Shown: in pieces, positions 1 to 33,154 of the stretch
Position numbering within the stretch: position 1 is the first letter of the stretch
Layout: every line of letters starts with the position of its first letter
Notes under the pieces: model-generated
Databases searched by the model: none
Seen by the model: the letters and a program-made list of their open reading frames with translations, nothing else
Told to the model about the DNA's origin: nothing
Virus record (IMG/VR): IMGVR_UViG_3300017786_003006
Span: 1-33,154 of that record
Length of the DNA stretch: 33,154 bases
Strand: one strand, 5' to 3'
Source: a virus
Made by a program: the position numbers and the translations under genes

Positions 1-411
1 AATAAAGAAGGACCCTTTTATGATAACTTTAAGTTTTTTATGGATTGGGTAGACGAACAAAATATCTTTAGTGAAATTGGTAGAACTTTAATATTCTATA
101 ATGACCAAGATCAGCAATGTATAACACATAGAGATCATAATCCTTTAAATAGGGTTACAGACCCAGATGAGTTTATTTGGATTAATATGTTTATGGATAG
201 GAAAGCATTTTTTGTAGAAGATAAGGATAGTAATACAAGACATTATATTAAGAGTCAAGTAGCATGGTTTGATACTGCTAACTATCACGGAAGTGATACA
301 AGTCCTTATTCTGCTTTCAGTATTAGAGTAGATGGAGTCTTTACAGACCAGTTTAAGAAAAAGATTAACTACAAACTAAAAAGTAAAAAATCAATATTTG
401 GAAACACTTAG
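1..411 (+). CDS. 2OG-Fe(II) oxygenase-like protein, 5' end cut off by the window
   Basis: The reading frame is open from base 1 (frame 1), so the start lies outside the window; the first internal ATG is at 40. The visible part has an H-x-D motif (THRDHN, about residues 43-48 of the frame), then a spaced histidine (NYHGSD) and a following arginine (FSIRVDG). This is the HxD...H...R arrangement of 2-oxoglutarate and Fe(II)-dependent dioxygenases, on a short beta-rich core. The substrate cannot be read from the sequence. Its 3' end overlaps the convergent asparagine-synthetase-like gene by 21 bp. It is one of three plus-strand genes in the window. The family call rests on metal-ligand spacing only; a cupin-like fold without catalysis is possible. 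Confidence 0.55.
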   Translation, partial: NKEGPFYDNFKFFMDWVDEQNIFSEIGRTLIFYNDQDQQCITHRDHNPLNRVTDPDEFIWINMFMDRKAFFVEDKDSNTRHYIKSQVAWFDTANYHGSDTSPYSAFSIRVDGVFTDQFKKKINYKLKSKKSIFGNT

Positions 412-1449
412 TTTTCCGTCTTCTTCATATAGATAACCCCAAGAATTATTATAACGTGTAATAGTTGGTAAACTAGGCCACTTTGTTTTGTGTATAAGAT
501 AAGTTGAATCCTCAACTACTTCATTGATAAGTTTCTTTGCCGGAAGTTTATAACTTGCCCAAGTATCTCCAAGTTTTGGTTCTTCTGTATATAATGCCCA
601 CAGTTGGAAATCTTCTGTATCAAAGAAGTTAATAATATGTTCGCACATATACTCTGCTTGTTGTTTATTTGGAGAATGCATACCCATACGATACTTAACA
701 GCCTGCCATTTCATGCTATAGTTAATCCACCATAAAAATTCATGATTAGTAGCAATATCAATAGGACTTGCATTTACTAAGTCATATAACATTTGTTCAC
801 GTTGATCTCTTGTTTCTGGGTCAGACTTATTTAATAACCAGTCTAACGAACCAGATTCCCAATCTTTATGTAAGCAATCAAACTTCCCTGTTGCATCCAT
901 ATAGCTTTTAACAGTTAGACTTCCAAATAAATTATCTGCACATTCTCCAGTAACTACACTATAACTTGGGTTAGTAATAATGTCATAAAAGTTATTACTA
1001 GAAATTAAACAATGTCCAAACTTATCTAATATAACATTATTAAAAAACTTAGGATTTTCAATTTGACTATCTTCATTGAATGCTAAGAGTATATGATCTT
1101 TAATATCCTCCCAATATGGACTAGATATCAATAAGCAAACAATTAATGTACTATCAATGCCACCTGAGTACATAATAACTAACTTTTCTTTACTTTCGTC
1201 GTTTTGAAAAGATTTAATAATGTTAGTCATTCTGCTAACAGAACAACTTTCAAAACTTTCTGGAGTTCTTTTTTCTGGTATTGGACTATTGTTAAAAACA
1301 TCTACTCCTAAGTCAAGTGTACCAGTCCTGTCACTTAAACTAATCCAAGGATTAAACATACCTAAAAAGTCTCGTTGTATATTGCTAATATTAGCTCCTT
1401 TACCAGAGTTAAGTATTCTATGCGGAATATAGTATAATAAATTTTTCAT
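391..1449 (-). CDS. Asparagine synthetase C-domain-like ATP pyrophosphatase, no glutaminase domain
   Basis: 352 aa. An ATP-pyrophosphatase P-loop (YSGGIDST, about residues 94-101) is followed by GECADNLFGS, which matches the GxGADExFGG loop of asparagine synthetase (AsnB) C-terminal domains. A W-rich helical tail (FLWWINYSMKW) is also typical of that family. Bacterial AsnB has an N-terminal Cys2 glutamine amidotransferase domain; here the first 90 residues show no such domain, so any amide or amine donor would be ammonia or another protein. In related families this domain adenylates a carboxylate and forms an amide. It starts within a TAATG overlap with the upstream unknown gene, which suggests coupled translation. 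It lacks the zinc-binding Cys cluster of QueC, so I do not call it QueC. Confidence 0.7.
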   Translation of the reverse strand: MKNLLYYIPHRILNSGKGANISNIQRDFLGMFNPWISLSDRTGTLDLGVDVFNNSPIPEKRTPESFESCSVSRMTNIIKSFQNDESKEKLVIMYSGGIDSTLIVCLLISSPYWEDIKDHILLAFNEDSQIENPKFFNNVILDKFGHCLISSNNFYDIITNPSYSVVTGECADNLFGSLTVKSYMDATGKFDCLHKDWESGSLDWLLNKSDPETRDQREQMLYDLVNASPIDIATNHEFLWWINYSMKWQAVKYRMGMHSPNKQQAEYMCEHIINFFDTEDFQLWALYTEEPKLGDTWASYKLPAKKLINEVVEDSTYLIHKTKWPSLPTITRYNNSWGYLYEEDGKLSVSKY

Positions 1450-2078
1450 TACATTAACATGCTCACAAATGATTCTTCGGCTAACGTTGCTCGAATATCC
1501 TGAACATCCTCTTTAGTTTTTATAGTATTAATTGCCATTTGTGTTTTAATTCGAATTCTTTCTAATTTCATTATTTGGAATTTTAGATTATCTGCTTTTG
1601 CTATAACTAGATTAGCAATAGTTTCTAAAGGAAGTTTTCTAAATTGTGCCTCATCTTGTATAAAACCTATATCAGATGTATCTCCTTTAATAACACGTCT
1701 TGCTTGTTCTTCTTTTATTAGATATGCCGTTTCTTGCCAAGGAACAAGACTTTGGAAACGTTTATATCCATGCTCTAATCTTTGATGAAGCTCTTTTGTT
1801 AACATTACTCTAGCAAGAAGTTTTTTGCTCAGTATTTCAGTATCATTGTCTCGATCTTCTTCGTCAACAAATTTAGTAGTTCTAGCATCAATATATTGTA
1901 ATTTATAATTAAGTTTATTAGAACGAAGTAATGCAAGTTCTTCTCCAGTTACACCATACACTCTACATATGGCACGAAATTCTCCAGAGCAAGCCTGTTC
2001 TAATGTATTTAAATCTGAACACCAAGCCAGTATACTGTTTTCAGCAGTAGTGGCTAAAGCAACCCAATGTTGTTCCAT
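1449..2078 (-). CDS. Unknown protein, 209 aa
   Basis: No family recognised. The N-terminal 60 residues are mixed (W, C and L rich) and the rest is mostly charged helix, with a predicted helical stretch near residues 155-195 rich in K, I and L. The start is supported by GGAG eight bases before the ATG. The stop shares one base with the next start (TAATG), so it is translationally coupled to the asparagine-synthetase-like gene. Compact and soluble, with no signal peptide or membrane segment. A structural or accessory role cannot be told apart. Confidence 0.6.
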   Translation of the reverse strand: MEQHWVALATTAENSILAWCSDLNTLEQACSGEFRAICRVYGVTGEELALLRSNKLNYKLQYIDARTTKFVDEEDRDNDTEILSKKLLARVMLTKELHQRLEHGYKRFQSLVPWQETAYLIKEEQARRVIKGDTSDIGFIQDEAQFRKLPLETIANLVIAKADNLKFQIMKLERIRIKTQMAINTIKTKEDVQDIRATLAEESFVSMLM

Positions 2079-2115
2079 GAATGTACTCCGTTGTTACTTT
2101 ACTTAAGATAATAAT

Positions 2116-3099
2116 TTAATCTTGTCTAACCAATTTTGCACCTGGGATAATATCTCCATCACATAACATATCCCATGGATGTTTTTTCTCGTAGAATTCG
2201 TTTTGTGTCCAAGTTTGGGTTTCTTCATTGAAGTCAAACCACGGAGCAACACCTAACATAATATGTGTACGGAAAAAAGGCTCTTCTGGTCTCTCTGAAC
2301 AATAAGCACGATGAGGAATACCTGTGTCCCAACTATATGCATACGGTGCTTCTAAGTGAATTAGTTTTCCTACGTTTGTTTGTTGCTCTAGTACAAACTC
2401 TTTAGATGTTTTAATAGCAATATTAATTCTTAAATTGTTAAACATCATTTCGTCTGTGTGCCACGCAACACCTGGTCTTTGTGTTGCACGTTCTGCTCCC
2501 TTTTGACCCATTGCTTGTGTAGAACCATGAGAAGAAATTATACGAAGACTAGATCTAACCATACTTCTTTTTAAACTATCTAAGAATGTTCCTAAGTATC
2601 CATGCTTACTACCTTCTGTACGAAAAGCCATGCTATAAGTATCATAATGTGTATCTTTTCTTACTGCAATTTTTCTAGCCTCTGATTGATCCATTCTACT
2701 ATAAGGACTAACACGACCATCTCCAGACTTTGCACCAAACTCCTGCTTAATATGCTTAAAGTGATTTCCTTGCACTTGTTCATGTGGGTCTGTTTCAATT
2801 CCGTCAATATGCAAAGGATTATATGTTAAGCCCATTCCTAAATAACCAGTATCACTTTTTAATGATCCATCTGGTCTTTTACCTCTTAGTCTATACCCAA
2901 ACATACCTACATTATCTAAAGCCTCTAAAGTATCTTTGATTAATAAGTCTGTATCTGTTTCTGTTAATTCTAGTTTAATTAAACTAGGATAAGGTTCTCG
3001 AGGTTGTAACGTGCTTTTCATAAAAGGGGCTCTTCTATGCAAAGAGTTAGCGACAGGTATTTCTTCTGCCGCATCTGATAATTTTAAAGATATAGTCAT
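2116..3099 (-). CDS. 2OG-Fe(II) oxygenase-like (aspartyl/asparaginyl hydroxylase-type) protein
   Basis: 327 aa. The C-terminal half carries WHTDEMM (H-x-D, about residues 214-216) and, about 50 residues on, GIPHRAYC followed by an arginine in FFRTHIMLGV. This is the HxD...H...R set of a double-stranded beta-helix dioxygenase, nearest in style to AspH-like hydroxylases. The N-terminal half (residues 1-150) has no family I recognise. The start is fixed by AAGGAG five bases upstream. It lies directly downstream of a second oxygenase-like gene on the same strand, with a gap of 21 bp, so the two are probably cotranscribed. Phages commonly carry such enzymes, with known members acting on proteins, nucleobases and small molecules; the substrate here is unknown. 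Confidence 0.6.
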   Translation of the reverse strand: MTISLKLSDAAEEIPVANSLHRRAPFMKSTLQPREPYPSLIKLELTETDTDLLIKDTLEALDNVGMFGYRLRGKRPDGSLKSDTGYLGMGLTYNPLHIDGIETDPHEQVQGNHFKHIKQEFGAKSGDGRVSPYSRMDQSEARKIAVRKDTHYDTYSMAFRTEGSKHGYLGTFLDSLKRSMVRSSLRIISSHGSTQAMGQKGAERATQRPGVAWHTDEMMFNNLRINIAIKTSKEFVLEQQTNVGKLIHLEAPYAYSWDTGIPHRAYCSERPEEPFFRTHIMLGVAPWFDFNEETQTWTQNEFYEKKHPWDMLCDGDIIPGAKLVRQD

Positions 3100-3120
3100 G
3101 ATAACTCCTTCTATACTATA

Positions 3121-3702
3121 TTATAACCATTTTAAATCTGGCGTAAATCGAATGGAAAGCATTACTCTAGGTTTTTCCTTGCATAAGTTAATTGCTTGAT
3201 GTGGAACATCAATCCTAACTAAGTGAGGATCCTTAATAGTTACAGACGCAATTAGTTTTGGCTCTCCGTCCCATTCAAGTTTTAAATATTTGTTAGAGTT
3301 TGTTTTTCTTCCCATTACAGTTGCATCTGCTATTTTTTGAACCTCTAATCTGTACGGAGCTTCTCCGTACCAATCCATACTACCAATACCAGTATTACGA
3401 ATTGGAATATTTAATGCATAATTTGATGCACCTGATCTGTCTGCTCTAAAACCATCAATATGTAGGCCTTGTGCCTTATCTTTACCTAACACAAAAATTA
3501 ACCCAGACTTCAAACTTAAACCATTCCAAACTGGATGCGGATTTGCCTTTATAAATTCATCTATTATTTCATAAAAGTTATATTCGGGTGATTGAATTGT
3601 TACTGTTTTATTAATTTTATGTACATACAAAGCCTTATTAATTCTAAACACTAAGTCCTCAATATTAGGAATATCGTCAATTTTTTGAAAAAGTTTTTCC
3701 AT
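3121..3702 (-). CDS. Second 2OG-Fe(II) oxygenase-like protein
   Basis: 193 aa from the ATG at 3702. GLHIDGF (H-x-D), DVPHQAINL (distal H) and RVMLSIRF (basic residue) fit the metal and 2-oxoglutarate ligands of the family, and the core FVLGKDKAQGLHIDG has the expected strand order. An in-frame TTG at 3732 would add ten residues; neither start has a clear ribosome binding site, so the start is uncertain. It is divergent from the plus-strand hydroxylase gene and heads a two-gene run with the AspH-like gene. Small size (about 190-200 aa) matches short phage dioxygenases. Confidence 0.55.
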   Translation of the reverse strand: MEKLFQKIDDIPNIEDLVFRINKALYVHKINKTVTIQSPEYNFYEIIDEFIKANPHPVWNGLSLKSGLIFVLGKDKAQGLHIDGFRADRSGASNYALNIPIRNTGIGSMDWYGEAPYRLEVQKIADATVMGRKTNSNKYLKLEWDGEPKLIASVTIKDPHLVRIDVPHQAINLCKEKPRVMLSIRFTPDLKWL

Positions 3703-3753
3703 ACTACTACTTATCGGATTAACTAAAATCAATTAACCAAATAAATAGCAGTA

Positions 3754-4215
3754 ATGATACACATGATACTCACATTTTTGTTATGGACCTTATTACTTTA
3801 TATTATACATAGGGTCATTCATGTTCACGGACGTAGATGGTTTCCTGTGTCTTTTAAAGCTCATAACGATCATCACAAATATATTAACACCACTGGCGGA
3901 ACACAATGGCATTGGAATAATTGTTTTCTGTTTAACGATACCTGGTTATCAACTTTAGATCTTTGGATTACAGAAGTTGTTCCTACTTTAATCTTTAGTT
4001 ATATAACCGGAGAATGGTGGGTTAGTATTGCATACTATTTTTGGGCCGCTTTCTTACAAGAAGTAATTGAACACAATCCTAAATTTAGTTGGTATCCAGC
4101 AATTACATCTGGAAAATGGCATTTAGTACATCATGCAGAGCCTTATAGAAACTATGGATTATTTGTTCCTATTTGGGATTTATTATTTGGTAGTTACAGG
4201 GCATACTCTAAATAG
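3754..4215 (+). CDS. Fatty acid hydroxylase / sterol desaturase superfamily membrane protein
   Basis: 153 aa. It has the histidine clusters that hold the di-iron centre of this integral-membrane superfamily: HRVIH near the N-terminus, HNDHH, and WHLVHH near the C-terminus. It also has hydrophobic segments at about residues 4-20, 75-88 and 90-103. The family hydroxylates or desaturates lipids (carotenoids, sterols, fatty acids) at the inner membrane; the small size is like bacterial beta-carotene hydroxylase-type members. One of three plus-strand genes, overlapping the convergent neighbour by 8 bp. A NATAAATA octamer (3740-3747) stands so close that a transcript would be almost leaderless. An in-frame ATG at 3763 is an alternative start, and neither has a Shine-Dalgarno. 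Probably a host-derived lipid-modifying gene. Confidence 0.75.
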   Translation: MIHMILTFLLWTLLLYIIHRVIHVHGRRWFPVSFKAHNDHHKYINTTGGTQWHWNNCFLFNDTWLSTLDLWITEVVPTLIFSYITGEWWVSIAYYFWAAFLQEVIEHNPKFSWYPAITSGKWHLVHHAEPYRNYGLFVPIWDLLFGSYRAYSK

Positions 4216-4840
4216 ATGTTTTATCTATCCAAGCATTAAACAAATAATTAGTAACTTCGGGTCTATTTCTATTAGCAACTAAGGATGGGTAGATAGTAAT
4301 CCAATGTCTATTAACTATTTCTTTACTTGTGATATATGCCATATCAATTGGGTGTAGTTTAAATTTAACTGATTTATCTGGATAAATGTAAGTTTGTATT
4401 GTTCCGTATAATCTTCTTTTTTCTATCTCTTCAATAGCCAAAGCCTTATAACCATGTTTATCATTGTTGATATCGGCATTACGTTGCATAACCCATCCGC
4501 CATCTTTTCTTAACCATTGACTAGTTACAGCATATACTCGTTGATGACATATCATATCGATTAAGATAACATCATCTGGAACTTCGTTATCTTGATATTC
4601 ATCCAAGTCAAATTGTTTAAACTTGTGCATCTTTTGTAAAGCAACACCTGGCTTATCCCATGCTATTGTATCAAACGAACCTTGAAAGCCAAAGTCAAGT
4701 AATGGTAGTTCACCAACTTCAGCAGGCTCATATTGGGGAACAAACTCATCTGTTAGCTTTACGCCAATAGTAAGTGATCTTTCAAATACTTGAAAGAATC
4801 TAGTTGCAATTTCACTTGGATTAATAAAAACAAAATCCAT
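4208..4840 (-). CDS. Unknown protein, 210 aa
   Basis: No family recognised. Mixed alpha/beta composition with many aromatic residues (W, Y, F) spread over its length, as in phage structural or assembly proteins, but no diagnostic motif. GGAG nine bases upstream supports the start. It lies 3 bp downstream of the 100-aa unknown gene on the same strand, and its 3' end meets the plus-strand hydroxylase gene tail to tail. Confidence 0.6.
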   Translation of the reverse strand: MDFVFINPSEIATRFFQVFERSLTIGVKLTDEFVPQYEPAEVGELPLLDFGFQGSFDTIAWDKPGVALQKMHKFKQFDLDEYQDNEVPDDVILIDMICHQRVYAVTSQWLRKDGGWVMQRNADINNDKHGYKALAIEEIEKRRLYGTIQTYIYPDKSVKFKLHPIDMAYITSKEIVNRHWITIYPSLVANRNRPEVTNYLFNAWIDKTSI

Positions 4841-4843
4841 ATA

Positions 4844-5146
4844 TTACTTCTCCGAGAAGTGTGTAGCTAATAAAGCTCCTACAAATCTAGTTACTTTAGT
4901 TTTAACTAATTCCGAATTCATCATAACTTCAAAGTCAACGATACGATCTAAACATTCTTGTAACTGTTTAATTTCTAAGATATCACTACTATCTTTGATT
5001 CCACTTAATTCGTTTTGCCTGAAGACAATTTGAGATCCATCATCTAGAAAAACACGAATATAATCTATATACTCAACAGGTACATTATCTACCTGTATCT
5101 CTCGTAACATTTCTTCAAAGCTACGATCTTTCTTACGAATACTCAT
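4844..5146 (-). CDS. Unknown small acidic protein, 100 aa
   Basis: No family recognised. The N-terminus is basic (MSIRKKDR) and the rest is acidic, with two probable helices. No membrane segment or cysteines. It precedes the 210-aa unknown by 3 bp, so they are likely coupled. The ribosome binding site is weak (AAGAAG). Confidence 0.55.
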   Translation of the reverse strand: MSIRKKDRSFEEMLREIQVDNVPVEYIDYIRVFLDDGSQIVFRQNELSGIKDSSDILEIKQLQECLDRIVDFEVMMNSELVKTKVTRFVGALLATHFSEK

Positions 5147-5175
5147 CTATATTCTTCTTTATTGATCTAATTTAA

Positions 5176-5832
5176 TTAGGCCTCTACTGAAGCCTTCTTT
5201 GGCCTTCCTCGTTTCTTTGGTGTTGCACTAGCTTCTGCAACCTCGTTTACAATATCAACTGTAGACAAAGATGGTGTACTAGTTGATGGAATTAACTCTT
5301 CTGCTTCTGCTCTTAAACGTTTGGCTTCTGCCTCAAAAGTTGTTGCTTGACTTCTAAGTTTAGCGGCAATAGCACTATCGTCTAATACTCCTGGAGATCC
5401 CCCAGAGCTTGCATCATTTGCAATATCGCCTGAACGTGTAGCTACTCCTGGTTGTCCTGGAATACCTGGTTTTGGACGATTAATTAATTTTAGTTCTTTG
5501 TTTAAATCTTCTAAGTTAATTTTATTACCTGGTGATGGTATCATAACAATATGCTTAGTAGGAACTTTAATTAACCATCCTTTAGCATGAATTGTTGATA
5601 ACATGTCTGTGCCATCATTAAACTTTTGTCTATGTAAAAAGTCGCCAATATCATTAGCATCTTGTCCTTGTACACTTTCAACTGCTTTCATAAGATCTTG
5701 ATGATGTAGTTCTGGCAGGTCAGCAGTTCTAACTACCAGTGCATGTTCTGAGTCGTTTGGAACTTCACGGAAAACAACTACTACTGGAGCACCTTTTCCG
5801 TCTTGCCCAACGTGCTTAATAAATCTAGCCAT
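5176..5832 (-). CDS. Unknown protein with a collagen-like linker and a C-terminal AT-hook-like tail
   Basis: 218 aa. Residues 1-120 look like a folded domain. They are followed by a short PGIPGQPG linker, an acidic-basic coiled segment rich in Ala and Glu (about residues 155-180), and a basic tail KKRGRPKKA. That tail is a textbook AT-hook (GRP core flanked by K/R), which binds the minor groove of AT-rich DNA. The function of the main domain is unknown. AGGAG six bases before the ATG supports the start. It follows the 102-aa unknown by 9 bp, so both are likely one unit. A DNA-associated role is inference from the tail alone. Confidence 0.6.
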   Translation of the reverse strand: MARFIKHVGQDGKGAPVVVVFREVPNDSEHALVVRTADLPELHHQDLMKAVESVQGQDANDIGDFLHRQKFNDGTDMLSTIHAKGWLIKVPTKHIVMIPSPGNKINLEDLNKELKLINRPKPGIPGQPGVATRSGDIANDASSGGSPGVLDDSAIAAKLRSQATTFEAEAKRLRAEAEELIPSTSTPSLSTVDIVNEVAEASATPKKRGRPKKASVEA

Positions 5833-5841
5833 ATTATACTC

Positions 5842-6150
5842 CTAGCTTCCTGTATTGTCTTCGGTAACTTCAGCAACAGGCTCAGCATTAACAGGTTCAA
5901 CATTTACGTCACCTTCTTGTGCTTTTTCTACTGCTTCAGCAACTTTTGGTTCTGTTGCTTTAATAAAAGCAGTTACTCTTTCCCATACTTCTCCAATTAC
6001 CTTAAATTCGTTTGGACGATAAGCGCCTCTATTAGCACCAATCTCAATCGCACCACATACTACTTTTAGATCTTCTAAGTTAAGACCAGTTTTAGGTACT
6101 GCAGGTGCTTCATCTGTTGAAGCGGGTGCTTGATTTGTTTCTTCAGCCAT
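5842..6150 (-). CDS. Unknown small acidic protein of a type common in marine T4-like phages
   Basis: 102 aa from the ATG at 6150. An in-frame ATG at 6165 exists, but the GGAG lies inside those extra codons, nine bases before the second ATG, so the shorter form is preferred. Ends are low-complexity (A, E, P, V). The middle (GLNLEDLKVVCGAIEIGANR to VWERVTAFIKA) resembles a small domain I remember from cyanomyovirus proteins of unknown function. It lies downstream of a hairpin terminator and upstream of the AT-hook protein. Confidence 0.55.
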   Translation of the reverse strand: MAEETNQAPASTDEAPAVPKTGLNLEDLKVVCGAIEIGANRGAYRPNEFKVIGEVWERVTAFIKATEPKVAEAVEKAQEGDVNVEPVNAEPVAEVTEDNTGS

Positions 6151-6173
6151 TTTAATATTCTCCATAAAATTAA

Positions 6174-6204
6174 ATCAGTGAACAAGTTCTATTTGCTCAC
6201 TGAT
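6174..6204 (-). terminator. Hairpin terminator after the PiT-like gene
   Basis: A 12-bp inverted repeat with one mismatch (ATCAGTGAGCAA / TTGTTCACTGAT on the minus strand) and a 7-nt loop. It lies 36 bases after the stop of the permease gene and is followed on that strand by TTAATTTT. Fits an intrinsic terminator for the permease transcript, though the U-run is broken. Confidence 0.55.
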
Positions 6205-6239
6205 ACTTATAGCCATTTTGAATAGGGTGTGTAACCGTA

Positions 6240-7205
6240 TTAGAAGCCGTTTGGTACTAATATGTAATGTATTGTTAATACAATACCTAAACTTGCACCT
6301 AATCCAACTAACATTTTTAAGAAATCTCTACCTATAAGAGGAAATACATTTTTTAGTTTATATTCGCCATTACTAAGTGTACCTATTGCTAATTCACGAC
6401 CACATAGTATACCAACAAATACCCATGTAGTTGACATTGGAATATTGTTTAGTTCTTTAAAGAAAAGTAAACATATAAAGTATGCCGTATTAATAATAGT
6501 TGCACTTCTTACATATCTAGTATGTGCTTTTTCTAATACAATTTCTTGTATCTTGCCGCCGCCTTCACGGAACATAAATGCAAGTCCGCCTACAAATATA
6601 ATACTAACACCTAACATCATATCCCAAGGAACTTGTCTTGGTAAGAATACTGCTATGTTGGCAATATCATGTGCTAGCCAAGTCCACCATAAAAATCCAG
6701 CACTTACCCATTGTGCTATACGCCAATACTTTTTACGTTCCTCTTTAACAGGATTGTTCTTTTCATCTATCCATCTAGCTATAAAAAACCAAAGCATATA
6801 TGCAAATACTGCCGCAACGGCATAACCCATTATACTTTTTACAAGCATTTTTTCTAATACAAATGTACTTGCAAAAGCACTTAAAACTAAAAAAGACGTA
6901 CTAACGGGTACGCCTATCCTTGTTAATAGTAATAGCACTAATGGTGCCATTGCATGATACCATTTAACTTCTTGAAAAGGTATCTTATCTAACCGGCCGT
7001 AACTTATGTCGCCACCGTTCATATACCATCCGTACCACAATGCCCATAATAAAACCGCCGAAGCGGCGGCCCACATTGTTGTCCATTTAAATCGATCGTT
7101 ATTACTAGCAATCCATGTACCTAGTGTTTGTATACTATCGTTTGCTATAACACTATAGCCTGCAAATAGAAAGCCCAATGCCATCCATAACGTTAATTGA
7201 TCCAT
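6240..7205 (-). CDS. PiT-family-like inorganic phosphate permease
   Basis: 321 aa, about eight to ten hydrophobic segments. It shows the internal duplication of PiT transporters. Each half has an N-terminal ND/HD element (IANDSIQTLGT near residue 21 and WLAHDIANIAVF near residue 177) and a later PVST/PMST loop (RIGVPVSTSF near residue 97 and NNIPMSTTW near residue 254). In PiT proteins the GANDVANA and GxPVSTTH signatures line the substrate site; here both are recognisable but diverged. The family moves phosphate with H+ or Na+ across the inner membrane. AAGGAGG seven bases upstream fixes the start. It is 12 bp downstream of the VWA gene and is followed by a hairpin terminator. Known marine phages more often carry pstS or phoH. 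It is short for PiT (400-500 aa), so other anion substrates are possible. Confidence 0.65.
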   Translation of the reverse strand: MDQLTLWMALGFLFAGYSVIANDSIQTLGTWIASNNDRFKWTTMWAAASAVLLWALWYGWYMNGGDISYGRLDKIPFQEVKWYHAMAPLVLLLLTRIGVPVSTSFLVLSAFASTFVLEKMLVKSIMGYAVAAVFAYMLWFFIARWIDEKNNPVKEERKKYWRIAQWVSAGFLWWTWLAHDIANIAVFLPRQVPWDMMLGVSIIFVGGLAFMFREGGGKIQEIVLEKAHTRYVRSATIINTAYFICLLFFKELNNIPMSTTWVFVGILCGRELAIGTLSNGEYKLKNVFPLIGRDFLKMLVGLGASLGIVLTIHYILVPNGF

Positions 7206-7217
7206 TCATTTTCCTCC

Positions 7218-8417
7218 TTACCTTTTAGGCATATAGTTTGCCGTAATACCAAAAGGTGCTTTAATAGTTTCGTTACCATGTACTACAAACAATGTATCAC
7301 AATAATTTTCGTCTCCCCATGATCCCCAAGGGTAACCATCAGTAAGTACTACTAGTTGATGCGGTGTAACGTCATTATATTTAAGCCACTCCCAGATACA
7401 GTCAAAGTCCGTTCCGCCACCACCTTGTATTGCATACTCGGACATATCACGTCCATCATCTTGTGTAAAATTATCTTCGTTGTACACACTGGTATCAAAC
7501 GTAATAACTTTAACATTATAAGCATCGAACTGATCCAATGACCCTTGTACAATACCTAAGAAGTCTGATAGTGTGCTATCCCAAATACTACCTGAGGCAT
7601 CGAGTGCAATAACAACATCTAACTGCTCCCCTGGAAGATTACCCGGAAGTACTGCACCAGTATGCCAACCTTTTCTGTTAGGTCGCATCCAAGTGTAATC
7701 AGACTTTAACGAACTGCTAAACTGAATTTGAAAAAGCTCACGAAGATCTAATACTGGCTCAGTAATCTGTTTAACAAGACGTTTAACTTCACCAGGTACA
7801 TTACTAGCACCTGCTTTATTAACTGCATCAATTACTGCTTCTTTCCACTCGTTTCTTAGAGCTTTTTTTTCTTCTGAAGAAAGTTTTTTAAACTTAGGCT
7901 TTCCGTCACTACTGTTACCACCTTGTCCTTGTTGCTCATCGCCCTCACCATCTAGGTCTAAATGATCGTCAAGTGTCTGTTGCACTTCGGCATTATTATC
8001 AAACAGTTTATCATATACTTCATCAGCAGTATGATTTTCATACTGACGATCAACTAGTATAGGAACAGTAGTAATTGTTTTACCTACATTTTCTCGAACA
8101 AGCATATTATTGATAATATAGTCACCAGCCATATTCCATAGCCCTGGATCTCTATTACCACGCCTTGTCATATGTTCGTAAATAATATGTCCAACTTCGT
8201 GTGCAAACCCAAATACACATTCTTGATCATCTAGTTTTAATACAAACTCTGAGTTATAATAAAACTTACGACCATCAGTAGCAATAGTTTGACACCAAGG
8301 TGCTTCTTCTAGTACTAGTCTAGCACTCAAAGGACCCCAGAAAGGATACTTTAGAAGCATAGTAATTCTTGCTTTGATTAATTTTTCTTTTGCTTTTTCT
8401 GCGATATCTTGGGTCAT
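7218..8417 (-). CDS. DUF2201-type metallopeptidase-like plus VWA domain protein (MoxR partner)
   Basis: 399 aa. The N-terminal domain has HEVGH (residues 73-77), a zinc HExxH motif, followed by the LWNMAGDYIINN element typical of DUF2201 putative metallopeptidases. A polar linker (residues 150-185) leads to a VWA-like C-terminal domain with a MIDAS motif DASGS (residues 273-277) and a later GGTDF. Such proteins pair with MoxR AAA+ ATPases, and one is encoded 1.3 kb upstream on the same strand. The start at 8417 has GGAG six bases before it; an upstream in-frame ATG (8456) has none. It has its own promoter at 8447-8475. A chaperone or assembly role for the pair is family knowledge; the client is unknown. 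Confidence 0.8.
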   Translation of the reverse strand: MTQDIAEKAKEKLIKARITMLLKYPFWGPLSARLVLEEAPWCQTIATDGRKFYYNSEFVLKLDDQECVFGFAHEVGHIIYEHMTRRGNRDPGLWNMAGDYIINNMLVRENVGKTITTVPILVDRQYENHTADEVYDKLFDNNAEVQQTLDDHLDLDGEGDEQQGQGGNSSDGKPKFKKLSSEEKKALRNEWKEAVIDAVNKAGASNVPGEVKRLVKQITEPVLDLRELFQIQFSSSLKSDYTWMRPNRKGWHTGAVLPGNLPGEQLDVVIALDASGSIWDSTLSDFLGIVQGSLDQFDAYNVKVITFDTSVYNEDNFTQDDGRDMSEYAIQGGGGTDFDCIWEWLKYNDVTPHQLVVLTDGYPWGSWGDENYCDTLFVVHGNETIKAPFGITANYMPKR

Positions 8418-8446
8418 GTGTGGCTCCATTTCCTTATTGTTCTTAT

Positions 8447-8475
8447 AATATAGCATATGTTGGCCCTAAGGTCAA
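8447..8475 (-). promoter_or_regulatory. Sigma70-type promoter for the VWA gene
   Basis: On the minus strand, TTGACC (-35, 8475-8470), a 17-bp spacer, then TATATT (-10, 8452-8447). The start site would be near 8440, giving a leader of about 23 nt with GGAGCCACAC before the ATG. Confidence 0.8.
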
Positions 8476-8483
8476 CCTGTTTT

Positions 8484-9092
8484 TTACTTTATGTTGTTAA
8501 AATTGTATGGAATATTAATTACTCCAACTTGCTTTAAGTTGTTATTTACTACAAGCATCTGTCCATTGTCTGCCTTAAAGCCTGAAAACACAGATTTCAT
8601 TACTTTGAAATGTGTAAAAACAAACAAGTTTCCTTTACCGTTCCAGGATTTAATTATATCTCTCATCTGTTTTACTTTTTGATCTTTCTTCCAATTCTTT
8701 GCCTGGAACAGGTTATTCTTCTCAAACTCTATTCCTGCAATTTCAGCAGTTTCCCAACATCTACAAATAGGACTTGCATATGCTTTTTCAATTCCAATGT
8801 TGTTTTCTCTTATAAAATTACCAAGATCTTCTGCCTGCTTTTTGCCTTCTGAAAGTAAATTTCTTTGTTGTTCGCATGGCTTTTTACCATCGTAACCTTT
8901 AGTCATATTACCTTCTACTTTAGGTGCATAAGTGTGTCTTACAAATACTATCATACCACCTTTTTTCAAAGAGTTTATTGCTTGTTCTTTATTAACTTCT
9001 TTTTGAAAAAATTTAGGCTTTGCTTCTGCAATAGTTATTGTTAGTAAAACTGTGAATATTATTACTAACATTATTGATAATTTCTTAAACAT
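8484..9092 (-). CDS. Exported histidine phosphatase superfamily protein
   Basis: 202 aa. A clear N-terminal signal peptide (basic KK, hydrophobic residues 5-22, ending AEA) is followed by the branch-1-like catalytic core. The core has FVRHTYA (Arg52-His53, the phospho-accepting His), a second basic site in ASPICRCWETA (Arg111) and the distal FVFTHF (His161). The RHG triad of the family is RHT here. The product would act outside the inner membrane, perhaps releasing phosphate from periplasmic esters. This fits with the PiT-like permease two genes downstream. GGAG six bases before the ATG and a promoter at 9131-9159 support the start. The real substrate is unknown; other members are protein or sugar phosphatases. 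Confidence 0.75.
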   Translation of the reverse strand: MFKKLSIMLVIIFTVLLTITIAEAKPKFFQKEVNKEQAINSLKKGGMIVFVRHTYAPKVEGNMTKGYDGKKPCEQQRNLLSEGKKQAEDLGNFIRENNIGIEKAYASPICRCWETAEIAGIEFEKNNLFQAKNWKKDQKVKQMRDIIKSWNGKGNLFVFTHFKVMKSVFSGFKADNGQMLVVNNNLKQVGVINIPYNFNNIK

Positions 9093-9130
9093 GTGGCTCT
9101 CCGTGTTATTATTTTTATTATTATGTATAC

Positions 9131-9159
9131 ACTATACGACAAACAGGACCAAAGGTCAA
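9131..9159 (-). promoter_or_regulatory. Sigma70-type promoter for the histidine phosphatase gene
   Basis: TTGACC (9159-9154), 17-bp spacer, TATAGT (9136-9131) on the minus strand. The -35 box overlaps the last codons of purS. The leader of about 32 nt ends in GGAGAGCCACATG. Confidence 0.8.
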
Positions 9160-9377
9160 CCTTTTATTATAAGGTAGTCTTCCATTGTTGGACTTATTAA
9201 TGATCTGGCTATTGTTTCAACTTCGTCTGGTTTACATTCTAGGGTATACTTCAAGCCTATCCGCACATCAACCTCTACATCAAATCCTAGAGATTTTAAT
9301 TCTTTATTTTTATCTTCACTAGACTTAAGGTGTACACCTTCTTTTAGGCTAGTAATTATAACGTATGACTGTTTCAT
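9156..9377 (-). CDS. purS: Phosphoribosylformylglycinamidine synthase subunit PurS
   Basis: 73 aa. The PurS pattern is visible. The N-terminal strand is followed by KELKSLGFDVEVDVRIGLKY, matching the xxLxxLGFxxVxxVRxGKxx core, and the C-terminus ends in SLISPTMEDYLI, matching the family's LLxNPVIEDY. In bacteria PurS is a small subunit that bridges PurL and PurQ in the fourth step of purine synthesis (FGAR to FGAM). No purL or purQ is in the window, so it would act with host or distant phage subunits. The ATG directly abuts the stop of the preceding gene (TAAATG). Slightly short versus about 80 aa in bacteria. Confidence 0.75.
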   Translation of the reverse strand: MKQSYVIITSLKEGVHLKSSEDKNKELKSLGFDVEVDVRIGLKYTLECKPDEVETIARSLISPTMEDYLIIKG

Positions 9378-9692
9378 TTAACACCAATCCGGTTGTGTCT
9401 GTATTTGATCTGGTTTAGATAGATCCCATAGCATAGCATCCTCATCTTTCCTAAACCAAATTTCATGTTTAGTATAATCATAATCTAATTGTTTTAAATT
9501 ATTATCTTTGCACCATTTCTTTAACCGCCATCTGGGTATCAGCTCAGTAGAGCGGCAGGACCAGCCAGTTCGTTGTTTGCGGAGCCACTCGCTAACTTCC
9601 GAAGATTGAGGAGGCTGGTCCTGCCATATTGTTCGAGCATCTGGGCCATATAACTTATCGCTTATAGCCCAGTCTCGAATTCTTTTAGTCAT
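9378..9692 (-). CDS. Unknown protein with an in-frame GC-rich palindromic segment
   Basis: 104 aa, overlapping the MoxR stop by 8 bp and abutting purS. No family recognised; the flanks are basic and W-rich. The middle (about residues 23-52) is encoded by a visibly GC-rich stretch holding a perfect 13-bp inverted repeat, and translates to WQDQPP ... GWSCRSTEL. Codon use there is unlike the AT-rich neighbours. This suggests that an element inserted without breaking the frame, or an RNA-level structure overlapping the gene. The outer parts (KRIRDWAISDKLYGPDAR and LKKWCKDNNLKQLDYDY) look like an ordinary small phage protein. Confidence 0.5.
   Translation of the reverse strand: MTKRIRDWAISDKLYGPDARTIWQDQPPQSSEVSEWLRKQRTGWSCRSTELIPRWRLKKWCKDNNLKQLDYDYTKHEIWFRKDEDAMLWDLSKPDQIQTQPDWC
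9554..9625. repeat. Perfect 13-bp inverted repeat with a tRNA D-arm-like flank
   Basis: GGCAGGACCAGCC (9554-9566) and its exact reverse complement (9613-9625) enclose a 46-nt, fairly GC-rich loop. Just outside, on the plus strand, is CAGCTCAGTAGAGC (9540-9553), which looks like a tRNA D-arm (GCTC/GAGC stem). The whole lies inside the 104-aa gene. No anticodon arm or T-arm fits, so it is not a tRNA. Confidence 0.6.
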
Positions 9693-10794
9693 CTGTTAGC
9701 AAGTTTGCATAACGTTTAAAGAATTCCGGGAAGTTTGTCATTTTCTTACGATCAAAAATCACCTTATAATTTTTAAGAACAGTATGAGCACCCATGATAA
9801 CCATTTCGGGTTCAAAGTTTTCCATACAAAAGCCTAACCAATTATCAGCGGCCTTATTAAAGTCCTCATTTTTGCCAGAACGTTTAGCATCTTGATACTT
9901 TGTTCTAAGTTCGTAACACAATGAAACAACCAATGCATATGTAGCCGATACTTCTTTAGAATCAAACTTGGTAACCTTACCACTAAGTACATCTGCTGGA
10001 TCTGGAAGATCTGCGGCATGCTTACGGTGAGACATAAATTTAATTGCAATGCCTTCGCTTACAAGACCTGATACCATATCAGTATTAGCACTTTCTGACA
10101 TATCGTCGTCAATCATATCTGATACAAAAGCCCAGGTACGAGGAGTAGCAAAAGCTCTGTCGTGCATTGTAGGATCAAAGTTAAAAAGATCACCTTTAAA
10201 CTGTTTCAAGTAACCAACAACCTGAGGATGAATAGCATTATCAATTGCCCACATCTCCCAGTCATCAAAGTCAACTCTCAACTCAATATGCAAGAATCTA
10301 TTTGCTAATGGACTAGGCATCCTATAAGTAACACCTTTATCACCAAGTCTATTACCTGCGGCAATAATTACAACATTATCTGGCAAGTGATAAGATCCAA
10401 CTTTACGATTAAGCACCAATTGATAAGCCGCGGCTTGTACTGCTGGAGGAGCACTATTAAGCTCGTCTAAGAAAAGAAAAATAATTTCATATTCTTTAGC
10501 AGTTTCTGCATTAGGCAATTCTGCTGGAGGTGCCCATTTCATAGTATTATCGTTAGCGGAGTAATATGGAACACCTTTAATATCTGTAGGGTCCATAAGT
10601 GCCATTCTCATATCAATAACAAGACTGTTATCAAATTCATTTGCAACTTGATCAACCATATCCGATTTACCAGAACCTGGAGGTCCCCAAATAAACACAG
10701 GACGTTTCTTGTTAACTGCTTTACGGATAATTGGCTTACACTCGCTAATTTTTAGAGTGTTTGGCTCATTTACTTTAGTTTCTGCTTGTCCCAT
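9685..10794 (-). CDS. MoxR-type AAA+ ATPase
   Basis: 369 aa. Walker A GPPGSGKS (residues 37-44), Walker B FLFLDELNSAP (Asp110-Glu111) and sensor 1 IIAAGNR (Asn148) are all present, in the compact arrangement of MoxR/AAA_5 ATPases. These act with VWA-domain partners as chaperones or in metal-centre and complex assembly. The VWA/HExxH gene lies downstream on the same strand, so the pair is probably a functional module. AAGGAG and a promoter at 10835-10863 fix the start. All catalytic residues look intact. Cytoplasmic; the target in the infected cell is unknown. Confidence 0.85.
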   Translation of the reverse strand: MGQAETKVNEPNTLKISECKPIIRKAVNKKRPVFIWGPPGSGKSDMVDQVANEFDNSLVIDMRMALMDPTDIKGVPYYSANDNTMKWAPPAELPNAETAKEYEIIFLFLDELNSAPPAVQAAAYQLVLNRKVGSYHLPDNVVIIAAGNRLGDKGVTYRMPSPLANRFLHIELRVDFDDWEMWAIDNAIHPQVVGYLKQFKGDLFNFDPTMHDRAFATPRTWAFVSDMIDDDMSESANTDMVSGLVSEGIAIKFMSHRKHAADLPDPADVLSGKVTKFDSKEVSATYALVVSLCYELRTKYQDAKRSGKNEDFNKAADNWLGFCMENFEPEMVIMGAHTVLKNYKVIFDRKKMTNFPEFFKRYANLLTDD

Positions 10795-10834
10795 TATGTG
10801 GCTCCTTATATGGGTTAATTTTAATTATGTTACT

Positions 10835-10863
10835 ACTATACACACCTTATGCAGAAAGGTCAA
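10835..10863 (-). promoter_or_regulatory. Sigma70-type promoter for the MoxR gene
   Basis: TTGACC (10863-10858), 17-bp spacer, TATAGT (10840-10835) on the minus strand. The -35 box lies within the 3' end of the 102-aa gene. The leader of about 34 nt has AAGGAGCCACATA before the ATG. Confidence 0.8.
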
Positions 10864-11155
10864 CCTCTTTTTGCATATTTTCTGAAATATTTTCAATTAC
10901 AACTACAGGGGTAACCATATCAACAAATGAACTAGCAAGAATTTCTTCTTTGTTCATTGCATAAGGAAGTTCAATAAACTTAACGTCAGTAAAACCATTA
11001 CGGACCAAAGTTCGTGTACGCCTCTTGTCATTTGAGAAACGAAGTTTACCTCGACCCTTTTTACTGGTAGCAAAACCAACAAATTTAAATGTTTCACCTT
11101 TGGCAACTTCTTCAATTGCCGCTTCGAGAACTTCATTAGTAACGATATCTGACAC
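10847..11155 (-). CDS. Unknown small protein with GTG start
   Basis: 102 aa. The GTG at 11155 has AAAGGAG six bases upstream and is a better start than the TTG at 11182, whose extra codons contain that Shine-Dalgarno. The middle is basic (TSKKGRGKLRFSNDKRRTR), which could bind nucleic acid, and the C-terminal third is hydrophobic-acidic. No family recognised. It stands alone behind its own promoter (11213-11241), and its 3' end carries the MoxR promoter. Confidence 0.6.
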   Translation of the reverse strand: MSDIVTNEVLEAAIEEVAKGETFKFVGFATSKKGRGKLRFSNDKRRTRTLVRNGFTDVKFIELPYAMNKEEILASSFVDMVTPVVVIENISENMQKEVDLSA

Positions 11156-11212
11156 TTTAATCTCCTTTAATTTAATAACCAATTACGCCATTCGCAACTG
11201 CATTATGTATAT

Positions 11213-11241
11213 AATATAACACACAGGTCCTAAAAGGTCAA
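11213..11241 (-). promoter_or_regulatory. Sigma70-type promoter for the 102-aa gene
   Basis: TTGACC (11241-11236), 17-bp spacer, TATATT (11218-11213) on the minus strand. The predicted leader is about 51 nt. It stands downstream of two tandem terminators, so it restarts transcription. Confidence 0.8.
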
Positions 11242-11302
11242 CCTTTTTCTGGTTCTTTTTTTATTTTTTTTATTCTTCAATGATTACAATAACTTAGTCA
11301 CG

Positions 11303-11335
11303 AAAAAACCCGTATACATTGTAGTATACGGGTTT
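11303..11335 (-). terminator. Intrinsic terminator, 12-bp perfect stem
   Basis: On the minus strand, AAACCCGTATAC, a 6-nt loop and GTATACGGGTTT form a perfect 12-bp stem. The T-run starts inside the stem's end and continues (11308-11303 all T on that strand). Second of two terminators behind the acidic-protein gene. Confidence 0.85.
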
Positions 11336-11360
11336 AATAACTCGCCAAAACTTAGGAGAT

Positions 11361-11391
11361 ATAAAAAAAGCCCCTTTATAAAAGCGGACTT
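11361..11391 (-). terminator. Intrinsic terminator directly after the acidic-protein gene
   Basis: Minus-strand hairpin AAGTCC(G)CTTT-TAT-AAAGGGGCTT: ten pairs with one bulged G, then seven T (11369-11363). It begins five bases past the stop codon. Together with the next hairpin it gives a tandem stop. Confidence 0.75.
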
Positions 11392-11395
11392 GTTA

Positions 11396-11923
11396 CTACT
11401 CTTTTCCTTCTGTACCTGGAGTGCTACCTTGAGTTTCCTCAGGCATCATTGTTGCTTCAACTGCTGGTGCGTCAATGTTTGCATCCATTGGACCATCCAT
11501 TCCTTCTTGCATTGGAGGCATGTCATCACCGGAGATACTATCGTACTCCATACCGTAATCCATTTCCCATGTGTACTCATTAGACCAATCTGGCTCATCT
11601 GAATACATCCATTCTTCAGCATCGCAATCATAACAATAGTCTGTAGCGGCATTTCCGAACATATCATGCTCGTCCCACTCCCATTGTGATGGTTCCATCC
11701 AAACTTGCATTGGGGCGTCCCAATAAGCATCTTCACCAAAACCGTCTGGCTTGGCGTGTGTTGGTGTGTCTGGGTGCATATAATCACCCTCACATGGTCC
11801 GTGGAAGTTCATTTCGTACTCTTCGATTTCATGTGGTATTTCTGACAACTTCATTGTTAGCTCATTTAACTTGTTGCTAATATCCCAAATCATGTCATAT
11901 ATTTCTATTCTTGGGTCAATCAT
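11396..11923 (-). CDS. Unknown very acidic, tryptophan- and methionine-rich protein
   Basis: 175 aa. It has very few Lys/Arg after residue 30, and long runs of D, E, W, M, Y and P. There is a short amphipathic N-terminal helix (residues 1-35) and a C-x2-C pair (YCYDCDAEEW). No family recognised. A DNA-mimic or scaffolding-like role fits the charge, but that is speculation. AGGAG six bases before the ATG supports the start. It is followed by two tandem terminators and preceded by a small hairpin, so it is an isolated transcription unit and may be strongly expressed. Confidence 0.65.
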   Translation of the reverse strand: MIDPRIEIYDMIWDISNKLNELTMKLSEIPHEIEEYEMNFHGPCEGDYMHPDTPTHAKPDGFGEDAYWDAPMQVWMEPSQWEWDEHDMFGNAATDYCYDCDAEEWMYSDEPDWSNEYTWEMDYGMEYDSISGDDMPPMQEGMDGPMDANIDAPAVEATMMPEETQGSTPGTEGKE

Positions 11924-11945
11924 TTTAATCTCCTAAAAATATTTA

Positions 11946-11966
11946 GTTACGGCTCTATACCGTAAC
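11946..11966 (-). terminator. Small hairpin between two genes, possible terminator
   Basis: GTTACGG, 7-nt loop, CCGTAAC: a perfect 7-bp stem, followed on the minus strand by TAAATATTTTTA. It lies 43 bases after the stop of the 143-aa gene and within the leader region of the acidic-protein gene. It could be a weak terminator or a leader structure. Confidence 0.4.
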
Positions 11967-12008
11967 ACCTATATTTACTGTATACGGGAGAAGTTACCGA
12001 AGTTAGGA

Positions 12009-12440
12009 CTAGAATTTTGCTAGGTCACGAACTGATTTAAGTACCTTAGAAAGCATAGTAAAACTATTACTAGCCTTTTCTAATAGTTCGTTGTTTGGTC
12101 TAGTAGACAAAGAAGACTGCATAAAAGCAATTTGACCCATTTGACTATAGTATGTCATACTAGGCCATTTACGTTTTTTAATATCCCATGCATCTATAAA
12201 CAAACATTCTTCACCAATAGCTCGGAGAATTGGTTGTCTGGATCTACCTCTAGGAATAGAACGTGCTTCTAGTATTTTAATAGCAACAGATTCGCTACCT
12301 ATGTCATTACGTTCGATTGTTCTTGCGATTGTGAAAACTAGGAAATGTTCAATTTCTGGATCTAGGTATATAGGAGTAACCGAAGTTGCTTCTGTAACCA
12401 ATTCCCAACCGGCCTTAATATAGGGGTTCCAGTCTTTCAT
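12009..12440 (-). CDS. Unknown protein, 143 aa
   Basis: No family recognised. Mostly helical, with a basic patch (RSIPRGRSRQP) at about residues 61-71 and a C-terminal helix. No Shine-Dalgarno precedes the ATG. An AATAAATA octamer (12453-12446) lies only six bases upstream, so a late-type transcript would be nearly leaderless. It follows the 126-aa unknown gene by 12 bp on the same strand, and similar small genes upstream suggest one run. Confidence 0.55.
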   Translation of the reverse strand: MKDWNPYIKAGWELVTEATSVTPIYLDPEIEHFLVFTIARTIERNDIGSESVAIKILEARSIPRGRSRQPILRAIGEECLFIDAWDIKKRKWPSMTYYSQMGQIAFMQSSLSTRPNNELLEKASNSFTMLSKVLKSVRDLAKF

Positions 12441-12452
12441 GTATGTATTTAT

Positions 12453-12833
12453 TTAAAATTTACCTTGGCCTAACGTGCTTAAACTATTAAGCCATAGCAT
12501 AATATCGTTGTTTACGAGCCGTACTTCTATGTTATCCGCTTCTCCAAATAGTCTCAAATACCCTGCACCTATATAGTAAGGCCAATCGCAATGATTTTGC
12601 AATCCTATTAAGTGTCCAGCATTTAAACGAAATCCAGTTGGTAATTGATGAGAGTAATGAGTCCAATCTTTCCGCATAAGACTCCAACCAAAGCTAGTAA
12701 GTCTTAGACCTTTCTCCTTACCTTCAGTATAGTTTTTAAACATACTATAAGGAGTAACTTCTGTGGTTTCCCACATACCTTGTCTCGGATTTTTGTCTAT
12801 GTAATATTTAACTAGTTTATTTGCTAGATCCAT
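12453..12833 (-). CDS. Unknown protein, 126 aa
   Basis: No family recognised. Rich in W, Y, G and N; it may be a compact domain without cysteines. The ATG at 12833 is preferred over an in-frame TTG at 12842. Neither has a good ribosome binding site, and coupling to the upstream gene (17-bp overlap) probably drives translation. Confidence 0.5.
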   Translation of the reverse strand: MDLANKLVKYYIDKNPRQGMWETTEVTPYSMFKNYTEGKEKGLRLTSFGWSLMRKDWTHYSHQLPTGFRLNAGHLIGLQNHCDWPYYIGAGYLRLFGEADNIEVRLVNNDIMLWLNSLSTLGQGKF

Positions 12834-13119
12834 GCTCAACAATCTTTCTGCCGTTTTTTAATTCAACAACAGAAAAATCGTTTGTTCTAAATAATTTGTT
12901 TAATCGATCTGACAAGTTAAATGCATGTCCTGGATTAGAAAAGGATACTTTCTTATATTTAGGTCCAGGATAAGATACAAGCGAGTTTAAAGTACGAAGA
13001 TTAATAGGCTTGTCTTTGTGAAAGACAGCATATATTGCATCGGCACTAAGTACCTCTTCTGACTTATATGTTGTTTGATCTGTATGTGTTAATATTACTG
13101 TAGGTTTAGGTCTGCTCAT
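12817..13119 (-). CDS. Unknown small basic protein, 100 aa
   Basis: No family recognised. It begins MSRPKPTVILTHT and has a K/R-rich C-terminal half. GAAGGA eight bases upstream fixes the start. A GATAAATA octamer (13146-13139) about 20 bases upstream resembles a T4-type late promoter. It overlaps the next gene and is probably first in a three-gene run (13119 to 12009). Confidence 0.55.
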   Translation of the reverse strand: MSRPKPTVILTHTDQTTYKSEEVLSADAIYAVFHKDKPINLRTLNSLVSYPGPKYKKVSFSNPGHAFNLSDRLNKLFRTNDFSVVELKNGRKIVEHGSSK

Positions 13120-13138
13120 AAATTTATTCCTTCAACTG

Positions 13139-13146
13139 TATTTATC
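13139..13146 (-). promoter_or_regulatory. Late-promoter-like octamer
   Basis: GATAAATA on the minus strand, 20 bases before the ATG of the 100-aa gene. It matches the T4-like late consensus TATAAATA at seven of eight positions. In an AT-rich genome this can arise by chance. Confidence 0.4.
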
Positions 13147-13175
13147 ATCAAAATACCGTTAAGTATACTTTTAAC

Positions 13176-14159
13176 CTACCCATATACGGAACTTAACCAT
13201 TCAGAATGATGTTGTGCTTGATCTACAGCCTTTTGCATATCGTGTTTACCACAGAACTTCATAAAATGTATACCAACACCTTGTTTCTTAGGCACTTGTA
13301 CTGCTTCTCCAATAGTAGAATCTAGTTCTTTAATAATATCTTCAGGTTGTGCATGTAGATCTATAATGCTAACATTACGTTCATAATCATCTCTAACTAA
13401 ATGTTCTACGCCTTCGTGATCAGTCCAACGTTGTAGCATTAGATTATTCCACATAAACCCTTTGTTATCTCTGTCTGCAAATGCCTCTTGTAGACCTACT
13501 TTATTCTTAGTACCTTTAGTACGAACACCAGGATATGCACTAAAAATATTATCAGACACATCGCCTCTCATACATTTTTCAAATAACATAAAGTCTGGAT
13601 TAGGAGCCGCTTTTACTTCTTTTGTTTTCTTGTCCTTAACTGGTTTGCCTTTATCATCAAAGTAGCCATCAATAGTAGTCTTAATACCAGTTATACCATT
13701 GTACAAATCAACATTAGAAGCAATCAATTGTTCAAAGTCTTTGTCACTAGATACAATTACATGTCTATCGTTAGGGTGTAAATCAATCCAACGTGCAATT
13801 AAATCATCTGCTTCAACACCAGGATTCTGTAGTACTGTTACATTAGTACGTTTAGTTAGGTACTCTTTAAATACGTCAAAACTTTCCCAAAAGATCTTTT
13901 CTTCTTCTTGCTCTTTAACTGTAAGTTTTGCACGAGCATCTGATCTTTGTGCCTTATAAGGAGGATATACATTCTTACGCCAACTACGTCCTTCAAAGCA
14001 ACATACAACATGAGTAGCTTTTTGCTCACGCCATTGCTTTAAGATACTAGCAAATATAATGTGATAACTCATTGCAACACGTTCTTCTGATGTACCATGG
14101 CGTATTACATGCCTAGCACGGAAAAACAAGTTAGCGGCGTCAACTAATAGAAATGACAT
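13176..14159 (-). CDS. rnh: T4 RNase H-type 5'-3' exonuclease (FEN family)
   Basis: 327 aa, close to T4 RNase H (305 aa). The N-terminus SFLLVDAANLFFRAR holds the first metal-binding Asp (Asp7). GVEADDLIAR and VSSDKDFEQLI give the central acidic cluster of FEN/PIN-like nucleases, and KCMRGDVSDNIFSAYPGV corresponds to the GDxSDN helix-3-turn-helix region. T4 RNase H removes RNA primers from Okazaki fragments during replication. TTTAGGAG and a promoter at 14190-14218 support the start. The region around residues 160-182 is a lysine-rich insertion (KPVKDKKTKEVK). Function is confident; the symbol is by analogy to T4. Confidence 0.85.
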   Translation of the reverse strand: MSFLLVDAANLFFRARHVIRHGTSEERVAMSYHIIFASILKQWREQKATHVVCCFEGRSWRKNVYPPYKAQRSDARAKLTVKEQEEEKIFWESFDVFKEYLTKRTNVTVLQNPGVEADDLIARWIDLHPNDRHVIVSSDKDFEQLIASNVDLYNGITGIKTTIDGYFDDKGKPVKDKKTKEVKAAPNPDFMLFEKCMRGDVSDNIFSAYPGVRTKGTKNKVGLQEAFADRDNKGFMWNNLMLQRWTDHEGVEHLVRDDYERNVSIIDLHAQPEDIIKELDSTIGEAVQVPKKQGVGIHFMKFCGKHDMQKAVDQAQHHSEWLSSVYG

Positions 14160-14189
14160 AAACTTCTCCTAAAGTTTTATTGTTTTTAT

Positions 14190-14218
14190 AATATAGCACA
14201 CTATTTTTTATTTGTCAA
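14190..14218 (-). promoter_or_regulatory. Sigma70-type promoter for the RNase H gene
   Basis: TTGACA (14218-14213), 17-bp spacer, TATATT (14195-14190) on the minus strand. A perfect -35 box. It overlaps the 3' end of a 41-aa gene. Confidence 0.8.
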
Positions 14219-14326
14219 CCAAAAATATGGAATTACTTTACCTTCATGATCTAAACAACTATTCATTGCTTTTAACCAAAGTTTATCATATGCAGACAAT
14301 TCATATGTTTTCTTTTTCTTGGACAT
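14201..14326 (-). CDS. Very small unknown gene, 41 aa
   Basis: MSKKKKTYELSAYDKLWLKA... ends in a lysine pair before TAG. The start shares a base with the stop of the upstream 88-aa gene (TAATG), the same coupling seen at many real junctions here. It fills what would otherwise be a 166-base gap. Basic N-terminus, W-rich middle. No family recognised. The RNase H promoter lies across its last codons. Confidence 0.5.
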   Translation of the reverse strand: MSKKKKTYELSAYDKLWLKAMNSCLDHEGKVIPYFWLTNKK

Positions 14327-14592
14327 TAAATTGGATGCTTCTTTGACGGGGTAGTAGGTCCGCCTACTGCATTTTGATCTATGTATTCTTTAAGATTATC
14401 TTGATCAAAACAATAGACTTTAGCAGGGCCACCAAGATAGTCTAATGCTAACTGCTTTACTTTTTTATGATTTACCATTGCTTCTTGCTGGCATTGTTCT
14501 AAACTATTAAATGTAGGACTTGTCAATATATAATGTTCTGCCGAACCATCTGGATACAGATTTATTGCAACTAATACTAATAACCACTTCAT
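14326..14592 (-). CDS. Small exported or membrane-anchored unknown protein
   Basis: 88 aa. A short hydrophobic N-terminus (MKWLLVLVAINLY) is followed by a small domain with two cysteines (EQCQQEA and KVYCFDQ) that may form a disulfide outside the inner membrane. No family recognised. It overlaps the upstream gene by 4 bp (ATGA) and the 41-aa gene by 1 bp. Confidence 0.55.
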   Translation of the reverse strand: MKWLLVLVAINLYPDGSAEHYILTSPTFNSLEQCQQEAMVNHKKVKQLALDYLGGPAKVYCFDQDNLKEYIDQNAVGGPTTPSKKHPI

Positions 14593-14930
14593 TCTTGGTT
14601 TAACGTTTTCTCGTTAGTTCGGACTCTATTACCATCAGCAATAGCACTTTGTTGTGCTTGTCCATCTAAACTAACGTTTGTACATAAATCTGTAAACCAT
14701 TGATCAACTACTGCTTCAGGTGTAGGCCCATAGTAATTTGCTTTAATTAAATGCTTAACAAATGCAGGATTCCATTCTAATTCAAAGTATCCTTCTTTTG
14801 GATTATCCTTATTAACATCACAAGTAATAACATTAACCCAAGGTTCTTTGCTATTTTGCATTTTCTCAGCCATTGTTGGATCATGCTTTACTTCTTTACT
14901 GAGTTTCTTTTTAAGCCAATCAAGCATCAT
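14589..14930 (-). CDS. Unknown protein, 113 aa
   Basis: Basic N-terminus (LDWLKKKLSKEVK), then a mixed domain (GYFELEWNPAFVKHLIKANY) and a polar tail. No family recognised. AGAGGA precedes two adjacent ATGs; the first is used here. It overlaps the DUF1289-like gene by 11 bp and the exported-protein gene by 4 bp, so all three are likely translated together. Confidence 0.55.
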   Translation of the reverse strand: MMLDWLKKKLSKEVKHDPTMAEKMQNSKEPWVNVITCDVNKDNPKEGYFELEWNPAFVKHLIKANYYGPTPEAVVDQWFTDLCTNVSLDGQAQQSAIADGNRVRTNEKTLNQE

Positions 14931-15111
14931 TTTGTTCCTCTCGTACTACAATTTGTGCTATAATGTCGTTTCGTTCTTCATCAGAGTAATTTCTCCAATT
15001 TATACGTTCTTCATCAGTACGATAACAGCCAATACAATATTGACCTTCTGGACCGTACCCTGCTACACATATACCTTCACATGGATTAGTTTCAATAAAA
15101 TGTCTCGACAT
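14920..15111 (-). CDS. DUF1289-like small cysteine protein
   Basis: 63 aa from the ATG at 15111, which has TAGGAG five bases upstream; a longer frame to 15144 has no such signal. Four cysteines in NPCEGICVAG (Cys11, Cys15) and YCIGCYRT (Cys26, Cys29), then EERINWRNYSDEERNDII, match DUF1289: C-x3-C, C-x2-C, and a W-x2-M/Y-S-DEE-R helix. That family is annotated as predicted Fe-S proteins of unknown role and is common in proteobacteria, consistent with a proteobacterial host. Soluble; overlaps the next gene by 11 bp. Confidence 0.7.
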   Translation of the reverse strand: MSRHFIETNPCEGICVAGYGPEGQYCIGCYRTDEERINWRNYSDEERNDIIAQIVVREEQNDA

Positions 15112-15135
15112 TAACACTCCTAAGTAAGAAACGCC

Positions 15136-15152
15136 AAACCCCATTGGGGTTT
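15136..15152 (-). terminator. Small perfect hairpin between genes
   Basis: AAACCCC-3 nt-GGGGTTT lies 13 bases past the 63-aa gene's stop and just before the DUF1289-like gene. On the minus strand it is followed by GGCGTTTCTTA, not a full U-run. A weak terminator or an RNA-processing site. Confidence 0.45.
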
Positions 15153-15164
15153 AGCTATTCCTAA

Positions 15165-15356
15165 TTAATGGACGGATGCTCCGTCCTCATATAAATTTAT
15201 GCCCATTACACGGAGTAAGTTTTCCATTTCTTGTGGCACGTCTGATTCTTGTTTGCCTTGCGGAATAAAAATTCCTTTTACACGACCGTCCTCTCCAAAT
15301 ATAAGAGCCCAGTCATTGTCTTCCATTAGTTCGTCTAGTTTACCTTTAACTTGCAT
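15165..15356 (-). CDS. Unknown small acidic protein, 63 aa
   Basis: Starts at the ATG at 15356, eight bases after AAGGAG; the same frame stays open upstream to 15398 but lacks a signal. MQVKGKLDELMEDNDWALIF is followed by a short beta-rich part (DGRVKGIFIPQG). No family recognised. It lies between a lipoprotein gene and the DUF1289-like gene on one strand. Confidence 0.55.
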   Translation of the reverse strand: MQVKGKLDELMEDNDWALIFGEDGRVKGIFIPQGKQESDVPQEMENLLRVMGINLYEDGASVH

Positions 15357-15385
15357 TTCTTTATCTCCTTGAATTATCAGAAAAT

Positions 15386-15661
15386 TTAGTGTTTGCAAGG
15401 TTCTCCAGTTTCGACTGGACCAACAGTTCCGTCATTGCCGACTTGTTTAAAGTAAAAGTTGTCACCAATAGCCAAATCCTGAAGTGGGTCAGGGCTAATA
15501 GCATATGCTCCTGACGGACTAGGATTCTTTACAACCTTTTGACATCCAACCCAAACATATTCTGCTTTGCCGTTTTTATTGGCCGCTATGTGACCAGGTG
15601 AACATGCACCTAGTACTGCTAATGTAGAAAAAAGCACTGGAATAACCTTAATTGTATTCAT
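15386..15661 (-). CDS. Small lipoprotein
   Basis: 91 aa from the ATG at 15661 (AAAGGA upstream). The N-terminus MNTIKVIPVLFSTLAVLGAC is a lipoprotein signal peptide with lipobox LGAC, the Cys at residue 20 being lipidated. The mature part has two more cysteines (WVGCQKV and GEPCKH) and a Pro-rich middle. It would sit on a membrane facing the periplasm; a lysis or superinfection role is possible but unproven. A CATAAATA late-like octamer lies about 50 bases upstream (15720-15713), inside the end of queE. Confidence 0.7.
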   Translation of the reverse strand: MNTIKVIPVLFSTLAVLGACSPGHIAANKNGKAEYVWVGCQKVVKNPSPSGAYAISPDPLQDLAIGDNFYFKQVGNDGTVGPVETGEPCKH

Positions 15662-15712
15662 AGTTAGAAATCCTTTTCTATTTTGTGTAAAACTGCCTTC
15701 TGTAAGCAACGT

Positions 15713-15720
15713 TATTTATG
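15713..15720 (-). promoter_or_regulatory. Late-promoter-like octamer for the lipoprotein gene
   Basis: CATAAATA on the minus strand, overlapping the queE stop; start site expected near 15707, giving a leader of about 45 nt. Seven of eight match to the T4 late consensus. Confidence 0.4.
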
Positions 15721-16603
15721 TTCCTATAGCATTTCCAAACAAATAAACATGCACTCTTGCCGCCACATTATATCCTCGTTTGAATGCTCTTTCTGCAATA
15801 GCACCTGCCGTTGCAGTTTGTTCTTCTTCTCTTGCACCAACAGGCATAACCCAAACTGGCCATTTTACTCCTGCTTTTCTAAATTGTGCAATTACACTTT
15901 CCATTTCTTGCCAATGTTCCTCCTTATCACCTACTACAAACTTTAATTGACCTGCTTTAGATAAATTATAATACTCTGCTACATTGTCTGGCTTAATAGC
16001 CTTCTCAGGCTTCTCACCTGCTACTGTCCATAGTTTTGGACTGACACTAAAAAATATTTCAGTATCAATTGACTCTACCCAATTCTTAAAATCGTCACTT
16101 AGTTTCTGTGTACCATTAGTTTCAAATGTCATACTACCTGGTAAGTTACTTTGTCTATGCAGTTCATTGTATATTCCAATAACTGCACGTTGTCCAGTAA
16201 TCATAAGTGGTTCACCACCTGTAATACATAAATGTTGTCTATATTGAGAAACTGGATGTAGGAATCGTCCTTCTGGATTACTATCTGTTCTAATAATATC
16301 AATAATTTTATTTGCTAATACATCAGGCTCTTCATGTCCCATTAGGCTTTTAAACTTCTTTGCCCAAGTATAACTACTGTCGCAACCTTTGTCCCATACA
16401 GGTAAGTCTTCAACTCTGTCTACACTAGATACATCAAAGTCCTCAAAAGGCAACTCATATGTGCTAGGGTTTGTAGGATCTATCTGACCAAATCCATTGC
16501 ATTGTAAGTTACATAAAAAGAAACGTATCCAAGCAGTAGGAACACCAGTATAATGTCCTTCACCTTGTATACTGTGAAATATCTCACTATAATAGTATTT
16601 CAT
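15716..16603 (-). CDS. queE: 7-carboxy-7-deazaguanine synthase (radical SAM), QueE
   Basis: 295 aa. The N-terminus SEIFHSIQGEGHYTGVPTAW is the QueE signature, and TGGEPLM is the SAM-binding GGEP motif. QueE rearranges 6-carboxytetrahydropterin to 7-carboxy-7-deazaguanine (CDG). The cluster-binding cysteines are unusual: Cys31-x3-Cys35 is followed by about 38 extra residues before Cys74 in GCDSSYTW, which matches the CDTxYxW normally two residues on. So the usual Cx3Cx2C is split by an insertion, and the protein is longer than bacterial QueE (about 220 aa). GAGGAG and a TTGACT/TATAAT promoter (16625-16653) precede it. With FolE, the QueD-like protein and DpdA it forms a DNA-modification pathway. 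Confidence 0.85.
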   Translation of the reverse strand: MKYYYSEIFHSIQGEGHYTGVPTAWIRFFLCNLQCNGFGQIDPTNPSTYELPFEDFDVSSVDRVEDLPVWDKGCDSSYTWAKKFKSLMGHEEPDVLANKIIDIIRTDSNPEGRFLHPVSQYRQHLCITGGEPLMITGQRAVIGIYNELHRQSNLPGSMTFETNGTQKLSDDFKNWVESIDTEIFFSVSPKLWTVAGEKPEKAIKPDNVAEYYNLSKAGQLKFVVGDKEEHWQEMESVIAQFRKAGVKWPVWVMPVGAREEEQTATAGAIAERAFKRGYNVAARVHVYLFGNAIGT

Positions 16604-16624
16604 ATGCTCTCCTCATTATAACGT

Positions 16625-16653
16625 ATTATACTAGATTTAAACTGTAAAGTCAA
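16625..16653 (-). promoter_or_regulatory. Sigma70-type promoter for queE
   Basis: TTGACT (16653-16648), 17-bp spacer, TATAAT (16630-16625, perfect) on the minus strand. It abuts the stop of the upstream oxygenase gene; leader about 15 nt with GAGGAG. Confidence 0.8.
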
Positions 16654-16654
16654 C

Positions 16655-17413
16655 CTAAATCTTAACTACAAAGTCTGGGTACTTTGCAATACTTTTATCA
16701 AGTAAGGTTTCTAATTTTGTTAAGTCTACCCAACCTTTGATTACTGCCAATACTTTACGGTTTGATCCATCAAAATCTGCACCATGCAAGTAATCTTCAT
16801 TATTCCATGCAAATGTATTGGTACCTTCTGGTAGTACAACATAATGCTTTTGATCTGCTGGTACTTCGGTATTAGGTTTATGCTCTTTAGCAGAAGTAAG
16901 CCAGAATGTAGGTTTTGGATTATCATCTTGTAACATAATACGAATTTCTGTAGGAAAGAACATTTTACCATCTAAACTGTCTGGCATGTTACCATCATAG
17001 TGTGCTGGTATTTGTTTATGTGCAGACCAAAGCCTAATACTTCTTATTCTAACAAATGGCAGTTCGTCAAACATTCTTTGTACCATAATAGGACTTATTT
17101 TTCTAGCCTCTTCGGTAATTTTAGTACCCCAAGATCCATGTTCGTACAGTTCCATGTCCTCATGTAGTGCTAACCCATGCCATTGTGTATGTGATAGTTC
17201 TGGGCTAGTTAAATTACTAGATCCTCTATCAATATGATTTCTCCAAACAACATGATTCTCATTTGTCCATAGATCCCAAAAAGCAGTTTCGTTATCAAAC
17301 ACAAATGGTTCTAAGTCAAGAGGCAAAGAAACAACACCTTTGTATTTTTCAATAAGGTGAGGACATTTACTTAAATCTATTAAATCTCTTAACTCGTTAT
17401 AGTTAATAGCCAA
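16655..17413 (-). CDS. 2OG-Fe(II) oxygenase-like protein, TTG start
   Basis: 252 aa. IPAHYDGN (H-x-D, about residues 135-137) and YLHGADFDGSNRKVLAVIKGW (distal His and a basic residue) fit an AspH-like dioxygenase core, with the RIRSIRLW and FPTEIRIML strands. The TTG start directly follows the ferredoxin stop (TGATTG) and has GGAG six bases upstream; the next in-frame Met is more than 80 residues in, so TTG is accepted. Directly downstream of a ferredoxin gene and probably cotranscribed with it, although 2OG enzymes need no ferredoxin. Substrate unknown. Confidence 0.6.
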   Translation of the reverse strand: MAINYNELRDLIDLSKCPHLIEKYKGVVSLPLDLEPFVFDNETAFWDLWTNENHVVWRNHIDRGSSNLTSPELSHTQWHGLALHEDMELYEHGSWGTKITEEARKISPIMVQRMFDELPFVRIRSIRLWSAHKQIPAHYDGNMPDSLDGKMFFPTEIRIMLQDDNPKPTFWLTSAKEHKPNTEVPADQKHYVVLPEGTNTFAWNNEDYLHGADFDGSNRKVLAVIKGWVDLTKLETLLDKSIAKYPDFVVKI

Positions 17414-17740
17414 TCATTTCTCCATTAAACTCTTTTTATCTTTTGTGTCTTTAAATTCTTCTGCCTCAGGCAAAGGATCTTTTTGATCTGTAATGTTAGG
17501 CCATTGTTCTGACATCTCATGGTTAATCTTAATCCAATCTTTGTCAGGATAATCCTTCATTTGATAATCGTCAATAATTGCATCAACCGGACATTCCGGA
17601 ATACACACTCCGCAATCAATACATTCATCAGGGTTGATTACTAACATATTTGGACCTTCGTAGAAACAATCTACAGGGCATACTTCTACACAATCTGTAT
17701 ACTTGCATTTAACACATGCGTCAACAACGTAATGTGGCAC
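17414..17740 (-). CDS. fdxA: 7Fe-8S ferredoxin of Azotobacter FdI (FdxA) type
   Basis: 108 aa, GTG start right after the upstream stop (TAAGTG) with GGGAG nine bases before. Cysteines at 9, 12, 17, 21 and 25 ([17 protein letters not shown]) and at 40, 43, 46 and 50 ([11 protein letters not shown]) give the [3Fe-4S] plus [4Fe-4S] pattern. The C-terminal WPNIT-KDPLP-AE motif is also characteristic of FdI. Length (106 aa in FdI) and sequence fit very well. It is a low-potential electron carrier in the cytoplasm, and it could reduce radical SAM enzymes such as the nearby QueE. The FdI type is proteobacterial, not the plant-type ferredoxin of cyanophages, so it is probably taken from a proteobacterial host. 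Confidence 0.9.
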
Positions 17741-18289
17741 TTATTTTGTCTCCCATGGAAAGACAATCCAATGGTCTTTCTCTGCTTTATTAATTTCAAT
17801 TGAAGTATAGTTAATATTGATATCACTACTCAAATTGTTTACTATCGAAGCAAACCTTACATTACCATCATTACCAAATATAACATTCCAACAATCATGT
17901 TCTTGAGGCATACAGCCAGCTCTCCAGTCAGCTTTAATCCATTCAAATGTTGCACCAGTATCATTGATATCATCTACAATAAGAATCTTCTTTCTTCTAC
18001 TAGGATCCCACCTTGACTTGAAGATAGGTTGTTCTGATTCAGGTATATAACCAAATGCATCCTCTGCCATCCAACTGTTGCTTTCATTAGTAGATGTACC
18101 GTCTCGTAATCTAACATCTAAAGTATGCATAAGCAATTCGTATTGATGACTCATTATAAGAGCAGGATATAACCCACCTCTTGTAATGCCAACTATATAG
18201 TCTGGTCTCCATTGGTCTTTATACATTTGACTTACAATATCCTGTATTGCATTATCAACTTGTACTTGGTCTAGAAACATCTTCTGCAT
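17741..18289 (-). CDS. Purine-type phosphoribosyltransferase
   Basis: 182 aa. The PRPP-binding loop ILIVDDINDTGATF is the type I PRTase signature, with the upstream IVGITRGGLYPAL loop. The short hood and the central DVRLRDGT resemble xanthine/guanine or hypoxanthine PRTases, which turn a free base plus PRPP into a nucleotide. Two further features are an acidic insert (NSWMAEDAFGYIPESEQP) and an unusual Trp-rich C-terminus (HWIVFPWE). GAGG nine bases before the ATG. Tightly packed between an unknown gene and the ferredoxin. Base specificity cannot be read; with GMP reductase and FolE nearby, a purine role is the natural reading. Confidence 0.75.
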   Translation of the reverse strand: MQKMFLDQVQVDNAIQDIVSQMYKDQWRPDYIVGITRGGLYPALIMSHQYELLMHTLDVRLRDGTSTNESNSWMAEDAFGYIPESEQPIFKSRWDPSRRKKILIVDDINDTGATFEWIKADWRAGCMPQEHDCWNVIFGNDGNVRFASIVNNLSSDININYTSIEINKAEKDHWIVFPWETK

Positions 18290-18293
18290 ATGT

Positions 18294-18686
18294 TTATTCC
18301 TCTTCGTTGTTAGTAGGTCCTGATAGTAGTTTTTCCATTGCTTTGTACTCTTGGTATAATTGTTTTAGTCCTTCAAACTTTTCATTTAATTCTAAGTTGG
18401 GTTCTAGAATAGCAAGACGTTTATTAATAGCATCTAACGATTTGTTAATCTTGTTAATAGCTTCGCTACTTTCGTTATATACAGGAGCAAATGCATGACT
18501 ATTATTCCAGCCAATGTCTTCCGTTGTTGTGAGCACAGGTACTGTACCAATTGTTTCATTGGAACCTGTATCGTCAAATGTTACAGTAGATGACACCTCA
18601 AGTTTACGTTTAGACATATCCTGTTCTCCAAATTTTCTAGAATATACTGTTTTTCCTTTATCAGGACTTTCAAATATTTTAGTCAT
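18294..18686 (-). CDS. Unknown protein with a C-terminal coiled coil
   Basis: 130 aa. It begins [20 protein letters not shown], a start I recall in small T4-like cyanophage proteins of unknown function. The C-terminal half (NESSEAINKINKSLDAINKR) is heptad-like, so it may oligomerise. The start lies in a TAATG overlap with the folE stop, so it is coupled to folE. Confidence 0.6.
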   Translation of the reverse strand: MTKIFESPDKGKTVYSRKFGEQDMSKRKLEVSSTVTFDDTGSNETIGTVPVLTTTEDIGWNNSHAFAPVYNESSEAINKINKSLDAINKRLAILEPNLELNEKFEGLKQLYQEYKAMEKLLSGPTNNEEE

Positions 18687-19366
18687 TAGTTCTTGGGTTT
18701 ATTAAAGATATTCATAAATTCAGTTCTAACAGCTGGGTCGGATTTAAATACACCGCCTAGTTTACTAGTAACAGTAGAACTGCCAGTATCCTCAACACCA
18801 CGAGACTTAACACAATAATGTTGTGCATCAATAACTACCGCAACACTTTCAGTTTCTAAGATAGCTTGTAAAGCATGAAATACTTGTTCTGTTAAACGTT
18901 CTTGAATCTGAGGACGTTTAGCAAAGTATTCTACAATACGATTAATTTTAGATAACCCTAATACTTTTTGATTAGGAATATAACCTACTGTAGCAAGTCC
19001 ATCAATAATAACAAAATGATGTTCACAGTTACTTTGAACATTAATATTACGTTCTACAACCATTTCATCATATTTCATTTTATTGTCTACGGCTGTACAT
19101 TTAGGAAATGCTTCGTAGTCTAAACCCCAAAAGATTTCGTTTACATACATCTTAGCAACTCGCTTAGGTGTATCCATTAAACTATCATCTGTTAGATCTA
19201 GTCCTAATGCTTCCATAATTTTAATGAAGTGTTTTTCAATTATTTCAATCTTGTCTGTACGACTTAGATTGTTATCTATACTCGGAGTTTCAACTCCTTG
19301 CTTAACTAGATATTCGTGGATTGATTGTCCCAGAGCGGGATCGGTTTTAGTTTTATTATAAGACAT
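18686..19366 (-). CDS. folE: GTP cyclohydrolase I
   Basis: 226 aa, length like E. coli FolE (222). Zinc ligands in NCEHHFV (Cys114, His117) and [10 protein letters not shown] (Cys185), plus the substrate-loop [20 protein letters not shown], are all present. The enzyme converts GTP to 7,8-dihydroneopterin triphosphate, the first step of both folate and 7-deazaguanine synthesis. In this window its partners are QueD-like, QueE and DpdA, so a DNA-modification role is the natural reading. GGAAGG precedes the ATG. Transcribed from a promoter at 19454-19482, with an 80-nt leader that carries a small hairpin. Cytoplasmic decamer in the family. Confidence 0.95.
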
Positions 19367-19407
19367 TTTATTTTCCTTCCTTACACGGATTAATTTTAAT
19401 TTGTTTT

Positions 19408-19427
19408 AGGCTACCTTTGTGTAGCTT
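19408..19427 (-). promoter_or_regulatory. Leader hairpin upstream of folE
   Basis: On the minus strand AAGCTAC, 6-nt loop, GTAGCCT: seven pairs including one G-T, inside the folE leader, not followed by a U-run. Possible mRNA stabiliser or regulatory structure; no known riboswitch pattern seen. Confidence 0.35.
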
Positions 19428-19432
19428 AGTAT

Positions 19433-19440
19433 TATTTATC
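19433..19440 (-). promoter_or_regulatory. Late-promoter-like octamer in the folE leader
   Basis: GATAAATA on the minus strand, between the sigma70-type promoter and the folE start; it could give folE a second, late start. Chance occurrence is possible. Confidence 0.35.
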
Positions 19441-19453
19441 AACAACATAATTT

Positions 19454-19482
19454 ATTATACACTCTTTCTACGAATTAATCAA
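19454..19482 (-). promoter_or_regulatory. Sigma70-type promoter for folE
   Basis: TTGATT (19482-19477), 17-bp spacer, TATAAT (19459-19454, perfect) on the minus strand; the -35 lies within the 3' end of the 85-aa gene. Confidence 0.7.
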
Positions 19483-19725
19483 GACTTCTGATGGCCATTT
19501 TTCAATAAATTCTAACATATCTTCTCGTTTGTTAAAAGAAACATATGTAGTCATTGACATATTATTAAATGTATCTGTACTCTTTCTTAGGTTGTGTACT
19601 CTTCGCCAATCAATTTCTTGACCTTTATAATTACGGGCTTTCCATCTTTTGCCACAATGTGCATTTAACCATTTCTTAACTTTAGATAATTCTACAATAC
19701 TTTTATCCAATTTAATTTCATTCAT
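19468..19725 (-). CDS. Unknown small basic protein, 85 aa
   Basis: Rich in K, R and W (KKWLNAHCGKRWKARNYKGQ), may bind nucleic acid. No family recognised. Starts inside an ATGA overlap with the glutaredoxin stop and is thus coupled to it; its end carries the folE promoter. Confidence 0.6.
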   Translation of the reverse strand: MNEIKLDKSIVELSKVKKWLNAHCGKRWKARNYKGQEIDWRRVHNLRKSTDTFNNMSMTTYVSFNKREDMLEFIEKWPSEVLINS

Positions 19726-19988
19726 GATGTATAAATTTCATGATTTATTAAATCAGTCCAGCCTCCTACAAGTTTTCCATCAATAAAAATTTGAGGTACT
19801 GTTCTAGCACCTGGTACTCTTTCAAGTAACATCTGTTTAGTAAATCCATTTGGATATGTACTATCTGCATGACCAATTTTATGTTCTACAAAAGTTAACT
19901 CTTTTTGTTTAAAGAACTCCTTAGCCATATCACAATAAGGACATAAATCCTTGCTATAAATTTCAATCTTATGCCTAGTATTATACAT
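19722..19988 (-). CDS. grx: Glutaredoxin
   Basis: 88 aa from the ATG at 19988, which shares a base with the previous stop (TAATG). The active site LCPYCDMAK (Cys16-Cys19), the RTVPQIFIDG cis-Pro loop and GGWTDL are a complete glutaredoxin. The role is a thiol-disulfide reductant, for instance for ribonucleotide reductase in infected cells, as with T4 NrdC. No reductase gene is in this window. An upstream in-frame extension to 20030 is ignored because it overlaps the previous gene and lacks a start signal. Confidence 0.9.
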   Translation of the reverse strand: MYNTRHKIEIYSKDLCPYCDMAKEFFKQKELTFVEHKIGHADSTYPNGFTKQMLLERVPGARTVPQIFIDGKLVGGWTDLINHEIYTS

Positions 19989-20182
19989 TATGCTTTTTCT
20001 AACCTTTCTGTCATCTTGCCTATAAAGCAAGTTCCTTCTGTTGCATTATATTCTTTAATTATAGTTGGAAGGTGTTTCTTACAGTCTTCAATTTTAGTTA
20101 TCCCGTATATCTGTTCTGGATCAATACTCATATTAAATCCGCCACCTAAACTTAAATATACTACTAAAATTATTTCACCCAT
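19988..20182 (-). CDS. Small unknown protein with N-terminal hydrophobic segment
   Basis: 64 aa. MGEIILVVYLSLGGGF may be a signal or membrane anchor; two cysteines follow (EDCKKHLP, EGTCFIG), as in the 88-aa exported protein at 14.3 kb. ATG at 20182 chosen; an in-frame GTG at 20188 is possible. Overlaps the cytidylyltransferase end by 8 bp and the glutaredoxin start by 1 bp. Confidence 0.55.
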   Translation of the reverse strand: MGEIILVVYLSLGGGFNMSIDPEQIYGITKIEDCKKHLPTIIKEYNATEGTCFIGKMTERLEKA

Positions 20183-20588
20183 TATCACACACCCTTTTTC
20201 TTAAATCAGTTGAACTAAATCTATGATCTCTTTTATTAAAATGTAACTCGATATCTCGTTTACGACATACGTCTTTGCCTGTAAAATCCTTATCTCTGTA
20301 TTCGTCTCCTAAGAATCTGACATCTATCTGAAACAACTCTAGTATATCCACTACATCTACTTCCGTTTGATACGGAACAATTTCATCGACAAACTTTAAT
20401 GCATTTAGTTGGGCATAACGTTCTACCATTGTTTGTATAGGTTTATTCTTTGTATCAGGACGGTCAATAGTAGGATCGCTTTGTAAACCTACGATTAGAT
20501 AATCACAATTTGCTTTTGCCTCTCTTAGCATACCAATATGTCCTGCATGTAATAAATCAAATGTGCTAAATGTAATACCTGTTTTCAT
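20175..20588 (-). CDS. Glycerol-3-phosphate cytidylyltransferase-like nucleotidyltransferase
   Basis: 137 aa, like TagD (about 130 aa). FDLLHAGHIGML holds the HxGH nucleotide-binding motif (His14, His17), and RFSSTDLRKR near the C-terminus matches RxSSTxxR. These enzymes join CTP to a phosphorylated polyol or similar to make CDP-activated units for wall or surface polymers. It starts within a TAATG overlap and sits in a run with a cupin, an epimerase and a glycosyltransferase, so a surface-glycan role is likely. Substrate not defined; other nucleotidyltransferases of the family use ATP. Confidence 0.85.
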   Translation of the reverse strand: MKTGITFSTFDLLHAGHIGMLREAKANCDYLIVGLQSDPTIDRPDTKNKPIQTMVERYAQLNALKFVDEIVPYQTEVDVVDILELFQIDVRFLGDEYRDKDFTGKDVCRKRDIELHFNKRDHRFSSTDLRKRVCDNG

Positions 20589-20845
20589 TAGTGAATCGTA
20601 AGAGTGCCTAAACGTTTAGCCATCTTCTCCCTGCATTCTGGAACTGTTTCTACTAGTTCTTTAAAGAGCCTAGTAACCTCTTCGTCTGTTAATACTAAAG
20701 TATAAAGTTCAATTGCGGCCTCAATCATTGTGCCTGCAACCATTAGTAGATGTCCATCAGACTCTGGACCAATTCTCTGAGTGAACAGATCCCATAACTC
20801 TTGTTGAAATTCTTGCATTTCTTCTTCAGTTGGCATACTAGACAT
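20588..20845 (-). CDS. Unknown small acidic helical protein, 85 aa
   Basis: Helical, rich in E and M (PTEEEMQEFQQELWDLF), no membrane segment. No family recognised. Starts in TAATG with the cupin stop and ends in TAATG with the cytidylyltransferase start, so it is coupled on both sides. Confidence 0.6.
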   Translation of the reverse strand: MSSMPTEEEMQEFQQELWDLFTQRIGPESDGHLLMVAGTMIEAAIELYTLVLTDEEVTRLFKELVETVPECREKMAKRLGTLTIH

Positions 20846-21168
20846 TAATGAGATCTCCTTCCATCAAAAACACAAATAAAATCCATACCATGCGGACCAG
20901 AGAATACTTTATGAAAAACTCCATCTTCAATTAATACAATATTACCTTCTTCAACATAAATTGTTTTATCATCAAGTTGCATTTTTCCAGATCCTTTTGT
21001 AAATATGTAAACTTCTTCTTGTCCTACATGGTTATGTCCGGTTGTGTTTTTATGAGGATGAAGTGTAGTAGAGCTTAGTACTAAGTTGTTTAGATGTGTG
21101 TTATCTTTAACAATATAACGTTCATCTTCCTTAGCAACAATACCACCAATATCATTAATTGTTAACAT
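20845..21168 (-). CDS. Single-domain cupin
   Basis: 107 aa from the ATG at 21168, two bases past the preceding stop. Cupin motif 1 TGHNHVGQEEVYIFTKGSG (His45, His47, Glu51 or Glu52) and motif 2 GNIVLIEDGVFHKV (His86) give the metal-binding set. Small cupins include sugar-phosphate isomerases and dioxygenases. Next to epimerase, glycosyltransferase and cytidylyltransferase genes it probably acts on sugars, but this is inferred from context. Confidence 0.75.
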   Translation of the reverse strand: MLTINDIGGIVAKEDERYIVKDNTHLNNLVLSSTTLHPHKNTTGHNHVGQEEVYIFTKGSGKMQLDDKTIYVEEGNIVLIEDGVFHKVFSGPHGMDFICVFDGRRSH

Positions 21169-21169
21169 G

Positions 21170-21349
21170 TTAATTTCCACTATATATAATAGTAAATTCT
21201 TTGCTTGTGTGATCTTTCCATTTTTCATGGATCTCATTCTCGAAGAAAAAGTTTTCTACAAATTTACCAGCCATCTTTAAATGTAGAAACTTATGATTAG
21301 CTTCCTCTTCACCTAATTTCCGTCCACGTTTTGTTTTAATACATGTCAT
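21170..21349 (-). CDS. Unknown small basic protein, 59 aa
   Basis: Starts at the ATG at 21349 (AAAGGT upstream). MTCIKTKRGRKLGEEEANHK, then a helical basic part. No family recognised. Lies 13 bp after the epimerase stop and one base before the cupin start. Confidence 0.5.
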   Translation of the reverse strand: MTCIKTKRGRKLGEEEANHKFLHLKMAGKFVENFFFENEIHEKWKDHTSKEFTIIYSGN

Positions 21350-21362
21350 GTTAATTACCTTT

Positions 21363-22379
21363 CTATGCATAATCCTTAAACCTCTGAGAGTTGTACCAAG
21401 CCCATGATGTTCTAATAATATTATCTAGAGACGAATTGTCTGCTTTCCAACCAGCAGTACTTTCTATTTTCTTAGAACTAGCCACTAACCTCCCAGGGTC
21501 TCCAGGTCTCCTAGGACCTTTGTGAACTAATAGTTTTTTGTTAGTATGTCTTTCAATAGTGCTAATAATTTCTTTAATAGAGTAACCTTTACCAGTACCT
21601 AAATTAAAGTAATCAAACTGTCCAGGTTTAAAAGTTTTACCAAGTTCATATGCAACTCTATGAGCTTTAGCAATATCTTCTACATGTAGATAGTCTCTAA
21701 CACAAGTTCCGTCTGGTGTGTCATAGTCAATACCATTTAATGTAAACACCTCTTTATTAATTAAAGCATTCATAACTTTTGCAATTAAATGAGTAGCAGA
21801 TTTTACTTGTCCATGTCTAACTTCTTTATCCGCTCCGCAAGCATTAAAGTAACGTAATGCTATTGCATTAAATCCATATGCTTTTGCACAATCCTCAATA
21901 ACTTTCTCAGCCATTAATTTACTCATACCGTATGGACTAGGAGGAATGGTTTCAAATGTTTCTCTGATACTTTGATTCTGTTTAGGGTCTGTATCTGAAT
22001 AAACAGCCGCTGAGCTTGAAAATACAAATGTTCCTTTGAAACCAATAGTGTTTAATGCTGAAAGAAGCTTAGATGTTCCTCCTACGTTATTAATGTAATA
22101 CTTAGAAGGATCAAGTACACTAGGACCAACTAAACTTTCTCCAGCAACATGAATAAATGCAACAGGTTTAAGCTGTCTTAGTTGATGTAAAAACATTCCA
22201 TTTACATAATCACCTGGTATAAAAGAATCTATATGTTCTTGCAACCAGGAACCAGTTGATTGGTTTCTATCAATACCAAGTATTTTATATCCTAATCTTT
22301 TAAATTCTAAAACTGTCTGACCACCAATGTAACCATTGCATCCAGTAATAGCAATCCATTCATCTCTTTCTTGTTGCAT
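21363..22379 (-). CDS. galE: UDP-glucose 4-epimerase-type SDR (GalE-like)
   Basis: 338 aa, length equal to E. coli GalE (338). NAD-binding TGCNGYIG (residues 12-19), the catalytic pair Tyr150-x3-Lys154 in SPYGMSKLMAEK, the Ser before them (SSSAAVYS), and C-terminal motifs RYFNACGA and RRPGDPGRLVAS are all GalE-like. It would interconvert UDP-glucose and UDP-galactose, or the N-acetyl forms. GAGG eight bases before the ATG. Downstream of the glycosyltransferase on the same strand, so the two likely serve one glycan, of the virion, the DNA or the host surface. Confidence 0.9.
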   Translation of the reverse strand: MQQERDEWIAITGCNGYIGGQTVLEFKRLGYKILGIDRNQSTGSWLQEHIDSFIPGDYVNGMFLHQLRQLKPVAFIHVAGESLVGPSVLDPSKYYINNVGGTSKLLSALNTIGFKGTFVFSSSAAVYSDTDPKQNQSIRETFETIPPSPYGMSKLMAEKVIEDCAKAYGFNAIALRYFNACGADKEVRHGQVKSATHLIAKVMNALINKEVFTLNGIDYDTPDGTCVRDYLHVEDIAKAHRVAYELGKTFKPGQFDYFNLGTGKGYSIKEIISTIERHTNKKLLVHKGPRRPGDPGRLVASSKKIESTAGWKADNSSLDNIIRTSWAWYNSQRFKDYA

Positions 22380-22391
22380 TTATACTACCTC

Positions 22392-23576
22392 TTAGTATTT
22401 AGATGTTGCTACATGGTCTCTGTATCTATTACCAGACCTAGACCATTCATTATGTTTATAACTTCCTTGCATAATATCAATCATACGATCAATAGTACTA
22501 TCAGTCCAGTCACTTATCTTTCCCATGTTAGGACTAGGAGAATCTAATCCTTTCATAATTTTACTAATTGCATCTTCTTGACTCCATGGAATATACAAAC
22601 GAGTAAAGTCATTAGAAAAAGTTTCAGGAAAACTTCTGTAAGCAGGATAAACTACATTACAACCTAATGTGTCTGCTTCACTTACAGTATTGCTTACCCA
22701 GTCTTGCAATGCACAATTAAACAAAACTTTACTATCATTTAGCAAATGATAATAATCATTTTTTTGCAAGTCAGTATATATTTTAAGAAGTCCTCTTTCT
22801 TCTAAATCTTTTGCACGTTCAATATACTTAGGATTATTAGAACGCAAAGGTCCTCCACTTAGTACTGCAAATTCTACAGGATGTCCTGAGTCTTTTACCT
22901 TTTCAATGATATCCATAAAGAAATCAGGTTGCTTTTCTTGATCAAACCTTGCCGCAAATACAACTCTGTCTTGTCTAGTTTCCCAGTCTTGTACGTTACC
23001 ACCAATGCGACCAAGTACTTCTTGTTTACCAAAACTTAAACCAGAAATGTTATAGATTGGAGCAGTCCAGTTTGCAATCCTCATATGTGCAACCATTTCT
23101 TCATTTGTTGCTAGAATATGAACATTAGGAATTTCGTTACACATCTGTTCATACAAACTCATCCATTTACTCATACCCCATACATGAACAAAATCATCTG
23201 GGTCAATTGCCTGAGCTAAACAACGTAGAAAAATCTTAGGTCGTTGCTCTTTTGGTATCTGACACATGATATAAGGTAATGATTCCATACCAGGCTGAAA
23301 CATGTCTTCAAAGAAGATAACATCATCACCAGTGCATTCTCCACTTCTCATCATCTGTACTAGATTCATAAGTTGACTCATACCAAAGTACGAACGTCCA
23401 TGTGCATCAAGTACTTGTCCAACACTAATTGCTTTTGTATTGTCAATGGTAGTTCCAGGAACAATTACATAATCAATGTTTCTCTTTTGGAAAGCCGCTA
23501 CACTCCATTGTTGTAACTGAAGTGTATACCTGCCTTCATAGGGCTCTAATCCCATATAGAATAGCTTTCTCATCAT
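22392..23576 (-). CDS. GT-B fold glycosyltransferase, unknown specificity
   Basis: 394 aa from the ATG at 23576, overlapping the upstream stop in ATGA style. The C-terminal half has the GT4-like features DRVVFAARFDQEKQPDFFMD, the YYHLLNDSKVLFNCALQDWV region and a Glu-containing SEADTLGCNVVYP, a nucleotide-sugar binding element. The N-terminal half is diverged (ISVGQVLDAHGRSYFG), so acceptor and donor are unknown. Options are a virion or host surface glycan, or glucosylation of modified DNA bases as in T4 (agt/bgt), though it does not look like those. The epimerase follows after 12 bp and would supply UDP-galactose or similar. Confidence 0.75.
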   Translation of the reverse strand: MMRKLFYMGLEPYEGRYTLQLQQWSVAAFQKRNIDYVIVPGTTIDNTKAISVGQVLDAHGRSYFGMSQLMNLVQMMRSGECTGDDVIFFEDMFQPGMESLPYIMCQIPKEQRPKIFLRCLAQAIDPDDFVHVWGMSKWMSLYEQMCNEIPNVHILATNEEMVAHMRIANWTAPIYNISGLSFGKQEVLGRIGGNVQDWETRQDRVVFAARFDQEKQPDFFMDIIEKVKDSGHPVEFAVLSGGPLRSNNPKYIERAKDLEERGLLKIYTDLQKNDYYHLLNDSKVLFNCALQDWVSNTVSEADTLGCNVVYPAYRSFPETFSNDFTRLYIPWSQEDAISKIMKGLDSPSPNMGKISDWTDSTIDRMIDIMQGSYKHNEWSRSGNRYRDHVATSKY

Positions 23577-23995
23577 ACCCACTCAACTTCAATTTGCCAA
23601 GGAGCATCACTTCTATAGTCCCAACGTTCTGCTTCACTATAAGCATTCTTATAAATGCCTACATGAATCTTAAGAACTTTAGCAGTACGATCCGGAGTAC
23701 CTTGTACATGGAAAGTATATGTAAAGCTACGGTTACCAGTATCTTCATGACGCCTCATAATAGGCTCATCAATAGTATACTTGTAAATTTGCTCTGCCTT
23801 CTTAAGATCGTCTAAGTAGGAAGTATAGAGCTTTAGGGGAAGTTCCCCTAAATCTGGAGTTAGATACCCATCATATAGCTCGGATATCTTTAACAGATCA
23901 TATTTAATATGAGCTAGGTTAAGGGACTTATTGCGCCTGTGTCCATTAAAACGGACATGCGGACGAACATTAATCGAATTGTCGGAAACAACCAT
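23573..23995 (-). CDS. Unknown protein, 140 aa
   Basis: Start at the ATG at 23995, nine bases after GAGG; an ATG two codons earlier (24001) is also possible. N-terminus NVRPHVRFNGHRRNKSLN is basic, and the rest is a mixed domain rich in Y, K and E (IEVEWV ends it). No family recognised. It overlaps the QueD-like gene by 26 bp and the glycosyltransferase by 4 bp, so it is coupled to both. Confidence 0.6.
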   Translation of the reverse strand: MVVSDNSINVRPHVRFNGHRRNKSLNLAHIKYDLLKISELYDGYLTPDLGELPLKLYTSYLDDLKKAEQIYKYTIDEPIMRRHEDTGNRSFTYTFHVQGTPDRTAKVLKIHVGIYKNAYSEAERWDYRSDAPWQIEVEWV

Positions 23996-24341
23996 TTTCA
24001 TTATCCTCTGATACATCAATCCAAACACTACGATTTGGATATTTTTCGTTGATTTGTTTATATAGGTCTTCTGCAATCATCTCGCAACTCTTATAGTCAA
24101 GTTCAAGAATACTGCCTTTATATAGATTTAAACACCATCGTTTAAACTGTATAAACTCTACATCTCTGTCATCATGGAAGACTTCCATGTGTACTTTAAA
24201 GTGAAAGATGTGTCGATGCGGGCTTGCTAAAAAGCTCACATCATATTCGTCGCCGGTAGCAAGTTTAGGATCAGTTGCCGCGGCAGGGTAACAATGCATA
24301 CCTTCTAATTGGAAGGTGATCCAGATCATGTCTTTTGACAT
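23970..24341 (-). CDS. QueD-like / 6-pyruvoyl-tetrahydropterin synthase (T-fold) family protein
   Basis: 123 aa, the length of QueD (about 120). EGMHCYP and SPHRHIFHFKVHMEVF give a His plus an H-x-H pair followed by a strand, as in the QueD zinc site, and YKSCEMIAEDLYKQI followed by DVSEDNENG corresponds to the substrate-anchoring Glu region. The catalytic Cys normally placed a few residues before the HGH is missing; the pair here is HRH. So it may be a true but divergent QueD (dihydroneopterin triphosphate to 6-carboxytetrahydropterin) or a QueD paralogue acting on another step. AGGA seven bases before the ATG. The association with FolE, QueE and DpdA favours a role in 7-deazaguanine synthesis. 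Confidence 0.55.
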   Translation of the reverse strand: MSKDMIWITFQLEGMHCYPAAATDPKLATGDEYDVSFLASPHRHIFHFKVHMEVFHDDRDVEFIQFKRWCLNLYKGSILELDYKSCEMIAEDLYKQINEKYPNRSVWIDVSEDNENGCFRQFD

Positions 24342-24370
24342 ATTTCTGTCCTTTAGGTTAGGGGTTAATA

Positions 24371-24673
24371 TTATTCAATGTAGTTTTCAGCTTTTAGATA
24401 CAACCAAATTTTCCAATCTATTGCACTTAAATATTTGTTTGTAACTTCCATCTGCTCTTCAATTGCCGCTAAACGTTTTTCAATACTACTAGATTCTAGT
24501 ACTTCTTCTTGTTCAGCAACATCTTTAATTTCCTCAGTTTGTACAGTTTCCTGTTCATCTTCTTCAGAAATTAAATTCTCATCAGTCATTATCGACTTAG
24601 GCTTTGGCTTTCGAGGAATTGGTGTACGAGCTTGATTAAAAGCATGTCCTCGATTTTCTGTATCGTCTGTCAT
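24371..24673 (-). CDS. Unknown acidic protein, 100 aa
   Basis: Begins TDDTENRGHAFNQART, then a basic-Pro patch (PIPRKPKPKS), an acidic stretch (EEDEQETVQTEE), and a C-terminal helix with heptads (SIEKRLAAIEEQMEV). No family recognised. AAGGAG six bases upstream supports the start. Confidence 0.55.
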   Translation of the reverse strand: MTDDTENRGHAFNQARTPIPRKPKPKSIMTDENLISEEDEQETVQTEEIKDVAEQEEVLESSSIEKRLAAIEEQMEVTNKYLSAIDWKIWLYLKAENYIE

Positions 24674-24682
24674 GACAACTCC

Positions 24683-25219
24683 TTATATAGGTTTATCGTT
24701 TTTATATTCACACCAGGATGTAAAATTCTTTCGGTTCATTAAACTGTTCAAACTATGACACCATATTCCTGGATTAGTATCATCAAAATCTGTATCGTCT
24801 ATCTTAACTGTTGTATTATAGTTAAGGCTTTCTACATTCGGAAGTTTTACCGAAATCATTGGAATGAACCTATTATAGTTATTTAATTCTGTTCCTTGAA
24901 AACAAGTTAAACATTTAATGTCTATATCTAGTGTACAATAAATCTTAGTACTTGTCAAGACATTTTTAATCATAGTTTCCCATTCTTTCCAAATATTAAT
25001 TGAATCCAATGTTATAGCAGTAGGATTAGGAAAACTTTGATTTGCTCCAAAGTAAATGGCTTCGCAATTCTTTTCTTCTGCCATCTTTATAATATCTTCT
25101 GAAGGATGTACTCCAACTACAAATAATGTCATTAATCCAAATGCAGGAGACCTTTCGATCTCTATACCAGTAAAAAACTCAACATCATCTTTTACTCCTA
25201 CTTGATAGTCTCTTTTCAT
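24683..25219 (-). CDS. Unknown protein coupled to the DpdA-like gene
   Basis: 178 aa. No family I can name with confidence, though it resembles proteins of unknown function seen in marine T4-like phages. VEFFTGIEIERSPAFG, TLFVVGVHPSEDI and EAIYFGANQSFP suggest an alpha/beta fold. Cysteines cluster at KIYCTLDIDIKCLTCFQG and further at GIWCHS and SWCEY, possibly a metal site. Its ATG shares a base with the stop of the DpdA-like gene (TAATG), so the two are likely translated together. Possibly an accessory to the DNA-modification pathway; that is inference from position only. Confidence 0.65.
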   Translation of the reverse strand: MKRDYQVGVKDDVEFFTGIEIERSPAFGLMTLFVVGVHPSEDIIKMAEEKNCEAIYFGANQSFPNPTAITLDSINIWKEWETMIKNVLTSTKIYCTLDIDIKCLTCFQGTELNNYNRFIPMISVKLPNVESLNYNTTVKIDDTDFDDTNPGIWCHSLNSLMNRKNFTSWCEYKNDKPI

Positions 25220-26766
25220 TATTCAACTCCTATGACTAGTTTTTCAAGTTCTGCATCATTAGGATCATCAAACGCACCTGCCTCTGCAATAACTTCAGTT
25301 GTTTCTCCATCGTCTGTATCAAATAAATCGTTAACTGAATCAGCACCAGTTTTACGAGTCTTACGTCCAGAAAACTCAGTCATTAATGGTATACATTGAT
25401 CAAGTAGTTTATACGGTTCTTCACTTTTAAATACCATATCAACTAGTTCCATCATGTATAATACATTACGAGGAACCCAAAGATCAACTTGACCTTCTTG
25501 AGTTTTTTGTCTAGTCTTTCTCCATTGTCTAGGATCAGGATGTGTTTGTTGCCAAGCAATGTCTGCTAATACATTAGCTCTTTGAACAGATTGTATATGC
25601 TGATCCACGTTATGTGCCATAATCAAACTATAAGAAAAGGTATCCCAGCTTGTTTTAGCAACTTTCCCATTTTTGTTAGCCTGCCCTGGTTTATAGTAGC
25701 AGACATCTCCCATTGTAATTCGGTCACCAACTGCTGACGACCAAGGCCACGGAATAGTACTTCCGCTAAAGTCTCTATTATCAACAGCCTTTTCCATTAC
25801 ATAAGTCATACGTTCGTTTGTGTGTACATGTTGAGTGTAAGATAAGCCGTATGCCGTGCTAACGAATGGAGATGCACAGTCGTATGTTAAGAGTAAGTTC
25901 GGATTGACAGTTGCCTTTAAGGCTCTTTGTACCGCCGTTAAAAAGATTGCCCATTCCAATCGACTTGTTCCAAGTACATGAATAACATCTTTACCTGGTT
26001 CAAGCATTCCTTCGTCACGCATCTGAATTAATCTACGAAGCAATAGGTGGGCATCTTGCATATTATTACCACCCATCGCCCAACCTTCAAACGGGAAGTG
26101 TTTTACATTTTCATACCAAATATCTGCTTCTTCATTTGTACTACCTTGTAATACATTTAGAAACTTTGTTTGGTTCTTTCTATTAGCCATAAACCATGCA
26201 TTGTTATACAACGTACCGTCTAGGCATTGTTGAAAACTCTTTAGTCCAGTACGTTCATTCAAAGGAGGCCTAGCCGCCCAAGTCGGAATATCAAGTACCA
26301 TAGAGTAATCAGCAGTATGCTCAAGCCAATTTAAAATTTGCCCTCGAGTTTTATCTGCACTTCCTTTGTAACCTTCATCACCTGGACGTTCCATAAAGTT
26401 TTCCCAGTCAAATTTAATTACACCTTTTGCAATCTGAAAACCACCAGAGTCACCTAAGATAAAAGTATCTTTGCGATCTCTCTTTTGGATCATACTTTCC
26501 ATAGTATCAGTTTTACTTAGATCTAACTGAGCATGTCCAGCAGAGTAAAGTGCATAAGGATAATAGAAGTATGCGTCTTTTTTATTTAAGAAATTTAATC
26601 CTTCAATACCAGTTTCAAAACCAGCTGGAACACGTTCTGGTGGAACACTCTTGCCCGGCTCGTTTTGTTCTTTACTTACTATTGTAGAATAGAATGTAGA
26701 AATACTAGGTAAGAAGACTGCATAGTCTTTATTAGTAGTCCACAGATCAGTTTTATTTGTTGTCAT
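25219..26766 (-). CDS. dpdA: DpdA-like DNA 7-deazaguanine transglycosylase (TGT family)
   Basis: 515 aa. TGT-type barrel motifs are present in order: ILGDSGGFQ (Asp106), MVLDIP (Asp159), FLNVLQGST (residues 202-210, as IVQGG), GWAMGGN (as AIGGL), HVLGTSRL, and TYDCASPF (Asp296, as the FDCVLPTR nucleophile). tRNA-guanine transglycosylases swap guanine for a 7-deazaguanine base; the phage branch, DpdA, does this in DNA. The protein is longer than bacterial TGT (about 375 aa), and I see no TGT C-x-C-x2-C zinc cluster after the nucleophile, which fits DpdA rather than a tRNA enzyme. AGAGG before the ATG. FolE, QueD-like and QueE in the same window supply the base precursor. Which 7-deazaguanine is inserted is not visible. 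Confidence 0.85.
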   Translation of the reverse strand: MTTNKTDLWTTNKDYAVFLPSISTFYSTIVSKEQNEPGKSVPPERVPAGFETGIEGLNFLNKKDAYFYYPYALYSAGHAQLDLSKTDTMESMIQKRDRKDTFILGDSGGFQIAKGVIKFDWENFMERPGDEGYKGSADKTRGQILNWLEHTADYSMVLDIPTWAARPPLNERTGLKSFQQCLDGTLYNNAWFMANRKNQTKFLNVLQGSTNEEADIWYENVKHFPFEGWAMGGNNMQDAHLLLRRLIQMRDEGMLEPGKDVIHVLGTSRLEWAIFLTAVQRALKATVNPNLLLTYDCASPFVSTAYGLSYTQHVHTNERMTYVMEKAVDNRDFSGSTIPWPWSSAVGDRITMGDVCYYKPGQANKNGKVAKTSWDTFSYSLIMAHNVDQHIQSVQRANVLADIAWQQTHPDPRQWRKTRQKTQEGQVDLWVPRNVLYMMELVDMVFKSEEPYKLLDQCIPLMTEFSGRKTRKTGADSVNDLFDTDDGETTEVIAEAGAFDDPNDAELEKLVIGVE

Positions 26767-26788
26767 GCTTGTGCCTCTTTTCTGTCAA

Positions 26789-27508
26789 TTATCCTTGAGC
26801 CATAATTAGATATTCATAAGCAATAACACCGCTGTCAAATTCTACTTTAGCAACCTTCTCCGAAATACTTAGAATAGGCGTACCCTGGCTTGCTGTTTTT
26901 AATGCTAAAATTAATGCATTAATAGGCAACGTAACAGGTTGTTTAAGTTCCTGTGTTGTATCTGCTACAACAAACTTACCAATATGTCCGCCACCTGCTT
27001 GTCCACCTAATGTAAAAATAAGTTTTCCATCAGCAGTAGTAGCAATTAGATTAGGATCAATATTAGTATAAAGTCCTGCTCTTGTTGCAAGTTCAGAAAT
27101 CTTATTAGCCGCTGGTTGCAATGTAACTTGCCACTCTGTACCTTTAAAACTCCTAGGCTTAGTTTTCATTAAGTTAGTTGGAGTTAAACGATAATGATCG
27201 TTGTTTCCGCCTTTATCAGTAAAAACAAATCTATCAGTTTCATCCTTGCTATTTGTGCCAGTTGCTACATTAGAGTCTTCACTCTTATATAAATTAGACA
27301 AACCAACAAAGAAAGGTAAGTTAAGCATACCACACTTATCAGGTAGTTCATCATATTCTTTAGGTGCTTCTGCTAGTACGGTAATTGTACTATCTTCTGG
27401 ATAAGCAGTAAACTTTGTTTTACCTGCATCTTTCTCTACCAGAATTTCTTCAAACGTACCAAGCGAAGCAATATTCTTCGAAACGTCTAGTGTAATGTCT
27501 TTAAGCAT
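26789..27508 (-). CDS. Probable sliding clamp (gp45-like)
   Basis: 239 aa, near T4 gp45 (228). Two beta-rich halves, each ending in acidic-hydrophobic strands, and the CGMLNLPFFVGLSNLYKSED segment matches the YDLNGFL...SED region of gp45-type clamps. The rest is diverged. T4 gp45 encircles DNA for gp43 and late transcription. Its position directly downstream of the DNA polymerase supports the call. GGAG ten bases before the ATG and a promoter at 27534-27562. If not a clamp, it would still be a replication-associated protein by context. Confidence 0.6.
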   Translation of the reverse strand: MLKDITLDVSKNIASLGTFEEILVEKDAGKTKFTAYPEDSTITVLAEAPKEYDELPDKCGMLNLPFFVGLSNLYKSEDSNVATGTNSKDETDRFVFTDKGGNNDHYRLTPTNLMKTKPRSFKGTEWQVTLQPAANKISELATRAGLYTNIDPNLIATTADGKLIFTLGGQAGGGHIGKFVVADTTQELKQPVTLPINALILALKTASQGTPILSISEKVAKVEFDSGVIAYEYLIMAQG

Positions 27509-27533
27509 AATTCATAATCTCCATTGTTTTTAC

Positions 27534-27562
27534 AGTATACATATAATTTAGGCAAATGTCAA
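27534..27562 (-). promoter_or_regulatory. Sigma70-type promoter for the clamp gene
   Basis: TTGACA (27562-27557), 17-bp spacer, TATACT (27539-27534) on the minus strand. It abuts the DNA polymerase stop and gives the clamp separate expression; leader about 20 nt. Confidence 0.8.
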
Positions 27563-27570
27563 CGACTTTG

Positions 27571-30252
27571 TTATCCAAAAAGGTCATCAACAAATCCTCT
27601 GTCTTTTGTTTGGGATAAATCCCATTTAAGCACACCAAGCAAGTTATCTATTTTACTGTCAATAATAGTTTCTTCCATAGCGTCGTGGTCGAATGGTAAT
27701 TCTTTAAACCAATCAGGAATGTTTAGCTCATCAATTGGATAACCAATTGAATTAATTTGCATAGGATTGTTTTTTAATTTACAAACAATAGTTTTTTGTC
27801 CATCAGTAAGATCCATGCTACGTTGGTCACCAAATGCCTTCTTAAGTCTATTCCAATTTATTGCCGCCAATGCATGTCCAATACGACATTTACCAGTCTT
27901 ATCATAAACGGCTGTATGTTTAGTTAAGTTATTAACTCTCTTAGGTGTACCCTTTTCCCAACCAGGTCGAGACTTAAATTCTTCTCTAAATGCTTTTACA
28001 CGTTGCATAACAATCTCAGGATCAGTACCTTCCAATGTCATTCCTAATATTTCTTCTAGAAACCTTTGCATAAACTCTGGAGTATCTGCACGTTTCATAT
28101 CTAAGCCCATTGCTTTAAGTTTTCCAGGAGATCCATTTGTATCTTTCCTAGAACCTTCTTCGTCATATATCATAACTGCATAACGTTTCTTTGTCATATA
28201 AATTCCACGAGACGCAACAACTTCTCTACCAGCTTTAATAACTTCACCTAGTACTTGAGGACAATTAAATGCCTCGTTCATAAACCCTGGAAACGTATCG
28301 TTAACTTGTTCTGCTACTGTATCATAAATTTCAATAACTTTATCTTTAGTCCATTCTACTTTGCCAGATTCAATTTCATCTTTGAATAATGGATAAGCAC
28401 TAAAGTAAACAGAATCTGTATCTCCATAAATTACTGCATCACCTACATGATCTTTTTTACCAGTAAACGATTCGTTTACTGCGCCTGCCATATGTCTAGC
28501 AATACAACGTCCGGTAAGAGTTGTGCTTTGCCCTAATCGCATATCAAAAAATCTACTACCTGCATTAAGTAAAGCACCATATGCACTATTCAAATTAATC
28601 TTTTTAACTAATTGCCTTTTATCCCAAAAGTCTTTATCTTCTTTTGTTTCTGCTTTTCTTAGTTCTGCTTGTAACTCTTTACGTTCTGCATACCAACGTT
28701 CTAGTAGTCCAGGAATAATACCTTTTTGTGCATACGAAAATATAGTACCATTGCTAGACATCATTAAGGACTGTCCACTAAAAAATACTAAGTCATATAT
28801 TTCTGCGGCAGACATTTCTTCTGATTGATTATTTTCCCAATCAACTGTTAAGGTAATGCCTTTGTCACGATTCATTACATGTTCGTATTCAGGGCAAGCA
28901 AACTTTCCTTCCCATGCTTCAGCAACACCTTTACCAGAAGATAAGAAACTTTCAATCATGTCTTCAGTTTCTGTTTGACGTAATTGCCCAACAATAGTTT
29001 CTGGACTCATATTTAATGCACGGATAATACTAGGATACAAACTGTTTAAGTCCATACTACCTATCCATTCGTGCATGCCTTTCTTAGGTACTGCAACATA
29101 AGCACCAGCGGCGGCATTTGCTACTTCTTTATTACGCCTCGGCCTATCAGGAACAATCATTCCTCTACTATGTGCTTCATTAACTAGTGCTTGGTCTGTA
29201 ACTGCAACGGCTCCCATTGTAGCTCTAAGTGTAACAGTATTAGAGTGAGCGATAAGATTTGTTAAGTCAATAAACTGTAGTTTGTCATCTAGTTTCTTTA
29301 ACAGTACAACGTCTTGTCTATTATATGCAATAAACTTTTCAAAGTCATTGTTGTATAACTGGTCTAAAGATCCTTCATATGGAATTTTCTTTTCGCCAAT
29401 TTCAAATTCGCCAATAGCATCAAGTCTATAAGTATGTTGTTCGTGATAGTTATATTTTCTATATAACTCTAAATAATCTAAATGTACACGGCCAATTGTA
29501 TCAAAAGTTTCTTGAGTCTTTCCATAACGTTCAAATTCTCGTTTAGTAGGAAACCTATCCCATAGACAAAACCGTCTAGTTTGATCTTTGCCTAATACTC
29601 TAGTAACACGATTAACCATGTAAGGAATATCATAACCTTCTGAATTCCAACCACTTAGTACATCTGCATCTTCAATGATATCTAAAAAGTATTCAAGTAA
29701 TAAATCTTCTGTTTCGCATAGTATTGTGTCATCAAATTTTGATACAATACTTTCTGCATGTTCTTTAGACATTTTTTTAGGAGCAACAACAAATGTAATT
29801 GTTCTATCTAACCAACCCAGGTGTACTGTTACGGCAGTAACTGGATTAAAAGGATCACTAGGATCAGAGAATCCTTTTTCTCTATCGTAATCAACTTCAA
29901 TATCAAAGAATGCAACTTGTAACTTGGGAGATTCTTGACCGTTGTAGTTTTCTTCTAAGCAACGTTGTAGAGGCCTATAATCACTTTCCCATGTTCTTCC
30001 ATGTCCATGAATACGTTTCTCTTTATCAAATGCTTTTGCATTGCCAACCATAATACGACTAAGTTTGTTTCCAGCAATGTCTACAAACTTGCCTTTAGCA
30101 TCTGCATAGTACATTACATAACGACAAGGATAAACTTTCATTACCCGCTTGCCATTAACACGTTCTACTACATTAACTATTTCTTTTTGTCGATCCTGCC
30201 AAGCATCTACGAACAAATTATGTACTCCACATTGTTTTATTTTTAATTGCAT
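27571..30252 (-). CDS. 43: DNA polymerase, family B (gp43-type)
   Basis: 893 aa from the ATG at 30252 (T4 gp43 is 898). Exonuclease motifs: FFDIEV (Asp117, Glu119), GWNSEGYDIPY (Asn203, Tyr207-Asp208) and YNRQD (Tyr310-x3-Asp314). Polymerase motifs: DLNSLYPS (401-408), KINLNSAYG (551-559), YGDTDSVYF (609-617) and MTKKRY further on. All catalytic residues are present, so both polymerising and proofreading activities are expected. The C-terminus ends FVDDLFG, like a clamp-binding tail. Upstream in-frame starts (to 30288) have no ribosome binding site; the chosen start overlaps the 67-aa gene by 35 bp. Followed by the clamp gene. Confidence 0.95.
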   Translation of the reverse strand: MQLKIKQCGVHNLFVDAWQDRQKEIVNVVERVNGKRVMKVYPCRYVMYYADAKGKFVDIAGNKLSRIMVGNAKAFDKEKRIHGHGRTWESDYRPLQRCLEENYNGQESPKLQVAFFDIEVDYDREKGFSDPSDPFNPVTAVTVHLGWLDRTITFVVAPKKMSKEHAESIVSKFDDTILCETEDLLLEYFLDIIEDADVLSGWNSEGYDIPYMVNRVTRVLGKDQTRRFCLWDRFPTKREFERYGKTQETFDTIGRVHLDYLELYRKYNYHEQHTYRLDAIGEFEIGEKKIPYEGSLDQLYNNDFEKFIAYNRQDVVLLKKLDDKLQFIDLTNLIAHSNTVTLRATMGAVAVTDQALVNEAHSRGMIVPDRPRRNKEVANAAAGAYVAVPKKGMHEWIGSMDLNSLYPSIIRALNMSPETIVGQLRQTETEDMIESFLSSGKGVAEAWEGKFACPEYEHVMNRDKGITLTVDWENNQSEEMSAAEIYDLVFFSGQSLMMSSNGTIFSYAQKGIIPGLLERWYAERKELQAELRKAETKEDKDFWDKRQLVKKINLNSAYGALLNAGSRFFDMRLGQSTTLTGRCIARHMAGAVNESFTGKKDHVGDAVIYGDTDSVYFSAYPLFKDEIESGKVEWTKDKVIEIYDTVAEQVNDTFPGFMNEAFNCPQVLGEVIKAGREVVASRGIYMTKKRYAVMIYDEEGSRKDTNGSPGKLKAMGLDMKRADTPEFMQRFLEEILGMTLEGTDPEIVMQRVKAFREEFKSRPGWEKGTPKRVNNLTKHTAVYDKTGKCRIGHALAAINWNRLKKAFGDQRSMDLTDGQKTIVCKLKNNPMQINSIGYPIDELNIPDWFKELPFDHDAMEETIIDSKIDNLLGVLKWDLSQTKDRGFVDDLFG

Positions 30253-30421
30253 CTTGTGCGACTTGGAGATAATCCTTATCCGCATCATTCATTATAGACC
30301 AAAACTTGGATATAGATAGTGTCAAGTTATACACTTCCTCTTCGTGGTCTATATGATAGTTAGTTTCCATCCAATGCTGGAGTGCATCCATCCTAGCATC
30401 AATTTTTTCGTTTAGACTCAT
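30218..30421 (-). CDS. Unknown small helical protein, 67 aa
   Basis: Acidic and helical (KIDARMDALQHWMETNY). No family recognised. GGAGG seven bases before the ATG, itself in the end of the guaC gene, supports translation. It leads directly into the polymerase gene. Confidence 0.6.
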   Translation of the reverse strand: MSLNEKIDARMDALQHWMETNYHIDHEEEVYNLTLSISKFWSIMNDADKDYLQVAQDAIKNKTMWST

Positions 30422-30424
30422 TTA

Positions 30425-31465
30425 TTAGCCTCCATAGACTGTATTATGTGTATTCAAGCAACGTACGAAAACTGCACACTTTGGCATATCTTTAATTCTG
30501 TTTGCTCCAATGTATGTACATGTGCTTCTAACTCCGCCTAATATTTCTGTTACGGTATTATCAACAGAACCTTTATGAGGAACAGTAACTACTTTACCTT
30601 CTGCTCCTCTGTAACCAGATTTACGAGAACCATAAATTGACATAGCTTCGTCTGAGCTCATACCATAAAACTTTACCATGCCATCGATTATCTCTCCTTC
30701 AGATTCATCATGGCCTGCTAACATACCACCAAGCATGGTAAAATGAGCACCTGCTCCAAATGCTTTGGAAACATCACCAGGGTATACACAACCGCCATCT
30801 GCAATAATATGACCACCGATACCGTTTGCCGCATCTGCACATTCGATAATACCTGATAGCTGAGGAATTCCAACACCTGTCATTAGTCGTGTAGTACATA
30901 CTGATCCTGGACCAATACCACACTTAATAATGTCGGCACCTTTGATAATTAACTCCTCAACCATTTCTGCAGTAATAACATTGCCTGCAATAATAGTTTT
31001 ATCTGGATATCTGTCACGAAGACGTGAAATAAAGTCTCCAAAGTTTTCGTGATAAGCATTTGCTACATCAACTGTAATAAATTTAATATCCGGGTATGCT
31101 CCTAATACTGCATTCATTGTTGCAAAGTCTTCCGCTTCTGGATCCCAGATTGCGGCTGTTCCTGTGCATACACTTAGGTACTTCATCTTAACACCGTCAC
31201 CGATGGCTTGATTCCATTCATCAAGTGTATAATGTTTTCGCATTATAGTCAACATCTTATGTTCTTGCAACTTTTTAGCCATTGTAAAAGTTCCAACACC
31301 ATCCATATTGCTTGCTACAATAGGAACTCCTGTCCATTCATTTCCAGAATTATGGAATTTAAAAGTACGGAGCAGGTCAACATCTCGTCTAGATTCTAGT
31401 TTACTTCTCTTAGGTTTAAAGAGAACATCTTTAAAATCTAGTTTAATTTCATCTTCAATTCGCAT
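30425..31465 (-). CDS. guaC: GMP reductase
   Basis: 346 aa, one residue from E. coli GuaC (347), and alike along its whole length: RIEDEIKLDFKDVLFKPKRS, then GVPIVASNMDGVGTF, and the catalytic loop GIGPGSVCTTR (Cys190). After that come PQLSGIIECADAANGIGGHI, ADGGC and GGVRSTCTYIGA. No CBS domains, unlike most IMP dehydrogenases. It reduces GMP to IMP with NADPH, returning guanine nucleotide to the branch point, so an infected cell could shift G to A, which suits an AT-rich genome. GAGG seven bases before the ATG. All catalytic residues look intact; likely acquired from a bacterial host. Confidence 0.92.
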   Translation of the reverse strand: MRIEDEIKLDFKDVLFKPKRSKLESRRDVDLLRTFKFHNSGNEWTGVPIVASNMDGVGTFTMAKKLQEHKMLTIMRKHYTLDEWNQAIGDGVKMKYLSVCTGTAAIWDPEAEDFATMNAVLGAYPDIKFITVDVANAYHENFGDFISRLRDRYPDKTIIAGNVITAEMVEELIIKGADIIKCGIGPGSVCTTRLMTGVGIPQLSGIIECADAANGIGGHIIADGGCVYPGDVSKAFGAGAHFTMLGGMLAGHDESEGEIIDGMVKFYGMSSDEAMSIYGSRKSGYRGAEGKVVTVPHKGSVDNTVTEILGGVRSTCTYIGANRIKDMPKCAVFVRCLNTHNTVYGG

Positions 31466-31503
31466 TAGCTTTCCTCTTTTCTACAATATTAATTATGTAA
31501 GTC

Positions 31504-31755
31504 TTAAGGAACTTTATTACCAGTTACGTCAAGGATTTCTTCAACAGCCTCAAGATCAGTTTGATCTCTTTCAAAGTCACCTTTGAATGCTTTAGTGATT
31601 GCTTTATTTAGAACTGCTGGTTTAATTTCAAGTTCTTCTGCAATCGCGGAAACTGTATCTTTGAGTCCACCATTTAGGTCCTCAACTTCACGTTTAATTT
31701 GTACGCCGTCATTAATTACGGACTTTAGTTTAGCAATTTGCTCTGGGGTAAACAT
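31504..31755 (-). CDS. DsbA-like small double-stranded DNA-binding protein of T4-like phages
   Basis: 83 aa (T4 DsbA is 89). NGGLKDTVSAIAEELEIKPA followed by NKAITKAFKGDFERDQTDLEAVEEILD aligns by shape with the T4 helix pattern: a basic helix ending in a K-rich loop, then an acidic tail. T4 DsbA binds late promoter regions. AAGGAG before the ATG and a promoter (31790-31818) support it. Call is moderate since the sequence is short. Confidence 0.6.
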   Translation of the reverse strand: MFTPEQIAKLKSVINDGVQIKREVEDLNGGLKDTVSAIAEELEIKPAVLNKAITKAFKGDFERDQTDLEAVEEILDVTGNKVP

Positions 31756-31789
31756 TTGATCTCCTTATAGGTTTGTATTTACAAGTGTT

Positions 31790-31818
31790 ACTATACTACA
31801 CTTTAGATCAAAGGTCAA
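31790..31818 (-). promoter_or_regulatory. Sigma70-type promoter for the DsbA-like gene
   Basis: TTGACC (31818-31813), 17-bp spacer, TATAGT (31795-31790) on the minus strand; it abuts the fusion gene's stop. May also drive guaC and the polymerase downstream, since no terminator is visible. Confidence 0.8.
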
Positions 31819-31821
31819 GTA

Positions 31822-32619
31822 TTATTTTTGGTCATTTAACCGAAATATATCCTGTTCGGAACAGTTAGAACCATATTGTATTTCAATAATTCTAAGTAAG
31901 CTATTGGTTTCATTAGATAACATATGCCATTGGTCCTGATTTATATGTAAGGAGGAGTGCATTGGAAAATGGCCAATTAGTTCTTGGTCTGAACTTATAT
32001 CAAGTGTATAAACTGTTGCTTCACCTTCTGCAACAAACCAATGCTCGGCTCTATCTTTATGTCGTTGCATAGAAAGACTTTTCCCTGGCTCGACTGTTAA
32101 TTCTTTAACTTTTGTTGTTTTTAAATCTCTATGTACCGTCCAGGCACCCCAAGGACGGTGTTCTGTTTGTGTATTGTGTTTACCCCATCTGTACAATAAC
32201 TCACTGCTAGAGTTAGTTTTTTCTTCTCCACCAACACCCCATGCAAATGTAATGTTAGTAATGTTCGACTCCGGTACATTATTGGTAGTACGGTCACCAC
32301 CATTTGCAAATATGATTTCATTATCCGGAAAAGTTTTCTTTACATGATCTATTAGTTTACATGCAGTTCCATCACTATCATCAAATTCCATAGCAGAGTT
32401 AACCATATCTAAAGAATTTAGAATATCAAGTCTTTCCTTTATATTTTGAAAATTTTTTCCTTTTTTTATTCCTAGCCATTGATCCGAATTAACACCAACT
32501 AGCAGATATTGTCCTAACTCTTTTGCTCCTTTAAGTAACTTTAGATGTCCAGAATGCAGAGGATCAAACCCTCCGGATACTATAACTATACGTTCATTTG
32601 GTCTTGGATACGGATGCAT
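31822..32619 (-). CDS. Nucleotidyltransferase fused to a mannose-6-phosphate isomerase-type cupin
   Basis: 265 aa in two domains. Residues 10-145: cytidylyltransferase-like, with GGFDPLHSGHLKLL (His22, His25) and NSSSELLYRW in the place of the ISSTxxR motif. Residues 150-262: a cupin like the C-terminal domain of ManC/AlgA, with EHRPWGAWTV, VEPGKSLSMQRHKDRAEHW (His187, His193) and WHMLSN (His232). ManC carries its transferase domain as a different GT-A-like fold, so this fusion joins HxGH chemistry to the sugar-isomerase cupin. Probably makes an activated sugar or polyol for a surface polymer. AAGGAG ten bases upstream; a GATAAATA octamer at 32651-32658. Confidence 0.8.
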   Translation of the reverse strand: MHPYPRPNERIVIVSGGFDPLHSGHLKLLKGAKELGQYLLVGVNSDQWLGIKKGKNFQNIKERLDILNSLDMVNSAMEFDDSDGTACKLIDHVKKTFPDNEIIFANGGDRTTNNVPESNITNITFAWGVGGEEKTNSSSELLYRWGKHNTQTEHRPWGAWTVHRDLKTTKVKELTVEPGKSLSMQRHKDRAEHWFVAEGEATVYTLDISSDQELIGHFPMHSSLHINQDQWHMLSNETNSLLRIIEIQYGSNCSEQDIFRLNDQK

Positions 32620-32650
32620 AATACAAAAACTCCTTAATAAGTAATAGTAC

Positions 32651-32658
32651 TATTTATC
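32651..32658 (-). promoter_or_regulatory. Late-promoter-like octamer for the fusion gene
   Basis: GATAAATA on the minus strand, 32 bases before the ATG of the fusion gene; seven of eight match to the T4 late consensus. Lies in the divergent gap with the plus-strand gene. Confidence 0.4.
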
Positions 32659-32668
32659 GGAGAGAAAT

Positions 32669-33154
32669 GTGTTATTCAATTCTAAATATCCTATTATAGC
32701 AATGGCTATGAATCGAGTATCTGATTTAAAATTAGCTATTGCAACAAGCAAGGCCGGAGCAGTACCTAGTATTAGTGCTTTCAATTATTATACAGGCCCT
32801 GGTAGGTTGAGTTATGATTGGCTTAGAAAAAATATAAAAGAATTTTATAAAGAGTGTCCTAATGCAGATTTAATTATAAGCATTGACACACAATTTCTAA
32901 TAGACGAAGAATCTACTATGTGCGATTTATTAATAGAAGAAAAAGTTAGTCACGTAGAACTTATTCAAGTTGATGAATTATATAGAAGTAATGAAGCAGT
33001 AGTAACATCTCATCAAAGTAGAATGCAAGACTCTGGTATTAAATTAATATTAAAAGTTGTATCTGTTCCAACTGATATATCTAGGTATGCACGGTGGGCT
33101 GGAAATAGACAAGTAGATGCACTAGGTATTAAAAGTCCCCACGGTGCTGGTAGA
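32669..33154 (+). CDS. Nitronate monooxygenase / IMPDH-like TIM barrel protein, cut off by the window
   Basis: GTG start with CGGAGA: GGAG six bases before. 162 codons are open to the window edge; no stop is seen, so the 3' part is missing. YPIIAMAMNRVSDLKLAIAT, then SKAGAVPSISAFNYY, resembles the N-terminal FMN-barrel of nitronate monooxygenase/2-nitropropane dioxygenase proteins (PIIxAPMxxVSxxxLAxAxSxAGxxGxI). ALGIKSPHGAGR near the edge recalls the GxExGGHxG phosphate-site region. Divergent from the cytidylyltransferase fusion. Whether it binds FMN cannot be seen in the fragment. Confidence 0.5.
   Translation, partial: MLFNSKYPIIAMAMNRVSDLKLAIATSKAGAVPSISAFNYYTGPGRLSYDWLRKNIKEFYKECPNADLIISIDTQFLIDEESTMCDLLIEEKVSHVELIQVDELYRSNEAVVTSHQSRMQDSGIKLILKVVSVPTDISRYARWAGNRQVDALGIKSPHGAGR

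Follow-up and report, generated by a model that had tools for sequence, protein, structure and literature searches.

A stand-alone asparagine-synthetase-type domain of phages that probably amidates something in the adsorption apparatus

Introduction

The question raised by this locus is what a phage does with an asparagine-synthetase-type domain that is encoded without a glutaminase and, more precisely, which carboxyl group such an enzyme would amidate. The domain, called ASN here, lies at the beginning of the window, the whole stretch of 33,154 nucleotides of viral DNA that was analysed. The same window carries DNA-modification genes, all on the minus strand: a QueE-like 7-carboxy-7-deazaguanine synthase (15716–16603; phrog_2076, 5.4e-53), the GTP cyclohydrolase I FolE (18686–19366; PF01227, 2.7e-63) and a product presumed to be a DpdA-like transglycosylase from its DSGGFQ motif (25219–26766), which has no Pfam or PHROG match and is matched by 23 phage records, one of them annotated as 'TGT domain-containing protein'. 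The first-pass annotation proposed that stand-alone domains of this kind make amides or lactams in secondary products, and that this one could act on a carboxy-deazaguanine base instead of QueC. The analysis argues against this tempting link to deazaguanine DNA, and suggests that the product of ASN is probably an amide on some part of the adsorption apparatus, and neither asparagine nor a modified base of DNA. The labels found in databases for this family, 'asparagine synthase' or 'MnmA', could likewise mislead towards amino-acid metabolism or tRNA modification.

The gene, its fold and its enzyme class

The product of 391–1449, on the minus strand, is a stand-alone asparagine-synthetase-type, AMP-forming domain, as seen by its open reading frame, loops, fold and family alignment. 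In the 33 kb virus record, the reading frame starts with ATG and encodes 352 amino acids beginning with MKN, having the motifs SGGIDS (residues 95–100) and GECADNLFGS (residues 168–177). About 65 residues stand ahead of the core, residue 2 is a lysine and not a catalytic cysteine, and no Ntn-glutaminase was found with Pfam profiles or in the N-terminal sequence. Regarding profile matches, Pfam returns just Asn_synthase (PF00733; E 0.022, 14.8 bits, which falls short of the gathering cut-off of 21 bits) and NAD_synthase (E 0.24), and a PHROG described as 'QueC-like' matches around the PP-loop (E 0.0077). The identity is 64–86% with close relatives and 15–44% with distant ones, and this conservation of the protein between relatives indicates a real coding gene and no chance motif. 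The reading of an asparagine-synthetase-type domain lacking the glutaminase, already made in the first-pass annotation, is therefore borne out by the open reading frame, motifs, Pfam and fold; the same is true of the ATP-pyrophosphatase and GECADNLFGS loops that were said to be kept, with S95, G96, G97, D99 and S100 (SGG.DS) invariant in 77/77 members of the family.

The structure of ASN was modelled by AlphaFold2 with 76 relatives (pLDDT 95.9, pTM 0.93) and compared with solved structures by VIA-align. The highest similarity is to TsnB9 (Z 12.7, 271 residues, 5.2 Å), followed by beta-lactam synthetase (Z 12.0, 202 residues, 3.6 Å), human ASNS (Z 11.6, 199 residues, 3.5 Å), carbapenam synthetase (Z 11.2) and E. 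coli AsnB (Z 11.0), so that the matches of the asparagine-synthetase class span Z 9.8–12.7 over 183–271 residues, with GMP synthetase as the next class at 6.8. QueC chains are not among the structural matches listed, which excludes nothing by itself. With Foldseek, no PDB entry falls below E 0.001, human ASNS being the best (1.3e-3), and a viral structure library gives six matches below 0.001, the named ones being from phages and three of them called 'Asparagine synthase'. In comparisons of sequence and profile with solved structures, similarity is limited to the PP-loop. In E. coli AsnB, Glu348 is the catalytic glutamate of the GEGxDE-type loop, and Lys449 the C-terminal catalytic lysine. Glu169 of ASN lines up with that glutamate in a weak, low-confidence alignment, and K323, present in 74/77 members, is located about where the structure-aligned ranges stop.

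A large family, mainly of uncultured phages

The successive scans for relatives of ASN recovered 3 loci at first, 20 with a small profile, then 32 and 80 with later profiles; the last one returned 195 stretches, not dereplicated, of which the best 80 of 195 were kept. The family is thus large and found mainly in uncultured phages, with one locus (L022) belonging to a bacterial MAG contig. Among 50,697 named phage records, the only isolate bearing the family is Pseudomonas phage Cygsa01, in two places and annotated as MnmA, and queries with its own copy and with those of L021, L022, L100 and L065 all return this phage alone. The working set comprises 75 dereplicated loci with 91 family genes, more than one copy being present in 13/75 loci.

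The conservation of residues was followed in an alignment of 77 members, in the numbering of the window's protein (P0001). Besides the residues already mentioned, R41 (76/77), E131 (74/77), G168 (71/77), D172 (69/77), W240 (75/77), W248 (74/77), Q282 (74/77) and K321 (75/77) are well preserved, and the family has a signature of its own, formed by R41, W240, W248, F275, Q282, W284, K321 and K323, with a W/QxW pattern. Glu169 is found in 62/77 members and, as it is replaced in 15/77, part of the family may act otherwise. PF00733 is matched by 40/77 members at E ≤ 0.1 (best 1.1e-4). Among the papers listed in a search of mainly open-access literature, no description was found of the family, of its partner protein U or of the fibre and radical SAM company reported below, nor of NC-repeat fibres, and none brings together four of the topics radical SAM, tail fiber, phage, cysteine-rich and asparagine synthetase. 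What is known already is the chemistry class and a short phage member, CmoY.

The partner protein U

On the same strand, immediately upstream of ASN, lies the gene of a 209-aa partner protein, U (1449–2078, minus strand), whose stop overlaps the start of ASN as TAATG in the window. U is found at −1 on the same strand of 55/91 family genes, in 53/75 dereplicated loci, and 52 of these 55 pairs overlap or are at most 10 nt apart. Its length is mostly 200–270 aa across loci, and its two sequence clusters are homologous (hhalign probability 97.4). The model of U (pLDDT 95.9) has an α/β N-terminal part and a C-terminal part of long helices, with no clear fold match in the PDB, and the protein has no Pfam match and one weak PHROG match, of unknown function. 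Its identification as a known protein was also rejected by NCBIfam, with no match at E 0.1 for U of the window and U of L100. The coupling of both genes suggests a complex or a chaperone/substrate pair, in which U would present the substrate to ASN or shield it.

Tail fibres and Cys-rich tails beside the family

The family is found repeatedly in the setting of the adsorption apparatus. Cygsa01 and L021 each have two family genes on either side of a small ORF, the first of them coming directly after an adhesin-like protein rich in glycine and a fibre that ends with Peptidase_S74. In 10/75 loci, a protein with a Cys-rich C-terminus of NC repeats is encoded on the same strand, 3–5 genes upstream of ASN; this end is exactly NCNCNC in five loci and a mixture of NC/DC/AC repeats in the other five, and some of the Cys-tailed proteins are long fibres, others being small. 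A SPASM radical SAM gene is located between the Cys-tail protein and ASN in 9/10 of these loci and after ASN in L063. Two of these radical SAM proteins were tested and match RiPP maturase models, the best being NCBIfam PapB (4e-20 and 6e-15), with scores far below the cut-offs of PapB-type models and above that of the SPASM domain. In 4/10 of the Cys-tail loci, a TRAP solute-binding protein takes the place of U at −1 (in L083, NF037995 at 4e-33).

This association was tested independently by scanning IMG/VR for NCNCNC followed by a stop, which gave 107 stretches, 80 of which were read, with 66 true ORF ends. Before dereplication, a radical SAM gene follows in 40/50 ends having at least 1.5 kb downstream and in 28/33 having at least 4 kb, the latter showing the ASN family in 10/33, compared to 0/53 and 0/37 in the upstream control. 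Among the 42 distinct ends left by dereplication, radical SAM genes follow in 30/36 (at least 1.5 kb) and 22/27 (at least 4 kb), and the ASN family is present in 10/27 and absent in 17/27 of those with at least 4 kb. The ten ends with the family include four loci already in the set (L063, L065, L080 and L084) and six new ones.

A wider neighbour scan left aside the T4-like clade to which the window belongs and covered 148 of 268 clusters of other neighbouring proteins, taken nearest first and at 120–1000 aa. It gave 265 PHROGs and, of the 25 listed, 18 have a description that refers to a tail fibre, a tail or a baseplate. Each PHROG is matched by only 2–3 of the 148 proteins, the scanned set including neighbours of Cygsa01 and L021; having no random-gene control, this result is supportive only. 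In a tree of 85 proteins, two changes are required to account for the Cys-tail setting, compared with one each for the fibre-adjacent and T4-like settings. The Cys-tail rows form one group in no bootstrap tree; a single old origin of this setting may still apply, since the supported branches force one change, 59 rows are ungrouped and long branches meet.

The Cys-rich tail and its radical SAM enzyme are also found in Achromobacter phages JWF and 2-1, whose radical SAM proteins are 44 and 43% identical to the one in L100. In JWF, the gene stands shortly after a fibre with the sequence ...NCNCDCNCNCS-CFPAGT..., in which a domain annotated as Hint comes after the Cys-rich tail, and the fibre of phage 2-1 has a shorter form of the same arrangement. 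Six Cys-tail/Hint loci were read, one of them (L320) being probably JWF again, and in the DNA available these possess the radical SAM gene in 5/6 and the ASN family in 0/6. One idea is that the Hint domain could yield a C-terminus in activated form, as an acyl-adenylating enzyme would with ATP.

The window's own clade

The 12 rows of the window's T4-like type form one clade (99/96) in the tree of 85 proteins. In seven relatives, the gene order is PP-loop, GNAT-like, desaturase-like, U and ASN, two of the seven having an extra ORF before U. The neighbours in the window include three genes that are oxygenase-like by motif reading only, their frequencies being counted in the first 23 loci (L001–L022 and the window). 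The convergent one (1–411, plus strand) is the 3' part of a gene that in relatives encodes some 250–290 aa and is 2OG-Fe(II)-oxygenase-like, with no Pfam match and one weak PHROG of unknown function, and occurs in 20/23; the gene upstream of U (2116–3099, minus strand) occurs in 4/23, and the one farther upstream (3121–3732, minus strand) in 17/23.

In the DNA available for this clade, no Cys-rich NC-repeat tail was found, the six-frame search giving only noise among the matches listed, nor were glycine-rich or fibre N-termini seen among the six-frame matches listed. No SPASM-type radical SAM neighbour was found there either. At 4–9 kb upstream, L007, L009 and L019 carry a radical SAM gene of another, shorter kind, with a product of about 290 residues (292 aa), which is absent there in the window; the protein of L007 matches PF04055 at 1.4e-7. 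Meanwhile, ASN borders a host-recognition-like block in this clade. In the relative G002, where several gene names were assigned by eye, ASN marks the border of a block that continues with metabolic-type and glycosyltransferase-like genes and then reaches fibre-like ORFs (18.4–20 kb), an ORF of 2,981 aa and the baseplate, with a gp6 wedge that scores 47 bits against its counterpart in phage S-B43; the distance from ASN to the fibre-like genes is about 12.5 kb, with several genes of metabolic type in between. This block is reminiscent of the 'host recognition cluster' described in pelagimyophages, with its fibres, glycosyltransferases and radical SAM cassettes (PMC7029224).

Proposed function

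The reading that we tentatively prefer, at somewhat less than an even chance, is that ASN and its partner U serve the adsorption apparatus by adenylating and then amidating a carboxyl group on a virion polypeptide, a fibre or its partner. The virion polypeptide is the likeliest substrate because of the tail-fibre setting, and for the window's clade the substrate class is extrapolated by analogy from relatives and position; activity, substrate and product chemistry are all inferred. Adenylation followed by amine attack is the mechanism of the asparagine-synthetase class. Thus, ATP and the carboxylate would bind at the PP-loop of ASN, the acid would be adenylated with release of pyrophosphate, and an amine or ammonia would then attack the acyl-adenylate, aided by K323 and, where kept, by E169. 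As ASN has no glutaminase of its own, it would use free ammonia or an amine. The donor could be ammonia itself, a small amine such as glycine, for which CmoY is the precedent (PMC12783734), or a side chain, in which case a lactam or a cross-link would result. The part of the first-pass annotation that foresaw amides in other products stands as the likeliest chemistry, with CmoY as precedent, and the carboxy-deazaguanine target does not.

A broader proposal, which we regard as doubtful, is that many tailed phages treat their own fibres as RiPP-like peptides: the SPASM enzyme would modify the NC tail at the tip of the fibre, the C-terminal carboxylate would then be activated for amide formation, either as an acyl-adenylate by ASN or as a thioester by the Hint domain of JWF, and the window's branch would serve a different virion substrate. 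There, ASN would recognize its substrate via U, beside the oxygenases.

Alternative substrates

The strongest rival, itself unlikely, is that ASN amidates a uronic-acid-type sugar or small surface carboxylate of a host or virion glycan, together with glycosyltransferase-like genes. Enzymes of the asparagine-synthetase type amidate sugars in O-antigen clusters, and the window has sugar-nucleotide-type genes, read by eye, at 21363–22379 and 31822–32619, in addition to the glycosyltransferase-like genes of the same block in its clade. Pelagimyophage host-recognition clusters contain glycosyltransferases (PMC7029224), and a virome study places a viral 'asparagine synthase' in nucleotide sugar biosynthesis (PMC12285232). 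However, the glycosyltransferase setting was noticed only in the T4-like clade, and not beside ASN in the Cys-tail cassettes, Cygsa01 or L021. ASN itself is devoid of the glutaminase domain that the known sugar-amidating members carry, which counts against this rival.

An amide ligase activity of ASN on a carboxylated base of DNA, which would make it a distant counterpart of CmoY, is a good deal less credible than a virion substrate. CmoY, an asparagine-synthetase homologue of Synechococcus phage S-B43, ligates glycine to 5-carboxymethylcytosine in DNA (PMC12783734), so that a phage precedent exists, and the window carries the three DNA-modification genes named above. Against it, CmoY is recognized well by Pfam (52.5 bits) and is matched by the ASN-family profile at the PP-loop only. 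In addition, no homologue of CmoX or CmoY was found with phmmer at E 0.01 among 3,623 ORFs of family loci, and CmoA gave two weak matches there (L118 and L136); with neither CmoX nor CmoY, a carboxymethylcytosine ligase of CmoY type was rejected.

It is improbable that ASN is a catalytically dead binding protein or a PP-loop enzyme catalysing some other reaction, such as sulfur transfer or the synthesis of a nitrile. LarE has the best profile E-value among solved structures and nitrile synthetase a weak one, both matching at the nucleotide loop only, whereas the global fold is that of the asparagine-synthetase class and K321 and K323 are kept in nearly all members.

The action of ASN on the carboxyl group of 7-carboxy-7-deazaguanine in place of QueC is very improbable, despite the company in which the gene was found. 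The window and some of its close relatives have QueE, FolE and DpdA without QueC over the cut-off, and QueC-type profiles match the family weakly, at the PP-loop (PF06508 in 1/77 members, at 8.1e-4, with no such Pfam match for ASN itself). However, the CxxCxxC portion of the QueC zinc signature, given as C(x)8CxxCxxC in PMC13329287, is found in 0/77 members. In the 22 family-bearing records, neither QueC over the cut-off nor QueD is found (three QueC matches are sub-threshold), and QueE profiles match in 10/22, with G006 and G008 matched through another radical SAM ORF only; DpdA is present in 2/20 family records tested, plus the window itself.

The suggested co-occurrence with dpdA phages lacking queC was checked in 19 long records, picked by length from 36 DpdA loci. 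The ASN family occurs in 6/19, all six (G018 being known beforehand) carrying a DpdA that shares 79% identity or more with that of the window, and DpdA contigs of 245, 233, 215 and 148 kb are without it. QueC over the cut-off is found in 0/19; the 233 kb record gives a single weak match, of 17.7 bits against the 22 required. Thus, DpdA phages of the window's type show no proper queC with or without ASN, which leaves a replacement of QueC unsupported. Moreover, the complete genome of Cygsa01, a phage absent from the 23 records that match the window's DpdA, has two copies of ASN and no match to QueE, QueC or QueD, indicating that ASN does without the deazaguanine pathway. Judged by the motif, the two-way co-occurrence and this complete genome, the replacement was rejected as unlikely; carboxy-deazaguanine may be a substrate in the window's clade alone, the records of which are incomplete.

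Lastly, an ammonia-dependent asparagine synthetase for amino-acid supply is hardly to be expected, as the shared fold class and the weakly aligned Glu169 are set against the multiple copies, the pairing with U, the tail-fibre setting and the replacement of that glutamate in part of the family.

Implications and comparison with known systems

If ASN modifies virion proteins, phages tailor their receptor-binding parts with enzymes of natural-product type, and named isolates are at hand: Cygsa01 for the ASN family and, for the combination of a Cys-rich tail with radical SAM, Achromobacter phages JWF and 2-1.

Among the systems to which ASN can be compared, CmoY is likewise a short phage homologue of asparagine synthetase and an AMP-forming amide ligase (PMC12783734); it differs in its length (271 aa, compared to 352 aa), in the similarity restricted to the PP-loop and in the CmoX gene, which the family loci lack. 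QueC, QatC and Cap9 are, as ASN, PP-loop ATPases acting on a carboxylate, and QatC and Cap9 are presented as QueC-type ligases able to modify a partner protein in PMC13329287; unlike them, ASN lacks CxxCxxC, has the fold of the asparagine-synthetase class and, as seen in Cygsa01, does not need QueE or DpdA. With RiPP maturation systems of the PapB, CcpM and SCIFF types, the 10/75 ASN loci share the pairing of a SPASM radical SAM enzyme with a Cys-rich tail, but the putative precursor is partly a tail-fibre protein, and the pair is unseen in the window's clade.

The closest relationship is with the asparagine-synthetase class itself (AsnB/ASNS, beta-lactam synthetase, carbapenam synthetase and TsnB9), to which ASN is alike in fold, SGGxDS motif, GE..D loop and, presumably, the C-terminal lysine. 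It departs from this class by having no Ntn-glutaminase, a sub-cut-off Pfam score, signature residues of its own and a gene encoded with U; glutamine-hydrolysing asparagine synthetase B, for instance, possesses the Ntn-glutaminase with Cys1, and the 352-aa ASN possesses neither. Within the same class, the lasso-peptide cyclases of McjC type make an amide in a ribosomal peptide, and their likeness to ASN would consist in the class and in a possible amide chemistry on a peptide.

Cysteine-rich repeats and radical SAM genes

The Cys-repeat protein and its radical SAM gene form a putative RiPP-like virion cassette, which is independent of the finding on ASN, the stand-alone asparagine-synthetase-type gene. 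Open reading frames (ORFs) that encode a phage fibre or a small protein with NCNCNC, or Cys repeats of a similar kind, at its C-terminus occur at L065:3096-4208, L083:2896-4083, L100:4696-5799 and L125:4955-5371, and the IMG/VR stretches L172-L251 contain 66 such ORFs. Where at least 1.5 kb of downstream DNA was present, a radical SAM gene followed the exact NCNCNC end in 30 of 36 distinct cases. A Cys-rich tail is also followed by an in-frame Hint domain in Achromobacter phage JWF (L315:5793-7244), in phage 2-1 (L316:3802-5244) and in L317-L320, and five of these six loci have a nearby radical SAM gene of the same type as in the NCNCNC cassettes.

Genes near ASN

Phage-encoded solute-binding proteins are seen in ASN neighbourhoods, at position -1 in L083 (6795-7739) and five other loci, as well as among A8 members; the types comprise TRAP DctP, with no signal peptide visible in the L083 protein, TctC (three members) and SBP_bac_3 (one member). 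A second PP-loop family (SGGLDSE) lies close to ASN in 18/75 dereplicated loci, as in L001:14231-15178 (neighbour cluster 5), often accompanied by GNAT-like and desaturase-like genes.

ASN and its upstream partner U are both carried by a bacterial contig, L022 (MAG JAHFMX010000003), where the C-terminal part of U is present twice as a direct repeat about 10 kb apart (2-358 and 10668-11360), an arrangement that suggests either a duplication or an error of assembly.

The window and its relatives

A small fatty-acid-hydroxylase-type protein (window 3754-4215; PF04116, 1.2e-12) is kept in 20 of the first 23 loci. Reading the sequence by eye, we recognized a fusion of nucleotidyltransferase-like and cupin-like parts (31822-32619) and a pair consisting of a MoxR-type ATPase and a VWA-type protein (7218-8456 and 9685-10794). 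Epimerase-like and glycosyltransferase-like genes are also present in the window.

Three relatives of the window encode a short radical SAM protein (L007:174-1052, PF04055, 1.4e-7; L009:3386-4258; L019:613-1491), which differs both from QueE and from SPASM enzymes.
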